64,000 nucleotides of DNA, taken from Erythrobacter sp. 3-20A1M. Lineage in GTDB: Bacteria > Pseudomonadota > Alphaproteobacteria > Sphingomonadales > Sphingomonadaceae. Below the pieces are notes generated by a model. It had not been told where the DNA came from. It saw only the letters and a program-made list of their open reading frames with translations, and ran no database searches. The stretch spans positions 310,001 to 374,000 of the forward strand of contig NZ_CP045200.1 of the NCBI RefSeq assembly GCF_018636735.1, in the 5' to 3' direction. Below are positions 1 through 64,000 of this stretch, one piece after another. The position numbers and the translations under genes are program-made. Numbering within the stretch: position 1 is the stretch's first letter; each line of letters begins with the position of its first letter.

Positions 1-48
1 ACCCCGAAACCTTCGGTCAGTTTAGCGTCCCACCGGGGACGGTCGCGA

Positions 49-360
49 TCAAGCCAGTTTGATCTCGACATTGACGCCCGCGGCGAGGTCCAGCTTCATC
101 AGCGCGTCGACCGTCTGGGCGTTGGGCTGCACGATGTCGAGCAGCCGCTTGTAGGTGCGCACCTCGAACTGCTCGCGCGACTTCTTGTCGATGTGCGGGC
201 CGCGGTTCACGGTGAACTTCTCGATACGCGTCGGCATGGGAATGGGGCCACGAATAAGCGCACCGGTACGACGAGCGGTCTCTGCGATTTCGCCAGTCGC
301 CTGGTCGAGAACGCGATGATCGAACGCCTTGAGGCGAATGCGGATATTCTGAGCTTCCAT
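49..360 (-). CDS. rpsJ: 30S ribosomal protein S10
   Basis: Small-subunit protein of the 30S head, and in other bacteria also the NusE transcription antitermination factor. The 103-aa product has the usual family length and begins [20 protein letters not shown], with the conserved [19 protein letters not shown] block near residues 38-56. It is the first gene of the S10 operon, which continues off the left edge of the window. It lies 306 bp downstream of tuf. That gap holds a terminator, a promoter and a second terminator-like hairpin, so rpsJ appears to be separately transcribed and possibly attenuated. The identification is secure. Confidence 0.98.
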
Positions 361-407
361 TACCTACACCGATGCGAAAGAGCCAAACGACCCGTTGCCA
401 GGCCATC

Positions 408-458
408 AAAAAAAGAAAGGCCCACCCGCTTTCCGGAAAACTCCGGAGAGGGCGGCCC
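408..458 (-). terminator. Terminator-like hairpin inside the rpsJ leader (possible attenuator)
   Basis: Read on the minus strand, a GC-rich stem (GGGCCGCCC against GGGTGGGCC, one mismatch and one wobble pair) encloses an inner TCCGGA-GTTT-TCCGGA hairpin. A T-rich run TTTCTTTTTTT (408-418) follows directly, which is the classical form of an intrinsic terminator. It lies about 50 nt before the rpsJ start and downstream of a promoter-like sequence at 505-533, so it would sit inside the rpsJ 5' leader. It could simply end read-through from tuf, or act as a ribosomal-protein-controlled attenuator as in the E. coli S10 leader. The structure is seen; the role is inferred. Confidence 0.65.
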
Positions 459-504
459 TCCTGAAATTCGTTTCGACGGAGACGAATCCCCGGGTCGAGG
501 CGCG

Positions 505-533
505 CATATACGAATCTGCTCGCGCTCTGGCAA
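505..533 (-). promoter_or_regulatory. Putative sigma-70-type promoter for rpsJ / S10 operon
   Basis: On the minus strand TTGCCA (528-533) and TATATG (505-510) are separated by exactly 17 bases, close to the TTGACA/TATAAT pattern. Transcription would begin near 498, giving a leader of about 138 nt before rpsJ. The site lies between the tuf terminator and the leader hairpin, where a separate S10 promoter is expected. Confidence 0.5.
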
Positions 534-612
534 CCCCCGTTTTCCAACAAATCGGGCGTTACCGGGAGGTTTCGACCGCCGCGTGCGACGGACGGCACCT
601 CCTATAAATAGC

Positions 613-646
613 GAAGGCCCGGCTCCCCATCGGGAACCGGGCCTTC
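613..646 (-). terminator. Intrinsic terminator after tuf
   Basis: A 10-bp perfect inverted repeat (GAAGGCCCGG / CCGGGCCTTC) with further partly paired bases towards the loop begins 20 bases downstream of the tuf stop codon. On the minus strand it is followed by the A/T-rich GCTATTTATAG rather than a long T-run. The position and stem strength fit a terminator ending the str operon transcript. Confidence 0.65.
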
Positions 647-666
647 TCAATTCGCTACGGCGAAGA

Positions 667-1857
667 TCAGGTGGTGATCTTCGACACCACGCCCGAGCCG
701 ACGGTACGCCCGCCTTCGCGGATCGCGAAGCGCAGACCTTCATCCATGGCGATCGGCGCGATCAGCTTGACCGAAATGGTCACGTTGTCGCCCGGCATAA
801 CCATCTCGGTGCCCTCGGGGAGGATGACCTCGCCGGTGACGTCCGTGGTGCGGAAGTAGAACTGCGGCCGGTAGTTGGCGAAGAACGGCGTGTGACGGCC
901 GCCTTCGTCCTTCGACAGAACATAGACTTCGGCGCTGAACTCGGTGTGCGGCGTAACCGAACCCGGCTTCGCCAGGACCTGGCCACGCTCCACGCCTTCA
1001 CGCGCAACGCCGCGGATCAGGGCACCGATGTTGTCGCCCGCTTCGCCGCGATCAAGCAGCTTGCGGAACATCTCGACGCCGGTGACGGTCGTCTTGGTGG
1101 TGTCCTTGATGCCGACGATCTCGACTTCGTCGCCGACGTTCACGACGCCGGTCTCGACGCGGCCGGTAACCACGGTGCCGCGGCCGGAGATCGAGAACAC
1201 GTCCTCGATCGGCATCAGGAACGCCTGGTCCACCGGGCGCTCGGGCTGCGGGATGTACTCGTCGACGGCCTTCATCAGCGCGATGATCGATTCCTTGCCG
1301 ATGTTGTCGTCGCGACCTTCGAGGGCGGCCAGGGCCGAACCCTTGACGATCGGAATATCGTCACCGTCGAAGCCGTACTCGGACAGCAGCTCGCGAACTT
1401 CCAGCTCGACCAGCTCGAGGATTTCCTCGTCGTCGACCTGGTCGACCTTGTTCATGTACACGACCAGCTGCGGCACGCCGACCTGACGAGCGAGCAGGAT
1501 GTGCTCGCGGGTCTGGGGCATCGGGCCGTCGGCGGCGTTCACGACCAGGATCGCGCCGTCCATCTGGGCGGCACCGGTGATCATGTTCTTCACGTAGTCG
1601 GCGTGACCCGGGCAGTCGACGTGAGCGTAGTGACGCGCTTCGGTCTCGTACTCGACGTGCGCGGTCGAGATGGTGATCCCGCGCTCACGCTCTTCGGGCG
1701 CCTTGTCGATGTTCGCGAAATCGACAGCCGAACCGCCGTAGGTCTCGGCCATCACCTTGGTGATCGCCGCGGTCAGCGTGGTCTTGCCGTGGTCGACGTG
1801 ACCGATCGTGCCGATGTTGCAGTGCGGCTTGTTCCGCTCGAATTTTTCCTTCGCCAT
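667..1857 (-). CDS. tuf: Elongation factor Tu
   Basis: GTPase that delivers aminoacyl-tRNA to the ribosomal A site. The 396-aa protein has the standard family length. The P-loop GHVDHGKT is at residues 19-26, followed by the DCPGH switch II motif and the NKVD nucleotide-specificity motif. The C-terminal barrels end in [13 protein letters not shown]. It lies 120 bp after fusA in the usual str-operon order and is followed by a terminator-like hairpin. Many proteobacteria carry a second tuf copy, which this window cannot show. Confidence 0.99.
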
Positions 1858-1977
1858 TTTACTCTTAACCTCTGTCTGTCAGATTTTGAATTTTCACCGG
1901 GAGAGGATCGGCGCCCCAGGTCGAAGGCCCCCGTAAGGACCTTCGTGAAGGCGCCGCCCCTACTCGCTTGCCCTGCC

Positions 1978-4110
1978 TTAGGCAAGCTTCTCCTTGACTT
2001 CCGCCGCGACGTTGGCCGGGACCTCGTCGTAGTGCGAGAACTGCATCGTGTACTGCGCGCGACCCTGCGTGAACGAACGCAGTTCGTTGACGTAGCCGAA
2101 CATGTTGGCGAGCGGCACATTGGCCTCCACCGCCTGGGCGTTGCCCCGGCTGTCGGTGCCCTGGATCTGTCCGCGCCGGCTGTTGAGGTCGCCGATCACG
2201 TCGCCGAGGTAATCCTCGGGCGTCACGACCTCGACCTTCATGATCGGCTCGAGCAGCTTGATCCCGGCCTTCTGCGCACCTTCGCGCATCGCGCCGCGAC
2301 CCGTGATCTCGAACGCCACCGTGCTCGAGTCGACGTCGTGGTACTTGCCGTCGATCAGCTCGATGGTGAAGTCGATGATCGGGAAGCCGACCAGATAGCC
2401 GCTCTCGGCCTGCTCGCGCATACCCTTCTCGACTGACGGAATATATTCGCGCGGAATATTGCCGCCCTTGATCTGGTCGTCGAAGACGATGCCCTGCCCG
2501 CGTTCGCCGGGGATCAGGCGTACCTTCGCCTCACCGAACTGGCCGGAACCACCCGACTGCTTCTTGTGGGTGTAGGTCAGCTCGACTTCGCGGGCGAGCG
2601 ATTCGCGATACGCCACCTGCGGCGCACCGACATTCGCCTCGACCTTGAACTCGCGCTTCATGCGATCGACCAGGATGTCGAGGTGAAGCTCGCCCATCCC
2701 CTTGATGATCGTCTGGCCCGATTCGTGGTCGGTCGTGACGCGGAAGCTCGGATCCTCGGCGGCCAGGCGGTTGAGCGCGACGCCCATCTTTTCCTGGTCG
2801 GCCTTGGTCTTGGGCTCCACCGACAGCTCGATCACGGGGTCCGGGAACTCCATGCGTTCGAGGATGATCGGCTTGGCCGGATCGCACAGCGTGTCGCCGG
2901 TGGTCGTATCCTTCATGCCCGCCAGAGCGACGATGTCGCCGGCGAACGCTTCCTCGATGTCCTCGCGATTGTTCGAGTGCATCAGCAGCATGCGGCCGAT
3001 CTTTTCCTTCTTGTCCTTCACCGAGTTCAGGACCTGGCCCTTGGCCAGCTTGCCCGAATAGATGCGGGTGAAGGTGAGCGAGCCGACGAACGGATCGTTC
3101 ATGATCTTGAAGGCCAGCGCGGCGAAAGGCGCGTCGTCGGACGACGGACGGGTCTCTTCCTCTTCGCTGTCGGGCAGGACACCCTTGATCGCCGGAACGT
3201 CGAGCGGGCTCGGCATGTAATCGACCACGGCGTCGAGCAGGGGCTGAACGCCCTTGTTCTTGAACGCCGAACCACAGGTCACCGGCACGAAATCGCGCGC
3301 CATCGTGCCCTTGCGGATCAGTTTCTTAAGCGTGGCGATGTCAGGCTCGTTACCTTCGAGATAGGCTTCCATGACCTCGTCGTCCTGTTCGACGACGGTT
3401 TCGATCAGCTTCTCGCGGTACTCGGCGACCTTGTCGGCCATGTCCTCGGGAATGTCGACGAATTCGTACTTCGCGCCGAGGTCTTCGGCCTGCCACACGA
3501 TACCGCGATTGGCGACGAGGTCGACGACGCCCTTCAGGTCGCTTTCCGCACCGATCGGCAGCGTGATGACCAGCGGGGTTGCGCCGAGACGGTCGACGAT
3601 CGACTGGACGCAATAATAGAAATCGGCGCCAGTGCGGTCGAGCTTGTTGATGAAGCACATGCGCGGAACGCCGTACTTGTCAGCCTGCCGCCAGACGGTT
3701 TCGGACTGGGGCTCGACCCCGGCCACGCCGTCGAACACGGCAACCGCGCCGTCGAGCACGCGCAGCGAACGCTCGACTTCGATGGTGAAGTCCACGTGGC
3801 CGGGCGTGTCGATGATGTTGATGCGGTACTTGGGCATGTCCGCACGCAGCGCTTCGGGATCCGAACGGGCATCCATCGCCGGGTCTTCGGGCGTCCAGAA
3901 CGTGGTGGTCGCGGCCGAGGTGATCGTGATCCCGCGTTCCTGCTCCTGCTCCATCCAGTCCATGGTCGCGGCGCCGTCGTGGACTTCGCCGATCTTGTAG
4001 GACTTGCCGGTGTAATAGAGGATACGCTCGGTCGTGGTGGTCTTGCCGGCATCGATGTGCGCCATGATGCCGATATTGCGATAGCGCTCCAGCGGATAGT
4101 CGCGGGCCAT
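1978..4110 (-). CDS. fusA: Elongation factor G
   Basis: Ribosomal translocase GTPase. The P-loop AHIDAGKT is at residues 17-24, and DTPGHVDF and NKLDRTGAD mark the other GTP-binding motifs. The C-terminal EF-G domains end in [15 protein letters not shown]. The start is placed at ATG 4110 because GAGGAA lies a few bases upstream and [12 protein letters not shown] is the expected N-terminus; the frame stays open to 4167 but that extension looks non-coding. The protein is about 710 aa, slightly longer than E. coli EF-G, with an acidic insert ([13 protein letters not shown]) around residue 300. It sits between rpsG and tuf. Confidence 0.98.
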
Positions 4111-4242
4111 GATAATTCCTCGTCGGGTTCGAATGTAAAGCAGGGGCTGCCGGTAAGCCTCCCCCATATGGGTATCAGTGTGACCGATTGAAGACGCGGG
4201 GACCGCCGGCCGTCGCCGAGCGGCCCCGCTTTGACCGATCTC

Positions 4243-4713
4243 TTACCAGCGGTAGTGCGAGAAGGCGCGGTTCGCGTCCGCCATGCGGTGCGTGTCCTCG
4301 CGCTTCTTCACCGCGTTGCCGCGGTTGTTCGACGCATCGAGCAGCTCGCCCGAGAGGCGCGCCGCCATGGTGGTTTCCGGGCGACCGCGCGCCGCGGTGA
4401 TCATCCAGCGGATGGCCAGCGCCTGGGCACGCTCGGGACGGACCTCGACCGGCACCTGGTAGGTCGCACCGCCAACGCGACGGCTGCGGACCTCCACCTG
4501 CGGCTTGATGTTGTCGAGCGCGGCGTGGAACACCTCGACCGGGTTCGCCTTGGCCTTCGCCTCGACGGTGTCGAGCGCGCCATAGACGATCTTCTCGGCC
4601 ACGGCCTTCTTACCATCGAGCATCAGGTTGTTCATGAACTTGGACAGCACCAGATCACCGAACTTGGGATCGGGCAGGATTTCGCGCTTTTCCGGGCGAC
4701 GACGACGTGACAT
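4243..4713 (-). CDS. rpsG: 30S ribosomal protein S7
   Basis: Primary 16S rRNA-binding protein that nucleates assembly of the 30S head; in E. coli it also represses its own operon. The 156-aa product begins [20 protein letters not shown] and contains the conserved [12 protein letters not shown] segment. AAGGAG lies about 9 bases before the ATG. The 138-nt gap from rpsL holds two strong hairpins just upstream of this start, in the place where E. coli S7 binds its own mRNA. Confidence 0.98.
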
Positions 4714-4737
4714 ATTTTCTAACTCCTTCGGAGTGGT

Positions 4738-4830
4738 CGCTCACATCCGTGAGCGTCCTGCGGCACCGGCCCGCTCCCCCACCCGGCCACCCAAATCCTA
4801 CCCACGTAGGGGTGACCGGGTGAGGGAGCG
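4738..4830 (-). promoter_or_regulatory. Paired hairpins between rpsL and rpsG (candidate S7 autoregulatory site)
   Basis: Two inverted repeats lie in the rpsL-rpsG intercistronic region. The first, 4772-4830, pairs two 15-nt arms (CGCTCCCCCACCCGG with CCGGGTGAGGGAGCG, one mismatch) and has a nested CCTAC-CCAC-GTAGG hairpin inside. The second, 4738-4755, is a perfect 7-bp stem CGCTCAC-ATCC-GTGAGCG ending about 25 nt before the rpsG ATG. Neither has a T-run, so they are not intrinsic terminators. In E. coli, S7 represses translation by binding the S12-S7 intercistronic region; the same role here is inferred from position. Confidence 0.5.
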
Positions 4831-4851
4831 AGCCGCCGCCGCGCCTAAACC

Positions 4852-5223
4852 TTACTTCGGGCGCTTGGCGCCGTACTTCGAACGGCTCTGCTTGCGGTCC
4901 TTCACACCCTGCGTGTCGAGCACGCCGCGCAGCACATGATAGCGCACGCCGGGAAGGTCGCGCACACGCCCGCCGCGGATCAGCACCACGGAGTGCTCCT
5001 GCAGGTTGTGCCCTTCGCCGGGGATGTAGGTGATGACCTCGCGCTGGTTGGTCAGGCGGACCTTGGCAACCTTGCGCAGCGCCGAGTTCGGCTTCTTCGG
5101 GGTCGTGGTATAGACACGGGTGCAAACGCCGCGCTTCTGCGGGTTGGCTTCCATCGCAGGGACCTTGCTCTTGGCCTTCTGCGGTTCGCGGCCCTTGCGG
5201 ACCAGCTGGTTGATCGTCGGCAT
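4852..5223 (-). CDS. rpsL: 30S ribosomal protein S12 (Arg at residue 88)
   Basis: Decoding-centre protein, 123 aa, first gene of the str operon. The conserved [13 protein letters not shown] loop is intact (Lys43, Lys44). In the second decoding-site loop the sequence reads [13 protein letters not shown], so residue 88, counted from Met, is Arg (codon CGC) where E. coli has Lys. Replacement of this Lys by Arg is a known streptomycin-resistance change in E. coli and Mycobacterium. The rest is conventional, ending KYGAKRPK. Confidence 0.98.
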
Positions 5224-5604
5224 ATGAGTTCTTTCTCTTCACCGTATGGAGGCGGCAACTAGCGGATCGGGACGGAATGTATCGGTTCGGGCGAGCGCCA
5301 CGCGGGCGCATCGCGCCGCACACGGTGTTCTCGCACGAGCCTGAAACGCTCCACCCTCGGGCCGCACGGCCACCGGGTTACTTTGACGGCTGCCCCGCGC
5401 GAGCCCCACCCTGTCAAGCGTGAGGTTCGCCCCAATAGAAAAGAGCCCGACGCGCATCGGCACCAGGCCCCGGGACACCACCGGCAATGTTCAGCTCTAT
5501 CTACCCGGGGCGGCGCAAGCGCTGCCTCGGATAGGCGCGCACATACGCACTTGTGGGATTCGGGTCAAGGGAGCGGTCGACCGCCCGACCGGAAACGACC
5601 GCCG
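5224..5604. other. Intergenic region rpsL-SRAP gene (no gene)
   Basis: This 381-bp region separates the str operon from the SRAP gene, whose 3' end abuts it. It holds the candidate str promoter at 5540-5568 and is otherwise an apparent long leader of rpsL. No reading frame in it has recognisable protein features. Confidence 0.6.
5540..5568 (-). promoter_or_regulatory. Putative str operon promoter
   Basis: On the minus strand TTGACC (5563-5568) and TATGTG (5540-5545) are 17 bases apart. The -35 matches the consensus well and the -10 only partly. It lies about 315 bases before rpsL, so the operon would have a long untranslated leader. No better pair was noticed nearer the gene. Confidence 0.45.
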
Positions 5605-6228
5605 CTACAACAGCGAAGGCTGCGCCGCCCCGCCCGCCCATGGCTCATCCGTCCGCTCGAGCGTCAGCGGCCCTTCCCACGGGCGGCACAGCGCGCGCGC
5701 CGCCTCGGGCTCGCCCGCGGTCCAGATGGCGTAGTCGCTGGCTGACAGGATCACCGGCATCCGGTCGTGGCAATCGGCCGCCACGCCGCAGGCATCGGTC
5801 ATCACCATGGAGTAGCATCGCCCCCACTCGTCGCTGTCGCGCCAGATCCCCGCGCAGGCAAACAGCGGCGCGTCGGGCAGCGAGAGCCAGCTGCGCGTTT
5901 TGCCCCCGCGCGGCCCCTCCGCCTCTGCCCAAGCGGTAAGCGGGATGAGGCAGCGCCGCTCGGCAAAGCTGTAGCGCCAGAAGAACCCGTCGAGCTTGTC
6001 GGCGCGCGTATTGTTGACCGGCTTGGGCTTCAACGCCTGCCCCTTCGACCCGGTGCGCTGGAGCGGAAAGCCCCAATTCATCGAGACCAGCGCCCCTTCG
6101 GCCACGACCATGCCGGGCGTGCCGGGAAAGACCTCGCCTGCAAAGTTCGCGCCGGCGGGCTGCTCGATCGCCGAGAACCATTTGGCGACCTCGGCGGTGG
6201 TTTTGGTCAGGCGATAGAGATTACACAT
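5605..6228 (-). CDS. SOS response-associated peptidase (SRAP / YedK-HMCES family)
   Basis: Predicted to protect abasic sites in single-stranded DNA by forming a covalent thiazolidine link through its N-terminal cysteine. The 207-aa protein starts MCNLYRLTK, so Cys2 is exposed after Met removal. It also has the family Asn in KPVNNTRAD, the glutamate in TAWAEAEG and the histidine in CHDRMPVIL. Length is typical. It stands alone between the str operon and the tad genes. No LexA-type operator was identified upstream. Confidence 0.93.
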   Translation of the reverse strand: MCNLYRLTKTTAEVAKWFSAIEQPAGANFAGEVFPGTPGMVVAEGALVSMNWGFPLQRTGSKGQALKPKPVNNTRADKLDGFFWRYSFAERRCLIPLTAWAEAEGPRGGKTRSWLSLPDAPLFACAGIWRDSDEWGRCYSMVMTDACGVAADCHDRMPVILSASDYAIWTAGEPEAARALCRPWEGPLTLERTDEPWAGGAAQPSLL

Positions 6229-6377
6229 GGGGACTGTTTAACGGCGTTTGGCTTGGGACGACAGGCTTCGGCCATAGGTGACAGTGCCCAGCCTTATAGA
6301 TCGGCTCCGGGCGAAAACACACGCGGCGAAATGCGAGGGGAGGATGCACGCCGCCCTCCTTACCCACCCTTCCCCGC

Positions 6378-7010
6378 TCAGCAGGTCAGCGGGGTCAGCT
6401 TCTGCGTGTTGGTGATCGCGTTCTCGGTCCGGTCGCGCACGTTGAAGGCGCTTTCGTAGCGGATGATCGGGTCGGAGATCACGCGGTCCCAGAACAGCGG
6501 CTGGTACTCGTAGGTCGCCTCGACGAAGATTACCGCGGTGCCCTGCCCCGCCGCGATCTGGTGGCCGGGCGCGCCGAGCCCGTCCTTCAGGCTGTCGTCG
6601 TTCGCCCCGTCGCCCTGCTCGCCATAGGCGGGATCGACGTCGAGACCGCCGTAGCAACGCTGCCATTCGATCATCTGCCCCTTCTTCGATCCGGTTTTGC
6701 CGTTGTCCTGAAGGGAGGAGACGACGACGCGGCCGTTGTCCTCGAAATTATACGAGCCGCCGATGGCCGGTACGCCGGCGAAGACCTCGTAGATGTCGGC
6801 CTCGTCCACGCTCTCGGGATTGCGGCCCGCATTGTCGGCGACCGACATCGCGATCTGGCTCGTGCGCAGCTGGGCGATGGTGTAATTTGTGGTCTCGATC
6901 CCGCCCAGGATCAGCGTCAGGAACACCGGCAGGCCGAGCGCGAATTCGATATAGGCGACGCCGCCGGTCGCGCGGCGCAGGCGGGAGAGGAAGGCGGCGG
7001 GCGCGATCAC
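6378..7010 (-). CDS. TadE-like pseudopilin / pilus assembly protein
   Basis: Predicted minor pilin of the Tad (Flp) pilus system. Near the N-terminus is the TadE signature GGVAYIEFALGLPVFLTLIL, a glycine followed by a hydrophobic helix with a conserved Glu, which anchors the protein in the inner membrane. The remaining 160 or so residues are an extracytoplasmic domain. The start is GTG at 7010, overlapping the stop of the preceding gene by 4 bases (GTGA), which implies translational coupling. It is the last of three tad genes here; the secretion ATPase, prepilin peptidase and Flp pilin genes are not in the window. Confidence 0.85.
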   Translation of the reverse strand: MIAPAAFLSRLRRATGGVAYIEFALGLPVFLTLILGGIETTNYTIAQLRTSQIAMSVADNAGRNPESVDEADIYEVFAGVPAIGGSYNFEDNGRVVVSSLQDNGKTGSKKGQMIEWQRCYGGLDVDPAYGEQGDGANDDSLKDGLGAPGHQIAAGQGTAVIFVEATYEYQPLFWDRVISDPIIRYESAFNVRDRTENAITNTQKLTPLTC

Positions 7011-7855
7011 GGGCGACCGTTACCGTTACCGTTACCGTTACCGTTACCGTTACCGTTACCGTTACCGTTACCGTTACCGTTGCCGTTACCGCCGCCCGCA
7101 TTGGCGTTCACGCCGATACCGCCGACGCAGACACCCAGGCCCAGCCCGTTGCCGGTTCCGTTGTTGAGCCCCACTGCGAGGCCGTTACCGTTGCAATTGC
7201 CGCCAGAACCGCCCGGGCCGCTCGCTACCGGTTTGCCACACAGGACGGGCGGCGTGACGCGCTCGCCGAAAGGCTGGTTGCGCACTGCCGCCTCCAGGGC
7301 CAGCTCGAACTCGTCGGAGCCGCCCCACAGCCAGCCACTGTTGAACAGGCGCGGCACGAGCGCGTCGACCTGGTAGAAGATGACGTCGTCGGGAGAGCCG
7401 CGACCGGTGGTACCGGCGGTCTGGTGGGTATCGTACACCCCGTTTTCGTTCTCGTCGCGCCAGCAATCGCCGTCGTCGGCGTCGAAGCTGCCATTCTTGT
7501 TGACGTCGGTCAGCAAAGGTTCGGCATTGCCGATGCTGGAGAAGCGGTAGAAGCTGGTCTGCTTCACATCGATCTCCGCCCCGATCGCGATGGTCCCGAT
7601 CTGGTCGCGGATCATCTGCTCGACCTGCTCCTCCACGGTCTCGCCGGAATAGGACAGCTCGGGATTCTGCACGGAAGCACGGCGCGCGGCGTCGTTCACC
7701 GCGCCCTGCATCACCGCGCGGACATAGCTCTGATAGCCGAAGTCGAGCCCGGCGATGATCACCGTCAGCAGGGGGATCAGGATCAGCGCGAACTCGACGA
7801 TGGTCGCGCCGCGTTCGTCGCGCGCGATGCGGGAGGGGAACATGCGGCGGATCAT
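7007..7855 (-). CDS. TadE/TadG-family protein with Gly-Asn repeat tail
   Basis: Second Tad pilus-assembly protein, 282 aa. The N-terminal GATIVEFALILIPLLTVIIA is the TadE membrane segment. The extracytoplasmic part contains an Asp/Asn-rich stretch (DVNKNGSFDADDGDCW, then DENENGVYD) that looks like a calcium-binding loop. The last ~75 residues are Gly/Asn-rich and end in about 13 Gly-Asn dipeptides encoded by a perfect hexanucleotide repeat. It overlaps TadG upstream and the next TadE-like gene downstream by 4 bases each. Its pilus role is inferred from family and neighbours; the tail is unusual and its function unknown. Confidence 0.82.
   Translation of the reverse strand: MIRRMFPSRIARDERGATIVEFALILIPLLTVIIAGLDFGYQSYVRAVMQGAVNDAARRASVQNPELSYSGETVEEQVEQMIRDQIGTIAIGAEIDVKQTSFYRFSSIGNAEPLLTDVNKNGSFDADDGDCWRDENENGVYDTHQTAGTTGRGSPDDVIFYQVDALVPRLFNSGWLWGGSDEFELALEAAVRNQPFGERVTPPVLCGKPVASGPGGSGGNCNGNGLAVGLNNGTGNGLGLGVCVGGIGVNANAGGGNGNGNGNGNGNGNGNGNGNGNGNGRP
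7016..7087. repeat. Hexanucleotide tandem repeat (ACCGTT)n
   Basis: Eleven perfect copies of ACCGTT occupy 7016-7081, followed by one variant GCCGTT. The repeat lies in frame at the 3' end of the TadE/TadG-like gene and encodes alternating Gly and Asn. A 6-bp unit can expand or contract without changing the frame, so the tail length may vary between strains. It ends 6 bases before the start of the next gene. Confidence 0.95.
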
Positions 7856-9381
7856 CTGGTCAGCCTCAGCCTGCCGATGCCGGCACCGATGTCGGAGAAC
7901 ACCTGCTCCAGATCGTTACCGTCGCTGTAGAAATAGGTCGCGCCGCTGGTCGCGCATTTCTCCACCTCTTCATTGGGCTTCGTATCGAGCACGATGACCC
8001 AGACGGTGATACCCATCGATTTCGCGAGATTGCAGGTGGCGAGGAAGCGCGCCTTGTGGATCGCGTCCAGACCGCCGCTTCCCTGCACGCGGTTCATCTG
8101 AGAATCCCGGCTATCCTCGGTGTAGCCGTTGGCGTTCACCTGCTGCACGCCATCGGTCATGAACACGATATGCTTGTTCACGACGACCCCGTTGCGCGTG
8201 GTCGGATTGTCGGCGGCGAAGAACCCGGTGGAGGAGATCAGGCGCAGTCCCCACAGCATCCCCGCATCGTGGTAGGTGTTGCCGCCCACGTTCTGCGTCA
8301 CCTTGTTGATATCGCTAACGAAGCTGCCTTGGTTCGGATAGTTGGTCAGGGGCAAGGCCTCGGACGGGCAACTGTGTCCGCCGGGGTCGACCATCGAATC
8401 CGGATCATAGCGACCGAATTGCCAGCTGGTGTCGTCGGGGCCGCTCGCCCGGCGGTCGATATCGTTTTGCGTGACGGTGTCGCGGATCTGGTAGTTGTCC
8501 TGGGTGTAGCCCTCGCTCGGTCGCTCCTCGACGCAGCCATCCCCGCTGGTGCGGAAGGCGGTCAGACTCTGTTGCTCGTCATTGTTCTTCCGCCATTTGG
8601 TATCGCGGATGTTGACGAGAAAATTGCCCACTTCCGTGGTGTAGAAAATGCATGTGCCGAACAGCGAGAACCCGCATACCTGGCGTGTCGTCCAGTGATG
8701 CTGGTTCTTCACGAAATCGTTGTTCGACAACAGCCGTCCGACATTGGCGGTAACCGAATAAGACACCATGCCGAAGCGGGTGGTATCCGGCGAATCGGCG
8801 GCGGCGAGCGACTGGTAGAGGCCCTTCGCGCCCGAACGCAGGCGCACGATCTTCTTCGCGCCACCACCCGAGGGGGCCGAATTCATCGACCCGGTCACAT
8901 CGAGCACGAGCATCACGTCGTTGTAGCCGAGGTCGCGGCGCGCGTCGCAGGCGGCCGATATCGGGATCTGGTCGTATCCGAAAACCGCCATGATCGCGGT
9001 CGGGACATTGGCGGTAGCGTAGCCGAACAGCTGCGCCTTGTCGGTATCACTCTGTTCGATATCGAGGTTCGCATCGCCGATGCCGTAAATGCCGTCGGGA
9101 AAGTTGAAGGCGAAGAACTTCTGCCCTTCGGCCTCGTTCGCCGCGGTGAACAGATTGCCGCGCATGGACTGGCGCGCGGCCAGCACGCCCGCGTCGCACG
9201 CGTTCTGCAGCTTGGCCTGCGCCATGTAGCCGATGCCCATATCGACCCCGCCGCCGATCATCGCGGTCAGCGGCAGCAGCGCCCCGGCGAAAATCGCCAA
9301 CGCGTTTCCCCGCACGTCGCGCGCGAGCAGCCCGATCCAATGCGCAAGAATTACACGGAGCCCAGTCATAGGCTCGCGCAT
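7852..9381 (-). CDS. TadG-like pilus assembly protein with vWA domain
   Basis: Tad-pilus assembly component of 509 aa. An N-terminal membrane segment (GNALAIFAGALLPLTAMIGG) and a following TadE-like helix anchor it. A von Willebrand factor A domain begins around residue 150 with the metal-site motif DVMLVLDVTGSMNS (DxSxS variant with Thr) and has a later HIVFMTDGVQQ segment. The C-terminus, ITVWVIVLDTKPNEEVEKCA, completes the vWA fold. It is the first gene of the three-gene tad cluster. An alternative start 12 bases further in (MTGLRV) is possible. Confidence 0.88.
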   Translation of the reverse strand: MREPMTGLRVILAHWIGLLARDVRGNALAIFAGALLPLTAMIGGGVDMGIGYMAQAKLQNACDAGVLAARQSMRGNLFTAANEAEGQKFFAFNFPDGIYGIGDANLDIEQSDTDKAQLFGYATANVPTAIMAVFGYDQIPISAACDARRDLGYNDVMLVLDVTGSMNSAPSGGGAKKIVRLRSGAKGLYQSLAAADSPDTTRFGMVSYSVTANVGRLLSNNDFVKNQHHWTTRQVCGFSLFGTCIFYTTEVGNFLVNIRDTKWRKNNDEQQSLTAFRTSGDGCVEERPSEGYTQDNYQIRDTVTQNDIDRRASGPDDTSWQFGRYDPDSMVDPGGHSCPSEALPLTNYPNQGSFVSDINKVTQNVGGNTYHDAGMLWGLRLISSTGFFAADNPTTRNGVVVNKHIVFMTDGVQQVNANGYTEDSRDSQMNRVQGSGGLDAIHKARFLATCNLAKSMGITVWVIVLDTKPNEEVEKCATSGATYFYSDGNDLEQVFSDIGAGIGRLRLTR

Positions 9382-9474
9382 ATGCCGCAGGAATGCTTAC
9401 CGCATCGCTAAGAACGTCTGCTCCATGCGCGCTTTACATGCACGGACCAGAGAGGGCCGCGTCGGCCCCCATAT

Positions 9475-10278
9475 TCAGGAATCGGCGAGGAAGGTCACCA
9501 GCGCGCGCACCTTCTTCTGCCGCCACTGGGGCAGCGGCGCGACCATCCAATAGGCGCGGCGGCCCTCGTCCGGCCCCTCGATCGCGACCAGCTTGCCCTG
9601 TTCCAGCGCTTCCTCGACCAGCAGATAGGGCAGCACGGCGCGGCCCAGCCCGGCCACCGCGCTCGACAGCGCTTGGCCGGCATTGCCGACCTGCACCGTC
9701 GCCTCCGCGCCTTCCGGCAGCGGAGCGCCGGGCCACGCGATCCATTCGTCGGGCGGCTCCTGCCCATGCTGCGCGGCGACCACCACCACCCGGCGCGCGG
9801 GTGCCAGCTCCACCCCTTCCAGATCGCCCGGCCCGTCGATCAGGCGGATGGCGACATCGAGATTGGCTTCGGTGAAATCGGCGTTCTCGTTCTCGACCAG
9901 TTGAAAGCGGGTCCCGGGGCTTTCGGCCCGGAAGGCGGCGAGCCTCGGCGCCAGCCACTGGGCGTAGAATTCGCGCGGCGCGGCAATGGTGTAGCGATCG
10001 CTCGCCTGACCCGCCTGCATGTTCTGCACGCTTTCCTCGAACTTCAGGAAGCCTTCGCGCAGCGGCTCCAGCCCCGCGCGCCCTTCCTCGGTCAGTTCGA
10101 GGCCCTTGCTGGTGCGGCGAAACAGGACAGTGCCGAGGTGGTCTTCCAGCGCTCGGATCTGCTGCCCTACGGCCGCGGGGGTGACCGCCAGCTCGTCCGC
10201 TGCGCGGGTGAAGGAGAGGTGCCGCGCCGCCGCGTCATACACACGCAGGGCGTTGAGAGGGAGGTGAGTGCGCTTCAT
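9475..10278 (-). CDS. LysR-family transcriptional regulator (GcvA-like)
   Basis: DNA-binding regulator of 267 aa. The N-terminal winged helix-turn-helix is clear: MKRTHLPLNALRVYDAAARH, then SFTRAADELAVTPAAVGQQI. The opening is typical of the GcvA subgroup. The C-terminal region is an effector-binding domain, rather short for the family. No glycine-cleavage genes are nearby, so its target is unknown. It is followed by the tad cluster and preceded by apaG, both on the same strand. Confidence 0.9.
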   Translation of the reverse strand: MKRTHLPLNALRVYDAAARHLSFTRAADELAVTPAAVGQQIRALEDHLGTVLFRRTSKGLELTEEGRAGLEPLREGFLKFEESVQNMQAGQASDRYTIAAPREFYAQWLAPRLAAFRAESPGTRFQLVENENADFTEANLDVAIRLIDGPGDLEGVELAPARRVVVVAAQHGQEPPDEWIAWPGAPLPEGAEATVQVGNAGQALSSAVAGLGRAVLPYLLVEEALEQGKLVAIEGPDEGRRAYWMVAPLPQWRQKKVRALVTFLADS

Positions 10279-10319
10279 CGGACCCGCGACTTAGGCCGCG
10301 CGGGCGCGAACCGCAATAT

Positions 10320-10742
10320 TCAGCCGCGCGCTTCGGGGGCGCGGCTTTCCGCATTGGCCGGTGCGGCCAAGGGGAAGAACGGGATACGCACCTCGAACGG
10401 ATGGCCGTCCTCGCGGTGGAAGGTATAGAAACCTTCCATCGTGCCGAACGGCGTTTCGAGCGGACAGCCCGAGACGTAATCGTGGCTGCGCCCGGGATTG
10501 AGCACCGGTTGTTCGCCGACGACCCCTTCGCCGTCGACATGGCTTACCCGGCCATCGGCATCGGCGATGCGCCAGTGTCGACTGACGAGCTGGACCCGCT
10601 CGTGCGAGCCGTTTTCGATCCGGATGTGATAGACCCAGAACCACTTGCCATCGTCCGGGCAGCTCTGTTCGGGCAGATAGTTGGCAACGACCCGAACCGT
10701 GATCCCGTCGGTCGTGGCGGCGTGCTGGAACATTTCCTTCAT
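10320..10742 (-). CDS. apaG: ApaG domain protein
   Basis: Small beta-sandwich protein of 140 aa in the ApaG family (annotated Co2+/Mg2+ efflux-associated in enterobacteria; biochemical role unsettled). Recognisable family segments are YHIRIENGSHERVQLVSRHW, the HVDGEGVVGEQPVLNPG loop and SGCPLETPFGTMEGFY. It follows the dehydrogenase gene by about 130 bp and precedes the LysR gene by 41 bp, all on the minus strand. Confidence 0.95.
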   Translation of the reverse strand: MKEMFQHAATTDGITVRVVANYLPEQSCPDDGKWFWVYHIRIENGSHERVQLVSRHWRIADADGRVSHVDGEGVVGEQPVLNPGRSHDYVSGCPLETPFGTMEGFYTFHREDGHPFEVRIPFFPLAAPANAESRAPEARG

Positions 10743-10872
10743 ATCGGGCGAGCGTAATCCTTCTGTCTGTCACGGCAAGGTCCAACGCGCACTTTTTCGC
10801 GCCGCGACCGAACCCGCGGTGAAATTATCGGAAAGCTGTTGCCAATCTGCACGGCCGTGTCGACGCCTCGAG

Positions 10873-12144
10873 TCACCCGTCAGCGTAATCTTTCGCCAGG
10901 CCGCTGGCGGAAATCCCGGCGCATAGACGCTGCAGCGCGCAGCCATGGGCGGCGGTACGCATATCGAGACCGTGCGAATCCATCAGGCGCCGCACGCGGT
11001 CGGCGGCGTCGCTGATATGATCTTCCAGATAGGTCTCGACCTCGTGCTCTTTCCATGGCCGCCCTTGGCGACCCTGTACCCATTCGGCATGGCTCACCAC
11101 CACGCCGCCGCCATTGGCGAGGATGTCGGGCACGACCTCGATACCCGCCTGGCGCAAGGCGTCGTCGGCGGCCGGCAGAATCGGGCGGTTCGCAATCTCC
11201 ACGATGGCCTTGCAGCCCAATTTCTCCACGTCCTCGGGGCCGGCAATCACTCCGCCGAGCGCGGCCAGCACCAGCACGTCGCATTCCTGCTCCACTATCT
11301 TCGCGCCGTCCTTGAGCGAGGAGATACCCTCCCCGGTGAGAGCGGAGACTTCGCCCTTCTCCTCCTTCACCTGCGAGAGTCGGTCGATCGGCAACCCGCC
11401 CTTGGCGCGCACCAGACCGGACGAATCGGATACGGCGACGATCCTGTGCCCGGCCTCGCGCGCGGCCTTCGCGAACCAGCTGCCTGCATTGCCGTAGCCT
11501 TGCAGGGCGATGGTCAGCGACTGGTTGCCGCCCAGCCCCAGCTTCTCGCGCATGGCTTCCAGCGCGATCATCCCGCCGCGCCCGGTCGCCGGGGTACGCC
11601 CGACGATGCCGCCCAGCGAGACCGGCTTGCCGGTAAAGGCATGCGGCTCGATCCGGCCCACGAGGTCGGAATATTCGCTCACCATCCACGCCATCTCGCG
11701 TTCGCCGGTGGCGACGTCGGGAGCGGGAATGTCGCGGTCGGGCGACAGGATGCGGGCGAAGGCGCGCACATAACGCCGCGCCAGCCGCTCGCGCTCCATC
11801 GTGGAAAGCTGGGTCGCATCGACCTTCACCCCGCCCTTGCCCCCGCCGAAGGGCAGATCCATCAGCGCGCATTTCATCGTCATCAAGAAAGCGAGGGTCG
11901 AGACCTCGTCCTCGCTCACCGTGTGATGGAAGCGGATGCCGCCCTTCGTCGGGCCGAGCGTGGAATCGTAGCGGCAGCGCCACGCCTTCAGCTGCATCAG
12001 CGTGCCGTCGTCGCGGCGCAGCGGGATCGAGGCGGCCAAGGTCTCGCGCGGATAGCAGAGCCGCTCGATCAGTTCGTCCTGCAGGTCCAGCGCCTTCGCG
12101 GCGCGATGCATCCGCTCGCGCGCGGCGCTCAACATATCACCCAT
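10873..12144 (-). CDS. Glu/Leu/Phe/Val family amino-acid dehydrogenase
   Basis: NAD(P)-dependent dehydrogenase interconverting an amino acid (glutamate most likely) and its 2-oxo acid with ammonia. At 423 aa it has the length of hexameric glutamate dehydrogenases. The catalytic-lysine region reads MDLPFGGGKGGVKVD, and the substrate region includes KGGIRFH. The Rossmann part contains ALQGYGNAGSWFAK. The start MGDMLSAARERMHRA is chosen because it is the only plausible N-terminus. It lies 60 bp downstream of metZ on the same strand. Substrate preference cannot be read with certainty. Confidence 0.93.
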   Translation of the reverse strand: MGDMLSAARERMHRAAKALDLQDELIERLCYPRETLAASIPLRRDDGTLMQLKAWRCRYDSTLGPTKGGIRFHHTVSEDEVSTLAFLMTMKCALMDLPFGGGKGGVKVDATQLSTMERERLARRYVRAFARILSPDRDIPAPDVATGEREMAWMVSEYSDLVGRIEPHAFTGKPVSLGGIVGRTPATGRGGMIALEAMREKLGLGGNQSLTIALQGYGNAGSWFAKAAREAGHRIVAVSDSSGLVRAKGGLPIDRLSQVKEEKGEVSALTGEGISSLKDGAKIVEQECDVLVLAALGGVIAGPEDVEKLGCKAIVEIANRPILPAADDALRQAGIEVVPDILANGGGVVVSHAEWVQGRQGRPWKEHEVETYLEDHISDAADRVRRLMDSHGLDMRTAAHGCALQRLCAGISASGLAKDYADG

Positions 12145-12204
12145 GTTGGAATTCTCCGGTCTGTTTTGCCCGAAGAATGGCCGAAACCGGCGCTTCGTTC
12201 CGGC

Positions 12205-13410
12205 CTAAAGCCCCGCTGCGGACAATGCGCGGTCGAGATCTTCCTTCAGGTCCTCGATATCCTCCAGCCCGACATTCACCCGCAGCAGCCCCTGGGGAAT
12301 GCCCATCGTCTGCCGCTCGTCCTCGCTCATGGCGGCGTGGGTGGTGCTGGCGGGGTGGCACATCAGGCTGCGCGCATCGCCGATATTGTTGGAGATATCG
12401 ACCAGTTGCAGCGCATCGAGGATCGCATGGGCCTGCTCGCGCCCCTCGACCTCGAAGCTGAAGATCGGGCCAGTCGCGCGCATCTGCTTCATCGCGAGGT
12501 CGTGACGCGGATGGCTGGCAAGGCCGGGATGGAGCATCCGCTTGACCCTGGGTTCGATCATCCGGCCGAGCGCGACCGCGTTCTCGCTCTGCTTCATGGC
12601 GCGCAGTTCCAGCGTTTCGAGGCCCTTCAGCACGACCCAGGCATTGAACGGCGACAGGTTGGGCCCGGTGTTGCGCTGGAACGGCAGCAGCACCTCGTCG
12701 ATCCACTCCTTCGTCCCGCACACCGCACCGGCGAGCACGCGGCCCTGCCCGTCCATCAGCTTGGTCGCGGAATAGGCGACGACGTCGGCCCCGAACTCCA
12801 TCGGTTTTTGCAGCACGCTGGTGGCGAAGGCGTTGTCGACGATGGTGGTGACGCCATGTGCCTTCGCGACGCCGCAGACATGCTCCAGATCGACCACGTC
12901 GAGCGTCGGATTGGCCGGCGTTTCGAAGAAGAACACCTTCGTGTTGTCCCGGATCGCCGCCTGCCAGGCGTCGTTGTCCGCGCTGTCGACCACCGTCGTC
13001 TCGATCCCGAAGCGCGGCAGGAGTTGGTCGACCAGCCAGCGGCATGACCCGAAGGCGGCGCGCGCAGCGACGCAGTGATCGCCCGCCGACAGGCTCGCCA
13101 GCAGTGCGGCGGTCATCGCCGCCATCCCGCTTGCCTGCGCCCGGCACGCCTCGGCACCTTCCATCAGCGCGATCCGCTCCTCCAGCATCGCGACTGTCGG
13201 GTTCTGCAACCGGGAATAGGTCATTCCCGGTTCCTCGCCCGCGAAACGCGCCGCGGGGGTCGCCGCATCGTCGTAGGTATAGCCCGAGGTGAGGAAGATC
13301 GCCTCGCTCGTCTCGCCATGATCGGACCGCCAGGTGCCGCCCCGCAGGGCCTGCGTGGCGGGGCGCCAGTTCTGCGTGATGGAACGGTCGGTGCCGGTGT
13401 CTTTCTTCAT
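12205..13410 (-). CDS. metZ: O-succinylhomoserine sulfhydrylase
   Basis: PLP enzyme of the Cys/Met metabolism family that makes homocysteine directly from O-succinylhomoserine and sulfide. The 401-aa protein has the expected landmarks: TYSRLQNPTVAMLEERIALM at the cofactor phosphate site, SGMAAMTAALL, and the Schiff-base lysine in AYSATKLMDGQGRVLAG. The N-terminal NWRPATQALRGGTWRSDHGE matches the MetZ subgroup better than cystathionine gamma-synthase. The exact acyl donor (succinyl or acetyl) is inferred. Confidence 0.93.
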   Translation of the reverse strand: MKKDTGTDRSITQNWRPATQALRGGTWRSDHGETSEAIFLTSGYTYDDAATPAARFAGEEPGMTYSRLQNPTVAMLEERIALMEGAEACRAQASGMAAMTAALLASLSAGDHCVAARAAFGSCRWLVDQLLPRFGIETTVVDSADNDAWQAAIRDNTKVFFFETPANPTLDVVDLEHVCGVAKAHGVTTIVDNAFATSVLQKPMEFGADVVAYSATKLMDGQGRVLAGAVCGTKEWIDEVLLPFQRNTGPNLSPFNAWVVLKGLETLELRAMKQSENAVALGRMIEPRVKRMLHPGLASHPRHDLAMKQMRATGPIFSFEVEGREQAHAILDALQLVDISNNIGDARSLMCHPASTTHAAMSEDERQTMGIPQGLLRVNVGLEDIEDLKEDLDRALSAAGL

Positions 13411-13526
13411 GCGGCCCGCTTACGGAACGCGCCCGTCGCTGGCAACGGTGGCCATGAAGCGCCTCGCGTCTTCAAAGCGCCAGAAAGCTGTTGTGGTCGG
13501 GCCGCTCTGCCCATAATCGTGCGGCG

Positions 13527-14810
13527 ATGAACCAGCCCCGTTTCGGCGCGCGCGACCCGCTGATCATCCTCGTCCTGCTAACGCTCGCTTTCGCCGGACT
13601 GTGCGCCATCCGGCTCGAATTCCCGGCGAAGCTGTATTTCGACGAGGTCCACTACATTCCGGCCGCGCGCCAGATGCTGGCAGGGACCGCATGGAAGAAC
13701 GCCGAGCATCCGCCGTTGGCGAAGGAAATCCTGGTCGGCCTGCTCGCTTTGTTCGGCGACCGTCCATTGGCCTGGCGCATCGGCCCGCTGGTCGCCGCCA
13801 GTCTGACGCTGTTCGCCTTCAGCCGCGCGCTCTGGCTGGCGAGCCTGCGCCGGGCGGCGACCGTCATGTTCGCCCTGCTGCTGGCGACCGGCTTCATCCT
13901 GTTCGTGCAGGCGCGCATCGCCATGCTCGACATGTTCATGGTCGGTTTCGTCGCATTGGCGACCTGGCAGTTCGCCGCTGCGCTGCGCCATCCGCAGCGC
14001 GGGCGCACGCACCTTGTCCTTACCGGGATAGCCATGGGCGCCGCCCTCGCCTGCAAGTGGAACGCGGGGCCGCTCGTCGCGCTGCCGGGGCTCACCTTCC
14101 TGGTCTGGCGGGGCTGGACGGCGCGCCACCGGCTGCTGTTCGCGCGCGAGGGGGGACCCGTGCCCGGCGTCTCCCTGATAGAAGCGGGCGTGTGGCTGGG
14201 CCTGCTACCGCTTGCGGTCTATGCGGCGACCTTCATCCCGGCGCTGTGGTTCGCGGGCGGCCCCTTCACGCACGGCAATTTGTTCGAAGTGCAGAAATGG
14301 ATGGTTGAGCTGCAGGAAAGCGTACGCAAGCCGCATCCCTACCAGAGCCAGTGGTACCAGTGGGTCACCGATTCGCGCGCGATCTGGTATCTGTACGAGA
14401 AGATCGACGGGGCGCAGCGCGGAGTGATGCTGATCGGCAATCCCTTTACCATGCTCGCCGGACTGCCGGCAGTGCTCTGGTGCGCCTGGGCCGGCTTTTT
14501 CCGCAAGCGGGCGGACGCGCTGGCGGTGTTCGTGCTCTATGCCGTCGCCATCGGCACCTGGATCGTCGCGGCCAAGCCGATCCAGTTCTACTACCACTAT
14601 TTCCTGCCGAGCTGCTTCCTGCTCGCCGCGCTGGCGCTGGCGCTCGACGCGCTATGGAACCTGCGGCGGCGCTGGGCGCAGGGCGCGGTGCTGCTGGCGA
14701 TGGCCGCAAGCATCGGCCTGTTCGCGTGGTTCTACCCGATCCTGAGCGCCGCACCGCTCCACAAAAAGAACGCGTTCACGGATTACGCCTGGTTCAAGGA
14801 ATGGAAGTGA
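13527..14810 (+). CDS. Phospholipid carrier-dependent glycosyltransferase (GT39/ArnT-like)
   Basis: Polytopic membrane protein of 427 aa resembling protein O-mannosyltransferases and ArnT, which transfer a sugar from polyprenyl phosphate on the outer face of the inner membrane. The first periplasmic loop carries the acidic motif YFDEVHYIPAARQML and EHPPLAKE, characteristic of the GT-C fold. About ten hydrophobic segments follow. ATG 13527 is chosen because the protein then begins MNQPRFGARDPLI directly before the first helix. It converges on a GT2-GtrA gene that probably makes the polyprenyl-linked donor. The acceptor is unknown. Confidence 0.85.
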   Translation: MNQPRFGARDPLIILVLLTLAFAGLCAIRLEFPAKLYFDEVHYIPAARQMLAGTAWKNAEHPPLAKEILVGLLALFGDRPLAWRIGPLVAASLTLFAFSRALWLASLRRAATVMFALLLATGFILFVQARIAMLDMFMVGFVALATWQFAAALRHPQRGRTHLVLTGIAMGAALACKWNAGPLVALPGLTFLVWRGWTARHRLLFAREGGPVPGVSLIEAGVWLGLLPLAVYAATFIPALWFAGGPFTHGNLFEVQKWMVELQESVRKPHPYQSQWYQWVTDSRAIWYLYEKIDGAQRGVMLIGNPFTMLAGLPAVLWCAWAGFFRKRADALAVFVLYAVAIGTWIVAAKPIQFYYHYFLPSCFLLAALALALDALWNLRRRWAQGAVLLAMAASIGLFAWFYPILSAAPLHKKNAFTDYAWFKEWK

Positions 14811-14841
14811 TCGGGTACTTTCAACGATAGACGGCCACCGC

Positions 14842-15930
14842 CTAGAACTTGCCCCAGACGAAGCGGCTCGACAGCGCGTAGTTCCAGACCGAACCGATCA
14901 CGATCCCCGCCAACGCGGCGAGCACCCAGTGAAACCCGCGCGCCTGCAACAGCGTGGCGATGGCGACATTGGCCATCGCGCCGACCAGGCAGGTGACGAT
15001 GAACCCGGCCCACCCCCGCACGAAGGCGCTCACCCCCGCCAGCCGCTTATCGCGATAGGTGAGCCAGTTGTTGAGCCAGAAGTTGAACGACATCGCGATG
15101 AAGGTCGCGATCGTGGTCGCAAGTGCAAAGCCTTCGCCCGCGAACCGGAACAGCAGCGTCAGCACGGTCAGGTGAACCGCCACGCCCAGCGCCCCGACGG
15201 TCCCGAACAGGGCGAAGCGGGTGGGAACGAAGCGACCGAAAGCACGGTCGTAGAGCCCGATCAGGAACTCGAACGCCACCGCTCGGTCCAGCTTGCTTTC
15301 GCCCTCGCGGCGGCAGGCGAACTGCATCGGCACTTCCTTGACCTTCAGGGCGACCGGTGCCGCGGCGAGGATGTCGAGCAGGATCTTGAACCCGATGCCG
15401 GACAGATTGGGGGCGAGCTCGCGAACCTTCGCCGCCTCGATCACGAAGAACCCGCTCATCGGATCGGCCAGTTCGACGCCGGTCATCTTGCGCGCCAGGC
15501 GATTGGCGAGGTCCGACCCCTTCTCGCGCCGGGCGCTGGACAGGCCCGCCGCGCTGCCGCCTTCGACGAAGCGCGAGGCGACGGCGACCTCGTATTCCCC
15601 GCCGCGGACATGGGCGAGCATTTCGGGGATCAGCGCCGGGTCGTGCTGATGGTCGGCGTCCATCACCGCGATGTAAGGCGCGGCGGTGGCACAGGCCCCC
15701 TCGATCACGGCGGAGGCGAGGCCCCGGCGGCCGATCCGCTGCACCGCGCGCATGCGCGGGTCGGTCCGGCTCAGCCGCCGCGCCTCCTCGGCGGTGCCAT
15801 CCGGGCTGTCGTCGTCGACCACGATCGCTTCCCAGGCGATATCGCCGAGAGTCTCGTGAAGCCGGTCGAGCAGGGGGGCGAGATTGCCGCGCTCGTTCAG
15901 CGTCGGCAAAATGATGGCGAGTTCGATCAC
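14842..15930 (-). CDS. GT2 polyprenyl-phosphate glycosyltransferase fused to GtrA domain
   Basis: Predicted to attach a sugar to polyprenyl phosphate and help it cross the membrane. The first ~230 residues are a GT2 domain of dolichol-phosphate mannose synthase type, with IILPTLNERGNL, VVDDDSPDGTA and MDADHQHDP. The last ~130 residues are a four-helix GtrA-like membrane domain containing NFWLNNWLTYRD. The start is GTG 15930, just before IELAIILPT, because the longer open frame runs into leuB on the same strand. At 362 aa it matches known DPMS-GtrA fusions. It faces the GT39-like gene, suggesting a donor-transferase pair. Confidence 0.88.
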   Translation of the reverse strand: MIELAIILPTLNERGNLAPLLDRLHETLGDIAWEAIVVDDDSPDGTAEEARRLSRTDPRMRAVQRIGRRGLASAVIEGACATAAPYIAVMDADHQHDPALIPEMLAHVRGGEYEVAVASRFVEGGSAAGLSSARREKGSDLANRLARKMTGVELADPMSGFFVIEAAKVRELAPNLSGIGFKILLDILAAAPVALKVKEVPMQFACRREGESKLDRAVAFEFLIGLYDRAFGRFVPTRFALFGTVGALGVAVHLTVLTLLFRFAGEGFALATTIATFIAMSFNFWLNNWLTYRDKRLAGVSAFVRGWAGFIVTCLVGAMANVAIATLLQARGFHWVLAALAGIVIGSVWNYALSSRFVWGKF

Positions 15931-15983
15931 GCGCGCGCCTTTAGGGTCAGCGCAGGTTACTGGCAATCGCCAGTTGACGTGGG

Positions 15984-17048
15984 TCAACCAGCGAGGCGTC
16001 CGACCACCGCATCCCCCAGCCGTTCGGTCGATGCGTCTCCGCCCAGATCGAAGCCGCGCAGCCCATCCGCCAGCGTGTCGGAGACCGCTCTCTCCACGCT
16101 CCGCGCATCGTCTTCGCGGCCCAGCGAGTGACGCAGCAGCATGGCGGCGGAAAGGATCGCGGCGAGCGGGTTTGCCCGGCCCTGCCCGGCAATGTCGGGC
16201 GCGCTGCCGTGGATCGGCTCGTAAAGTCCGAAAGTGCCGTGCGCGGTGCGGCGTTCGCCCAGGCTGGCGCTGGGCAGCAACCCGATCGAGCCCACGCACA
16301 TGCTCGCCTGATCGGACAGGATGTCGCCGAACAGATTGCCCGTCACGATCGTGTCGAACTGGCCGGGCGCGCGAACCATCTGCATCGCGGCGTTGTCGAC
16401 ATAGAGATGATCGAGCTCGACATCGGGGTAATCGGCAGCGACCTCGCACACCACGTCGCGCCAAAGCTGGCTGGTTTCGAGGACATTGGCCTTGTCCACG
16501 CTGGTCAGGCGGCCCGATCGCCCGCGCGCCGCGGCGAAGGCGACATGCGCGATCCGCCGCACCTCCCCCTCGGCATAGGACATCCGGTCCCACCCCTCGC
16601 GCTGTCCGTCGGTGCGGGTATGCGTGCCCTTCTCCCCGAAATAGACGTCGCCATTGAGCTCGCGCACGATCAGCATGTCGATCTCGCGCGCGATTTCGGG
16701 CCGCAGGCCGCTCATGTCCTCCAGCCCGGCAAAGGTCGTCGCGGGGCGCAGATTGGCGAACAGGCCGAGTTCGCTGCGCAGGCCCAGGATCGCCTGTTCG
16801 GGCCGATGCTCGCGTGGCAGGTCGTCGCAGGCGGGATCGCCGACCGCGCCGAACAGCACTGCGTCCGCTTCGCGCGCCATGGCGAGGGTTTCTTCGGGCA
16901 GAGGATGGCCGTGGCGGCGATAGGCGACCGCGCCGACATCGCCTTCGAACAGGGTCAGGCAGGGCAGATCGAGCGTCTCCAGCACGCGCACCGCCTGCCG
17001 CGTCACTTCGGGACCGATCCCGTCGCCTCCGAACACCGCTATCTTCAT
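15984..17048 (-). CDS. leuB: 3-isopropylmalate dehydrogenase
   Basis: Oxidative decarboxylase of leucine biosynthesis, 354 aa. The start is ATG 17048, giving [15 protein letters not shown]; the upstream extension is antisense-like and overlaps recO. The substrate region [14 protein letters not shown], the catalytic Tyr-containing [12 protein letters not shown], the [15 protein letters not shown] block and the NAD-binding [14 protein letters not shown] are all present. It starts 2 bases after the recO stop, so the two are probably co-transcribed. Confidence 0.97.
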
Positions 17049-17050
17049 CG

Positions 17051-17649
17051 CTACCCGTCCATTCTTGCGAGGCGCGCCACCAGCCGCTCGCGCGCGGCCA
17101 TCGTGTCGCTCGCCCGGTCGGCTAGCAGATGGCGGGCGAGCGGTTCGGCCAGTTTTTCCATCGCCGCCAATACCTCGGCTAGCGTGCTCGCCGCGGGCCG
17201 CGTGCCCCCATAGCCGAGCTCGCGCAGCAGCAGCGCTTCGTAAGCTACCAGCGCGGGTGCCCAGCCCCGGGCGGAAGGTGCGGCGCAGATGGCGTCGAGC
17301 AGAGCCGAAAGGGCGCTGTGCAGCGCGGGATAGGCATTGCGTTCGGGCAGGGTCGCGGCGGTGAGCGCGGTGACCCAGCCGATCGCCGCGGCGGGCAAGG
17401 GTTCGCTCAGCCAGGGTCCGCGCGACTGGGTGAGTTCGAGTTTGGCGAAGGGGAGCTGGCTGTCGGACCGGGCGCGAAGGTCTGCCTCCACCATATTGCC
17501 CGGCAGCACGACGGGCCGCATCCGGCGGCCGCGCGCGCCCGCGACATAGGCCGCCACGACGCCAGCCTCCTCGGTGAACAGCCGCGCGATGCGGCGGTCT
17601 CGCCATGCGAGCGCGTCGCCAGCACGATGGCGGGTGCCCTCAGCTGCAC
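17051..17649 (-). pseudogene. recO: recO, DNA repair protein RecO, broken by a 1-base frameshift
   Basis: RecO loads RecA with RecF and RecR during gap repair. The N-terminal part starts at GTG 17649 ([18 protein letters not shown]). The rest, from [16 protein letters not shown] to the stop at 17051, is in another frame. Inserting one base near 17590-17597 restores a continuous protein of about 199 aa reading [14 protein letters not shown], a normal length for sphingomonad RecO. The remainder contains [15 protein letters not shown] and RELGYGG. Either the gene is truncated or a base is missing in the assembly (a C in a GCCGCC run). It sits between the UbiK-like gene (24 bp away) and leuB (2 bp away). 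Confidence 0.85.
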
Positions 17650-17673
17650 GGGATCATCGTCCCGGCCGGCCGG

Positions 17674-17922
17674 TCAGAGCTTGTGCTTGGCCTCGAGCGC
17701 GGTCACGCGGGCGGCCAGCGCCTCGCTATCCTCGCGCGCCTTGGCGGCCATGGCCTTGACCGCCTCGAACTCCTCGCGGCTGACGAAGTCGAGCCCGCCG
17801 AGCGTTTCCTTGACCCGCTCCCGCGCGCTCTCGCGCGCCTCGCGGGTCATCCCGGCGAAGGTGCCCGCGGCACCGTTCACGAGCTTAACGAAATCGGCGA
17901 TCATGGGGTTCTGGCTCTGCAT
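17674..17922 (-). CDS. UbiK-like accessory factor (BMFP domain protein)
   Basis: An 82-aa protein with an amphipathic N-terminus (MQSQNPMIADFVKLVNGAAG) and a C-terminal coiled coil (FEAVKAMAAKAREDSEALAARVTALEAKHKL region), the two parts of the UbiK/YqiC family. In E. coli UbiK supports ubiquinone biosynthesis; alphaproteobacterial homologues are membrane-fusogenic proteins. It is the first gene of a small run with recO and leuB. The family assignment is good, the role inferred. Confidence 0.85.
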   Translation of the reverse strand: MQSQNPMIADFVKLVNGAAGTFAGMTREARESARERVKETLGGLDFVSREEFEAVKAMAAKAREDSEALAARVTALEAKHKL

Positions 17923-17960
17923 ACCGGCCTAGATGTGGCGCGCGGGCGGAATTGGCAAGA

Positions 17961-18515
17961 TCAGATCGCGATCCGCTGCGCCGCCCCGCTGGACGATGCA
18001 CCGTCGGCCTGCGGATTGAGAGCCAGGATCTGGTAGTTGAGCACGCTGGCGAAGCACACCCAGGCGAGATAGGGCACCAGCAGCACGGCGGCCGCCCGCC
18101 GCACCCGCCAGAACAGCACCATGGTCGCGACGATCGCGATCCCCATCGCGACGATCAGGATCAGCGCCGCGGTGATCTGGTGCGCGGCGAAGAACAGCGG
18201 GCTCCACGCGAGATTGAGCGCGAACTGCACCACGAAGGCGAAGATCGCCGCGGTCCGACCCCGCGCGCCCCATGCATTGCACACCAACGCCAGCGCCAGC
18301 CCCATCAGGACGTAGAGGACGGTCCAGGCGATGGGAAAGAGGATCGGCGGGGGATAGAGCGCCGGCTTATCGAGCGAGGCGAACCACGGGTTGCCATCGC
18401 CATTGCCCGACGCGGCCCCCGACAGCAGGCCGAGCAGGACGACTGCGGGAATGCACAACAGGGCCCAGCGGATGAAGCTGGCGCGCAGTTGCCCGCGCGA
18501 GGCCAGACGCGACAT
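17961..18515 (-). CDS. TspO/MBR family membrane protein
   Basis: Five-helix membrane protein of 184 aa related to the tryptophan-rich sensory protein TspO, which binds tetrapyrroles in other bacteria. The conserved core PWFASLDKPALYPPPILFPI, then AWTVLYVLMGLA and NLAWSPLFF, is present. ATG 18515 is chosen because GAGGAGG lies five bases upstream; a longer frame starting at 18539 has no such site. It is separated by 38 bp from the UbiK-like gene downstream. Confidence 0.92.
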   Translation of the reverse strand: MSRLASRGQLRASFIRWALLCIPAVVLLGLLSGAASGNGDGNPWFASLDKPALYPPPILFPIAWTVLYVLMGLALALVCNAWGARGRTAAIFAFVVQFALNLAWSPLFFAAHQITAALILIVAMGIAIVATMVLFWRVRRAAAVLLVPYLAWVCFASVLNYQILALNPQADGASSSGAAQRIAI

Positions 18516-18602
18516 TGAACCTCCTCGATAAAGGGGCATTCATGCGACCTATTCGCACCAGCACCTAGATTGCGGCGCACGCGCGCGCAACCGGCAGACG
18601 CA

Positions 18603-19376
<774 letters not shown>

Positions 19377-19401
19377 CGCGGTTAGCGCGCATTACATCCC
19401 C

Positions 19402-19962
19402 ATGCAAAGCAACCGAACGCCGATCCGCTCCATCGCCCTGCGCCTCGCCCCCGGGATCGCGCTGACGATCGGGCTCGCCGCCTGCGCGCCCACGCCGCAG
19501 CGGGTGGAGCAGACCCCCATGCCCCCGCCTCCCCCGCCCCCGGTCACCGTGACGGTGCCCACGCCCAGCTTCGACAACTGGATGGACGCGCCCCAGACGC
19601 CGGGCGACTGGCGCTACGCCCCGGACGGCAGGAAGCCCTATGCCGTATTCGGCGCGCGCGGCGGGACCGGGCAATTCGCCATCGAGTGCGACCGCACGGC
19701 CGGATCGATCGCGCTGGTCCGCGCGGGCAGCGCCGGTGCAGCGGTTCCCATGCAGGTGCGCACCGAAACCGCCGACCGCGTGGTGCAGGCCCAGCCCATT
19801 GCCGGCACAGGTCGTGTCGCGGCGACGCTCAACGCGCGCGACCCGCTGCTGGATGCGATGGCCTTCAGCAAGGGGCGCTTCGCGATCGAGGTTGCGGGAT
19901 TGCCCACGCTCTATCTCCCCGCCTGGGCGGAGGTGAGCCGGGTGATCGAGGACTGTCGGTAA
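19402..19962 (+). CDS. Hypothetical lipoprotein
   Basis: A 186-aa protein with a lipoprotein signal: basic start MQSNRTPIRS, hydrophobic core and lipobox LAAC at about residues 25-28. A proline-rich linker (PMPPPPPPPV) then leads to a domain of unknown function with a repeated YAVFGARGGTGQFAIEC / GRFAIEVAGLPTLYL pattern. ATG 19402 is chosen for the signal peptide; the frame is open far upstream only as a shadow of tlyA. Probably anchored in the envelope. The domain was not recognised. Confidence 0.75.
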   Translation: MQSNRTPIRSIALRLAPGIALTIGLAACAPTPQRVEQTPMPPPPPPPVTVTVPTPSFDNWMDAPQTPGDWRYAPDGRKPYAVFGARGGTGQFAIECDRTAGSIALVRAGSAGAAVPMQVRTETADRVVQAQPIAGTGRVAATLNARDPLLDAMAFSKGRFAIEVAGLPTLYLPAWAEVSRVIEDCR

Positions 19963-20136
19963 GGAGAGTCGCGAGGCGCGCGCAAACGCGCGCACCGCAT
20001 TCGATCAATTCTGACGTCGGAAAACTTTTATTCAAGCCTTGTTTTCGCAGGCCGCACGAATCACAAAGGGGATGAGATCGGCGGCGAACGACGATTTCAA
20101 CCCCCGGTGATACGGCGGGTTATGGCTCTACAGCGC

Positions 20137-20151
20137 GAAAGGAGGTGATCC
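20137..20151 (+). promoter_or_regulatory. Extended Shine-Dalgarno, complementary to 15 nt of 16S 3' end
   Basis: GAAAGGAGGTGATCC is the exact complement of the conserved 3' end of bacterial 16S rRNA (GGATCACCTCCTTTC). Natural sites rarely match more than 5-8 bases. It ends one base before the ATG of an 18-codon ORF, with the GGAGG core at a good distance. Confidence 0.85.
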
Positions 20152-20152
20152 G

Positions 20153-20209
20153 ATGTCTCATGGTTCAGCAGAGAGGTCGGCAAGTTTCCGCACGGAGCAC
20201 TATCGGTAG
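20153..20209 (+). CDS. Orphan 18-aa small ORF with very strong RBS
   Basis: ATG 20153 to TAG 20209 encodes MSHGSAERSASFRTEHYR, a basic, Ser/Arg-rich peptide with no hydrophobic segment. The evidence for translation is the 15-nt match to the anti-Shine-Dalgarno sequence directly upstream. The stop codon lies inside the first of three hairpins. It is not a leader peptide in the usual sense, because the next gene downstream is on the opposite strand and a terminator-like stem follows. It may be a small protein, or a ribosome-engaging element of a regulatory RNA. No family was recognised. Confidence 0.55.
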   Translation: MSHGSAERSASFRTEHYR

Positions 20210-20261
20210 GATTCCTTCGATAGAGGCACCGTGAGCGGCACTTCCTGGCCGCTGACCATGC

Positions 20262-20319
20262 GAAGGCCAGTCTCCCCCAGGGCATCGAGCCGGGCGCGGA
20301 GGCTGGCCTTCTCATTTTC
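20262..20319 (+). terminator. Terminator-like stem-loop closing the small RNA
   Basis: Arms GAAGGCCAGTCTCC and GGAGGCTGGCCTTC pair over 14 bases with one G-U wobble around a 22-base loop, followed by TCATTTTC. The moderate T content makes it a plausible, not ideal, intrinsic terminator. On the other strand it lies 15 bases beyond the end of the oxidoreductase gene and could serve both. Confidence 0.55.
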
Positions 20320-20334
20320 GCTACCGGCGAGCCG

Positions 20335-21222
20335 CTAGCAAGAGTAATCCGGTCGCTCGATGTCGGCGACGATCCCGAGCTGCTCGGGCGACCAGCCCAG
20401 CACCTTCTTCGTCCACGCGTTGGAAGCGGGGCCGTTATTGGCAACCCAGGTGGCAAGGGGTCCGAAATGCGCCTCCGCCTCTTCGGGTGTCAGCGACCTG
20501 GTCGGCAGGCCGAGCTGGCGTCCGATCGCTTCTGCGATCTCGCGGTAAGGCACGCCCTCCTCGGCAACCGCATGGTAGGCCTCGCCGCGGGCACCGCGTT
20601 CCAGGGCTAGCCGGTAGACGCGTGCGGCGTCCAGACGGTGAACCGCCGGCCACAGGTTCGCGCCATCACCGACATAGGCCGAGAAGCCCTTCTCGCGAGC
20701 AATGCCTGCGAGCATGGGCACGAAGCCATGCGTTTCGCCTTGGCCGTGAACGGAGCGCGGGTTGCGCACAACGTTCGCATGGATGCCGCGATCGGCCAGC
20801 GCAAAGGCGGTCTGCTGGGATGCGCGCGGAAAGGCCGGCATCACCTCCGGCCGGTCGGTTTCCAACGCCTTCTCGCCCGTGAGGTGCAGGAAGCCATCGG
20901 TAACGACGATCGGCCGTGTCGATCCGGCGAACACCTCGCCGAACGTTTCGATCGCGGCGCTGTCCTCGGCCGCCAACTCGCCGATCCGTGAGATGTCGAG
21001 ACCAAAGGCGGTATGGATGATTCCGTCCGCATCCGCAGCGCCCCGACGAAGAACGTCCAGGTCGCCCAGTCCGCCGACCACTACCGTGCCCCCCGCAGCA
21101 AGAAGCGCCGCACCTTTTTCCTCCGACCGGACCAGACCGACGACCGAGTGACCGGCCGCCATCAGCTCGCGCGCGACGACCGAGCCGATCCAGCCATTCG
21201 CACCTGTCAGGAATACACGCAT
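20335..21222 (-). CDS. SDR-family NAD(P)-dependent oxidoreductase / epimerase-like
   Basis: Extended short-chain dehydrogenase of 295 aa. The N-terminal Rossmann motif is MRVFLTGANGWIGSVVAREL (TGxxGxxG), followed by the nucleotide-contacting GLVRSEE and IIHTAFG strands. The usual catalytic YxxxK is not evident, so the reaction cannot be stated. It is divergently transcribed from a TetR-type gene with a strong operator between them, which implies that TetR controls it, perhaps in response to its substrate. Confidence 0.88.
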   Translation of the reverse strand: MRVFLTGANGWIGSVVARELMAAGHSVVGLVRSEEKGAALLAAGGTVVVGGLGDLDVLRRGAADADGIIHTAFGLDISRIGELAAEDSAAIETFGEVFAGSTRPIVVTDGFLHLTGEKALETDRPEVMPAFPRASQQTAFALADRGIHANVVRNPRSVHGQGETHGFVPMLAGIAREKGFSAYVGDGANLWPAVHRLDAARVYRLALERGARGEAYHAVAEEGVPYREIAEAIGRQLGLPTRSLTPEEAEAHFGPLATWVANNGPASNAWTKKVLGWSPEQLGIVADIERPDYSC

Positions 21223-21266
21223 TGCAACCTCCTTGCTGTTCGAGGCGGCATGGGGCTATGACCACC

Positions 21267-21303
21267 GTCAGTGACTGACATAGGTTCGATGTCAGTCACT
21301 GAC
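21267..21303. promoter_or_regulatory. TetR-type operator between divergent genes
   Basis: Perfect 15-bp inverted repeat: GTCAGTGACTGACAT (21267-21281), a 7-base spacer, then ATGTCAGTCACTGAC (21289-21303). Each arm is itself a smaller palindrome, TCAGT-N-ACTGA, so the site offers two half-operators, as seen for TetR-family dimers binding in pairs. It lies immediately before the SD (AAGGAGG, 21304-21310) of the TetR gene and 45 bp from the oxidoreductase start. Confidence 0.85.
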
Positions 21304-21313
21304 AAGGAGGGAT

Positions 21314-21868
21314 ATGGCGAAATCGACATCGAATGCGCGCGTGCGCCTGCAACAGGCAGCGGTGGAGCTGTTTCTGGAGCGCGGCTACGACCGCACCACC
21401 GCAGCCGAAATCGCCGACCGGGCCGGAGTGACGGAGCGCACGTTCTTTCGTCACTTTCTCGATAAGCGCGAGGTGCTGTTCGATGGCCAGGCGGTGCTGG
21501 TGAAAGCGCTGACCAGTTCGATCGCCGACGCGCCAGCCGAGCTGGGGCCGCTCGACACGCTCTTCAGGGCCTTCCGAGCGGTGACGCCGCTATTGGAAGA
21601 CAACCGCCCTTTTTCGCAGCCCCGGCAAAAGGTCATCTCCGCGACACCGGCCCTCCACGAACGCGAGCTGTCCAAGCTGGAAGCGTTGTCCGACGGGCTT
21701 GCTTCGGCCTTGCGGCAACGCGGTGTTTCCGAGCTGCCCGCCGTACTGGCCGCCCGTGCTGGTATGGCTTCCTTCGCCCACGCGACGCTTGCTTGGCTGG
21801 AAGATGACCAACCGTCGCTGGCGGAGCGTCTCGATCTGGCCGAGAGAGCCTTGAAGAGCGTTCTGTAA
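21314..21868 (+). CDS. TetR-family transcriptional regulator
   Basis: Regulator of 184 aa. The N-terminal helix-turn-helix is standard: LQQAAVELFLERGYDRTTAA, then EIADRAGVTERTFFRHF. The C-terminal ligand-binding domain is of the short type. A good SD (AAGGAGG) lies three bases before ATG 21314, directly after the operator, so autorepression is expected along with control of the divergent oxidoreductase. The effector is unknown. Confidence 0.95.
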   Translation: MAKSTSNARVRLQQAAVELFLERGYDRTTAAEIADRAGVTERTFFRHFLDKREVLFDGQAVLVKALTSSIADAPAELGPLDTLFRAFRAVTPLLEDNRPFSQPRQKVISATPALHERELSKLEALSDGLASALRQRGVSELPAVLAARAGMASFAHATLAWLEDDQPSLAERLDLAERALKSVL

Positions 21869-21955
21869 GAGTCGGCTCCGACGTTCCCGCCCAAGGCGAC
21901 AGGTTGGTGGGCTATTCGCTTTCCTACTCCGCCGAAATCTGCCTCAACTTGGCGG

Positions 21956-22453
21956 ATGAAGCGCTATTTCACCCTGCCGCCGCGCGATCGCTCGCCGGCG
22001 ATCGCCATTCCGCCCTTTCATGCCGTGCCGGTGCGCCTGCGGGCCGACGGCTGGACGCCGCTGCGGCAGGCGGAGTTCATTGGGCATCTGGCGGAAACGC
22101 GCTCGGTCGCGCAGGCCGCGCGGTGCGTTTCGATGGCGCGCGAGAGCGCGTACCGCCTGCGCACGCGTGCCGGATCGGAAGGTTTCGTCGCGGCGTGGGA
22201 CGCGGCGCTGGCGCGCACCGGGACCAGGCGCGGTCAGGAACAGCTGCTCGCCGCACTGGACGCGGCGCGTGCCGCCCTGCGCCCCTCGCCGAAAGTCACA
22301 CTCAGGCAGCTCGAATGGCGCGTCGATACCGGTGTGTGGAAGGTAATCCTGCACGCCGGGCGCTATGCCGGGGTGCGGCGCAAGCCCGACAATTCCGCGC
22401 TTTTCGCGCTGCTCGCCCGCACCCGCCATGCCGACGAATGGGCGACGGGATGA
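21956..22453 (+). CDS. Conserved hypothetical protein with HTH-like segment
   Basis: A 165-aa basic protein starting MKRYFTLPPRDRSPAIAIPP. Residues ~40-70 (FIGHLAETRSVAQAA then RCVSMARESAYRLRTRAG) have the pattern of a helix-turn-helix in which SVAQAARCVSMARESAYRLR would be the two helices, so DNA binding is possible. The C-terminal half is Arg/Ala-rich. It ends 119 bp before ilvE on the same strand. No family was recognised. Confidence 0.65.
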   Translation: MKRYFTLPPRDRSPAIAIPPFHAVPVRLRADGWTPLRQAEFIGHLAETRSVAQAARCVSMARESAYRLRTRAGSEGFVAAWDAALARTGTRRGQEQLLAALDAARAALRPSPKVTLRQLEWRVDTGVWKVILHAGRYAGVRRKPDNSALFALLARTRHADEWATG

Positions 22454-22572
22454 GCGAAAGTCACACTTTTCAAACGCGCGTTTCGCGTTCCATCCTGTTG
22501 GACGATGCGCGGCAAGGGCCACCTGCAACCTCTCCTCTTGCCCCCGCCCCCCTCGCGGATTACTCCGCCGCC

Positions 22573-23655
22573 ATGGATTTCGAGCACATTCCCCACCCCG
22601 CGCCGGTACCGGGCGAAACCCGCGACCAGGCGATCGCCGATCCGGGCTTCGGCAGCGTCTTTACCGATCACATGGCGATCATCGAATACGACGCCAACGA
22701 TGGGCGTGGTTGGCATTCGGCCCGCATCGCACCGCGCGAACCGCTCAGCCTCGATCCCGCGGCGGCGGTTCTGCATTATGCGCAGGAGATCTTCGAAGGG
22801 CTGAAGGCGTACAAGCAGGCGGACGATAGCCTCGCGCTGTTCCGGCCAGAGGCGAATGCGCGCCGGTTCCGGGACAGCGCACGGCGGCTCGCCATGCCCG
22901 AACTGCCCGAGGAGCTGTTCCTCGAATCGCTGCGGCGGCTGGTGGAGGTCGACCGCGCCTGGGTGCCGACCGTGCCGGGCGGCTCGCTCTATCTGAGGCC
23001 CTTCATGTTCGCGGACGAGGCCTTCCTCGGCGTGCGTCCGGCGAAGAAGTACAAATATCTCGTCATCGCCAGCCCGGCGGGCAATTATTTCAAGTCCGGC
23101 GCGCCGGCGGTGAAAATCTGGGTCAGCCAGGATTATGTCCGCGCCGCGCCCGGCGGCACCGGGGCGGCGAAGACCGGCGGAAATTATGCCGCCTCGCTGG
23201 TTCCGCAGGCCGAGGCGATCGAGAAAGGCTGCGACCAGGTCGTGTTCCTAGACGCGGTGGAGCGCAAGTGGATCGAGGAACTGGGCGGCATGAACCTGTT
23301 CTTCGTGTTTGACGACGGCAGCGTGGTGACACCCCCGCTGACCGGTACGATCCTGCCCGGCATCACTCGCGACAGCCTGCTGACGCTGCTGCGCGAAGAA
23401 GGGCTGACCGTGCGCGAGGAGCCCTATTCGCTGGACCAGTGGCGCGCCGATGCCGAGAGCGGGAAGCTGGTCGAGACCATGGCCTGCGGCACCGCGGCGG
23501 TCGTCACCGCCGTGGGCACGGTCGCGCAGCCGGACGGCGAGTTCACCATCGGCAGCGGCGGTCCGGGTCAGCTAACCACGAAGCTGCGCGAGCGGCTGGT
23601 CGGCATCCAGAAGGGCGCGGTCGACGACACCCATGGCTGGGTGACGCGGCTCTAG
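22573..23655 (+). CDS. ilvE: Branched-chain amino-acid aminotransferase
   Basis: PLP enzyme performing the last step of leucine, isoleucine and valine synthesis and the first of their breakdown. At 360 aa it belongs to the longer BCAT group. It has HYAQEIFEGLKAY, GSLYLRPFMFADEAFLGV, and the lysine-containing GGTGAAKTGGNYAASL. The C-terminal CGTAAVVTAVGTV is also conserved. ATG 22573 (MDFEHIPHPAPVPG) is chosen; the frame is open upstream but overlaps the preceding gene. It converges on the flavoprotein gene with one base between stops. Confidence 0.95.
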   Translation: MDFEHIPHPAPVPGETRDQAIADPGFGSVFTDHMAIIEYDANDGRGWHSARIAPREPLSLDPAAAVLHYAQEIFEGLKAYKQADDSLALFRPEANARRFRDSARRLAMPELPEELFLESLRRLVEVDRAWVPTVPGGSLYLRPFMFADEAFLGVRPAKKYKYLVIASPAGNYFKSGAPAVKIWVSQDYVRAAPGGTGAAKTGGNYAASLVPQAEAIEKGCDQVVFLDAVERKWIEELGGMNLFFVFDDGSVVTPPLTGTILPGITRDSLLTLLREEGLTVREEPYSLDQWRADAESGKLVETMACGTAAVVTAVGTVAQPDGEFTIGSGGPGQLTTKLRERLVGIQKGAVDDTHGWVTRL

Positions 23656-23656
23656 G

Positions 23657-24745
23657 TCAGTCGATCCGCGATAGCCGCATCGCCAGCCCGGCGCTGGCGG
23701 GCAGGAGCTTCGCCATGGTTGCCAGCGCAAGCGCGCCGGTCGGGTTCTCGGCAAGATGCCACACCAGGCTAGCCGCGCCGACGGGTCGCCGGGAGCGCCG
23801 GGCGAAGCCGCGCTGGAATTGCGGCGCGCTGCGGCCCGAAAGGTAGGCTTCGCCCGCCGCGATCCCGCTGGCGATGGCGATGCTCATCCCCTCGCCCGCA
23901 AGCGACGGAATGACCGCCGCCTGATCGCCGAGCCGGTAGAGGCCGGGCTGCGTCTCGGTCGCGATCCAGCCGTAGGGGACGGAGCCGATGGTATCGATGG
24001 GCAGCCCCGCCGGTGCGCCCGCCATGCGCTCGGCGAACGCCGGGTAATCCGCCGCCAGCCGGTCGAGTAGGGTGCGCGGGTCGCCGCCCGCCCCGGCCAG
24101 CAGAGACTTCCTGACCGCGAGGCAGACATTGGCGCTCCCATCCTCCTGCAACACGATCCCGGCATAGCCGCCATCGAAGAAATGCAGCTCGATCGCCCCG
24201 GCGAGCAGATCGTGCAACCGCTTACCGCCGGGCAGGCGGATGCGCAGGCCCAGCGCGGGATCGTCGCCCTGTCGCGGGCGGCTCTCTCCGCGCACATCGT
24301 GCTTGCCGGTGGCGAGGAAGATCGCGTCGGAGCGCCATTCCCGCCGCGCGCCCTCGATCCGGCCGGGTGCCACGCCCCGCGCGCGATCGATCTTGAGCCG
24401 CGCGCCCGAAGCCAGAGCCATCTGGCGCAGCGCGGTGTCGAATGCGTGGCGAGAAAGGCCGAAAGCGGTCGCGGGCAACCGCGCCTCCGCCTGGCGCTCG
24501 CCCGCGAACAGTCGCAGCCGCCCGACCCGGTGCGCGCCGAGCGCGGGCAGATCGATCCCGAGGCCGCGCAGACTCTCCGCCGTGCGCCAGCTCATGAAGC
24601 CGCCGCACAGCGCGTCACCAACTCTCTCGTCCCGGTCGATCAGCACCGGCTCCGCCCCGCCGCGCGCCAGCACGATGGCGGCGGCGCAACCGGCAGGTCC
24701 GGCCCCGAGGATCAGCGGCGCGGTCAGCGCAGCTTCTCGACACAC
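23657..24745 (-). CDS. FAD-dependent oxidoreductase (geranylgeranyl-reductase-like)
   Basis: Flavoprotein of about 362 aa. The dinucleotide-binding motif LILGAGPAGCAAAIVLARGG lies at the very N-terminus, with LYRLGDQAAVIPSLAGEGMS as the second FAD site, as in geranylgeranyl reductase-like and PHBH-type monooxygenases. The start is uncertain: GTG 24745 gives a 22-base overlap with the methyltransferase gene, while a CTG next to APLILGAG is the only later option. It is the last gene of the type III PKS operon, so it probably oxidises or reduces the polyketide product. Confidence 0.85.
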   Translation of the reverse strand: MCREAALTAPLILGAGPAGCAAAIVLARGGAEPVLIDRDERVGDALCGGFMSWRTAESLRGLGIDLPALGAHRVGRLRLFAGERQAEARLPATAFGLSRHAFDTALRQMALASGARLKIDRARGVAPGRIEGARREWRSDAIFLATGKHDVRGESRPRQGDDPALGLRIRLPGGKRLHDLLAGAIELHFFDGGYAGIVLQEDGSANVCLAVRKSLLAGAGGDPRTLLDRLAADYPAFAERMAGAPAGLPIDTIGSVPYGWIATETQPGLYRLGDQAAVIPSLAGEGMSIAIASGIAAGEAYLSGRSAPQFQRGFARRSRRPVGAASLVWHLAENPTGALALATMAKLLPASAGLAMRLSRID

Positions 24746-25410
24746 AGGCGGAAGGGAAAGACACGGAACACCCGCGCACCCCGCACCCCCGCCTCGGCCA
24801 GCATGGGTGCCCATTCGCCGGGGCGGTAGGAACGCGCGATGCTCATCTGCCCGTCATGGCGCACGATATCGTGCCAGCCGAACATCCGCGCGAGCAGCGG
24901 GTAGCCACGATAGGCGAAGCCGTGGCGATGGAGGTCGTTGACCAGCCAACCCGCGCGCGCTTCGCCGTCCATGAAGCGCAGGAAGGCGACGAGCTGAGCA
25001 TGGGTCATATGATGCGCGACGAGGCTGGAGACGACGCAGTCGAACCCCTCGCCCGCCAGATCGGCATAGTCGCCCGCCCGGTACTCTATTCCGCTGTCGG
25101 GATCGGTCCGCGCCCGCGCGGTAGCGACGCTCTTGGCGTTCAAGTCGATGCCTACGAGCCGCGCCGCGACGCCGCGCCGAACCGCCCAGCGGCGTATGAT
25201 GCGCAGCATATCGCCATCACCGAAACCGACATCGAGCAGGCTGAAATGGTCACGCCGTCCCACTGCTCGGTCGAGAAAGGCAAGCGTAGGGCGCGCGGCC
25301 ATGGTGACCCGGTTGACCTTGGCCAAGTCGCGTAACACGGCGTCGTAGATCTCCGGCGCAAGTGCCGGATCATCCATCAGTTCCTCGGCGATGAGGCGGC
25401 GCTCAAGCAT
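24724..25410 (-). CDS. Class I SAM-dependent methyltransferase
   Basis: A 228-aa methyltransferase with SAM-binding motif I LLDVGFGDGDMLR and the acidic-loop strand LVGIDLNAKSVATA. VVSSLVAHHM follows at motif III. The start is ATG 25410 (MLERRLIAEELMDD), which overlaps the end of the polyketide synthase gene by 8 bases, pointing to translational coupling. Downstream it overlaps the flavoprotein gene. Its likely substrate is the type III PKS product, by analogy with operons in which a PKS is followed by a methyltransferase and a flavoenzyme. Confidence 0.88.
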   Translation of the reverse strand: MLERRLIAEELMDDPALAPEIYDAVLRDLAKVNRVTMAARPTLAFLDRAVGRRDHFSLLDVGFGDGDMLRIIRRWAVRRGVAARLVGIDLNAKSVATARARTDPDSGIEYRAGDYADLAGEGFDCVVSSLVAHHMTHAQLVAFLRFMDGEARAGWLVNDLHRHGFAYRGYPLLARMFGWHDIVRHDGQMSIARSYRPGEWAPMLAEAGVRGARVFRVFPFRLCVEKLR

Positions 25411-26467
25411 CCACCCGGCCGAACCGGAAGCCTTCCATCGCCAGACCCGGGCCGAAGGCAAGCGCGATGCCGCTAGCGGGCATTTCGCGCAGCATACGCC
25501 CCATCACGAACATCAGCGTGGAGGACGACATGTTCCCGAAATCGCGCAGAACCGCGCGCGACGCCTCTAGCTGGGCCGGATCGAGCTCAAGGCCACGCTC
25601 CACCGCGTCGAGGATCGAGCGACCGCCTGCGTGAACGGCAAAGGCTTCGGGTTTGGGACCGGTCCCGAGAATACGCCGCTGCACCGCCGTATCCGATAGG
25701 GCTGCGGCGATGCGATTGGGTACCTCCCCGGACAGATGCATCTCGAACCCGGTGTCGCCGATGCGCCAGGTTATCAGGGCCTCGCTTTCCTCAAGCGCGG
25801 CGGAAATACCCTCACCCAGTTCAAGGCCCGGCCCCTTGCCGGTGACGATCGCCGCGGCAGCTCCGTCGCCGAACTGCGCGCCCGCCAGCAGCGGCTCGAT
25901 CTCGACCCGGTTCTGATGATGCAGGGTCGAGAGTTCGACCGTCACCACCAGTACCCGCGCATCTGGCTCCGAACGGACAATATGGCGCGCGGTGCGCAAT
26001 GCGGTGACCGCGGCGTAGCACCCCATGAAGCCGATCAGCACGCGCTCGACATCGTCGGGCAAGCCCAGGCGACGCGCGATGATCTGGTCGATACCGGGGG
26101 CCACGAAGCCCGTGCAGCTGGCCACCACGATGTGCGTGATATCGCCCAGCCGATCGAGCTTCGCAATCGCGCGCAGTGCCAGATCCGGCGCCTCCCGCGC
26201 GTAGATAGCCATCCGACTTGCGGTCGAGGGAGCGGCGGCCGAGTAATAGCCTTCCCCCCGGTCGAGCTTGGCGTCCTCCGCACTTAATACCGACCAGCGA
26301 TGCTCGATGCCCGAACGCTCAGCCATGCGCTCGTAAACCTTGGCTTCCCGTCCCTCGCCCAGCTGGCGCATGGCCCAGCCGCGATAATCCTGCTCGAAAT
26401 CGCAGTCGGGTACGGCGGTGGCTAGATCGGTAATACGCGCGGTCATGGAATGGGGGGTCTCGGCCAT
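25403..26467 (-). CDS. Type III polyketide synthase (chalcone synthase-like)
   Basis: Homodimeric ketosynthase that extends an acyl-CoA with malonyl-CoA to give resorcinols, pyrones or related aromatics. The catalytic triad is readable: Cys118 in VVASCTGFVAPG, the His in AFAVHAGGRS and the Asn in DFGNMSSST. The C-terminal GFGPG-type loop appears as ALAFGPGLAMEG. Start ATG 26467 (MAETPHSMTARI) gives 354 aa, normal for the family; an ATG 21 bases downstream is an alternative. It precedes a methyltransferase and a flavoprotein, an order like the Streptomyces srsABC phenolic-lipid operon. The actual starter unit and product are unknown. Confidence 0.93.
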   Translation of the reverse strand: MAETPHSMTARITDLATAVPDCDFEQDYRGWAMRQLGEGREAKVYERMAERSGIEHRWSVLSAEDAKLDRGEGYYSAAAPSTASRMAIYAREAPDLALRAIAKLDRLGDITHIVVASCTGFVAPGIDQIIARRLGLPDDVERVLIGFMGCYAAVTALRTARHIVRSEPDARVLVVTVELSTLHHQNRVEIEPLLAGAQFGDGAAAAIVTGKGPGLELGEGISAALEESEALITWRIGDTGFEMHLSGEVPNRIAAALSDTAVQRRILGTGPKPEAFAVHAGGRSILDAVERGLELDPAQLEASRAVLRDFGNMSSSTLMFVMGRMLREMPASGIALAFGPGLAMEGFRFGRVDA

Positions 26468-26514
26468 CGGGGTACGCACTAAACGCGGGAAGCGCGCGAT
26501 CGCTCCCTTAGCGA

Positions 26515-27402
26515 CTATAACCGCGGCCGGACGAGGAACTGCTTCGGCATGACCTGGCTGGGGCGCAGCACGATCACCGCCACACCGGCGACAGCAATTA
26601 TCCCGCCGATGACGAGCGGCCATCCTATGGCGTCCCCCGTGATCGATGCGCCCAGCCCCACCGTCATCAAGGGACACAACAGCGTAAACGGCACGATCAT
26701 GTTCGCCTCATTATGCTGGAGAAGGCGGTAATACAGCGAATGCGCGCCCACGGAAGTGACCAGTGCGGCATAGATCAGGCACGCCGTCGCTTCCCAGGGG
26801 TGGGCGAAGATCGAGGCGAACTGCCCGCTTTCGGTCGCGAGAGATAGCGGCGTGAGAACGATGGTGGATGCAACCGCCGCCCATGCCTGCAAGCGCACCG
26901 AATCGATCTCGATCCGTTTTACGAAAACCGATCCCAGGGCACCGACGATGGCCGACAGACCGACCCAGCCGAGTCCGGAACCGCTGGCCCAACCGGCCGG
27001 CGAGGCAACAGCAATCCCCACGCCGACGAAGGCGAGGACGATCCCGCCGGCCCGACGCCAGCGAACGCGCTCCTTCAGGATCAGGATCGCGAACAGCACG
27101 GTCAGCGGCGCCCCCGACAGGCTGACGATCCCCGCGGCCGAGGGACTGGCGGTTTTGAGCCCGACGAAGAGCAATGCGAACGAACCACCGCTGATGGCGA
27201 GCCCGACCAGCATCACGCGAAGGAGCCCTTGGGGCACCGGACGCAGCAGCGGTGCGAGCGCGGCCACCACGATTACCGATCGCAGCAGGGCATAGAACAG
27301 CGGCGGGATTCCCAGATCGCCCACCGCCAGCTTGCTGACCACCACATTGGCGGCCCAGATCAGATTGACGAGGAACAGTAGTGCGATCGTGCGGAATGAC
27401 AT
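26515..27402 (-). CDS. EamA-family (DMT superfamily) transporter
   Basis: Inner-membrane protein of 295 aa with about ten hydrophobic helices in two repeated EamA halves. The first starts at TIALLFLVNLIWAANVVVSK and the second around LGWVGLSAIVGALGSVFVKR. Members export metabolites or amino acids. ATG 27402 gives a protein beginning just before the first helix. It lies 10 bp after nadE and 47 bp before the type III PKS on the same strand, so it may export a product of that operon or simply be co-transcribed. Confidence 0.9.
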   Translation of the reverse strand: MSFRTIALLFLVNLIWAANVVVSKLAVGDLGIPPLFYALLRSVIVVAALAPLLRPVPQGLLRVMLVGLAISGGSFALLFVGLKTASPSAAGIVSLSGAPLTVLFAILILKERVRWRRAGGIVLAFVGVGIAVASPAGWASGSGLGWVGLSAIVGALGSVFVKRIEIDSVRLQAWAAVASTIVLTPLSLATESGQFASIFAHPWEATACLIYAALVTSVGAHSLYYRLLQHNEANMIVPFTLLCPLMTVGLGASITGDAIGWPLVIGGIIAVAGVAVIVLRPSQVMPKQFLVRPRL

Positions 27403-27412
27403 GCAGCGAAGG

Positions 27413-29482
27413 TTAGCCGTCCCTGCCCGGCACGCTCTCGCGCAGTTCCGCAAGCCAGATGTCCGCTACGGCGTCGCTCGGGGCACGCCAGTCGCCGCGC
27501 GGACTGAGCGCGCCACCGCCCGACACCTTGGGACCATTAGGCATGGCACTGCGCTTGAACTGGCTAAACTGAAAGAAACGCCAAAGAAATTTTTCCAGCC
27601 ATTTGCGGATTTCCGCCAGATCGTAGGCCCGTTTCGACCCTTCCGGAAAACCTGCCGGCCAAACGCCTTCGCCGGCGTCGCGCCACGCATGCCAGGCAAG
27701 GAAGGCGACCTTGCCCGGTTTCTGGCCGTAGCGCAGGATATGATGGAGGAAGAAGTCGTTGAGCGAATAAGGGCCGATTGTGTCTTCGGTGCTCTGGATC
27801 GTGCCATCCTCACCCGCCGGGATCAATTCTGGGCTGATTTCCGTGTCCAGCACCCGGTAGAGCGCCTGGTGCACATCCTCATCGAATTGCTCGGTCTGCG
27901 CCGCCCAGCGCATGAGGTACTGGATGAGCGTCTTGGGCACCCCGGAATTGACCCCGTAATGGCTCATCTGGTCGCCCACGCCATAAGTGCACCAGCCCAG
28001 CGCCAGTTCGCTCAAGTCCCCGGTGCCGACGACGAAGCCGTTATGCTGCCCTGCCAGCCGGAACAGATAGTCGGTCCTGAGCCCCGCCTGCACGTTCTCG
28101 AAAGTGGTGTCGTAGACAGGCTCGCCATCGGCGAAGGGATGGCCGATGTCCTCCAGCATGCGACGCGCGGCGGGCTGTATATCGATTTCCTCGGCGACAA
28201 TGCCGGTCGCTTTCATCAGGGCCCAGGCATTGCCCTTGGTCCCCTGCGACGTGCCAAAGCCGGGCATCGTGTAGCCGCGGATGGTCGAACGAGGCAGTCC
28301 CAACCGATCGCACGCCTTGGACGCGATCAGCAGCGCATGGGTAGAATCGAGCCCTCCCGAAATTCCGATGACGAGGCTTTCGGGCTTCGTTGCCTCGATC
28401 CGCCGCATCAATGCATCGACCTGAATGCCGAAGGCCTCGAAACAATCCTCGTCCAGCGCCCATTGCCGGTTGGGAACGAAGGGATAGCGACGGATCGGCC
28501 GTTCGAGCCCATGGTTGCCAGCCTCATATTCGTGTTCGAAACGGACCGTGCGATAGAAATCCTCCGGCCGCCCTTCGTGCTCGGCGGCGTCCGAGAAGGT
28601 CTGGTTGCGCATCCGGTCCAACAGGATTCGCTGCGTGTCGATATCGACCACGCACAGCTCGGGATCCAGATCGAAGCGCTGGCTCTCTTCCATCAGCTCG
28701 CCCAGTTCGTAGATCACGCCCTGTCCGTCCCAGGCGAGGTCGGTGGTGCTCTCGCCATGGCCCGCGGCGGAATAGGCGTAGGCACACATCGATCGGCTGG
28801 AGCTGGCGCGGCAATGCAGCTTTCGATCGTCCGCGCGCCCGATGGTAATCGGCGAGGCCGAGAGGTTGAGCAGGATAGTTGCGCCCGCCAGCGCGGCCAG
28901 CGTGCCCGGTGGGTTCGGCGCCCAGAAATCCTCGCAAATCTCGATCCCGAAGGTGAAACCGGGAAGGTTCGATGCGGCGAAGATAACGTCGGTTCCGAAG
29001 GGCACATCCTGCCCCGCCACCTCGATCGTCAGGCCGACACAGCCGCGCCCGTGCTGAAACCAGCGCTTCTCGTAAAATTCGCGATAATTGGGCAGGTAGC
29101 TTTTTGGAATGACGCCCAGGATGCGACCCCGCGCGATGGCGAGCGCGCAATTGTACACTTTCCCATTGCGGGCCAGCGGCGCGCCGACGACCAGCACGGG
29201 GGTCAGCTCACGCGAGGCTTCGACGATCTCCCCGATGCCACGCTCCACCGCTTCCAGCATCGCAAACTGCAGATGAAGGTCGTCGATCGCGTAAGACGAC
29301 ACGCACAGTTCGGGATAAAGCAGCAGGTCCACCTGCCGTTCACTGGCGACCCGTGCCTGTTCGATGATGCCGCGCGTGTTCGCGTCGACATCCGCGGTGC
29401 GCACCGTGGGCGTACAGGTCCCTACGCGTACGAAGCCATGATTGTGCAGGTCGTAGAACGGATGGCTGCGATCTTCACTCAT
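27413..29482 (-). CDS. nadE: Glutamine-dependent NAD+ synthetase
   Basis: Final enzyme of NAD synthesis: amidates nicotinate adenine dinucleotide using ammonia released by its own glutaminase domain. The 689-aa protein has an N-terminal nitrilase domain (catalytic Glu in [13 protein letters not shown], Lys in [14 protein letters not shown], Cys in GIEICEDFW). The C-terminal ATP-pyrophosphatase domain carries the P-loop [22 protein letters not shown] 29482 is chosen for its 4-base overlap with cinA and the family N-terminus [20 protein letters not shown]. Confidence 0.97.
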
Positions 29483-29988
29483 GCGCGCAAGGCGTCCCTC
29501 ATCATTTCCAGCGCCGTTTCGAGCGCCGCGATCCGTACGCCGTCCCGTCCGACGGCACCGTAATGGCATTCGCGGTGAAGCGGCTCGCCACCATCGCGAA
29601 CGCATGCGAAATGCACAAGGCCCTCCTCGTCGTCATCTCCCCCCGGCCCGGCGAAACCCGTGACCGAAAGGGCGACTCCGGCATCGGCGCGGTTCAGCGC
29701 GCCCTTCGCCATGGCCAGCGCCACCGGGCGACTGACCGCGCCGCAATCATCCACCATTTCGCGCTCGATACCGAGCAGATCGCATTTCGCGCCGTCCGAA
29801 TAAACGACGAAACCGCGCTCGAACATGTGCGAACGCCCCTGAACGTCGGTCAGCAGCGCGGCGAGCAGACCGCCGGTACAGCTTTCGGCAACGGAGATCG
29901 GCGCATCCCGCTCCTTTGCCAAATCCAGCACTTCGCGTGCAAGCCGATCGAGCCGCTCGGGAAGGAGAGGGTCGAGCGTCTCCGCCAT
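29479..29988 (-). CDS. CinA C-terminal domain protein (NMN amidohydrolase, PncC-like)
   Basis: A 169-aa protein consisting only of the CinA C-terminal domain, which deamidates nicotinamide mononucleotide to nicotinate mononucleotide in NAD salvage. Key motifs are ISVAESCTGGLLAALLTDV and LALSVTGFAGPGG-like VALSVTGFAGPGGDDDEEG. Start ATG 29988 overlaps the topoisomerase stop by one base (TGATG), and its own stop overlaps the nadE start. The pairing with nadE is meaningful because PncC output feeds the NadE branch of NAD synthesis. Confidence 0.93.
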   Translation of the reverse strand: MAETLDPLLPERLDRLAREVLDLAKERDAPISVAESCTGGLLAALLTDVQGRSHMFERGFVVYSDGAKCDLLGIEREMVDDCGAVSRPVALAMAKGALNRADAGVALSVTGFAGPGGDDDEEGLVHFACVRDGGEPLHRECHYGAVGRDGVRIAALETALEMMRDALRA

Positions 29989-31001
29989 CAGGCGGCCAGC
30001 AGGTCCTGCGCAGGCGGGCAGGTTTCGAGATATTCGATGAGACCCCGTTCGGCACGGGACAGCCATTTGGTCGCGCGCGGCAGGCGCAATCCCCGCCGCC
30101 ATTCCGCCTGCCGGTCGAGCAGCGCGAACATGGCGGGATGAATGTAGCTCTTGCGGGTCACGGCAGGCGTGTTGCCCAGCTTCTCCGCAACCTTCTCCGT
30201 GAGAGCTTTGATCGTGAGATTGTCCTTCGTCGTCGCGATCATCTCGAACGCCAGGACGCTCGCATGCCAGGTGCGGAAATTCTTCGCGGTGAAGTGATCG
30301 CCCATCGTTTCGCACAGATAGTCGTTCACATGGCTGGAAGTGACGTCGCAGATTCCGCCCTCGCCATCCTCGAACGTGAAAAGGTCCTGCCCATGCAGAT
30401 CCTGCATCTCACGCACGATCCTTGCGAGGTCCGCATCGTCCAGCGTGATCTCTCGCTGCTTGCCGGACTTCGCCTTGTAGCTGAAATCCAGTTTCTGGCC
30501 TTTGACCTTCACATGATGGCTCTTGATCGTCGTCGCCCCGTAGCTGCCATTGCGCTTCGAGTAACCGTCATTCCCGATGCGCACCGCGCCCAGATCGAGC
30601 AACCGGACCACACCCGCCAGCGCGCGTTCGCGCGTGACGTGGGTGCCTGCCAGATCCTCCTCGACCCGCTTGCGGATCAGCGGCAGCAGGCTGGCGAAGG
30701 TGATGCAACCGTCAAACTTCTCGCTTTCGCGCGCTTCCCGGAAAACTGGGTGGTAGCGATATTGCTTGCGCCCCTTCGCATCGTATCCGGTTGCCAGAAT
30801 ATGCCCGTTTTCCGCCGGGCAGTACCATGCGTCGGTATAGGCAGGCGGTAGCGCGATAGCGTTGAGCCGCGTACGTTCGGCGCGGTCGGTGATCAGTTCG
30901 CCTTCGGGATCGTAATAGCTCCACCCCTTGCCTGACCGCTTGCGCGTGATGCCGGGCAGTTGATCGTCGACGTATATCAGTCCGGAGGGATGCGACACCA
31001 T
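29988..31001 (-). CDS. DNA topoisomerase IB (poxvirus/eukaryote type)
   Basis: Relaxes supercoiled DNA through a 3'-phosphotyrosine intermediate without ATP. The 337-aa protein has the N-terminal domain (GLIYVDDQLPGITRKRSGKG) and a catalytic core with the Arg-containing VRIGNDGYSKRNGSYGATT, the KxxD region and the active-site Tyr286 in TRKSYIHP. Such enzymes are scattered in bacteria and are probably acquired by transfer. It is the first gene of a run with cinA and nadE with overlapping starts and stops. Confidence 0.94.
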   Translation of the reverse strand: MVSHPSGLIYVDDQLPGITRKRSGKGWSYYDPEGELITDRAERTRLNAIALPPAYTDAWYCPAENGHILATGYDAKGRKQYRYHPVFREARESEKFDGCITFASLLPLIRKRVEEDLAGTHVTRERALAGVVRLLDLGAVRIGNDGYSKRNGSYGATTIKSHHVKVKGQKLDFSYKAKSGKQREITLDDADLARIVREMQDLHGQDLFTFEDGEGGICDVTSSHVNDYLCETMGDHFTAKNFRTWHASVLAFEMIATTKDNLTIKALTEKVAEKLGNTPAVTRKSYIHPAMFALLDRQAEWRRGLRLPRATKWLSRAERGLIEYLETCPPAQDLLAA

Positions 31002-31088
31002 GCGGGCTCAATTCGCGCCCGCCCGGTCTGGTTCCCCGCATCGCCCCTTCACATCCCGCGTCTGCACGCTATAGGGGCGCGCACCTGC

Positions 31089-31163
31089 TGGGGTGTAGCC
31101 AAGTGGTAAGGCACCGGTTTTTGGTACCGGCATTCGCAGGTTCGATCCCTGCCACCCCAGCCA
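31089..31163 (+). tRNA. tRNA-Gln (anticodon TTG)
   Basis: A 75-nt cloverleaf including an encoded CCA. The acceptor stem pairs TGGGGTG with CACCCCA. The anticodon stem CCGGT/ACCGG encloses TTTTGGT, giving anticodon TTG, and the T-arm contains GGTTCGATCC. It closely matches E. coli tRNA-Gln(UUG). It stands alone between the topoisomerase gene and the chemotaxis operon. Confidence 0.97.
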
Positions 31164-31445
31164 TTCTCCCGCCCTCACGTTTACTTAGATCGCTCGCCAC
31201 AGCGGGACGCGTTTCCCCTACGGCATACATGGTCTTTCGTCATGAGAGACGCGGATTCTCGAGCTCTCCAGCAGCAGTTGTCGGCATCTGTTTCGCTCAC
31301 GGCGACCTCCAAGCCAAGCGACGAAACCGTCCGGTAAGCTGTGAGTAACCAACGCGCTTAACTACGGTTTAGGGGCTAACCCGTATCCGGGCCTCGACGG
31401 TAGGAAAATCCCACAGTCCTGATTTCTATACGCGGAGGTTTCTGC
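31164..31445. other. Region between tRNA-Gln and the chemotaxis operon (no gene)
   Basis: About 280 bp without a supportable gene; with the tRNA and its upstream flank the whole topoisomerase-MCP gap is 444 bp. It should contain the chemotaxis operon promoter. No convincing sigma-70 or sigma-28 pair was found by eye. A good SD (GGAGG, near 31436) precedes the MCP start. Confidence 0.5.
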
Positions 31446-32873
31446 ATGCTCTCGTGGTTCCGGGAAAACGCGCCCATTCGGCGCAAGTTCGATGTCATCA
31501 CATTCGTGTTCGCGGCGATCGTCGCGGTCCCGGTGTTTACCACTGTAACGGCGGTTTCGTCTTCCGGTGCGGAAGGGTGGCTGCTCTTCCCCGCGTTCGG
31601 GGCGCTGGTCGCTGCGGTCGCGGCGGGCCTGATTTTCAAGAAGAACGTCTGCGATCCTTATGTGGGGACCGTGGTGCGGATGGAAGGCCTCGCCGCCGGC
31701 GACCTTTCCTCCCCCATCGAGTACACGACCTACACCGACTGTGTCGGCCGGATGACACGCGCGATGGACGTGTTTCGCAAGAATGGCGAAACGGTGCGCG
31801 ACACTGCCGCGGCGCAGGAGCGGATTGTGGCGGAACTGGGCGAAGGCCTTTCGAAGCTCGCGGTAAGCGATCTTACGCATCGGATCGATGAGCCCTTCCC
31901 CTCCGAATACGAGAAGTTGCGTAACGACTTCAACCGCGCCTCCGAAGCTCTCTCCGACGTCGTAGGAGCGGTTATCGAGGCTGCGAACGGGATCAACAAC
32001 GGGGCCAGCGATATCCGCCAGGCGTCGGACGACCTGTCGCAGCGCACCGAACAGCAGGCGGCGAGCCTCGAAGAGACTGCCGCCGCCATGGACGAGATCA
32101 CGGGCACCGTTCGCGAGACGGCCGAGGGGGCGAACCGGGCGAACGCCATCGTCGGCGAAACCCGCAACGACGCGCAGCAATCGGGCGAAATCGTGCGCCG
32201 GGCGGTCGAATCCATGAACGGGATCGAACGCTCTTCGGGCGAAATCAGCGAAATCATCAGCGTCATCGACGGGATCGCATTCCAGACCAACCTTCTGGCC
32301 CTCAACGCGGGGGTCGAAGCGGCCCGCGCGGGCGATGCAGGCAAAGGGTTTGCGGTCGTCGCATCCGAAGTGCGCGCCCTTGCCCAGCGTTCGGCCGAAG
32401 CGGCGAAGGACGTGAAGGCGAAGATCACGGCCTCCTCCGATCAGGTCGAACTGGGCGTCGGTCTGGTGAGTGAGACGGGTCAGGCGCTCGAACGCATCAT
32501 CACCCGGATCGCAGAGGTCGCCGATCTGGTGGAAACGATCGCCGCATCGGCCAAGCAGCAGTCGACCGGTCTTCAGCAGGTAAATACCGCTGTAAGCGAA
32601 ATGGACGGCGTAACGCAGCAGAATGCCGCGATGGTGGAAGAAGCGACCGCCGCAGCGCGCAGCCTGGCCGAGGAAGCGACGACCCTTAACCAGCAGGTTT
32701 CGCAATTCCGTCTGCTCAATAGCGGCACGGCCCCGCGTTCCACCGGCAATCCGGTTCACCGGCTCCAGGCCCAAGCGGCGAACATCAATCGCGCGCCCCC
32801 GGCGCCCCAGGCACGGCGCGTAGCGAACGGTGGAACCACCAGCTTCGGCGACGACGACTGGTCCGAGTTCTGA
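31446..32873 (+). CDS. Methyl-accepting chemotaxis protein without periplasmic sensor domain
   Basis: Chemoreceptor of 475 aa. Two membrane helices (about residues 17-37 and 45-65) are separated by only a handful of residues, so there is no periplasmic ligand domain. A HAMP-like segment follows, then the long signalling coiled coil with the hairpin tip EIISVIDGIAFQTNLLALNA and GVEAARAGDAGKGFAVVASE. The last five residues, DWSEF, resemble the CheR/CheB-tethering pentapeptide NWETF of E. coli Tar. It is the first gene of the chemotaxis operon and presumably its dedicated receptor, sensing a cytoplasmic or membrane-derived signal. Confidence 0.93.
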   Translation: MLSWFRENAPIRRKFDVITFVFAAIVAVPVFTTVTAVSSSGAEGWLLFPAFGALVAAVAAGLIFKKNVCDPYVGTVVRMEGLAAGDLSSPIEYTTYTDCVGRMTRAMDVFRKNGETVRDTAAAQERIVAELGEGLSKLAVSDLTHRIDEPFPSEYEKLRNDFNRASEALSDVVGAVIEAANGINNGASDIRQASDDLSQRTEQQAASLEETAAAMDEITGTVRETAEGANRANAIVGETRNDAQQSGEIVRRAVESMNGIERSSGEISEIISVIDGIAFQTNLLALNAGVEAARAGDAGKGFAVVASEVRALAQRSAEAAKDVKAKITASSDQVELGVGLVSETGQALERIITRIAEVADLVETIAASAKQQSTGLQQVNTAVSEMDGVTQQNAAMVEEATAAARSLAEEATTLNQQVSQFRLLNSGTAPRSTGNPVHRLQAQAANINRAPPAPQARRVANGGTTSFGDDDWSEF

Positions 32874-32913
32874 GCCGCGCACGCGTACCAGTCAGTTCAG
32901 GGGGAGTTGAAGC

Positions 32914-33177
32914 GTGACGATAGCGTTATCCCGTAACGTCAATGGCTCCGAAGCGGTCAGGATTGCGACCGCATTGGGAGAACATGTCGACCGATCCGAG
33001 CCCCTGCTGATGGACGGTGGAGAGGTTGATCAGATCGGGATGGCAGGCCTGCAGGTACTGCTTGCAGCCAAGACGACGGCTGCCAGCGTCGGCCTGCCAT
33101 TCCGGCTCGACAATCCGAGCAAGCCGCTGTCGGAGATGACGGCCCTTGCCGGCCTCGACGACCTTCTGACCTCCTGA
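32914..33177 (+). CDS. STAS-domain protein
   Basis: Small 87-aa protein with the STAS (anti-sigma antagonist-like) fold pattern: a predicted beta strand around PLLMDGGEVDQIGMAGLQVL, where the loop MDGGEVDQIGMAG matches the NTP-binding-like STAS turn, followed by an amphipathic helix. Starts at GTG 32914 behind AGGGGGAG. STAS proteins occur in several non-canonical chemotaxis operons, where their role is poorly defined. It lies between the MCP and cheA genes, 17 bp from the latter. Confidence 0.8.
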   Translation: MTIALSRNVNGSEAVRIATALGEHVDRSEPLLMDGGEVDQIGMAGLQVLLAAKTTAASVGLPFRLDNPSKPLSEMTALAGLDDLLTS

Positions 33178-33194
33178 CCGCCGGAGTCCCGCTC

Positions 33195-35354
33195 GTGGAT
33201 ATGAACGAAATCGAGGCCATCTTCTTCCAGGAATGTGAAGAAGGACTGGCCGGGATGGAAGCCTGCTTCGCCGAACTGCAAGGCGCGGATCAGGACCCCG
33301 AAACGATCAATACGATCTTCCGCCACGTGCATTCGATCAAGGGCGGTGCCGGTGCGTTCGGGCTGGAGCAGTTGCAGCATTACGCGCACCATTACGAATC
33401 GCTCCTCGACCTCGTGAGGTCAGGCAAGATCGCGCTCGACCGCGATCTGATGGACCTGATGCTTGGCGCCTTCGACATGCTGGCGGATCACGTTAACGCT
33501 GCGCGCGAACATGGCGAACCGCCCGCTGACGATAGCATGATAGAGCGGCTCGACGCGCGCTGCCAGGCGACCGCAACCGGTGCCGCCGAGGCACCGGCGA
33601 GCGCCAAGGATGCGCCGACCGCTACACCGGAACAGGCGCAGGCGGAGGACGACGGCTTCGATGATCTGATGGCGATGCTCCGCCCGACGCCCTCCGTGGC
33701 GGAACCCGCGAACGAGACTGAGACCTGCACCACCACGGAACAGGAAGCGGACGACTGGGTGCTCAATTATTGCCCAGCCCCGAACGCTCTGGCCAACGGA
33801 GCCGAGCCGCTGCTCATCCTACGCGAGCTTGCGGCGCTCGGCGCTCGCGACATCCGCTGCGATCATAGTGCGCTTCCGGCGCTCGGCGCGTTCGACCCGG
33901 AAACAGCCTATCTGCGCTGGACGCTGCGCATCCCCGCCAGCGTGGCGGAGGACGATATACGCATTCCCTTCGAATTCAGCGAGCCGGAGAGCCTGACCCT
34001 AGCCCGCGCTTCCGCCGAAACAGAGCAGGAGGACGCTGATCCTGCGGATGCCGCGCCCGAAGCGGCACCCGTGGTCCAACCCGCTCCCGTAGCCGAAGCG
34101 AAGCCGGAAAAGGCGAGCGCGCCCGCCACACCCGCGGCACGGCCTAGCCCATCTGCCGCACCCGCCCCCTCGGCCACGATCCGGGTCGATCTCGCCAAGC
34201 TGGACCGGCTCGTGAACCTAGTCGGAGAACTGGTCATAACCCAGTCGATGCTGTCGCAGCGCCTCCTCGACGACGGGGCCGGACACGCCGACGAACTGGC
34301 CGATCTCGAGCTTCTGACGCGCGAATTGCAGGAATCGACCATGGCGATCCGCGCGCAACCGATGAAGACGGTCTACAGCCGGATACCGCGCCTGATCCGC
34401 GACCTCGAAGCCGAAACGGGCAAGCGCGTACGCCTCGAACTCGAAGGCGAGATGACGGAAGTCGACAAGACGGTCATCGAGCGGATCGGCGAGCCGCTGA
34501 CCCACCTCATCCGCAATGCGGTCGACCACGGTCTCGAGGGGCCGGAAGGTCGCGTCGCCGCCGGAAAGCCGGAGGAAGGTCTCATCCGGCTTTCTGCTAC
34601 CCATCAGTCGGGCCGGATCGTGATCGCGGTGAGCGACGACGGTAAAGGGATCGATCGCGAGAAGGTGCGTGCCCGCGCCATCCAGCAGGGTATCGTACAT
34701 GCGGACGCGGTCCTGAACGATGAAGAGATCGACGCGCTCATCTTCGCGCCGGGTTTCTCCACCGCGGAGGCGGTCTCGAACATTTCGGGCCGCGGCGTGG
34801 GTATGGATGTCGTGCGCAAGAACATCCAGGCGCTGGGCGGGCGGATCACCATCACCTCGCGCCCCGGACATGGATCGATCTTCTCCTTCAGCCTGCCGCT
34901 GACCCTGGCTGTGCTGGACGGCATGGTGGTGACGGTTGGCGATCAGACGATGGTCGTTCCGCTGTCCCACGTAATCGAAAACATCCGCCCCACCCCCGAA
35001 GCGGTCAAACCCTATGGCGCAAGCGGCCATCTCCTCAACGTGCGCGGAACCTACGTACCGATCCTGTCGGTCGCCTCCGCGCTGGCGATCGACGAGCGCG
35101 AGCGCGATCCGCGCGACGGGGTGCTGATCGTGGTCGACGGCGATCACGGGCAGGTCGCCCTGATGGTGGACTCCATCGACGATCAGCGACAGGTCGTGGT
35201 GAAGAGCCTGGAGGCCAATTTCCAGCCGGTCGCCGGTATCGCCGGGGCCACCATCCTGGGAGATGGCAAGGTCGCGTTGATCGTGGACGCGCATGAGTTG
35301 CTTTCCCGTCACCGCGGGGCAGCCGCTCCCGCAGTGCTGGCCGACGCGGCATGA
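33195..35354 (+). CDS. cheA: Chemotaxis histidine kinase CheA
   Basis: Central kinase of the chemotaxis pathway, 719 aa. P1 Hpt domain with the phosphorylated His in HVHSIKGGAGAFG (about residue 50). An acidic Ala/Pro-rich linker and a possible P2 follow. The P3 dimerisation helix contains LDRLVNLVGELVITQSML. The P4 ATPase domain has the N box HLIRNAVDHGLE, G1 DDGKGID and G2 GRGVGMDVV. The P5 CheW-like domain starts at LAVLDGMVVTVG. It starts at GTG 33195; an in-frame ATG two codons later is equally possible. It overlaps cheR by 4 bases. Confidence 0.97.
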   Translation: MDMNEIEAIFFQECEEGLAGMEACFAELQGADQDPETINTIFRHVHSIKGGAGAFGLEQLQHYAHHYESLLDLVRSGKIALDRDLMDLMLGAFDMLADHVNAAREHGEPPADDSMIERLDARCQATATGAAEAPASAKDAPTATPEQAQAEDDGFDDLMAMLRPTPSVAEPANETETCTTTEQEADDWVLNYCPAPNALANGAEPLLILRELAALGARDIRCDHSALPALGAFDPETAYLRWTLRIPASVAEDDIRIPFEFSEPESLTLARASAETEQEDADPADAAPEAAPVVQPAPVAEAKPEKASAPATPAARPSPSAAPAPSATIRVDLAKLDRLVNLVGELVITQSMLSQRLLDDGAGHADELADLELLTRELQESTMAIRAQPMKTVYSRIPRLIRDLEAETGKRVRLELEGEMTEVDKTVIERIGEPLTHLIRNAVDHGLEGPEGRVAAGKPEEGLIRLSATHQSGRIVIAVSDDGKGIDREKVRARAIQQGIVHADAVLNDEEIDALIFAPGFSTAEAVSNISGRGVGMDVVRKNIQALGGRITITSRPGHGSIFSFSLPLTLAVLDGMVVTVGDQTMVVPLSHVIENIRPTPEAVKPYGASGHLLNVRGTYVPILSVASALAIDERERDPRDGVLIVVDGDHGQVALMVDSIDDQRQVVVKSLEANFQPVAGIAGATILGDGKVALIVDAHELLSRHRGAAAPAVLADAA

Positions 35355-36208
35355 AGGCGGCGACAGCCTCTCGTCCGCGCGAGCGCGAGTTCGGTTTCGG
35401 CGAGGCCGACCACCGGGCGATCGCGGAGCTTGCCTATCGCGAGGTCGGCATCCTGCTGCCCGCGTCGAAGGCACAGATGGTCTATGGCAGGCTGGCACCG
35501 CGCGTGCGCGCTTGCGGTCTGTCGAGTGTGGCGGACTATATCGGTCTGATCGATAGCGACGCCGCCGAACGGGGTCGCGCGATCGACGCGCTGACGACCA
35601 ACCACACGTTCTTCTTCCGAGAAAACCACCATTTCGACGACTTCAACCGCCTCGTCTGGCCCGACCTCAAGGCGCGGCTCGCGTCGGGCGGGCGTGTTCG
35701 GCTGTGGTCGGCGGCATGTTCCAGCGGGGAAGAGCCCTACAGCTGGCTGATGTCGATGCTCGGCAGCGACCGTAGCGGCGGAAAGCGTTTGCTGAGCGGC
35801 GATTTCCGGATGCTCTCGACCGACGTTTCGCCATCGATGCTGGCGACAGCGAAGGCCGGAATCTATCCCGCAAACGTGGTGGAAACCGTCCCCGGCCCGC
35901 TCGCGAAGACCTGGCTGAGCAAATCCGGCGACGGCTTCGAAGTCGATCCCGCCCTGCGCGCTGCAGCGGTGTTCAACGTCCTCAACCTGCTGGGCGACTG
36001 GCCGATCCGCACAACCTTCGACGCCATTTTCTGCCGCAACGTGATGATCTATTTCGATGGCCCGACGAAGGCCCGGCTACAGGCGCGACTGGCCGATGCC
36101 CTGAAGGTTGGCGGTCTGCTTTGCATCGGTCACTCCGAGCGCCTCGACGGCGAGATCGCCCGGCGTTTCGAGATCGTCGGTCGGACGTCCTGGCGGAAGG
36201 TCGCGTGA
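35351..36208 (+). CDS. cheR: Chemotaxis methyltransferase CheR
   Basis: SAM-dependent enzyme that methylates receptor glutamates, 285 aa. An N-terminal helical domain is followed by TTNHTFFFRENHHFDDF, the SAM motif LWSAACSSGEEPYSW and the IFCRNVMIYFD strand, all standard. Start ATG 35351 overlaps the cheA stop (ATGA); the stop overlaps the cheB start by one base (TGATG). The MCP tail DWSEF in this operon is its probable docking peptide. Confidence 0.96.
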   Translation: MKAATASRPREREFGFGEADHRAIAELAYREVGILLPASKAQMVYGRLAPRVRACGLSSVADYIGLIDSDAAERGRAIDALTTNHTFFFRENHHFDDFNRLVWPDLKARLASGGRVRLWSAACSSGEEPYSWLMSMLGSDRSGGKRLLSGDFRMLSTDVSPSMLATAKAGIYPANVVETVPGPLAKTWLSKSGDGFEVDPALRAAAVFNVLNLLGDWPIRTTFDAIFCRNVMIYFDGPTKARLQARLADALKVGGLLCIGHSERLDGEIARRFEIVGRTSWRKVA

Positions 36209-37236
36209 TGCCGACGCGCGTTCTCATCGTCGACGATTCGCCCACCATGCTGGCGCTGTTGCGCCGCGAACTGGACGAGGCCCCCGATATCGACGTGGTG
36301 GGGGTGGCAAACAGCGCCTATGACGCCCGCGACAAGATCAAGGCGCTCAATCCGGACGTCATCACTCTCGATATCGAGATGGAGGGCATGTCCGGGCTGG
36401 AGTTCCTCCGGCGGGTCATGCAGCTCCGCCCCATGCCGGTGGTCATGGTGTCCTCGCTCACCAGCGAGGGGGCGAACGCTTCGCTGACCGCGCTCGAACT
36501 CGGTGCTTTCGCCTGCCACGACAAGAACAATCTCGGTGCCCGCAAGGTCGAGCACGCGCCTTCGCTGGTCGAGCTGGTCCGGTCCGCCGCGCTGCGAGCC
36601 CGGCTCACCTGTTCGCCCTCCACCACCAGGGCGGAGCGGCCCGCGCGCGATTACAGCCCCCGCCACGACAGCGTGATCGCCATCGGAGTATCGACCGGCG
36701 GCGTCGAAACGCTGATCGAGTTGCTTGGCGGGTTCCCTGCGGACTGCCCGCCGACCGTGATCGTCCAGCACATGCCGCCAAGCTTCACCACGAGCTTCGC
36801 GGCACGACTGGACCGCAAATGTCCGCCAAAGGTCGCGGAAGCGCGCGCCGGAGCGAAACTGGTACGCGGCCAAGTCTACATTGCGCCCGGCGGCGACAGG
36901 CATCTGGAAATCGCGGGCGAGCCGGGCCAGCTCTACTGTCGGCTGACCGCGGGCGAACGAGTTAACGGGCATCGCCCCTCCGCCGATCGCCTGTTCCAAT
37001 CGGTAGCGCGGGTTGCGGGCGACACTGCCCTTGGTATAATCCTCACCGGCATGGGCTGCGACGGCGCGGCGGGGCTAAAGGGCATGCGCGATCGCGGCGC
37101 GATGACTTTGGGTCAGGATGAGGCGACGAGCATCGTCTACGGCATGCCGGCGGCTGCGCTCAACTGCGGGGCGGTGACCGAACAGCTTCCCCTGCGCCGG
37201 ATCGGCCAGCGCGCGCTTGAATGGTGCCGCGCATGA
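36208..37236 (+). CDS. cheB: Chemotaxis methylesterase CheB
   Basis: Response-regulated receptor methylesterase/deamidase, 342 aa. The receiver domain starts VLIVDDSPTML with the phospho-acceptor Asp in PDVITLDIEMEGMSG. The esterase domain carries the complete triad: Ser in IGVSTGGVETL, His in VIVQHMPPSFT, Asp in TGMGCDGAAGL. ATG 36208 is chosen over a longer frame because it overlaps cheR by one base and matches the family N-terminus. It overlaps cheD by 4 bases. Confidence 0.96.
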   Translation: MPTRVLIVDDSPTMLALLRRELDEAPDIDVVGVANSAYDARDKIKALNPDVITLDIEMEGMSGLEFLRRVMQLRPMPVVMVSSLTSEGANASLTALELGAFACHDKNNLGARKVEHAPSLVELVRSAALRARLTCSPSTTRAERPARDYSPRHDSVIAIGVSTGGVETLIELLGGFPADCPPTVIVQHMPPSFTTSFAARLDRKCPPKVAEARAGAKLVRGQVYIAPGGDRHLEIAGEPGQLYCRLTAGERVNGHRPSADRLFQSVARVAGDTALGIILTGMGCDGAAGLKGMRDRGAMTLGQDEATSIVYGMPAAALNCGAVTEQLPLRRIGQRALEWCRA

Positions 37237-37778
37237 CCCGCTTCCCCAATCGCGATGGCCTGCGCCGGATCACGGTCGCACAGGGAGAGGGCCAGGTTTG
37301 CGGCGCCACCGATGTTGTGTTGACCACCGTGCTCGGCAGCTGCGTCGCGGCCTGCTTCTACGACCCCTTCGCGCGGATCGGGGGGCTCAATCATTATCTG
37401 CTGGCCGAGGGTTCGGAGGAAAATCCGGGCGCGCTGCGGCGCTACGGCGTCCACGCGATGGAAGTGCTGATCAACGAGATGCTGGCCGAAGGCGCAATGC
37501 GGCACCGGCTGAAGGCGCGGATCTTCGGCGGTGCCCGGATGCATGCCGCCTTCAAGGATATCGGCTCCGCCAACATCGCCTTCGCGCGCTCCTTCCTTGC
37601 GGAAGAGAGGATCCCGCTCGTCGGGGAAGACGTCGGCGGCACTTCGGCGCGCCGGGTCGAATTTCGCCCGGGCCTTGGCCTGGCACGTTCGCGAACGATC
37701 GCGGGTGCCGCGCCGCCACCGCCGCCGCCAGCTCCGACACCCGCCGTAGATACCGGCGGGGACGTGGAATTCTTTTGA
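37233..37778 (+). CDS. cheD: Chemoreceptor glutamine deamidase CheD
   Basis: Deamidates receptor glutamines. The papain-like triad is visible: Cys in TTVLGSCVAACFYDP, His in GGLNHYLL and Thr in GGTSARRVEF. The 181-aa protein carries a proline-rich tail (PPPPPPAPTPAV) before a final acidic DVEFF, longer than usual CheD. ATG 37233 is chosen because it forms an ATGA overlap with cheB; an ATG 12 bases upstream is also open. Confidence 0.95.
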   Translation: MTRFPNRDGLRRITVAQGEGQVCGATDVVLTTVLGSCVAACFYDPFARIGGLNHYLLAEGSEENPGALRRYGVHAMEVLINEMLAEGAMRHRLKARIFGGARMHAAFKDIGSANIAFARSFLAEERIPLVGEDVGGTSARRVEFRPGLGLARSRTIAGAAPPPPPPAPTPAVDTGGDVEFF

Positions 37779-37804
37779 GATCATCGAATGACAAGGACCG
37801 AGCC

Positions 37805-38179
37805 GTGACCAAGACGATTTTCACCGTGGACGATTCGCCCAGTATGCGAATGCTGTTGCGCAGCGCGCTTACCGACATGGGCTACGACGTGGTCGAAGCG
37901 GAAGACGGCGTGTGCGCGCTGGACAAGTTCGATTTCTACGGTGCCGAATTCAAGCCTGACCTGCTGATCACCGATCTCAACATGCCGCGGCTCGACGGGT
38001 TCGCGCTGATCGAACAGGTTCGTGCGGCGGGACGCAGCGATCTGCCGATTCTGGTGCTGACCACCGAAAGTTCGGACGAGAAGAAGCAGCGCGCGCGGGC
38101 CGCCGGCGCGACCGGCTGGATCGTCAAACCCTTCCATCCGGAAAAGCTCGCGGCGGCCATCCGCCGGGTTCTCCACTGA
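37805..38179 (+). CDS. cheY: Chemotaxis response regulator CheY
   Basis: Single-domain receiver of 124 aa that carries the phosphoryl signal from CheA. It has the acidic pair in FTVDDSPSMRMLL, the phospho-acceptor Asp in LLITDLNMPRLDG, the switch Thr in VLTTESSDEKK and the conserved Lys in WIVKPFHPEKL. Start GTG 37805 is preceded by AAGGA at a suitable distance. The longer open frame upstream overlaps cheD and is discarded. The KPFHPEKL end is typical of CheY proteins of alphaproteobacterial clusters. Confidence 0.96.
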   Translation: MTKTIFTVDDSPSMRMLLRSALTDMGYDVVEAEDGVCALDKFDFYGAEFKPDLLITDLNMPRLDGFALIEQVRAAGRSDLPILVLTTESSDEKKQRARAAGATGWIVKPFHPEKLAAAIRRVLH

Positions 38180-38206
38180 TCATTCGCATAACGCAGGAAG
38201 CCGACC

Positions 38207-38647
38207 ATGAACCGCCAACTCATCACCTTCCAAATCAACGGCCAGACGCTGGGTATGGATATCATGGCCATCCGCGAGATTCGCGCGTGGTCGCCAGCGA
38301 CGCCCCTGCCCAATGTCGATTCCCACGTTCGCGGGGTGGTAAACCTGCGCGGTGTGGTGCTGCCCGTGCTCGACCTCAGGGAGCGGCTCGGCTGGGGCCG
38401 TACCGAACCGAGCGAGCGCCATGTCATCATCGTCATGTCGATCAACGAGCAATTGCACGGCATCATGGCGGACGCGGTCAACGATATCGTGTCCGTCTCG
38501 CAGGACGACCTCCAGCCCCCGCCCGAAGTCGACGATCCGCAGTCCCCGAGCCTGCTCGAAGCCCTCGCGACCGTCGACGACCGGGTGATCTCGGTTCTCG
38601 CACTGGAGCGGCTGAGTTTACCCAAGGCGCTGTCAGAAGCCGCCTGA
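38207..38647 (+). CDS. cheW: Chemotaxis coupling protein CheW
   Basis: Scaffold linking CheA to receptors, 146 aa. Typical features are the N-terminal LITFQINGQTLGMDIMAIRE, the receptor-contact VRGVVNLRGVVLPVLDLRER and GIMADAVNDIVSV. It lies 27 bp after cheY and 35 bp before the degenerate cheB. Only one cheW is present in this operon. Confidence 0.96.
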   Translation: MNRQLITFQINGQTLGMDIMAIREIRAWSPATPLPNVDSHVRGVVNLRGVVLPVLDLRERLGWGRTEPSERHVIIVMSINEQLHGIMADAVNDIVSVSQDDLQPPPEVDDPQSPSLLEALATVDDRVISVLALERLSLPKALSEAA

Positions 38648-38682
38648 TCTCTTCCATACTTGCCTAAAGGTTGCAGTTAGCC

Positions 38683-39693
38683 ATGTCCGACACGAAGGTT
38701 CTGGTCGTCGACGATTCCCGCATGATGCGCACGATGATATCGCTCGCGCTGGAGGAACTCCCGAACATCTCTGTCGTCGGGGAAGCCGACAGCGCCGACG
38801 ACGCGCGCGAGCAGGCGGCTTCGCTTCGTCCGGACGTAATCACCCTCGATGTGGAGATGCCGGGCATGTCGGGAATCGAATATCTGGAAGAGATCATGAG
38901 CACGCGGCCGATGCCCGTCATCATGTTCTCCACCCGCACCTCGAAAGGCGCCGCCGATACGGTCGAGGCGCTTCGGCTGGGCGCGGTCGGGTGCTTCCCC
39001 AAGCCGGTCGGCTCGCGCGACGTGATGCAGGAAACCATCGCCGAGGTCGGCGAATGCATCAAGCGGGCACTGTCCGTCCGGCTGTCCAAGCTATCGAAGC
39101 AGGATGATGGGCCGGCACCGGCCCGCCCGCCTCTTGAGTGGAACGGTCGCCCGCTCGCGGTCGGAGCTGACTCGACCTCGATCAGCGAGCTTTTCTCGCT
39201 CTTTTCCGGCTTCGGAGACGACTGCCCGCCCACCGCCGTCGTCTTGCAGAACGTCGATCAGGACGTGCTGGAAGGCGTGGTGGCGAAGCTGGACGGCCAG
39301 CTCGGCGCGAAGGTCGTTATTGCGGAAGACGGCATGGCGATGGAGAGTGGCACGATCTACTTCGCGCCGCGTACCGAGCATCACCTCGTTGTCGGCGGCT
39401 GGCCGGAAGGGCGCCTGCAATTGCTCGCGCGCGATCCGGTGGCCGGACAGCGACCTGCCATCTCGCTGCTGTTCGCTTCCACCGCGAAGGCGGCAGGCGA
39501 TGGCGCAGTCGGCCTCGTGGTAACCAGCCTGGGCGAAGACGCGGCGCGGGGCGCAGGTGTGCTAAGCGACGCGCGATCGCACGTCATCGCAGTCGACGAG
39601 AATGGCGAATATAACCTGTCTCGCGGTCACGCATCCCAGCCGGTCGCACGCGAAAGCCTCGCCTCCGAACTTCTCAAGCTGATCAGCAAATGA
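38683..39693 (+). CDS. CheB-like protein with degenerate esterase domain
   Basis: 336 aa from ATG 38683, with the two-domain layout of CheB. The receiver looks active: VLVVDDSRMMRTM, phospho-acceptor in DVITLDVEMPGMSG, Lys in CFPKPVGSRD. The esterase domain keeps the overall pattern but has lost catalytic residues. The STGG nucleophile region reads GADSTSISEL and the QHMP histidine reads LQNVDQD; only the acidic LGEDAARGA aligns with GMGxDGA. It is therefore unlikely to demethylate receptors and may be a phosphate sink or a binding partner. A TTG or ATG four codons upstream is possible. It overlaps the next gene by 4 bases. Confidence 0.85.
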   Translation: MSDTKVLVVDDSRMMRTMISLALEELPNISVVGEADSADDAREQAASLRPDVITLDVEMPGMSGIEYLEEIMSTRPMPVIMFSTRTSKGAADTVEALRLGAVGCFPKPVGSRDVMQETIAEVGECIKRALSVRLSKLSKQDDGPAPARPPLEWNGRPLAVGADSTSISELFSLFSGFGDDCPPTAVVLQNVDQDVLEGVVAKLDGQLGAKVVIAEDGMAMESGTIYFAPRTEHHLVVGGWPEGRLQLLARDPVAGQRPAISLLFASTAKAAGDGAVGLVVTSLGEDAARGAGVLSDARSHVIAVDENGEYNLSRGHASQPVARESLASELLKLISK

Positions 39694-39998
39694 CCCGGGC
39701 CAGCGCAATCGTACAGGACGAGCCTGCGTTTCAGGGGCCGGCGCTGACCGCCGCCCTGGCCGAGGAACTCAGGCTTGCCGCGCGCCATCTCAACGATCTG
39801 GCATACGAACTCGCGATGGATCCCGAGGTCGTGCGCAAGCACATGGAACCGCTGCAGAAGATCGACCTGGTAACGCAAATCCAGCTCTCGGTCGCTAGCG
39901 TGCTGGAAAGCGACCTCCAGGCTGGCGACAGCCTGGAGGTCGGGCTGGAGGACATGGCTCAGCGGCTACGCGCCGCCTGCCAGCGCGACGATCAATAG
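39690..39998 (+). CDS. Hypothetical protein, last gene of the chemotaxis operon
   Basis: A 102-aa acidic, mostly helical protein with no signal peptide or membrane segment. It starts at ATG 39690, overlapping the degenerate cheB by 4 bases, so it is surely expressed with it. Helical segments ALAEELRLAARHLNDLAYEL and VTQIQLSVASVLESDL are suited to protein-protein contacts. The 3' end overlaps the convergent receptor gene by 7 bases. No family was recognised; a role with the CheB-like protein is inferred from coupling only. Confidence 0.75.
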   Translation: MTRASAIVQDEPAFQGPALTAALAEELRLAARHLNDLAYELAMDPEVVRKHMEPLQKIDLVTQIQLSVASVLESDLQAGDSLEVGLEDMAQRLRAACQRDDQ

Positions 39999-42148
39999 CG
40001 CGCGGAAAGCGAAAGGATCGCCTGGCGCCCCTGCGCGGGAACCGCGAAGTGCGGATTGCGCAGCTTCACGACGTAGCGCTCGTCGCCGACATTCTTGACG
40101 TTGAGCTGCAGCTTGATCCGATCGGTCATCGCGAAGGATGCAAAGGCGTCGAACCGCCAATAGCCTTCCGCCCGCACCAGCTGCGTCGTATCGGCGAAGC
40201 GACTTGACTGATGATAGACGCCGCCACCGAATTCGAACCGCGGCGTGACCGCGAGCGAAGCGTTGAGCGACAGGTTGTTGCGGGGCGAGTTGGGTAGCTC
40301 GCTGTCGATATAGCTGTAGCCGCCGAACACGGACAGTGGTCCGGCGCGGCCGGTCGCCCCCAGTTCGAATCCGCGAATACGTGCGGAATCGATGATCTCG
40401 GTCACATTGCCCAGCCCGTCGGTCTGAATGATATTGTTGCGATCGACCTGGAACACCGCTCCCGATAGCTGCATGGAGCCGCCGAACAGATCGGCCTTCG
40501 CGCCGATCTCGTAGTTCTCGGTTTCCTGCGGCGCGTAGGTATCGTTCTGAATGGGGATGTTCCCCGATCCCGCGCCCACGTCGGTCCCCGGCGGGTTCTT
40601 GGCATTCGCGTAGGATGCGTAGATACTCGCCCACGGCGCAGGCTTGAATATCACGCCTGCCTGCCAGCTGACGAAATCGGTCTTAACCGACCCGCTATAG
40701 GGTCCGCCGCGCCCGCTGCCCGCACCACCCGCGCGGTAATCGGTGTAGCGCACGCCCGCGTTGACGATGATCTGCGGCATCAGCGTGATCGACTCGAACG
40801 CATAGACGCTGATATCTTCTGCATCGGCGGTCGAAGGCGAAGTGGAAGGGGTGATCGCACCGGACCATGGGTCGGCCGGGTTCGGGTTCTGGAGGTCGGT
40901 GCAATTGTAGCTGGCGAGCCCCGAAGGATCGAGGCACCCCGTTCCCGGGCCGTTGAAACGATAGTTGCCGGTATCGACGCTGTAGTTGCGGTTGAACGTA
41001 TCGGCCCAGCTGTATTCCACCCCGGTCGAAAGGCTGTGTTCGATCCCGCCGGTGGCGAACTGGCCCGAAACATTGGCCGTCGCGGTCATCGATTCGGTCA
41101 GCGCATTGCGGCTTTTGATGTTCCGCCAGACGTACCCGTTCGCAACGTTGCCAGCGCTGTCGTCGGGGTTGGTGACGATATAGTCGTTGCGCGAGTTGGA
41201 GTAGCGCAGCAGGGCACTGGCGTTCCAGTTTGTGCTCAGCGCGGTGTCGAACTGGAACGTGGTCGCATCGACGCGCGTCTTCTGGAAGTCGCGTACGAGC
41301 AAGCCATAGAAATTGTCGTAATCGACATCCGACGGGCGACGCACCCCGCCGGGTAACTGACCGCGCGAGGTCAGCGGGATCCCGTAATCGGGGATGCCGT
41401 CGCTTTCAAAATGGTAGTGCGTCAGGCTCGCGATGGTGTCCGTCCCCACCCCGAACGCGATCGACGGCGACACGCCCCATCGTTCATCGTGAACCGCATC
41501 GCGCCCAGCCACGTCGCTCTGATGATACAAGGCGGCGACCCGCACGGCCAGACGATCGCCGATCTGCTGATTTACATCTGCAGTCGCGCGATAGAGGTCC
41601 GCCGTTCCGATCGACGCGGTTCCGGCGACCAGGGAGCCTTCGCGCGCGATTTTGCTGACGAGGTTGATCCCGCCCGCCGCTGCGCCGCGGCCGCCGAACG
41701 CGCCGCTCGGGCCCTTGAAGACCTCGATTTGCTCCACCGCGAAGGTGTCGCGGGTCTGGGTCCCGATGTCGCGCGCGCCGTCGACGAAGATGTCCCCGGT
41801 AGCATCGATCCCGCGGATCAGGGGTATGTCAGCGCTTGCGGTGCCGCCCTCGCCCGCACCCAAAGTGATGCCGGGCACGGTCCGGAGCGCATCCTCCAGC
41901 GAGTAGGACGCGGTCTGCTCGATCGTCTTTTCCGACACGATATTGATGGTGCGCGGAGTATCGAGCACCTTCGCCGTAGCCTCATCGATGTCCAACCCGT
42001 CCAGGCGCGCACCGTTGACGACGATCGTATCGGGAGGAGCCGCCGCCTCTTCGGCCTGGGCCGGGGCGCTGGCGATGAAGCCGATGCATCCGATTGCGAG
42101 AAATGGCGCGGTGCCGCGAGCCACGTTGTGGCGAGAGGAAGCATTCAC
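39992..42148 (-). CDS. TonB-dependent siderophore receptor
   Basis: Outer-membrane ferric-siderophore receptor, 718 aa. A signal peptide ending near APAQA is followed by a plug domain (RTINIVSEKTIEQTASYSLE, PLIRGIDATGDIFVDGARD, then VEVFKGPSGAFGGRGAAGG-like VEQIEVFKGPSGAFGGRGA). The 22-strand barrel includes TENYEIGAKADLFGG and ends KNVGDERY...ILSLSARY with a terminal aromatic. The catecholate-type subgroup is likely from the plug. A Fur-like box lies 70 bp upstream, indicating iron repression. Confidence 0.95.
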   Translation of the reverse strand: MNASSRHNVARGTAPFLAIGCIGFIASAPAQAEEAAAPPDTIVVNGARLDGLDIDEATAKVLDTPRTINIVSEKTIEQTASYSLEDALRTVPGITLGAGEGGTASADIPLIRGIDATGDIFVDGARDIGTQTRDTFAVEQIEVFKGPSGAFGGRGAAAGGINLVSKIAREGSLVAGTASIGTADLYRATADVNQQIGDRLAVRVAALYHQSDVAGRDAVHDERWGVSPSIAFGVGTDTIASLTHYHFESDGIPDYGIPLTSRGQLPGGVRRPSDVDYDNFYGLLVRDFQKTRVDATTFQFDTALSTNWNASALLRYSNSRNDYIVTNPDDSAGNVANGYVWRNIKSRNALTESMTATANVSGQFATGGIEHSLSTGVEYSWADTFNRNYSVDTGNYRFNGPGTGCLDPSGLASYNCTDLQNPNPADPWSGAITPSTSPSTADAEDISVYAFESITLMPQIIVNAGVRYTDYRAGGAGSGRGGPYSGSVKTDFVSWQAGVIFKPAPWASIYASYANAKNPPGTDVGAGSGNIPIQNDTYAPQETENYEIGAKADLFGGSMQLSGAVFQVDRNNIIQTDGLGNVTEIIDSARIRGFELGATGRAGPLSVFGGYSYIDSELPNSPRNNLSLNASLAVTPRFEFGGGVYHQSSRFADTTQLVRAEGYWRFDAFASFAMTDRIKLQLNVKNVGDERYVVKLRNPHFAVPAQGRQAILSLSARY

Positions 42149-42217
42149 GATTTTTGGCCCCTGTTTTCGTTGTCCCTGGCAGCGCCTCTAGGATCGCAAA
42201 AACTTGGAGTCAACGCT

Positions 42218-42236
42218 AATGCGAGTTATTCTCAAT
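42218..42236 (-). promoter_or_regulatory. Fur-like box upstream of the TonB-dependent receptor
   Basis: AATGCGAGTTATTCTCAAT is an imperfect 19-bp palindrome close to the Fur consensus (ATTGAGAATAACTCGCATT on the other strand). It is 70 bp upstream of the receptor ATG, in the promoter interval behind the dioxygenase gene. Confidence 0.7.
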
Positions 42237-42260
42237 ATCATCCTACGCGCTATGCGTAGG

Positions 42261-42944
42261 TCAGGCGTCGGCCCAGCGACGCATCAGATTGTGGTAAAGA
42301 TTGGTGAGTTCCAACACGACGGGATCGTGCGGTCCGCGCTCGTCGGTCAGCGCCCGGACACTGCGATCTAGCCGGTACAGTTGTTCTCGTTCGCCATCGT
42401 CGCGGACCATGCTTTGCAGCCAGAAAAAACAGGCGGTCCGCGTCCCCTCGGTCACCGGGGTGACGCGGTGGAGGCTGGAGGCGGGGTAAAGGACCATGTC
42501 CCCGGCGCGTAGTTTCACCCGGTGCTCGCCGAACAGATCCTCGACCACCAGTTCGCCGCCTTCGTAGGCACCGGGTTCTTCGAGGAAGAGCGTCGCCGAG
42601 AGGTCACTGCGAATGCGGAACTCGCTGCCGGCGAGTTGGCGGATCGAATTGTCGACATGCGCGCCGAAATTTTCGCCACCCGCGTAGCGGTTGAACAGGG
42701 GCGGGAAGACCTTCAACGGCAGCGCGGCGGCGACGAATTCGGGGGCCTTGCCGAGCGCGTCGAGGACCATGCGCCCGGCCTCGGCCGCCTCCTTGCAGCC
42801 TTGGCGCAATTGCCGGTTCCGCTTGGCGGTGCGCGATTGGTGTCCCGATGTCTCGTTCCCGTCCACCCAGGGTCCGGTGTCGATCGTGCGGCGGACCGCG
42901 TTCAGCGAACCCTTGTCGAGCACATTCTCGATCCGCAGCATCAT
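42261..42944 (-). CDS. Fe(II)/2-oxoglutarate-dependent dioxygenase (PiuC/PKHD type)
   Basis: A 227-aa oxygenase of the prolyl-4-hydroxylase-like PKHD group often found beside TonB receptors (PiuC with PiuA). The iron ligands are the His and Asp in [10 protein letters not shown] and the second His in [14 protein letters not shown]; that Arg ([11 protein letters not shown]) binds 2-oxoglutarate. It lies upstream of the receptor gene on the same strand and has its own Fur-like box. A role in iron acquisition is established for the family only by association. Confidence 0.93.
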
Positions 42945-42995
42945 GTCGGTCGGTCCCCTTCACACGCGAGCAGTGAAGTGCGCGCGCTGAGCCCC

Positions 42996-43013
42996 TTGCG
43001 AATGATTGTCAAT
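42996..43013 (-). promoter_or_regulatory. Fur-like box upstream of the dioxygenase gene
   Basis: TTGCGAATGATTGTCAAT, which on the other strand reads ATTGACAATCATTCGCAA, closely matches the Fur consensus palindrome. It lies about 50 bp before the dioxygenase start. Together with the box at 42218 it marks this pair as iron-regulated. Confidence 0.7.
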
Positions 43014-43060
43014 AGCGCCCCAGCCTCGTCAGGAGGCGGATCGCCGATGCGGACCGAGCT

Positions 43061-43771
43061 CTATTCGGTCGTGTCCGCTTCGGGTTGCGGATGATTGGGG
43101 ACCAGGATCAGCTCCCCGTTCTCCACCCGCCAGCCTGCCAGGCGACTGAGCAAATTCATGCCGATCACGTTGGTATTGCCTAGATTGGGCGCGATCACCG
43201 CGTCGAGCCCGCGCGCCGCCACATTGCCGAAGCGCAGTTCGTCGATCGTCGTGGTGCCCACGCGGACCGTGCCATTGGCGGTGGTCATCATCACCGGCAT
43301 TCGGTCGCGGCGCGGTTCGATGCCCGCCCGCTCCGCCGTGCGCGCGGAAATGGCGGTCAGCGTCGCGCCGGTATCGACCAGAAAATTGGCCTGCTCGCCA
43401 TTCACGCGCGCCTTAAGCCAGTAATGCCCGTCGGGTGCCAGCGGAACGCGCGTTTCCTTCCCCTCCACGCGCTGTTCCGGCAGACCGAGGTCCGACATCG
43501 CGACGTCGAAGCGCGGGTCCATCCGCGCGACCTGCACCACCACCAGCGCCAGCACACCGACCAGCACGACTGTCGAGGCCGTGCCGACAAGGCGGCCCAG
43601 CGGTATGCGCCGCCGCGCCATCATCGCTCCGACCCAGCCCAGCACCATGGCCGCCAGTGCCGCCATCAGCAGCTCGCTCTGCGGAATGTCGGCGACGTAG
43701 CTCAGCAGCGCGTCGAAGAGGGTCTTGGGGTCCACGCGTTCGATATAGGCGCTATCGGCTAGCAATTCCAT
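43061..43771 (-). CDS. Membrane-anchored retropepsin-like aspartic protease
   Basis: A 236-aa protein with two predicted membrane helices (about residues 35-50 and 60-80) followed by a periplasmic retropepsin-like domain. The active-site motif is FLVDTGATLTAISARTA and the flap-like part is GLDAVIAPNLGNTNVIGMNL. It belongs to the bacterial TIGR02281-type aspartic protease group. ATG 43771 is chosen for the family-like N-terminus before the first helix; the longer open frame overlaps egtD. Substrate unknown. Confidence 0.88.
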   Translation of the reverse strand: MELLADSAYIERVDPKTLFDALLSYVADIPQSELLMAALAAMVLGWVGAMMARRRIPLGRLVGTASTVVLVGVLALVVVQVARMDPRFDVAMSDLGLPEQRVEGKETRVPLAPDGHYWLKARVNGEQANFLVDTGATLTAISARTAERAGIEPRRDRMPVMMTTANGTVRVGTTTIDELRFGNVAARGLDAVIAPNLGNTNVIGMNLLSRLAGWRVENGELILVPNHPQPEADTTE

Positions 43772-43800
43772 GAACGGTGCAAGCCGCGTGGCACCCGCCC

Positions 43801-44787
43801 TCAGGGTGCGTTGCGCGGCACGGTCGCTTCGGCCAGCACGACGCTGAAGCGGTCCTTGCCGTCGAGCCAGCGACCGACCGGCGTCCAGCCTCCCGCCAGC
43901 AGCAGGGCGTTGGAGCTGCGACGGCTGAACTTGTGGCTGTTCTCGGTATGGATCGTCTCGCCCTTCGCCATCGTGAAGCTGCGCCCCGCGACCTCGAACG
44001 CAATGTCCTCGTCGGCCACCAGATGCATTTCGACCCGGGCGAAATCGTCGTTCCACCGCGCCTCGTGGTGCAGCTTCTCGACCGGGATGGTCCCGCCCAA
44101 CTCGCGATTGATCCGCCGCGCCATGTTGAGATTGAAGCTGGCGGTGACGCCCGCCGCATCGTCGTATGCGGCTTCCAGCAGTTTGCGTTTCTTGATCAGG
44201 TCCATCCCGATCAGCAGCATCGACCCCTCGCCTAGCGTCGCGCGCATGGTGCGCAGCAGGTCCACCGCCGTGCGCGGCACCATGTTGCCGATGGTCGAGC
44301 CGGGGAAGAAACCCAGCTTGGGCATGTCGGCCACTTCGGCCGGCAGCTCGACCCGGCGCATGAAGTCGGCCTCCACCGGATAGATCGGAAGGTCGGGGAA
44401 CTTGCGGCCCAGATCCTCTGCCGCGGCGCGCAGGAAATCGCCTGCGATGTCGAGCGGGACGTATGCCGCCGGGTCGATCGCCTCGAGCAGCAGCGGCGTT
44501 TTGACCGACGACCCGCTACCGAATTCGACCACCGCCCGGCCCGGCCCCACGGCGCTGGCAAATTCCGCACCGCGTGCGCGCAGTATCTCGGTCTCGCAGC
44601 GCGTCGGATAATACTCCTCCACCTGCGTGATATCCTCGAACAGTTCGGAGCCTGCATCGTCGTAAAGCCAGCGTGCGGGCGTCGCCTTCTGCGTCTCGCT
44701 CAAACCCTCCAGCACGTCCTCGCGAAAGGCGCGGTCCACCCCCTGCTCGTCGCGATCGACGAGTTCCAGCCCCCGGTTTTGCGTCAT
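43801..44787 (-). CDS. egtD: L-histidine N-alpha-methyltransferase EgtD
   Basis: First enzyme of ergothioneine synthesis: trimethylates histidine to hercynine with SAM. The 328-aa protein has the SAM motif VVEFGSGSSVKTPLLL, the family YYPTRCETEIL segment, FFPGSTIGNM and NLNMARRINRELGG. Start ATG 44787 overlaps the egtB stop by one base (TGATG), so expression is coupled. The two genes form the minimal ergothioneine pair; no egtA, egtC or egtE homologue is beside them. Confidence 0.97.
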   Translation of the reverse strand: MTQNRGLELVDRDEQGVDRAFREDVLEGLSETQKATPARWLYDDAGSELFEDITQVEEYYPTRCETEILRARGAEFASAVGPGRAVVEFGSGSSVKTPLLLEAIDPAAYVPLDIAGDFLRAAAEDLGRKFPDLPIYPVEADFMRRVELPAEVADMPKLGFFPGSTIGNMVPRTAVDLLRTMRATLGEGSMLLIGMDLIKKRKLLEAAYDDAAGVTASFNLNMARRINRELGGTIPVEKLHHEARWNDDFARVEMHLVADEDIAFEVAGRSFTMAKGETIHTENSHKFSRRSSNALLLAGGWTPVGRWLDGKDRFSVVLAEATVPRNAP

Positions 44788-46052
44788 CAGATATCCTTGG
44801 CGAGCCGCAGGCCGGTGAATTGCCAGCGCTGGTGCGGGTAAAAGAAATTGCGATAGGATGAGCGCGAATGTGCGCGCGGCGTGGCGCAGCTCGCGCCCTT
44901 CAGCACGAACTGGCCGCTCATGAACTTGCCATTGTATTCGCCCACCGCACCCTCGGCCGGCTGGAAGCGCGGATAGGGCAGATAGGCGCTGCGGGTGAAT
45001 TGCCAGCAATCGCCGAACAGGTCCGACGAACCCTTGGCGCCCCCGCTCGGATGGACCGGGCCTGCCTCGTCGAGCTGGTTGCCGCCTGCCGGATCATGGC
45101 TCGGCGCTTGCTCGGCATGTTGCCCGCGCGCGATCGCCTCCCACTCGAATTCGGTCGGCAGGCGTGCGCCCACCCACTGCGCGAAGGCGTCGGCCTCGTA
45201 ATAGGAGATATGCGTGACCGGCGCGTGCGGATCGCGCGCCTGCCAGCCCTGAAGCGTGAAGTGCTGGTCGTCGCGCCAATAGAGCGGCGCGGCAACGCCG
45301 TTATCCTGAACCCAGCACCAGCCGTCGGACAGCCACAGCGAATGGTCCCGGTAGCCGCCATCGGCGACGAACGCATCCCACTCGGCATTGGTGACGAGCG
45401 TGTCGGCCAGCGCGAACGGTTCCAGCAGCACCCGGTGGCGCGGCCCCTCGCAGTCGAAAGCGAAGCCGTTATCGCCATGCCCGATCAACGCAATGCCGCC
45501 GGGATGTTCGAGCCAGTCGCGGTCGCGCGCCTCGGCCTTCACGGGGGTGCCGTCCCACATCCCGGGACCGAGCGGGTTCTGGAACAGCGCGTGCTTGATA
45601 TCGGTCTGGAGCAGTTCCTGATGCTGCTGCTCGTGCGCGATGCCCAGTTCGATCAGCGGGGCGAGGTCTTCGCGATCCAGCAGCGGGCCCATCGCTTCGG
45701 TCACGTGATGCCGCCATGCGAGTATCTCGCCCACGGTCGGACGCGACAGCATGCCCCGGCTGTCGCGCGCGATGCGCTCGCCCTCTGTCTCGTAGTAGGA
45801 GTTGAACAGGAACGGCCATTTCTCGTCGTGCAATTCGTAGCCATCGAGATGGTCGCGCAGCAGGAAGGTCTCCCAGAACCAGGTGACGTGTGCGAGATGC
45901 CATTTGGCGGGGCTCGCATCCTCCATCGACTGGATCGTCGCATCGCTTTCCGAAAGCGGTGCGGCCAGTGCCTCGGTCAGCGCGCGCGTGGCCTGGAAAC
46001 GCGCGGCGAGCGAGGCGTCTTGCGGACGGGTGCGGAGCTTCGGTTCGGCCAT
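44787..46052 (-). CDS. egtB: Ergothioneine sulfoxide synthase EgtB
   Basis: Non-haem iron enzyme that couples a thiol to the imidazole of hercynine using O2. The N-terminal DinB-like domain carries the histidine iron ligands in WHLAHVTWFWE and AHEQQHQELLQTD. The C-terminal formylglycine-generating-enzyme-like domain includes ARLPTEFEWEAIARG, WQFTRSAYLPYPRF and the end GLRLAKDI. ATG 46052 (MAEPKLRTRPQDASL) is chosen; length 421 aa is normal. Whether the thiol donor is cysteine or gamma-glutamylcysteine cannot be read. Confidence 0.97.
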   Translation of the reverse strand: MAEPKLRTRPQDASLAARFQATRALTEALAAPLSESDATIQSMEDASPAKWHLAHVTWFWETFLLRDHLDGYELHDEKWPFLFNSYYETEGERIARDSRGMLSRPTVGEILAWRHHVTEAMGPLLDREDLAPLIELGIAHEQQHQELLQTDIKHALFQNPLGPGMWDGTPVKAEARDRDWLEHPGGIALIGHGDNGFAFDCEGPRHRVLLEPFALADTLVTNAEWDAFVADGGYRDHSLWLSDGWCWVQDNGVAAPLYWRDDQHFTLQGWQARDPHAPVTHISYYEADAFAQWVGARLPTEFEWEAIARGQHAEQAPSHDPAGGNQLDEAGPVHPSGGAKGSSDLFGDCWQFTRSAYLPYPRFQPAEGAVGEYNGKFMSGQFVLKGASCATPRAHSRSSYRNFFYPHQRWQFTGLRLAKDI

Positions 46053-46166
46053 GCGGTCTGATCCCTGTCGCGGCGATCCGTCACCCGGTGACAGACGACC
46101 GCCCTTCCCGCTTAAGCGCGGGAGTTGCCTCTTCGTTCCAGAAACGGCGCGCCTTTTCAAGGCGAA

Positions 46167-46206
46167 GTCCTACAGGATGGAACACATGGAACAGTGTCCT
46201 GGGGAC
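46167..46206. repeat. Imperfect inverted repeat in the egtB leader region
   Basis: GTCC-AGGA-ACAC on one side pairs with GTGT-CCT-GGAC on the other, with a bulged TGGA on the first arm. It lies about 115 bp upstream of egtB. It might be a leader hairpin or a dispersed repeat; no regulator is implied. Confidence 0.4.
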
Positions 46207-46364
46207 GGAAATCGGGGTCGGGAACAGTGTGGTTTCTGACGGGAATGCGCGGGGTGTGCGGGGCACGAAGCATTCCCGCACGTCTCGCATTTTCACGTCG
46301 GGTAGGAAACTATGCCCAGCAGCCAAAGACGTCCTACCATGGGCCATAGGCAACACGCACGGGC

Positions 46365-46396
46365 GCCGTCATCCTAGCCTTTACCGGGATGACGGC
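46365..46396. repeat. REP-like palindrome
   Basis: GCCGTCATCC and GGGATGACGGC form a 9-11 bp stem around a short loop. This is the type of GTCATCCCGG...GGGATGAC palindrome dispersed between genes in many alphaproteobacteria. It is 45 bases beyond the DAHP synthase stop and could also stabilise that mRNA end; there is no T-run. Confidence 0.55.
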
Positions 46397-46440
46397 CTTC
46401 TGAACTAACAGGGCGAGCCCTACCGTGGGCCCGAACCCCT

Positions 46441-47814
46441 CTAAGCCGCGTCCGCCTGCTGCTCGGTCGCCGCGAGCCGCAGCATGTCCGCGATCGCAAA
46501 CGCCAGTTCGATCGACTGCGCAGCGTTGAGGCGCGGGTCGCAATGGGTGTGGTAGCGGTCGCCCAGCGCATCGTCGGTGATCGCCACCGCGCCGCCGACG
46601 CATTCGGTCACGTCCTGTCCGGTCATTTCCAGATGGATACCGCCCGCATGGGTTCCTTCCGCCCGGTGGACGGCGAAGAAGCCGCACACCTCGGCCATTA
46701 TGCGGTCGAAGGGCCGCGTCTTGTAGCCGCTTTCCGACTTGACCACGTTGCCGTGCATCGGGTCGCAGCTCCACACCACCGGGTGCCCTTCCCGCTGCAC
46801 CGCGCGGACCAGCCGGGGCAGCCCCGCCTCCACCTTGTCATGGCCGAAACGGCTGATGAGCGTGATGCGCCCCGCCTCGCGGCCCGGGTTGAGCGTGTCG
46901 AGCAGCTTGAGCAGCGCGTCCGGCTCCAGGCTCGGGCCGCATTTCATGCCCAGCGGATTGCCGATGCCGCGTGCGAACTCGATATGCGCGCTGCCTTCGA
47001 ACCGGGTGCGGTCGCCGATCCACAGCAGATGCGCGGAGCAATCGTACCAGTCGCCGGTCAGCGAATCCCGCCGGGTCATCGCCTGCTCGTAAGGGAGCAG
47101 CAGCGCCTCGTGGCTGGTGTAGAAGCTGGTGCCCTGCAATTGCGGCACGGTGGCGGGATCGACCCCGCACGCTTCCATGAAATCGAGCGCTTCGGTGATC
47201 CGGTCGGCGGTCTCCGCGAAGCGATCGGCCCACGGGCTGCGGCCCATGAAATCGAGTGTCCACTGGTGGACCTGGCGCAGGTTTGCGTAGCCGCCGCCGG
47301 CAAAGGCGCGCAGCAGGTTGAGCGTCGCCGCGGCCTGCGAATAGGCGCGCACCATCCGTTCGGGATCGTTGCGGCGCTGCGCCGGGTCGAACTCGATCCC
47401 GTTGACGTTGTCGCCGAAATAGCTCGGCAAAGTCACATCGCCCTGCGTTTCGGTGTCGGAACTGCGCGGCTTCGCGAACTGGCCCGCCATGCGCCCGACC
47501 TTCACCACCGGCAGCTTGCCGGCAAAGGTCAGCACGACCGCCATCTGCAGGATCACGCGGAAGGTGTCGCGGATATTGTTCGGGTGGAACTCGGCGAAGC
47601 TTTCGGCGCAGTCGCCGCCCTGCAGCAGGAACGCCTCCCCGCGCGCGACATCGGCAAGATCGGCCTTCAGCGCCCGCGCCTCGCCCGCGAACACCAGGGG
47701 CGGATAGGCCGCGAGCGTCTCCTCGGCGCGCGTCAGCGCCGCGGGGTCTTCGTAACGGGGCAGGTGGCGCGCCTCGTGCGCTCTCCAGCCTTCGGGTTTC
47801 CACTCGCGTGCCAT
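46441..47814 (-). CDS. Class II 3-deoxy-7-phosphoheptulonate synthase
   Basis: First enzyme of the shikimate pathway (phosphoenolpyruvate plus erythrose 4-phosphate), plant-type class II (AroA-II). The 457-aa protein contains [14 protein letters not shown] with the metal-binding Cys, [16 protein letters not shown], the [10 protein letters not shown] segment and [34 protein letters not shown] is the C-terminal metal site. It is monocistronic, followed by the repeat-containing gap before egtB. Confidence 0.97.
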
Positions 47815-47915
47815 TTCTCGCTCGCCTCCTTCTGCGGGCAGCGCACGCCTTGCCGGGAAACAGGCGCGCGGGGCAAGGCTAATTTGGGTTTAGCCGCCCC
47901 AAGTAGCGCCCGCTT

Positions 47916-50899
47916 CTAGCGGCTCGAGAGTGCCTCCGCCGCCTTCGTGCCGGTCGGCAGCGCGGTCGCCAGCGTCTGCCCTTCCGGGATGAAGGCCGCG
48001 CGATAACCTGCCCGGTCGCCCAGATATTTCTGCGCCAGCGCCTGCATCCGCTCCGGCGTGGTCTGCGAATAATCGACCAGCAGGCTGCGGGTCAGCGCGA
48101 CGCGGCGCGGGTCCGTGCTCGCCCCTGCCAGCTGCCACATCCAGAAGGTGTTGCCGGTGGATGCGCGCATGACCTGCTGGCGAAGCGGTTCGGTCACCCG
48201 CTCCAGCTCGTCGGCGGAGGGCGGGTTCTTGGCGAGGTCCTCCGCGATCGATTGCGCGGCGGCAAAGAAGACCGGAACGTCCTGCGGCCGCAACTGCGCG
48301 AAGGCCGCGATATTGCCACCGGAGGGGACATCGACCGGCCAGTCGCTGCGCACCACCGGGGCATAGCTCGCCCCCGCCCGTTCGCGCATCTCTTCCAGCA
48401 GGCGGTTGTTGAACAGCTGCGTCAGGATTTCGAGCTGGCGCGATTCCCGCAGGTTCTCGATCCCGCCGCCGGTCTGCCACGCGATCAGCGCCGCCGCCTG
48501 GTTGGCATCGCCGCGATGATACTCGACCGTCACCGGCTGGGGATCGGGGAAGCCCGGCACCCGCGCCGACGCATCGGCGGGAATCGGCTCTCGCGGCGGC
48601 AGCGCGCCGAAGGTGTTCTCCAGCGCCTCGATCGCCTTCGCCTGGTCAAAATCGCCGAAGATCGAGACCTCGATCGGGCCCTGCTTCAACAGCGGCTCCC
48701 ACACCTTGCGGAAGCCCTCGGGCGTGGTCTGCGCAATCATTTCGGGCGTCTGCGTCTCGTAACGCGCGTCCTTGCCGCTCAGCAGATAATCCAGATCGCG
48801 CTGGATCAGTCCGGCCGGGCTGGTCGCGAAGGTATCGTAGGCCAGCCGTGCCGCCGCCTGCGAGCGCAGCACCGGGTTATCGTCCCAGCGCGGCATGCCC
48901 AGCTTCGCCGCGAACAGATAGAGCTGGTCGGCCAGGTCCTCCTTCCGCGTCTGCGCGTCGAAGGTGAAATTGGCATCGTCGATCCCGAAATCGAAGCCGA
49001 GCTTGCGCCCGGTGGAGAGACGATCGAGGTCCTCCTGACCAAGATCGCCGAGGCCCGAGCCGATCAGCGCGCTCTCGCCCAGGGCGATATAGGGTGCGTC
49101 CTTCGCGTCGAAGGCGCGATAGCCCGAACCGAAGCGCACGTTGACCGCAACGCGGCCCGGCTCCGCATCGTTGGACCACAGCAGCGCGGTCACCCCGTTG
49201 GAAAGCTCGACCCGGTCGATCCCCAGAACGCCCAGCGGCGTGGTGGAAACGACCGTACCCGGCGTACCGATCGGCGGCAGGTCGGCGAAGGAGATGGTGC
49301 GCGCTGCGAGGCGCACGTCGCTCGCCGCATCGACCGGAGCCAGCAACGCGGTGCGCAGGGCCGCGTCGCTCGCCTCTCCGGCGGCAGGCGTCGTATACAC
49401 GGCGCGCACGACGTCCCCTTCGAACAGGGCGCGAGTGTGCTCCAGGATCGCCTCGGGCGTGATCTTGGCCTGCATGCCCTGGAACACGGACAGCACGGTC
49501 TCGGGCGATGCGGTGGTCTCGCGGATATCGACCGCGCTGGCGATATTGTTGGCCAGCGCGCCCCCGGCCTGCACGTCGCGCTCGGCCACCCCGGCCTTGA
49601 ACGCGACCTCCAGTTCGGACACCTCGCGATCGATTTCCTCCTGCGTCGGTGGCGTCGCGAGCGCATCGGCGATCACGCCGCGCACATCCGTCAGCGCCGC
49701 TTGCCAGTCCTCGGTCAGCGGGGCGAAGGAGACGAAGGTTCCGTCGACGCTGCGGCTGACGTCCTGCTGCTGCACCTGGGCATAGAGGAAGCTGCCGCCC
49801 GCCCGCGCCTTCGCCTCCAACCGCCGGTTGATGAGTGCCTGCGCGAGCTGATCCATCATCAGCCCTTCGTTGTATTCGATCGTATCGTTCACCTTGCGCC
49901 ACGGACGCAGGACGGCATAGGTGAAGCTGCGCGGCAGATCGGGCTCGACCTCGACCGCGACCTGACCCACCGGGTTGTCGGCATCGACACCTTTGGGCGC
50001 GACCGGATCGCCGAAATCGGGCGCAGGAGTCGCTTTCGCCTTCACCTTCCAGTCGCCGTAATATTTCTCGATCATGGCCGCCAGGACCTTCGGATCGACA
50101 TCGCCGGCGATCGAAATCACGACGTTTTCAGGCCGGTACCAGCGATCGTGAAAAGCCTTCACGGCCTTGGGAGTCGCCGCCTCCAGCTTGTCCAAGGTCC
50201 CGATCGGAAGCCGTTCGGCCAGCCGTTGCCCGGCGAACAGCGTCTTGCGGGATTCGAGGGCGACGCGCATGCCCGGGCCGCCGCCCTCGCGCATTTCGGC
50301 GAGCACGATGGGGAGATCGGCGGCCAGAGTCTCGTCGTTGAAGACGGGGCGCGGATCATGCCCGAAAGATAGCGCATGCTGTCGTCGAGCTTGGTCGGCG
50401 TAATGTCGGGCAGGTCGAGGCTGAACAGCGTCTGCGTGGGGCTGGTCTGCGCATTGGTGTCGGTGCCGAAGCTCGCACCTAGGCGCTGCCAGGTCGGGAT
50501 CGCCTCGCCGAAGCCGAGATAGGTGCTCTGGCGGAAGGTCATGTGCTCGATGAGGTGCGCGAAGCCCTGCTCGCTATCCTTTTCGTAAAGCGAGCCGGCG
50601 TCGATCCGGATGCGGATGGAGACCTGGCCCGGCGGCACGCCGTTATGCCGCACGGCATAGCGCAGGCCGTTGTCGAGCTTGCCGAACACCCACTCGCGAT
50701 CGACCGGGATGTCGCTGCCTTCGTACAGCCAGGGCGTCTCGTCGGGGCCCTGGATCGATGTCGGCTCGGGCAACGCAATGGGTTGCGGCGCCAGATCCTG
50801 GGGTTGCGGCGCAACATCCTGCGCCGCGGCGGGGGCGGTCAGCAACGCGAAGGAAACAAGGGCGGCGAACGGCCGGGCGGCGCGCGAGAAACGATTCAT
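47916..50899 (-). pseudogene. M16 family zinc metallopeptidase, interrupted by a 1-base frameshift
   Basis: Large secreted pitrilysin-type peptidase of about 994 aa when repaired. The first segment (start ATG 50899) has a signal peptide ending APAAAQ and the inverted zinc motif HLIEH in QGFAHLIEHMTFRQS. Frame is lost after DDSMRYLSGMIRAP: inserting one base in the G-run at 50346-50349 restores VFNDETLAADLPIVLAEMRE, which continues to the stop at 47916. The second part holds the other M16 repeats (VVISIAGDVDPKVLAAMIEK; VSIFGDFDQAKAIEAL). Either a real pseudogene or a homopolymer sequencing error. Confidence 0.85.
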
Positions 50900-50979
50900 G
50901 CGCGCCCTATAGGCCGTGCAGGGGTGAAGGCACAGTGAATGGCTTGCCCCGCCCCACCCGCGATCCTACATCGTGGCCC

Positions 50980-51558
50980 ATGTTCATAGAGACCGAAACC
51001 ACGCCCAACCCGGCCACGCTGAAATTCCTCCCCCAGCGCGAGGTGATGCCGTCGGGCACCCGCGAATTCGCCAATCCGGAGGATGCGGAGGCGAGCCCAC
51101 TCGCCCAGGCGTTGTTCGACACCGGCGAGGTGACCAATGTGCTGTTCGGCGGTGACTTCATCTCGGTTTCGAAGGCCCCCGGCGTCGAATGGACCGACCT
51201 GAAACCGCAAGTGGTCGCGATCCTGCTCGACCATTTCGTCAGCCAGGCGCCGCTGTTCGCCGCTGGCAGCGCGGCGGGCATCTCGGTCCCGGCAGAGGAT
51301 GCAATGGTGGTCGAGGAAGATCCCGCCGATGCCGATATCGTCGCGCAGATCAACGAATTGCTCGATACGCGCGTGCGCCCCGCGGTCGCGGGTGATGGCG
51401 GCGACATTTCCTATCGCGGCTTCCGCGACGGTGTGGTCTATCTCGGCATGCAGGGCGCGTGCGCCGGCTGTCCCAGTTCCACCGCCACGCTCAAGCACGG
51501 GATCGAAGGGCTGCTGAAGCACTACGTGCCCGAAGTCACCGAAGTGCGCGCCGCCTGA
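50980..51558 (+). CDS. NifU-like iron-sulfur cluster scaffold protein (NfuA type)
   Basis: Fe-S carrier of 192 aa. The N-terminal Nfu domain begins MFIETETTPNPATLKFLPQR. The C-terminal NifU-like domain has the cluster-binding CxxC in GACAGCPSSTATLKHGIEGL. ATG 50980 is chosen because it gives this exact family N-terminus. It opens a conserved sphingomonad gene block running through miaB and phoH; MiaB itself needs Fe-S clusters. Confidence 0.94.
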   Translation: MFIETETTPNPATLKFLPQREVMPSGTREFANPEDAEASPLAQALFDTGEVTNVLFGGDFISVSKAPGVEWTDLKPQVVAILLDHFVSQAPLFAAGSAAGISVPAEDAMVVEEDPADADIVAQINELLDTRVRPAVAGDGGDISYRGFRDGVVYLGMQGACAGCPSSTATLKHGIEGLLKHYVPEVTEVRAA

Positions 51559-51589
51559 CCCTGATCCCTTCGCTCGCAGGAGCCCACAG

Positions 51590-52198
51590 ATGACCGAACA
51601 ACTCCACGATACCGTCTTGTCCGACGCCGCGCTCGCGCAGCTCTTCACCGAAGCGCGCAGCTATAATGGCTGGCTCGACAAGGAAGTGAGCGAAGACCAG
51701 ATCAGGCGGATCTACGACCTCCTGAAGATGGGGCCTACTTCTGCGAACCAGCAGCCCGGCCGGTTCATCTGGTGCCACTCGGCCGAGGCGAAGGACCGGC
51801 TCGCTGCCCACGCATCGGAAGGCAACAAGGACAAGGTCAAGACCGCACCGTGGTGCGTAATCATCGGTTACGACATCGATTTCCATGAGCAATTGCCGTG
51901 GCTGTTCCCCCACACCGACGCCAAAAGCTGGTTCGAAGGCGACGTCGAGGGCCGCATCGCGCACGCGAAGCGCAATTCCGCGTTGCAGGGGGCCTATCTG
52001 ATGCTGGCGGCACGCGCGCTGGGCCTCGATTGCGGGCCCATGTCAGGCGTCGACCTGGACGCGGTGACGGAGGATTTCTTCGCCGACGAGCCGCAATATC
52101 GCGCCGACTGGATCTGCTCCATCGGCTATGGCGACAAGTCGACCATCTTCGATCGCAGTCCGCGCCCCGATTTCGAGCGCTTCAACACCATCGTCTGA
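51590..52198 (+). CDS. Malonic semialdehyde reductase-like nitroreductase (RutE/HadB family)
   Basis: FMN-dependent oxidoreductase of 202 aa in the nitroreductase superfamily. Family segments are ARSYNGWLDKEVSEDQIRRI, MGPTSANQQPGRFIW and GYLMLAARALGLDCGPMSG-like AYLMLAARALGLDCGPMSGV. The subgroup reduces malonic semialdehyde to 3-hydroxypropionate; other rut genes are absent here, so the physiological substrate is inferred. It lies 31 bp after the NifU-like gene. Confidence 0.9.
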   Translation: MTEQLHDTVLSDAALAQLFTEARSYNGWLDKEVSEDQIRRIYDLLKMGPTSANQQPGRFIWCHSAEAKDRLAAHASEGNKDKVKTAPWCVIIGYDIDFHEQLPWLFPHTDAKSWFEGDVEGRIAHAKRNSALQGAYLMLAARALGLDCGPMSGVDLDAVTEDFFADEPQYRADWICSIGYGDKSTIFDRSPRPDFERFNTIV

Positions 52199-52214
52199 AC
52201 CTCCGCACCCGCCG

Positions 52215-52844
52215 ATGGAGAGCCCCCGGACCCTCGTGATCGAGTGCGCGACCGAGGCGTGTTCGATCGCCCTGGTCGAAGGCGAGCGGGTGGTCGCGCA
52301 TGACCATCGCGTGCTTGGCCGCGGGCACGCCGAACAGCTCGTGCCGATGATCGCCGCGCTGCCCGAACGCGGGAAGGCGGCGCGAATCGCGATCTCGCTG
52401 GGACCGGGCAGCTTCACCGGCGTACGCATCGGCGTCGCAACGGGCCGCGCCCTCGGTGTTGCCTGGGGTGCGCATGTGGTCGGCTTCCCCACCCTCGCCC
52501 TCGTCGCCGCAATGGTGCGGCGGGAGCATGGCAATCAGCCCGTCGGCGTGGCGATGACGGGCGGGCACGGAGAGTGGTTCGTGCAGGAATTCGACACCGG
52601 GGGCTTACCCGCTACCGATCTTCTCTCGCTTCCTCCCGAAGCCGCCGCGCGCGAGCTGCGTCCGCCGCTGGTCGCCGGATCGCAGGCGGAGCCGCTGGTT
52701 GCTGCCCGGGGGCAGGGATCGGCCTTGTCACTATTGCCGGACGCCTCGGCTTTCTCCGCGCTCCCCACCATGCTCCTGACCGATCGCGTGGCGCCGATTT
52801 ACGGTCGCGCGCCCGATGCGCGGCCGGCCGCCCCTCGGCCATGA
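52215..52844 (+). CDS. tsaB: tRNA threonylcarbamoyladenosine biosynthesis protein TsaB
   Basis: Partner of TsaD in making the t6A37 modification of ANN-decoding tRNAs. The 209-aa protein begins TLVIECATEACSIALVEGE and has RIAISLGPGSFTGVRIGVAT, the hallmark of the family. ATG 52215 (MESPRTLVIE) is chosen. It overlaps rimI by 4 bases, the usual tsaB-rimI arrangement. Confidence 0.95.
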   Translation: MESPRTLVIECATEACSIALVEGERVVAHDHRVLGRGHAEQLVPMIAALPERGKAARIAISLGPGSFTGVRIGVATGRALGVAWGAHVVGFPTLALVAAMVRREHGNQPVGVAMTGGHGEWFVQEFDTGGLPATDLLSLPPEAAARELRPPLVAGSQAEPLVAARGQGSALSLLPDASAFSALPTMLLTDRVAPIYGRAPDARPAAPRP

Positions 52845-53317
52845 CCTTTCCGCCGCAGGACGATATCGATCGCATCATGGCAGTCATGGAGCGCGCGTTC
52901 GATCCGCACTGGGGCGAAGCGTGGACGCGCCGCCAGGTCGAAGACTCGCTGCGTTTCGCCCATACACATTACTATTTGCTGCCGGACGGAGATGGTGACG
53001 GGAACAGGCGCGCGGATGCTTTCGCCCTGGTCCGGTCGGCCCCTGGGGAGGAGGAAGTGCTGCTACTGGCCGTCACCCCCGACCGGCAGCGGCGCGGACT
53101 GGGCCGCCAGGTGCTGCACCAAGTAATCGCGGCGGCGCGTGCCCGCGAAGCGGAATCGCTTTTCCTCGAGATGCGCGAGAACAATCCCGCTGCCGATTTC
53201 TATCGTGCGGCGGGTTTCGAGCCGATCGGACGGCGTAAAGGCTATTATCGAACCGGGAATGGCCAGGTGCTGGACGCGGTTACTTTGCGCCTGGCGATCG
53301 CCTCGCCATCGATTTGA
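52841..53317 (+). CDS. rimI: GNAT-family N-acetyltransferase (RimI-like)
   Basis: Predicted ribosomal-protein S18 N-alpha-acetyltransferase, 158 aa. The acetyl-CoA motif is LLLAVTPDRQRRGLGRQVLH, followed by LFLEMRENNPAADFYRAAGF and GRRKGYYR. ATG 52841 overlaps the tsaB stop (ATGA). The assignment as RimI rests on the tsaB-rimI neighbourhood and the C-terminal motif pattern. Confidence 0.88.
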   Translation: MTFPPQDDIDRIMAVMERAFDPHWGEAWTRRQVEDSLRFAHTHYYLLPDGDGDGNRRADAFALVRSAPGEEEVLLLAVTPDRQRRGLGRQVLHQVIAAARAREAESLFLEMRENNPAADFYRAAGFEPIGRRKGYYRTGNGQVLDAVTLRLAIASPSI

Positions 53318-53429
53318 TCGATTTTCTGTCCTTAATAGTCGCAAACCCGTTGAATAGGTGAGGAGGGGTGACTAGGTGAGAACCCTCAACTTCCCCCACC
53401 CGAAAAAAATAGAAGAAAGTCAAATTTCG

Positions 53430-53873
53430 ATGGACCAATTAGATCACGATCTTAACGAAACGTTGATCACTCTCACCTCCGACATCGTTGCGGCGCATGT
53501 CAGCAACAATAATGTCGCGGTAGAAGACGTGCCCTCGCTGATTACCAATGTTTATGGTGCACTGTCCGGGCTGGGTGGCGAAGACGACGGTCAGGAAGAA
53601 CCGCCCGAACCCGCGGTGTCCGTCCGCGCTTCGGTCAAGCCGGACTACCTTATCTGTCTGGAAGACGGCAAGAAGCTCAAGATGCTGAAGCGGTATCTTC
53701 GCACCAATTACGATATGAGCCCGGAAGAATACCGCGCGCGCTGGAACCTGCCCAGCGACTATCCGATGGTCGCGCCCAACTACGCCGAGAAGCGCCGGGA
53801 ACTGGCCAAGAAGATCGGCCTGGGCCGCACCCCGGGTCAGAAGCGCGGTCGCAAGAAGAAGACCGAGAGCTGA
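53430..53873 (+). CDS. MucR/Ros-family transcriptional regulator lacking zinc-finger histidines
   Basis: DNA-binding regulator of 147 aa. The N-terminal part LNETLITLTSDIVAAHVSNN is the MucR oligomerisation region; the C-terminal DNA-binding part is YLICLEDGKKLKMLKRYLRT then NYDMSPEEYRARWNLPSDYP. Where zinc-binding Ros has Cys-Cys-His-His, this protein has Cys-Asp-Tyr-Asn, so classical zinc binding is unlikely. ATG 53430 is chosen. A GTG at 53376 behind AGGAGG would add 18 residues, but it coincides with a promoter-like pair (TTGAAT 53350, TAGGTG 53373, spacer 17). A terminator follows. Confidence 0.9.
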   Translation: MDQLDHDLNETLITLTSDIVAAHVSNNNVAVEDVPSLITNVYGALSGLGGEDDGQEEPPEPAVSVRASVKPDYLICLEDGKKLKMLKRYLRTNYDMSPEEYRARWNLPSDYPMVAPNYAEKRRELAKKIGLGRTPGQKRGRKKKTES

Positions 53874-53921
53874 TCGCTTTGCCGCCGCCCTCGCGCGGAT
53901 CGCAGCCAGTGATGGCTTGAG

Positions 53922-53963
53922 AACGAAGCCCCGGCCCGGTAAGGGTGCGGGGCGTTCGTTTTT
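53922..53963 (+). terminator. Intrinsic terminator after the MucR gene
   Basis: Stem AACGAAGCCCCG / CGGGGC-G-TTCGTT (12 bp with one bulged G) around a 14-base loop, continuing into TTT. It ends only 15 bases before the TTG start of the Fur-like gene, so that gene needs read-through or transcription starting within this interval. Confidence 0.75.
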
Positions 53964-53977
53964 CAGGGAAGCTTTGT

Positions 53978-54415
53978 TTGCCGCATACCATCGATCTCGA
54001 ACAGTTGTGCCAGGAAAAGGGTCTGCGGATAACGGAGCAGCGCCGCGTGATCGCGCGCGTTCTTTCGCAAAGCAGCGATCACCCGGATGTGGAATTGCTG
54101 CACCGCCGGGCGAGCGAGATCGATCCCAACATCTCCATCGCCACGGTCTATCGTACCGTGCGCCTGTTCGAAGAGGCGGGCGTGCTCGACCGCCACGATT
54201 TCGGCGATGGCCGCGCGCGGTACGAACCCGCGCCCGAGGCGCATCACGATCACCTAATCGATGTCGAGACTGGCAAGGTCGTCGAATTCGTCGATCCCGA
54301 GGTGGAAGCGCTGCAGAAACAGATCGCCGAACGGCTCGGCTATCGCCTCGTCGATCACCGGCTGGAGCTATATGGCGTAAGCCTCGCTCGCGATAGCGGC
54401 GACAAGACCGGTTGA
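53978..54415 (+). CDS. Fur-family transcriptional regulator (TTG start)
   Basis: Metal-responsive repressor of 145 aa. The winged-helix domain is IDLEQLCQEKGLRITEQRRV, then PNISIATVYRTVRLFEEAG. The metal region reads HHDHLIDVETGKVVEF: the HHDH site is present, but both CxxC zinc-structural pairs of enterobacterial Fur are missing, as in rhizobial Fur/Mur. TTG 53978 is chosen because AGGGA lies at the right distance and LPHTIDLEQL matches the expected start. It is the obvious candidate to bind the two Fur-like boxes at 42218 and 42996. Confidence 0.93.
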   Translation: MPHTIDLEQLCQEKGLRITEQRRVIARVLSQSSDHPDVELLHRRASEIDPNISIATVYRTVRLFEEAGVLDRHDFGDGRARYEPAPEAHHDHLIDVETGKVVEFVDPEVEALQKQIAERLGYRLVDHRLELYGVSLARDSGDKTG

Positions 54416-55167
54416 TGGCCGGGGCGCAGGCCGTCCCTGCGCCGCGAATCCGGCCGCTGGGCTGGGCGCTGCTCGCCATCCGGCTGGCCGCGATGGCGGT
54501 GTTGCTGGCGGTGTGCGTACCGCTTCACCTCATCACCCATGCGCTGATCGGCGGTCGTTTCTGGCCGCGCCTGTTCCTAGCCGGGATAGGCGCGGTGGCC
54601 GGGCTGAACCTGCGGGTCGAGGGGCGACCCGAACGCGGCGCGCTGCTGTTGGCGAACCATGTCAGCTGGCTCGATATCCTGGCGCTGGCGAACGCATCGG
54701 GGACCGCCTTCGTCGCGCATGATGGGCTCGCCGCCTTCCCATTCCTAAAATGGCTGTGCGACATGAACCAGACGCTGTTCATCGCGCGCGACCGGCGCGA
54801 GACGGTGGCCGACCAGGCGAGCGACCTGCGCGATGCACTGGCGCAGCGCCCTCCCTTCACGCTCTTCCCGGAAGGGACGACCTGCGACGGCACCCGGATC
54901 CTGCCCTTCAAATCCTCGCTTCTCGCCGCGATCGAGCCGGTGCCCGCCGATCTGGCGGTGCAGCCGGTGGCGCTGGTCTATGCCGACGCGCCCCGGGTTT
55001 CCTGGGTCGGGGAGGAGCCAGGGCTGGACAATTTCCGCCGCATCCTGGCGCGCCTGCGCCCGGTCCACCTCACGATCCGCTTCCTCCCGCCGCTCGCTTC
55101 GTCCGATCTCGCGAACCGCAAGACGATCGCCGCCGCTGCCGAGCGCGCGGTGGCCGAGGTTCTGTAA
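54415..55167 (+). CDS. 1-acyl-glycerol-3-phosphate acyltransferase (PlsC family)
   Basis: Membrane acyltransferase of phospholipid synthesis, 250 aa. An N-terminal hydrophobic segment (WALLAIRLAAMAVLLAVCVP) is followed by the catalytic NHxxxxD motif LLLANHVSWLDILAL and the substrate motif FTLFPEGTTCDGTRILPFKS. ATG 54415 overlaps the Fur-like gene stop by one base; a TTG three bases earlier is also open. It sits directly before miaB. Confidence 0.93.
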   Translation: MAGAQAVPAPRIRPLGWALLAIRLAAMAVLLAVCVPLHLITHALIGGRFWPRLFLAGIGAVAGLNLRVEGRPERGALLLANHVSWLDILALANASGTAFVAHDGLAAFPFLKWLCDMNQTLFIARDRRETVADQASDLRDALAQRPPFTLFPEGTTCDGTRILPFKSSLLAAIEPVPADLAVQPVALVYADAPRVSWVGEEPGLDNFRRILARLRPVHLTIRFLPPLASSDLANRKTIAAAAERAVAEVL

Positions 55168-55217
55168 CGCCTGCGCCCCTTTCGCCGTCCGGCCATTTGG
55201 TCTAACCGCCGCCGGTC

Positions 55218-56561
55218 ATGAAACCGACCGACAATCCAAAGACCTACCGGGTCAAGAGCTTTGGCTGCCAGATGAACGTCTATGACGGGGAGCGCATGGC
55301 CGAACTGCTGGCGACGCGCGGCATTACCCCCGCGGCGGAAGGCGAAGACGCCGATCTCGTGGTGCTGAACACATGCCACATTCGCGAGAAGGCGGCGGAG
55401 AAGGTCTATTCCGATATCGGTCGCCTGGTGAAGGCAGGCGAAGCACGCGGGAAGAAGCCGCTGATCGCGGTCGCCGGATGCGTGGCCCAGGCGGAAGGGG
55501 AAGAGATCATGGCCCGCGCGCCCGCGGTCTCCATGGTCGTCGGTCCGCAAGCCTATCACCGCCTGCCCGACATGCTCGACCGGGCGGTGGCGGGCGAGCG
55601 CGGGACCGATACTGACATGCCCGCGATCGCTAAATTCGCGAGCCTTCCGGACCGGCGCAAGAGCCCGCCCGCAACGTTTCTCACCATTCAGGAGGGGTGC
55701 GACAAGTTCTGCACCTATTGCGTAGTTCCGTACACGAGGGGCGCGGAAATATCGCGCCCGTTCGCGGACTTGCTGACCGAAGCGCGCAAACTGGTCGAAG
55801 CCGGGGCGCGCGAGATCACGCTGCTGGGACAGAATGTTTCCGCGTGGTCGGGGGAGGACGAAAAGGGTCATCGCCAGGGGCTGGCCGGCCTCGTCCGCGC
55901 GCTGGCACGGATCGATGGGCTGGCGCGGATCCGCTACACCACCAGCCACCCCGCCGACATGGACGAGGACATCATCGCCGCCCATGGCGAGGTCGACAAG
56001 CTGATGCCGTTCCTCCATCTGCCGGTACAGGCGGGCAGCGACCGGGTGCTGAAGGCGATGAACCGCAGCCACACGGTCGAAAGTTATTTGAAACTGCTCG
56101 ATCGCTTTCGCGCCGCCCGCCCCGACCTCGCGCTGTCGGGCGATTTCATCGTCGGCTTTCCGGGCGAGACCGAAAGTGAATTCGAACAGACATTGGCCCT
56201 GGTCGATGCCGTGGGATATGCGCAGGCGTTCAGCTTCAAATATTCGCCGCGCCCCGGCACGCCTGCCGCGACGATGGACGGGCAGGTCGCGCCGGACATC
56301 ATGGACGATCGCCTGCAGCGCCTGCAGGCGGCGATCAACCGGGATCAGTTCGCCTTCAACCGGAACTCGGTCGGGCGCACGTGCGAGGTTCTGATCGAGC
56401 GGCGCGGCAAGCGCCCCGGCCAATGGCTCGGCAAGTCGCCCTGGCTGCAGTCGGTATGGTTCGAAGGCGATTGCGCGATCGGCGACCTGGTTGAGGTCGA
56501 ACTGGCCGAGGCTGGACCGAATTCGATGCGGGGCGCGCCGCGCGCAGCCATCGCCGCGTAG
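55218..56561 (+). CDS. miaB: tRNA-2-methylthio-N6-dimethylallyladenosine synthase
   Basis: Radical-SAM methylthiotransferase acting on i6A37 of tRNAs. The 447-aa protein has an N-terminal UPF0004 domain with three cluster Cys ([26 protein letters not shown]), the radical-SAM motif [16 protein letters not shown] and a C-terminal TRAM domain ([19 protein letters not shown]). The start is close behind plsC (50 bp). Length and motifs are standard. Confidence 0.98.
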
Positions 56562-56643
56562 CTCGCCAAGACGCGGAACAGTCATCGACTGTCGCGGGAA
56601 AGCCATAAAACCGACGCCGCGGTGCCACGCGATATCCTTAACA

Positions 56644-56670
56644 AATCCTTGTCCCCATCGACAAAGGATT
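56644..56670 (+). promoter_or_regulatory. Hairpin covering the Shine-Dalgarno of the first PEP-CTERM gene
   Basis: AATCCTTG (56644-56651) pairs with CAAAGGATT (56662-56670, one bulged A) around a 10-base loop. The 3' arm contains AAAGGA, the only Shine-Dalgarno candidate before ATG 56675. The A/U-rich stem could mask the ribosome site. Confidence 0.4.
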
Positions 56671-56674
56671 CGCA

Positions 56675-57364
56675 ATGCTCAAAGCCCTACGCCTGGCCAC
56701 CGCCGCCGCCATCGCAATCGCCGCTCCCTTCGCCGCGCAGGCAGCGGAAACGGTGGAGGTCGCACCCGCTACCGCTGACCGCATGGTTACCGTTTCCGCC
56801 TACGACCCGATCGGGCAAAGCTTCACGGCGACCACCGACACGCTGAGTTCCTTCGGCTTCCGCTTCGGCACGCTGAATGCGAGCTCACCCAACACGCCGC
56901 TGACCTTCCGTCTGCTGGCAGGCGAAACGCTGACCGGCTCCGCCCTGTTCACGCAGGTTTTCACGCTGCCGTCCACCATCGCCCAGCGGGGCGATCTCGC
57001 CTGGGTGGACATCGCGCTGCCCGACCTGCCCGTCACGATGAACTCGATCTACACGGCCGTGCTGACCGCGACCTCTTCGCGCGCGGGCCTGCAGGTGGGG
57101 CCGGGCTACAGCTACTCGCCTCCCGGCCTGAAGAGCGGTGACGTATATGCCGGCGGCAAGCTGCTGAGCACCGGCACGACCTACTCCAACTGCGCGGGCG
57201 CCTCGAACAATTGCGACGCCGTGTTCCGCTACACCGGCGAAGTCAACGCGGCGGGTGCCGTTCCCGAACCCGCGACCTGGGCGCTGATGATCCTGGGTTT
57301 CGCCGCCGTCGGCGGTTCCCTGCGCAAGCGCGGTAGCCGCTCCCTCGCCTTCAATCCCGCCTGA
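56675..57364 (+). CDS. PEPxxWA-CTERM sorting-domain exported protein
   Basis: Exported protein of 229 aa with a signal peptide (cleavage after FAAQA), a beta-rich central domain and the C-terminal sorting signal VPEPATWALMILGFAAVGGS followed by LRKRG. This PEPxxWA tail is the sphingomonad form of PEP-CTERM, processed by exosortase-type systems and linked to exopolysaccharide. It forms a tandem with another PEPxxWA gene 26 bp downstream. Neither the domain function nor an exosortase gene is visible in the window. Confidence 0.88.
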   Translation: MLKALRLATAAAIAIAAPFAAQAAETVEVAPATADRMVTVSAYDPIGQSFTATTDTLSSFGFRFGTLNASSPNTPLTFRLLAGETLTGSALFTQVFTLPSTIAQRGDLAWVDIALPDLPVTMNSIYTAVLTATSSRAGLQVGPGYSYSPPGLKSGDVYAGGKLLSTGTTYSNCAGASNNCDAVFRYTGEVNAAGAVPEPATWALMILGFAAVGGSLRKRGSRSLAFNPA

Positions 57365-57390
57365 CCGAACCACCAAAGAAGGATACCAAG

Positions 57391-58212
57391 ATGAAACGCA
57401 TCACTTCGATAGCCGCAATCGCGATCCTCGCTTCCGTTCCCGGCACGGCGCTGGCCGAAGGGCGCACCGCCGCCCCCAGCTACACCCTGACCAACACGAC
57501 CTACACGCAGAACTTCGATTCGCTGGCACGGTCGGGCGACAACAACAGCAACCTGCCCGCAGGCTTCCAGATCGTCGAGAAAGGGACCGGCAGCTCTGCA
57601 AATGGTCGCTACGAAGCCGGCTCGGGCACGTCCAACGCGGGCGATGTCTACAGCTTCGGCGCCAACGGTTCGTCCGATCGTGCGCTGGGCAGCCTCGGCA
57701 GCGGCAGCGTCGCCCCGACCTATTTCGGCGGCATCTTCACCAATGGCCTCGACGCGACGATTTCCGACCTCACCTTCTCCTACGACGGAGAACAATGGCG
57801 TGCCGGCAATTCGAACGACGATGGGCTGACCTTCCAGTACTCGCTCGATGCGACTCAGGTCGACAATGGCACCTGGACCACCATCTCGTCGCTGATCTTC
57901 AACCCGCTGGTGCTTGCCGGCAACACCGCGCTCAACGGCAACCTGGCCGCCAACCGCGTCTCGCTGAACGGATCGGCGAGCGGCCTCAATATCGGCAGCG
58001 GCAGCAGCTTCGGCTTCCGCTGGGTGGACCAGAACTCGTCGGGCAGCGACCATGGGCTGGGCGTCGATAACTTCTCCCTCACCGCGGGCCTTGCCGCGGC
58101 GGGCGGGGTTCCCGAACCCGCCACCTGGGCGCTGATGATCCTCGGCTTCGGCTTCGCGGGCGGCGCCCTGCGCCGGCGCAATCGCGGGTTCGCCCGCCTC
58201 GCTTTGGCATGA
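57391..58212 (+). CDS. PEPxxWA-CTERM sorting-domain exported protein
   Basis: Exported 273-aa protein with signal peptide (ending GTALA), a Ser/Gly/Asn-rich beta-type domain containing TYTQNFDSLARSGDNNSNLP, and the sorting tail VPEPATWALMILGFGFAGGA plus LRRRNRG. The FDSLA opening is shared by many such secreted proteins. It is co-directional with the preceding PEPxxWA gene and ends in a strong terminator. Both interrupt the otherwise conserved miaB-phoH neighbourhood. Confidence 0.88.
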   Translation: MKRITSIAAIAILASVPGTALAEGRTAAPSYTLTNTTYTQNFDSLARSGDNNSNLPAGFQIVEKGTGSSANGRYEAGSGTSNAGDVYSFGANGSSDRALGSLGSGSVAPTYFGGIFTNGLDATISDLTFSYDGEQWRAGNSNDDGLTFQYSLDATQVDNGTWTTISSLIFNPLVLAGNTALNGNLAANRVSLNGSASGLNIGSGSSFGFRWVDQNSSGSDHGLGVDNFSLTAGLAAAGGVPEPATWALMILGFGFAGGALRRRNRGFARLALA

Positions 58213-58240
58213 CACGCAGTCGCTAAAGTGATAAACCGCG

Positions 58241-58275
58241 AGGCCGCATCCGAAAGGGTGCGGCCTTTCGCTTTC
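58241..58275 (+). terminator. Intrinsic terminator after the PEP-CTERM pair
   Basis: AGGCCGCATCC-GAAA-GGGTGCGGCCT forms an 11-bp stem (one wobble) with a GAAA tetraloop, followed by TTCGCTTTCC. It lies about 30 bp after the stop of the second PEPxxWA gene. Confidence 0.85.
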
Positions 58276-58315
58276 CCCTTGCGGCGTCCAACCTGCAGCG
58301 TTCGATCGAGCTGGG

Positions 58316-58867
58316 TTAACCCGCAGGCTTGTCCGCCGCGATGATAGTCTCCCCCATCTGATCGATCGTCTCCGCCGGAGCGACCGTCGGGTTGGAGGGG
58401 TAGGCGGTGCCTTGCCACGTCAGCTTGCGATAGCCGGTGGGCAGGCCCCCGCCCCCGACCGTGACCCACAGATCGCGCATGGTCCCGGTACTGGAATCCA
58501 GCACACCCAGCGGCAGACGGGTCACCGTGGTGCGGCCGAGCACCTGAAAACCGCTGGAGGCGCGGCGCAACACCACCAGGTTGCAGCCGCCGCTGCCGCA
58601 GACCGTTGGTCCGTCGAGATAGACCAGCGCCTCCATCGTACCATCGCCGTCAAGATCGATTTCCCCGTAAGTGGTTCCGACCCCGTCGCCGTAATTCTCC
58701 GCCACCCAGGCGAGAGCGCCCGTCCGAAGCTCGCTATCGCCAACCTCCTCCGTGTCCGATGCGGCTTCGCTAGCGGAAATCGTGGCGGCGGGCAGATCGG
58801 CCTCGGCAGAGGCGGTGGCGCAGGCCCCCGCCACGAGAGGCAGGCACATGATCACAAAAAGACGCAT
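58316..58867 (-). CDS. Hypothetical lipoprotein with Asp-rich loop
   Basis: A 183-aa protein with a short lipoprotein signal MRLFVIMCLPLVAGACA, lipidation at Cys16. The mature part contains GEIDLDGDGTMEALVYLDGP, a DxDxDG loop of the FG-GAP/EF-hand-like type that may bind calcium. ATG 58867 is chosen for the signal; the open frame upstream is antisense to phoH. Its strand is opposite to its neighbours, in line with a later insertion between miaB and phoH. Function unknown. Confidence 0.78.
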   Translation of the reverse strand: MRLFVIMCLPLVAGACATASAEADLPAATISASEAASDTEEVGDSELRTGALAWVAENYGDGVGTTYGEIDLDGDGTMEALVYLDGPTVCGSGGCNLVVLRRASSGFQVLGRTTVTRLPLGVLDSSTGTMRDLWVTVGGGGLPTGYRKLTWQGTAYPSNPTVAPAETIDQMGETIIAADKPAG

Positions 58868-59024
58868 GGGAAACTCCGGCTGATGGCGCCATAGCGTCCG
58901 AGCCGCGGGGGCAGTTCCCGGTATCATGTGGCATTTGCGTGACTTTCCCCAGCCACGCGACCACCACAAACTTGCCCCACGCCGTCCACGCCCTATCTTC
59001 CCGAGTCGTAAGCGAAAGGACCAG

Positions 59025-60059
59025 ATGGGCCGCAGACCTACCAGCGCCGGCATTCCGGCCATTTCCCCTCCCCCCGCTCCCCAGCGCGAACATCGCCGCG
59101 CGCGGGCCGAGATGAGCTTTGAAAACCAGAGCTTGCTGATCCCGCTGTTCGGCCAGTTCGACGCGAACCTCGTCCAGGTGGAAAACCGCATGGGGGTGTT
59201 CATTTCGGCGCGCGGGCAGACCGTCCAAATAGAGGGGCCGGAAGACAATGTCGCGCGCGCGCGCACGGTCATCCAGAAGATGTACGACGAGCTGGCGCTC
59301 GGCCGCGAGCTCGATCAGGGCGCGATCGAATCGCTGATCGCCATGGCGGACGAGCCGACCTTCGACGGCATCATCGACGCGGATGACGCGGAAGGCGGCC
59401 CGCCGATCATGATCCGTACCCGGCGCAAGACCATCGTTCCGCGCAGCGCCCGGCAAAGCACCTATATGCGCAGCCTTGCGCGCGACGACATCGTCTTCGC
59501 GCTGGGGCCGGCGGGCACGGGCAAGACCTATCTCGCGGTGGCGCAGGCGGTCAGCCAGTTGATCACCGGCAGCGTGCAGCGTCTGATCCTGTCGCGCCCC
59601 GCAGTGGAGGCGGGCGAGAAGATCGGCTTCCTGCCCGGCGACATGAAGGAGAAGGTCGATCCCTTCCTGCGCCCGCTCTACGACGCGCTGTACGATTGCA
59701 TGCCACCCGAGCAGGTCGAACGCCATATTGCCAGCGGGGTAATAGAGATCGCGCCCATCGCCTTCATGCGCGGGCGCACGCTGGCGGATGCGTTCGTGAT
59801 CCTGGACGAGGCGCAGAACACCACGCGCGAACAGATGAAGATGTTCCTCACCCGCTTTGGACAGAACAGCCGCATGGTGGTCGCAGGCGACCCGCGCCAG
59901 GTCGACATCCCGGGCGGCGACCGGATGAGCGGGCTCGCCGATGCGGTGGAGAAGCTGGAAGGCGTGGAGGGCTTCGGTACCATCCGCTTCACCGCCGCGG
60001 ACGTGGTGCGCCACCCCATCGTGGGTCGGATCGTGGAGGCTTACGAGGGCAAGGACTGA
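59025..60059 (+). CDS. ybeZ: PhoH-family ATPase (YbeZ-like)
   Basis: P-loop ATPase of 344 aa that works with the RNase YbeY in RNA metabolism. An N-terminal region with GVFISARGQTVQIEGPEDNV (KH-like) precedes the PhoH domain: Walker A ALGPAGTGKTYLAVAQAV, Walker B FVILDEAQNTT and GDPRQVDIPGG. ATG 59025 is chosen because GAAAGGA is 4-5 bases upstream. Its usual partner ybeY is about 3.4 kb away, separated by two genes on the other strand. Confidence 0.95.
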   Translation: MGRRPTSAGIPAISPPPAPQREHRRARAEMSFENQSLLIPLFGQFDANLVQVENRMGVFISARGQTVQIEGPEDNVARARTVIQKMYDELALGRELDQGAIESLIAMADEPTFDGIIDADDAEGGPPIMIRTRRKTIVPRSARQSTYMRSLARDDIVFALGPAGTGKTYLAVAQAVSQLITGSVQRLILSRPAVEAGEKIGFLPGDMKEKVDPFLRPLYDALYDCMPPEQVERHIASGVIEIAPIAFMRGRTLADAFVILDEAQNTTREQMKMFLTRFGQNSRMVVAGDPRQVDIPGGDRMSGLADAVEKLEGVEGFGTIRFTAADVVRHPIVGRIVEAYEGKD

Positions 60060-60117
60060 TCGCGGCCAGCGCATGGCCGCGCTGGTCCAGGGTCTGCGGC
60101 TATCGGGTCAGGCGGAG

Positions 60118-61311
60118 TCAGGCGACGCTTACCAATTCGGGGCGTTTGCGAACCACCGGCGCGCTCGTCCATTCCTCTCGGCCTGCGGAAATTTCGCAGC
60201 GGTTGCGCCCCATCTCCTTCGCTCGATAGAGCGCGGTGTCCGCCCGGCGCAGGGTGGTCGCCATGGTTTCGTCGCGCAGTCGTGCGGTCAGGCCGATACT
60301 CACGGTGACGCCCATCCCGTTCTCGGCTTCCATGCAGGCGATCGCGTGTCGCAGGCTCTCGCAAATCTCGAACGCCGAGCCACGGTCGCTATCAGGCAGG
60401 ACGAGGACGAATTCCTCGCCGCCGATCCGGGCCAGGCGCGCGTCTGTGGCAAGGTTGGAGCCGAAACACTCCGCCACCTTGCACAGCACGTCGTCGCCCG
60501 CCCCGTGTCCGAACCGGTCATTGAACGCCTTGAAGTGGTCGATGTCGATCAGCGCCACCCAGCCGCCCGCCTTTGCTGACGCCCGGCCCGGTTCGAGCCA
60601 TTCATCCATCGCGCGCCGGTTGGGCAGACCCGTGAGCGGGTCGCGTCGCGCGTCGGCATCGGACCTTCGCACGACCGATTGCATCAGGCCGACCAGCAGC
60701 AGCAGTCCTGCCGCGACCAGCAGCACCCCGCTGCTGGTCTGTGAAACGACCGCGTAGGTCGTCTGGGTATAATCGCGTTCCGTGCGCCCGATGCCGAGAA
60801 GGATGGAAAAGATCGCCTTCACCGGAAAGTGCAGACTGATGACCACGAAGATCGCGTAGAACATCTTCTTCGTTCGCGAACGGGGCGCATGGCGCAGGAT
60901 CGTCCATGCGCACAGGGCGGCCCCGACCGCGTACCACGACTGATAGGCGGCCAGATACCAGGCGTCGCGCGGTCCATCCAGCGTCAGAAGGCGGAAGAGC
61001 GTGCCGCCTGCCACGATGGCACCGGCCATCCGCCACATCGGCCTACGTTCGTAGAAATAGGACAGCGCCAGCGACATCCCGACCAGCGCGAGGAGAAACC
61101 CGACATAGCCGAGCACGCGCATCGCATCGGTCGGCGCGCCCAGCACGATGGCGAGGTTGGAAATCGGCTCCAGCATTCCCAGCGCGTAGGCGAGCGCGAA
61201 CCATCGTGCCCGGCGGATCGTCGGATTGGTATGGGCGATCACCAGGAAAACCGAGGCGAACATCGCCCCGATCAGCGCATTCATGCAGATTGGCAATACG
61301 GCTTGCGGCAT
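60118..61311 (-). CDS. Membrane-anchored diguanylate cyclase (GGDEF)
   Basis: Makes the second messenger c-di-GMP from two GTP. The 397-aa protein has about seven hydrophobic helices in the N-terminal 210 residues, probably a membrane sensor, and a C-terminal GGDEF domain from DPLTGLPNRRAMDEWL with the intact active site RIGGEEFVLVLPD. No RxxD inhibitory site was evident before it. It sits opposite to phoH and ybeY, next to a GAF-EAL gene on its own strand. Confidence 0.93.
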   Translation of the reverse strand: MPQAVLPICMNALIGAMFASVFLVIAHTNPTIRRARWFALAYALGMLEPISNLAIVLGAPTDAMRVLGYVGFLLALVGMSLALSYFYERRPMWRMAGAIVAGGTLFRLLTLDGPRDAWYLAAYQSWYAVGAALCAWTILRHAPRSRTKKMFYAIFVVISLHFPVKAIFSILLGIGRTERDYTQTTYAVVSQTSSGVLLVAAGLLLLVGLMQSVVRRSDADARRDPLTGLPNRRAMDEWLEPGRASAKAGGWVALIDIDHFKAFNDRFGHGAGDDVLCKVAECFGSNLATDARLARIGGEEFVLVLPDSDRGSAFEICESLRHAIACMEAENGMGVTVSIGLTARLRDETMATTLRRADTALYRAKEMGRNRCEISAGREEWTSAPVVRKRPELVSVA

Positions 61312-61445
61312 AAGTTCTTCGCGCCTCCACGGACGCGTCCCCCTTCCCGACCCGATCCATTCGCAAACAATGGACGCTCAACGTTAGGAATGGGTAAACA
61401 GCCGGGTGCCGGTCCCGGATAATTCGGTCTGCGAGACGGAAGAAA

Positions 61446-63224
61446 TCAGGCCACGGCGGTCAACCGGGTTTCAGACGGGCCGAACACGCTGTCGGCGTGG
61501 ACCGGGCGCGACATGAAATAGCCCTGCCCCTCGTCGCAGCCCCATTCGCCCAACATGTCGAAGACGTCGCGGTTCTCGATGCCTTCGGCCACCACGCGGT
61601 AGCCCAGGTCGTGTCCCATCGTGATCATCGTCCGGACCAGCGAGCTATCCCGCGTGGAATTGGCCATGTCACGGACGAAGGCCTGATCGATCTTCAGCAC
61701 CGACACGGGAAGCTTCTGAAGATAGGACAGGTTGCTGTACCCGGTTCCGAAATCGTCGATCGCGATCGAAACGCCGTGGTCGCGCAAGTGGCGCAGTTGA
61801 TCGATGACGCGGTCCGCGTCGCGCACGATGGCGCTTTCGGTAAACTCCAGCTCCAGATCCGCCGGGTTCACGCCCGCCCCGCAAGCGGCGGCGAGTAAAC
61901 GCTCGGCAAAGTCCTCTTCGTCGAGATTCATGGCAGACGCGTTGATCGACATCGCATGGGGCTTCCCAGCCAGCATCCATGATCGCGCCTGTCCGATCGC
62001 CTGCCCGACGACCCATTCGGTCATCGAACGACCGAGTGCGGTCTGTTCAACCAGAGGAACGAACTCGCCGGGCGAAATCGCGCCCAGTTGGGGATGGTTC
62101 CAACGCAGTAGCGCCTCGACCCCTGTATGCCGACCGGAAGCAAGCTCGATCCGGGGTTGATAGACCAGGCTCAGCTGATCGGGGCTTTGCAGCGCCGTGC
62201 CGAAATCGTTCAGCAGGGCAAAGCGCCGGCCATTGCGTTGATCGCTGGCCGGATTGTACCGCGCTCGACCGGAAGAGGTTTCCCGCGCGTCGTCGGCGGC
62301 GCCGGAGGCGCGGTGGAAGACATCGCGGGCGGAAACCTCTCCGATCGTGAAATCGAAAACGCCGATGGAAGGATCGGCGGTGATCGGGACCCCCTCGCAC
62401 GAGAGCGGCTCTTTCAGCGCGGCGACGATGCGATCCGCCAGCGCGTAACTTTCGAGCAAATCGCCTTCGATCAGGACCGCACAGCGGGTCCTGCCGGTAT
62501 GGAATACCCGGGCGCCTTCACCCGCGGCATTGGTGACGGCGGAAAGTGCCTGTTGCATGATCATGCTGACACTTTCGCTCCCCATGACGCGCACGGTGTA
62601 ATCGGCACGCGTCGGCGATAGCACATCGATGGAAAGGAGCGCTGCGGGCTTGCCCGCCGCGTGCGAGGCCAGGCTTTCCACCTCTTCGCGCAGCCGCAGC
62701 TGGTTGGGATGGCCGGTTCCGGCGTCGACTTGTCCGACGCGGTTCTGGAGATCGATCTGGCTCATCACCAGGCCTGCCAGATCCTGCAGAACCTCGCCCT
62801 CGCCCTCGCGCAGATCGCGGGCTTCTTCATCGACCACGCATAACGTGCCCAGGCCGTGGCCGTCCCGCGTGAACAGGGGCGCGCCGGCGTAGAAACGGAT
62901 ACCGGCCTTAGCGAGCGGGGAGCCGATGAAACGCTCGTCCTCGTTCAGATCGCGCACGACGAAAACACCGTCGCCCTCGATCGCGTAGGAGCACGGCGCC
63001 TGTTCGCGCGGAATCTCGGTCAGATCGACGCCGACCTTGCTCTTGAACCACTGGCGATCGCGATCGGTCAGCGAAATGGTCGACACGGGCGCCTTCAGGA
63101 GTTGGCTGGCCAACCGGGTCAGGCGATCGAAACTGTCACTGGGCGGGCTGTCGAGCAGCTTCAGATCGCGCAGCGCATTCAGGCGCGCTTCCTCGTTGAC
63201 AGTATGGTCGAGCAGCTTTTCCAT
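61446..63224 (-). CDS. GAF-(degenerate GGDEF)-EAL c-di-GMP phosphodiesterase
   Basis: Predicted cytoplasmic c-di-GMP phosphodiesterase, 592 aa. Residues ~1-160 form a GAF sensor (DSFDRLTRLASQLLKAPVST, GTLCVVDEEARDL). Residues ~190-320 follow the GGDEF fold but the active-site loop has become VFHTGRTRCAVLIEG, so no cyclase activity is expected. The C-terminal EAL domain is intact: TGVEALLRWNHP, ELEFTESAIV, IDDFGTGYSNLSYLQ, LKIDQAFV and AEGIENRD. It pairs with the adjacent diguanylate cyclase as a possible make-and-break unit. Confidence 0.93.
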   Translation of the reverse strand: MEKLLDHTVNEEARLNALRDLKLLDSPPSDSFDRLTRLASQLLKAPVSTISLTDRDRQWFKSKVGVDLTEIPREQAPCSYAIEGDGVFVVRDLNEDERFIGSPLAKAGIRFYAGAPLFTRDGHGLGTLCVVDEEARDLREGEGEVLQDLAGLVMSQIDLQNRVGQVDAGTGHPNQLRLREEVESLASHAAGKPAALLSIDVLSPTRADYTVRVMGSESVSMIMQQALSAVTNAAGEGARVFHTGRTRCAVLIEGDLLESYALADRIVAALKEPLSCEGVPITADPSIGVFDFTIGEVSARDVFHRASGAADDARETSSGRARYNPASDQRNGRRFALLNDFGTALQSPDQLSLVYQPRIELASGRHTGVEALLRWNHPQLGAISPGEFVPLVEQTALGRSMTEWVVGQAIGQARSWMLAGKPHAMSINASAMNLDEEDFAERLLAAACGAGVNPADLELEFTESAIVRDADRVIDQLRHLRDHGVSIAIDDFGTGYSNLSYLQKLPVSVLKIDQAFVRDMANSTRDSSLVRTMITMGHDLGYRVVAEGIENRDVFDMLGEWGCDEGQGYFMSRPVHADSVFGPSETRLTAVA

Positions 63225-63418
63225 GAAGACCCCGTTACGTACAAGCCGCAGTGTCGAGCCAAGCTGTTAAAAATCCATTTAAATCGGTTGCATTTCAGAA
63301 CGATAAGGGGGCCCTGTGCGAGGCTCGTTTCCCGTGGCTCGGCTTGCAGTTTCAGGAAGCAGCGAACCGGTATAGGGCCGCGATATGACGAAGATTCGCG
63401 AAGCTGGGGGCATCCGCG

Positions 63419-63904
63419 ATGCAGATTGAAACCGACATCCGGAACTGGCCGGACGGAGCGTGGGAGGAACTGGCGCGCCAGGCGGCAGATGCCGCCGTAC
63501 AGGTGGAGCCTGCGCTGGGAAATCCGCGGCTCGAGGCGAGCGTATTGTTCACTTCCGATACCGAGGTTCACACGCTCAACCGCGAATGGCGCGACAGGGA
63601 CAAGCCGACTAACGTGCTGTCCTTCCCCATGCTGGAACGCGACGAACTGCTTTCTCTGCCACCGGATGGCCCGCCCGAACTGCTCGGCGATATCGCACTG
63701 GCGCACGAGACCTGCGCGCGCGAGGCGGCGGAAAAGGCTATCTCGCTGGCGGATCATGCGACGCACCTGATCGTGCACGGCCTGCTGCATCTCGCCGGCC
63801 ACGATCATGTCGACAGCGACGATCAGGCCGAGGCGATGGAGGCGCTGGAGATCAAGGCGCTTGCACTGATGGGCCTTGCCGACCCATATGGGGATCGCAA
63901 CTGA
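63419..63904 (+). CDS. ybeY: Endoribonuclease YbeY (rRNA maturation factor)
   Basis: Metal-dependent RNase in 16S rRNA 3'-end maturation and ribosome quality control, 161 aa. The metal motif HGxLHxxGxDH is seen in LIVHGLLHLAGHDHVDSDDQ, preceded by ELLGDIALAHETC. The start is ATG 63419. It is followed 20 bp later by a corC-like gene, as usual, but is separated from phoH by the two c-di-GMP genes. Confidence 0.96.
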   Translation: MQIETDIRNWPDGAWEELARQAADAAVQVEPALGNPRLEASVLFTSDTEVHTLNREWRDRDKPTNVLSFPMLERDELLSLPPDGPPELLGDIALAHETCAREAAEKAISLADHATHLIVHGLLHLAGHDHVDSDDQAEAMEALEIKALALMGLADPYGDRN

Positions 63905-63924
63905 CGGGAGTGCATTAAGGGGCC

Positions 63925-64000
63925 ATGCCCGAGACCGATTCCTCCGCCGGAGACGCGGACAGTAGAGGCGGGCTTTGGCTCGCCATCCGCAAATTGTTCG
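63925..64000 (+). CDS. CorC/HlyC-like transporter-associated protein, N-terminal fragment
   Basis: Only the first 25 codons are in the window (MPETDSSAGDADSRGGLWLA then IRKLF). The charged start followed by LWLAIRKLF and the position 20 bp after ybeY match the CBS-domain CorC/YbeX (HlyC-type) protein usually found here. The gene runs off the right edge, so this rests mainly on synteny. Confidence 0.6.
   Translation, partial: MPETDSSAGDADSRGGLWLAIRKLF

What the first reader, a model, noticed from the sequence alone, without database searches (positions are those of the whole stretch)
20137..20319. Orphan 18-codon ORF with a 15-nt anti-16S RBS, followed by three hairpins with TTCCT loops
The RBS GAAAGGAGGTGATCC is complementary to 15 consecutive bases of the 16S 3' end. 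The ORF MSHGSAERSASFRTEHYR is followed by H1 (6 bp), H2 (6 bp) and H3 (14 bp, then a T-rich run). H1 and H2 both expose TTCCT, so one transcript would carry a maximal SD and two anti-SD-like loops. There is no downstream gene on its strand, so it is not an attenuator leader. The design recalls alphaproteobacterial anti-SD-loop RNAs (CcsR type), which also follow a small ORF. Possible roles: a small protein, an RNA regulator that pairs with other SDs, or a ribosome-binding decoy.
Basis: partly seen in the sequence, partly recalled or inferred. Interest (0 to 1): 0.75.

Follow-up and report, generated by a model that had tools for sequence, protein, structure and literature searches.

The report
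Ribosome-gated small RNA of Alphaproteobacteria
A small RNA gene shared by many Alphaproteobacteria carries an unusually perfect ribosome landing site and a tiny gene that seems to be kept so that ribosomes run over the RNA, not for the peptide it makes.

Summary
GAAAGGAGGTGATCC (20137-20151), an 18-codon ORF (20153-20209) and three hairpins are present. The element is a real RNA gene: 260 of 298 genomes of the window's family match it. It is a divergent relative of the Rfam sRNA family RF01867, CC2171 (40.5 bits, E 2.7e-7, full model, but below the curated cut-off of 75). The 15-mer plus start codon occurs in 34 of 67 Alphaproteobacteria and 0 of 182 other Pseudomonadota.

(1) ORF length is constrained (45 of 54 cluster representatives stop at codon 14-31, against 11 and 12 of 54 in the other frames), while the peptide shows no purifying selection: translation seems to matter, the peptide not. 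(2) The first codons pair with the segment just before the terminator; this long-range helix (P0) is kept through compensatory change between lineages (0 of 5000 permutations). (3) The SD and start codon are less paired than in shuffles.

Best reading: a translated small RNA whose fold is gated by the ribosome. Its output is unknown. H1's TTCCT loop is not conserved (4 of 43). CcsR kinship, toxin, leader and micropeptide readings fit worse.

The parts
20037..20069 (+). promoter-like block: palindrome CAAGCCTTG next to a -35-like TTGTTT (20041-20046), 17 nt, -10-like CACAAA (20064-20069); transcription start inferred near 20076
   Evidence: CAAGNCTTG in 35 of 41 aligned family members; the simple sigma-70 scan found no site, so the promoter is inferred by eye
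20137..20151 (+). super-SD GAAAGGAGGTGATCC, complementary to the single-stranded 16S 3' tail
   Evidence: exact in 23 of 30 loci found by the Rfam model, the other 7 differing by one or two bases within the last four positions only
20153..20209 (+). 18-codon ORF with stop (MSHGSAERSASFRTEHYR)
   Evidence: length fixed by lineage, sequence without codon-level selection
20159..20169 (+). 5' arm of long-range helix P0 (CATGGTTCAGC, codons 3-6)
20200..20223 (+). hairpin H1; its 5' strand holds the last codons and the stop lies in its loop
   Evidence: covariation: up to 16 of 43 sequences changed on both sides at one pair
20234..20253 (+). hairpin H2, loop ACTTCCTG; stem nearly invariant; shares bases with the P0 3' arm
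20251..20260 (+). 3' arm of P0 (GCTGACCATG), just before the terminator
20262..20319 (+). H3, intrinsic terminator hairpin with tail TCATTTTC
   Evidence: up to 23 of 43 sequences changed on both sides at one pair

Best explanation
It is a small stand-alone RNA gene, a divergent relative of the Caulobacter sRNA family CC2171 (RF01867). Shown by comparison: an accessible 5' landing pad (a 15-nt SD matching the 16S tail, then a start codon one nt later), a short ORF (mostly 14-35 codons) with a constrained length and no sign of a selected peptide, a long-range helix P0 between the first codons and the segment just before the terminator, and an intrinsic terminator. Inferred: a 30S subunit docks on the SD and meets P0, which begins within a few bases of the start codon. 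Initiation and elongation unzip P0. The ribosome stops before the P0 3' arm, leaving it and the hairpins beside it free until P0 re-forms. The RNA would thus report, or be switched by, ribosome occupancy; the peptide is a by-product. What the open form then does (pairing with targets, changed RNA stability, or holding ribosomes) is not shown.
For: Conservation: 260 of 298 family genomes. 15-mer plus start codon: 42 of 289 class genomes, one copy each, reversed-pattern control 0 of 289; looser form 56 of 289; 34 of 67 class members but 0 of 182 other Pseudomonadota. The Rfam model matches the window, 61 of 289 class genomes at E<=1e-3, and all 8 loci that I picked from several orders (E from 2.9e-16 to 0.043). 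ORF: with nothing dropped, 45 of 54 cluster representatives have the first stop at codon 14-31 (1 earlier, 3 at 32-35, 5 later), against 11 and 12 of 54 in the other frames (30 and 23 earlier). With 8 doubtful loci left out: 44 of 47, none earlier, against 10 of 47 in each other frame. Sphingomonad type 53 of 59 exactly 18 codons, Rhodobacterales type 19 of 19, Bradyrhizobium 7 of 7 (14 codons), with TAA, TGA and TAG all used. In 30 of 30 loci found by the Rfam model the start codon is ATG (16) or GTG (14) at the same spacing. Peptide: pN/pS about 0.8-1.2 in frame 0 and no codon-phase signal in the larger groups. P0: cognate arms -17.09 against -12.51 kcal/mol permuted, z -10.1, 0 of 5000; with nothing dropped z -10.5, 0 of 5000. 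Four control windows: z -0.2, -2.5, -0.6, -0.3. Within groups VSH, MSS and other, 0 of 2000 each. Landing pad: SD less paired than in shuffled bodies (0.57 vs 0.68, p 0.0003), start codon too (0.34 vs 0.58, p 1.6e-5; 47 representatives).
Against: No transcript or translation data were available for any member. In the window's own family P0 is nearly invariant, so it gives no covariation there; column counts in alignment A3 are modest (2 pairs changed on both sides; covariation score reached by 12 of 500 shuffles). One control window (after the terminator) also shows a small cognate excess (34 of 5000), probably composition. Thermodynamic folding favours P0 in some members (top pair probability 0.56 window, 0.91 L008, 0.98 L066) but not in others (0.01 L032, 0.02 L091, 0.00 L106). 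The Bradyrhizobium arms pair no better than permuted ones. RNA constraint on the first codons lowers the power to see peptide selection, and the Bradyrhizobium and smaller groups hold too few differences to judge. P0 arms differ between lineages, so no class-wide target sequence is implied. 233 of 289 class genomes lack even the looser pattern.
Confidence: 0.55

Rival explanations
1. Ribosome decoy or sponge: the 15-nt SD next to the P0 helix holds 30S subunits in a slow, non-productive standby complex, lowering translation capacity. The ORF only lets escaped ribosomes terminate properly.
For: Complementarity to the whole single-stranded 16S tail (recalled 16S end); SD and start codon kept open; one copy per genome where found.
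Against: A pure trap does not need an ORF free of early stops, yet only 1 of 54 representatives stops before codon 14, against 30 and 23 of 54 in the other frames. Abundance is unknown and would have to be very high.
Confidence: 0.15
2. Trans-acting sRNA that pairs through anti-SD-like segments or the freed P0 3' arm with target mRNAs.
For: H2 loop CTTCC in 37 of 43 family members; CACCTCC- or CATCTCC-like segments before the terminator in the Rhodobacterales alignment; SD complement inside the RNA better than 95% of shuffles in 33 of 108 members outside the sphingomonads, more than the 5% expected; CC2171 is filed as an sRNA.
Against: H1 loop motif in 4 of 43; SD complement no better than shuffles in all 59 sphingomonads tested; I saw no loop sequence shared across orders.
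Confidence: 0.14
3. A functional micropeptide gene.
For: Conserved start, stop and strong SD; MSHG.. is kept in the sphingomonad type.
Against: pN/pS about 1; peptides unrelated between orders; the kept 5' codons are also kept at silent sites, as expected for the P0 arm.
Confidence: 0.07
4. Cis-acting leader or attenuator of a downstream gene, ilvE in the window's family.
For: ilvE on the same strand downstream in 56 of 93 sphingomonad loci, 55 of them within 217-1032 nt.
Against: In the window three genes, one on the other strand, lie between; ilvE near 0 of 126 loci of other types; no Leu, Ile or Val codons in the window's peptide; strong terminator.
Confidence: 0.04
5. Type I toxin mRNA (hok-like fold-back RNA with a small toxic ORF).
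For: Long-range 5'-3' pairing and a small ORF recall such mRNAs (recalled).
Against: Only 2 of 176 peptides have a hydrophobic 15-residue stretch; sequence not conserved.
Confidence: 0.02

Closest known systems
RF01867 CC2171, Caulobacter sRNA (Rfam 15)
   Same: Same 5' block GAAAGGAGGUGAUCC..UGUCUCAU, same helix between the codons after the start and the segment before the terminator, same terminator; full-length model match.
   Different: 40.5 bits, under the curated cut-off of 75; different ORF sequence. Rfam types it only as an sRNA gene.
Alphaproteobacterial anti-SD-loop RNAs (CcsR, recalled; SmelA075/A099; SisA-D)
   Same: Small RNAs of the same class with sequence related to the SD/anti-SD.
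   Different: SmelA075/A099 carry CCUCCUCCC loops (PMC3927594, passages) and SisA-D a 10-mer anti-SD motif (PMC12559287, passages); here an SD is exposed, one loop has CTTCC, and the RNA carries an ORF.
Small coding or dual-function RNAs (Pos19, rnTrpL)
   Same: Short RNA with a translated ORF (PMC5036791, PMC10117765, passages).
   Different: Pos19 encodes a 150-nt ORF found only in R. sphaeroides strains, and rnTrpL a functional leader peptide of an attenuator (same passages); here the peptide is not conserved while ORF length and P0 are.
Extended SD motifs of Staphylococcus aureus
   Same: SD-aSD pairing longer than canonical (PMC13009471, passages).
   Different: There a common initiation habit; here one gene per genome, in a class where 75.4% of Caulobacter genes lack an SD (PMC4117421, passages).

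Membership tests
RF01867 CC2171 | score at or above the curated cut-off (75 bits) | tested here: not met
   40.5 bits, E 2.7e-7; a second copy in another family genome scores 68.9; Brevundimonas 86.1 is above
RF01867 CC2171 | 5' block GAAAGGAGGUGAUCC-n-(A/G)UGUCUCAU | tested here: met
RF01867 CC2171 | long-range helix from the codons after the start to the segment before the terminator | tested here: met
   (sequence of the arms differs)
RF01867 CC2171 | intrinsic terminator at the end | tested here: met
RF01867 CC2171 | expressed as a small RNA | not testable with these tools
   no RNA data; the Landt 2008 paper is not held
CcsR-type RNAs | CCUCC-type anti-SD hairpin loops | tested here: not met
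   CCTCC in 0 of 43 H1 loops; H2 loop mostly CACTTCC
CcsR-type RNAs | follows a DUF1127 ORF (recalled) | not tested
   the 18-residue ORF is under the 20-residue minimum of the domain scan, and the upstream gene was not scanned
Type I toxin mRNA | hydrophobic toxic peptide | tested here: not met
   2 of 176 peptides with a hydrophobic stretch
Attenuator leader | conserved downstream gene on the same strand | tested here: not met
   not adjacent in the window; ilvE in 56 of 93 sphingomonad loci and 0 of 126 others
Functional micropeptide | purifying selection on the amino-acid sequence | tested here: not met
   pN/pS in frames 0, 1, 2: 1.16, 0.93, 0.62 (sphingomonad type, 45 unique) and 0.81, 0.80, 0.83 (Rhodobacterales type, 19)

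The most novel reading that the evidence does not exclude
An RNA switch whose ligand is the ribosome itself: class-wide, peptide-independent translation of a tiny ORF, driven by a near-perfect match to the 16S tail, toggles a conserved 5'-3' helix, so that the RNA senses initiation capacity (free, intact 30S) and passes it on through its 3' part.
Probability: 0.33. Interest if true: 0.88.

Novelty: new variant of a known kind. Interest (0 to 1): 0.66.

Why it matters
An Rfam family filed as an sRNA appears to be a translated RNA spread over several orders of Alphaproteobacteria. If translation without a conserved peptide is what selection keeps, it is an unusually clean case of a ribosome used as a regulatory ligand. 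That is directly testable in Caulobacter or sphingomonad laboratory strains with a handful of mutants. It may also explain why such an RNA is easy to miss: the ORF is too short for protein annotation, and as an sRNA it is treated as non-coding.

Tried and rejected
Internal anti-SD that sequesters the SD (P1): lineage alignments suggested hairpins over the start codon. SD complement inside the RNA beat 95% of shuffles in 33 of 167 members, all 33 among the 108 outside the sphingomonads and 0 of 59 in them; the cluster test was weak (24 of 5000); and over 47 representatives the SD is less, not more, paired than in shuffles (more in 12 of 47). Dropped as a general feature, though it may hold in some lineages.

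Covariation of the 5' leader in the window's family: RNAalifold predicted no pairs on the leader columns. Plasmid and phage collections: no match of the element (with 69 bases). Viral contigs: 27 hits to the pattern; from the ORF printed, about five look like this element (L222, L223, L230, L234, L243) and the rest do not; not pursued. Papers: ten text searches showed me no functional study of CC2171; listings were capped and most hits were judged from title and abstract start. The 15-mer search (94 papers, 20 listed) looked like 16S primer uses and was uninformative.

Rows dropped: searches left out 8 loci judged by eye to be other genes, doubtful or with long ORFs (L071, L077, L103, L142, L145, L166, L187, L196); this removed the one ORF of 12 codons and the ORFs over 35, so repeats the tests with nothing dropped (184 members, 54 clusters; P0 on the 53 with a terminator). 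One search left out L071, L142 and the one without a terminator. One search kept L142. Searches left out viral contigs. The first count of the H1 loop (3 of 43) used too narrow a column range and missed the window's own loop; one search gives 4 of 43. The sets were found with the exact 15-mer, so they cannot show its invariance; that claim rests and 18/70. The class draws are spread over many families, small genomes included. The nearest-ORF survey picks ORFs by length, so its strand counts are unreliable in GC-rich DNA; only the named ilvE/tlyA search is used.

Full report
1. The observation. The sequence at 20137-20319 is as described: GAAAGGAGGTGATCC, one base, an 18-codon ORF (MSHGSAERSASFRTEHYR, stop TAG), hairpins H1, H2 and H3, and a T-rich tail. 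The 15-mer is unique in the window. The RNA is more stable than dinucleotide shuffles (z -5.3). The match to the 16S tail relies on the recalled alphaproteobacterial 16S end; a typed query with that end matches 360 plasmid records, many but not all alphaproteobacterial. The end was not found in the held own genome.

2. It is a conserved RNA gene. DNA search finds a match at E<=1e-3, in some genomes only to the 5' core, in 260 of 298 genomes of the family. cmscan at relaxed threshold gives RF01867 (CC2171, 'caulobacter sRNA') over the full model with 40.5 bits, below the curated 75. The same family matches 61 of 289 class genomes, 9 above the cut-off; among 14 control genomes it matches only Caulobacter vibrioides. 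It also matches all 8 loci picked from Brevundimonas (86.1 bits), Novosphingobium, Defluviimonas, a Hyphomonadaceae bacterium, Sphingomonas, Mesorhizobium, Inquilinus and Bradyrhizobium (28.3 bits, E 0.043, the weakest). The pattern GAAAGGAGGTGATCCNRTG occurs in 42 of 289 class genomes, once each, with the reversed pattern in none; a looser form is in 56 of 289. In a phylum draw the pattern is in 34 of 67 class members and 0 of 182 others; in an order draw it is in 76 of 99 family members and 0 of 48 genomes of other families. Of 14 family genomes re-searched with one mismatch allowed, 13 hold the exact form; one of them (G091) also carries a second, CC2171-like copy, while the one-mismatch hits in G023 and G219 precede other ORFs.

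3. The SD. Among 30 loci found by the Rfam model, which does not demand the exact string, 23 have the exact 15-mer; the other 7 differ by one base (six) or two (one), always within the last four positions. The start codon, one base further on, is ATG (16) or GTG (14) in 30 of 30.

4. The ORF. ORF length is fixed within lineages: 18 codons in 53 of 59 sphingomonad-type sequences (the rest 19 four times, 20 once, and 59 once, the last probably another gene), 18 in 19 of 19 of the Rhodobacterales type, 14 in 7 of 7 Bradyrhizobium, with all three stop codons in use. Clustered to remove close relatives, with nothing dropped, the first in-frame stop lies at codon 14-31 in 45 of 54 representatives (1 earlier, 3 at 32-35, 5 later), against 11 and 12 of 54 in the other frames; with 8 doubtful loci left out it is 44 of 47 against 10 and 10. 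The amino-acid sequence, in contrast, shows no purifying selection: pN/pS 1.16 in 45 unique sphingomonad ORFs (0.93 and 0.62 in the other frames) and 0.81 in 19 Rhodobacterales-type ORFs (0.80 and 0.83), and no third-position excess of change. Peptides of different orders are unrelated by eye, and 2 of 176 are hydrophobic. So translation over a set length appears to be kept, not the peptide.

5. The long-range helix P0. The first codons pair with the last 24 nt before the terminator. Over 47 cluster representatives the cognate pairing energy is -17.09 kcal/mol against -12.51 permuted (z -10.1, 0 of 5000); other window pairs of the same RNAs give z -0.2, -2.5 (34 of 5000), -0.6 and -0.3. With nothing dropped z is -10.5, 0 of 5000, n 53. 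Within the two large divergent groups (40 each) and the mixed group (16), 0 of 2000 permutations reach the observed value; in the sphingomonad, Rhodobacterales and Bradyrhizobium types there is no cognate advantage, which is expected where the arms hardly vary. Column-wise counts are weaker: two pairs changed on both sides in alignment A3, none in the window's family. Predicted equilibrium occupancy of P0 (top pair) ran from 0.00 to 0.98 in six members, so it competes with other folds.

6. Other hairpins. H1 and H3 covary clearly in the family (up to 16 and 23 of 43 sequences changed on both sides at one pair); H2 is nearly invariant. The TTCCT loop of H1 is in 4 of 43; in H2 CTTCC is in 37 of 43 and TTCCT in 13 of 43. 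SD and start codon are less paired than in shuffled bodies, so the RNA presents the landing pad rather than hiding it.

7. Context. In the sphingomonad type, tlyA-like (S4 + FtsJ domains) lies upstream on the other strand in 55 of 93 loci and ilvE (Aminotran_4) downstream on the same strand in 56 of 93; neither was found in the 126 loci of other types. In the window an epimerase gene (minus strand), a TetR gene and an unknown ORF separate the element from ilvE. The element is therefore a stand-alone gene. Upstream, CAAGNCTTG in 35 of 41 members and a CACATT-like box about 17 nt on suggest the family's promoter (the simple scan finds none); many Rhodobacterales-type elements have TTGACA-like boxes close to the SD.

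8. How it most likely works. Shown by comparison: landing pad, length-constrained ORF, P0, terminator. Inferred: a 30S subunit docks on the exposed SD; P0 begins within a few bases of the start codon, so initiation or elongation must unzip it; the ribosome stops before the P0 3' arm, leaving that arm and its neighbours free; when initiation is scarce P0 closes. What the open or closed form does is not known. Rivals are listed with their evidence; the strongest are a ribosome decoy and a trans-acting sRNA.

9. Known or new. The family name exists in Rfam. Of the papers listed for CC2171 or RF01867 (9 and 2), the two that concern the RNA are the Rfam 15 paper and a Mesorhizobium prediction list, seen as passages; the others were judged from their titles. 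In a Caulobacter transcript map an RNA was called non-coding if no CDS was detected (PMC4117421, passages). The Landt 2008 paper on Caulobacter sRNAs is not held; that CC2171 comes from it is recalled. New here, as far as these searches go: the translated, peptide-independent ORF, P0 as a class-wide gate, and the extension to the window's family.

Noticed in passing
window 20037-20069: Palindrome CAAG-N-CTTG over the presumed -35 box, in 35 of 41 family members; may be a regulator site.
   Followed up: partly
L046 and L262 (genome G091): One family genome carries two copies of the RNA, a sphingomonad type and a CC2171-like type (68.9 bits).
   Followed up: partly
window 18603-19376 and 22573-23655: tlyA-like rRNA methyltransferase and ilvE flank the element in 55 and 56 of 93 sphingomonad loci; in the window three genes sit between the element and ilvE.
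   Followed up: yes
loci L068, L075, L089, L120, L127, L137 (downstream) and L073, L084, L089, L137, L148, L210 (upstream): Several Rhodobacterales-type elements have a YhhQ/QueT-like gene upstream (14 in the cluster) and an ArfB-like ribosome-rescue gene downstream on the same strand (6). Names are from recall of the sequence, not from a scan.
   Followed up: no
L222, L223, L230, L234, L243: Element-like sequences on IMG/VR contigs, perhaps host flanks of proviruses.
   Followed up: no
L124 7753-7804: Match to Rfam whalefall-1 RNA (44 bits, above its cut-off of 37) in an Inquilinus contig.
   Followed up: no
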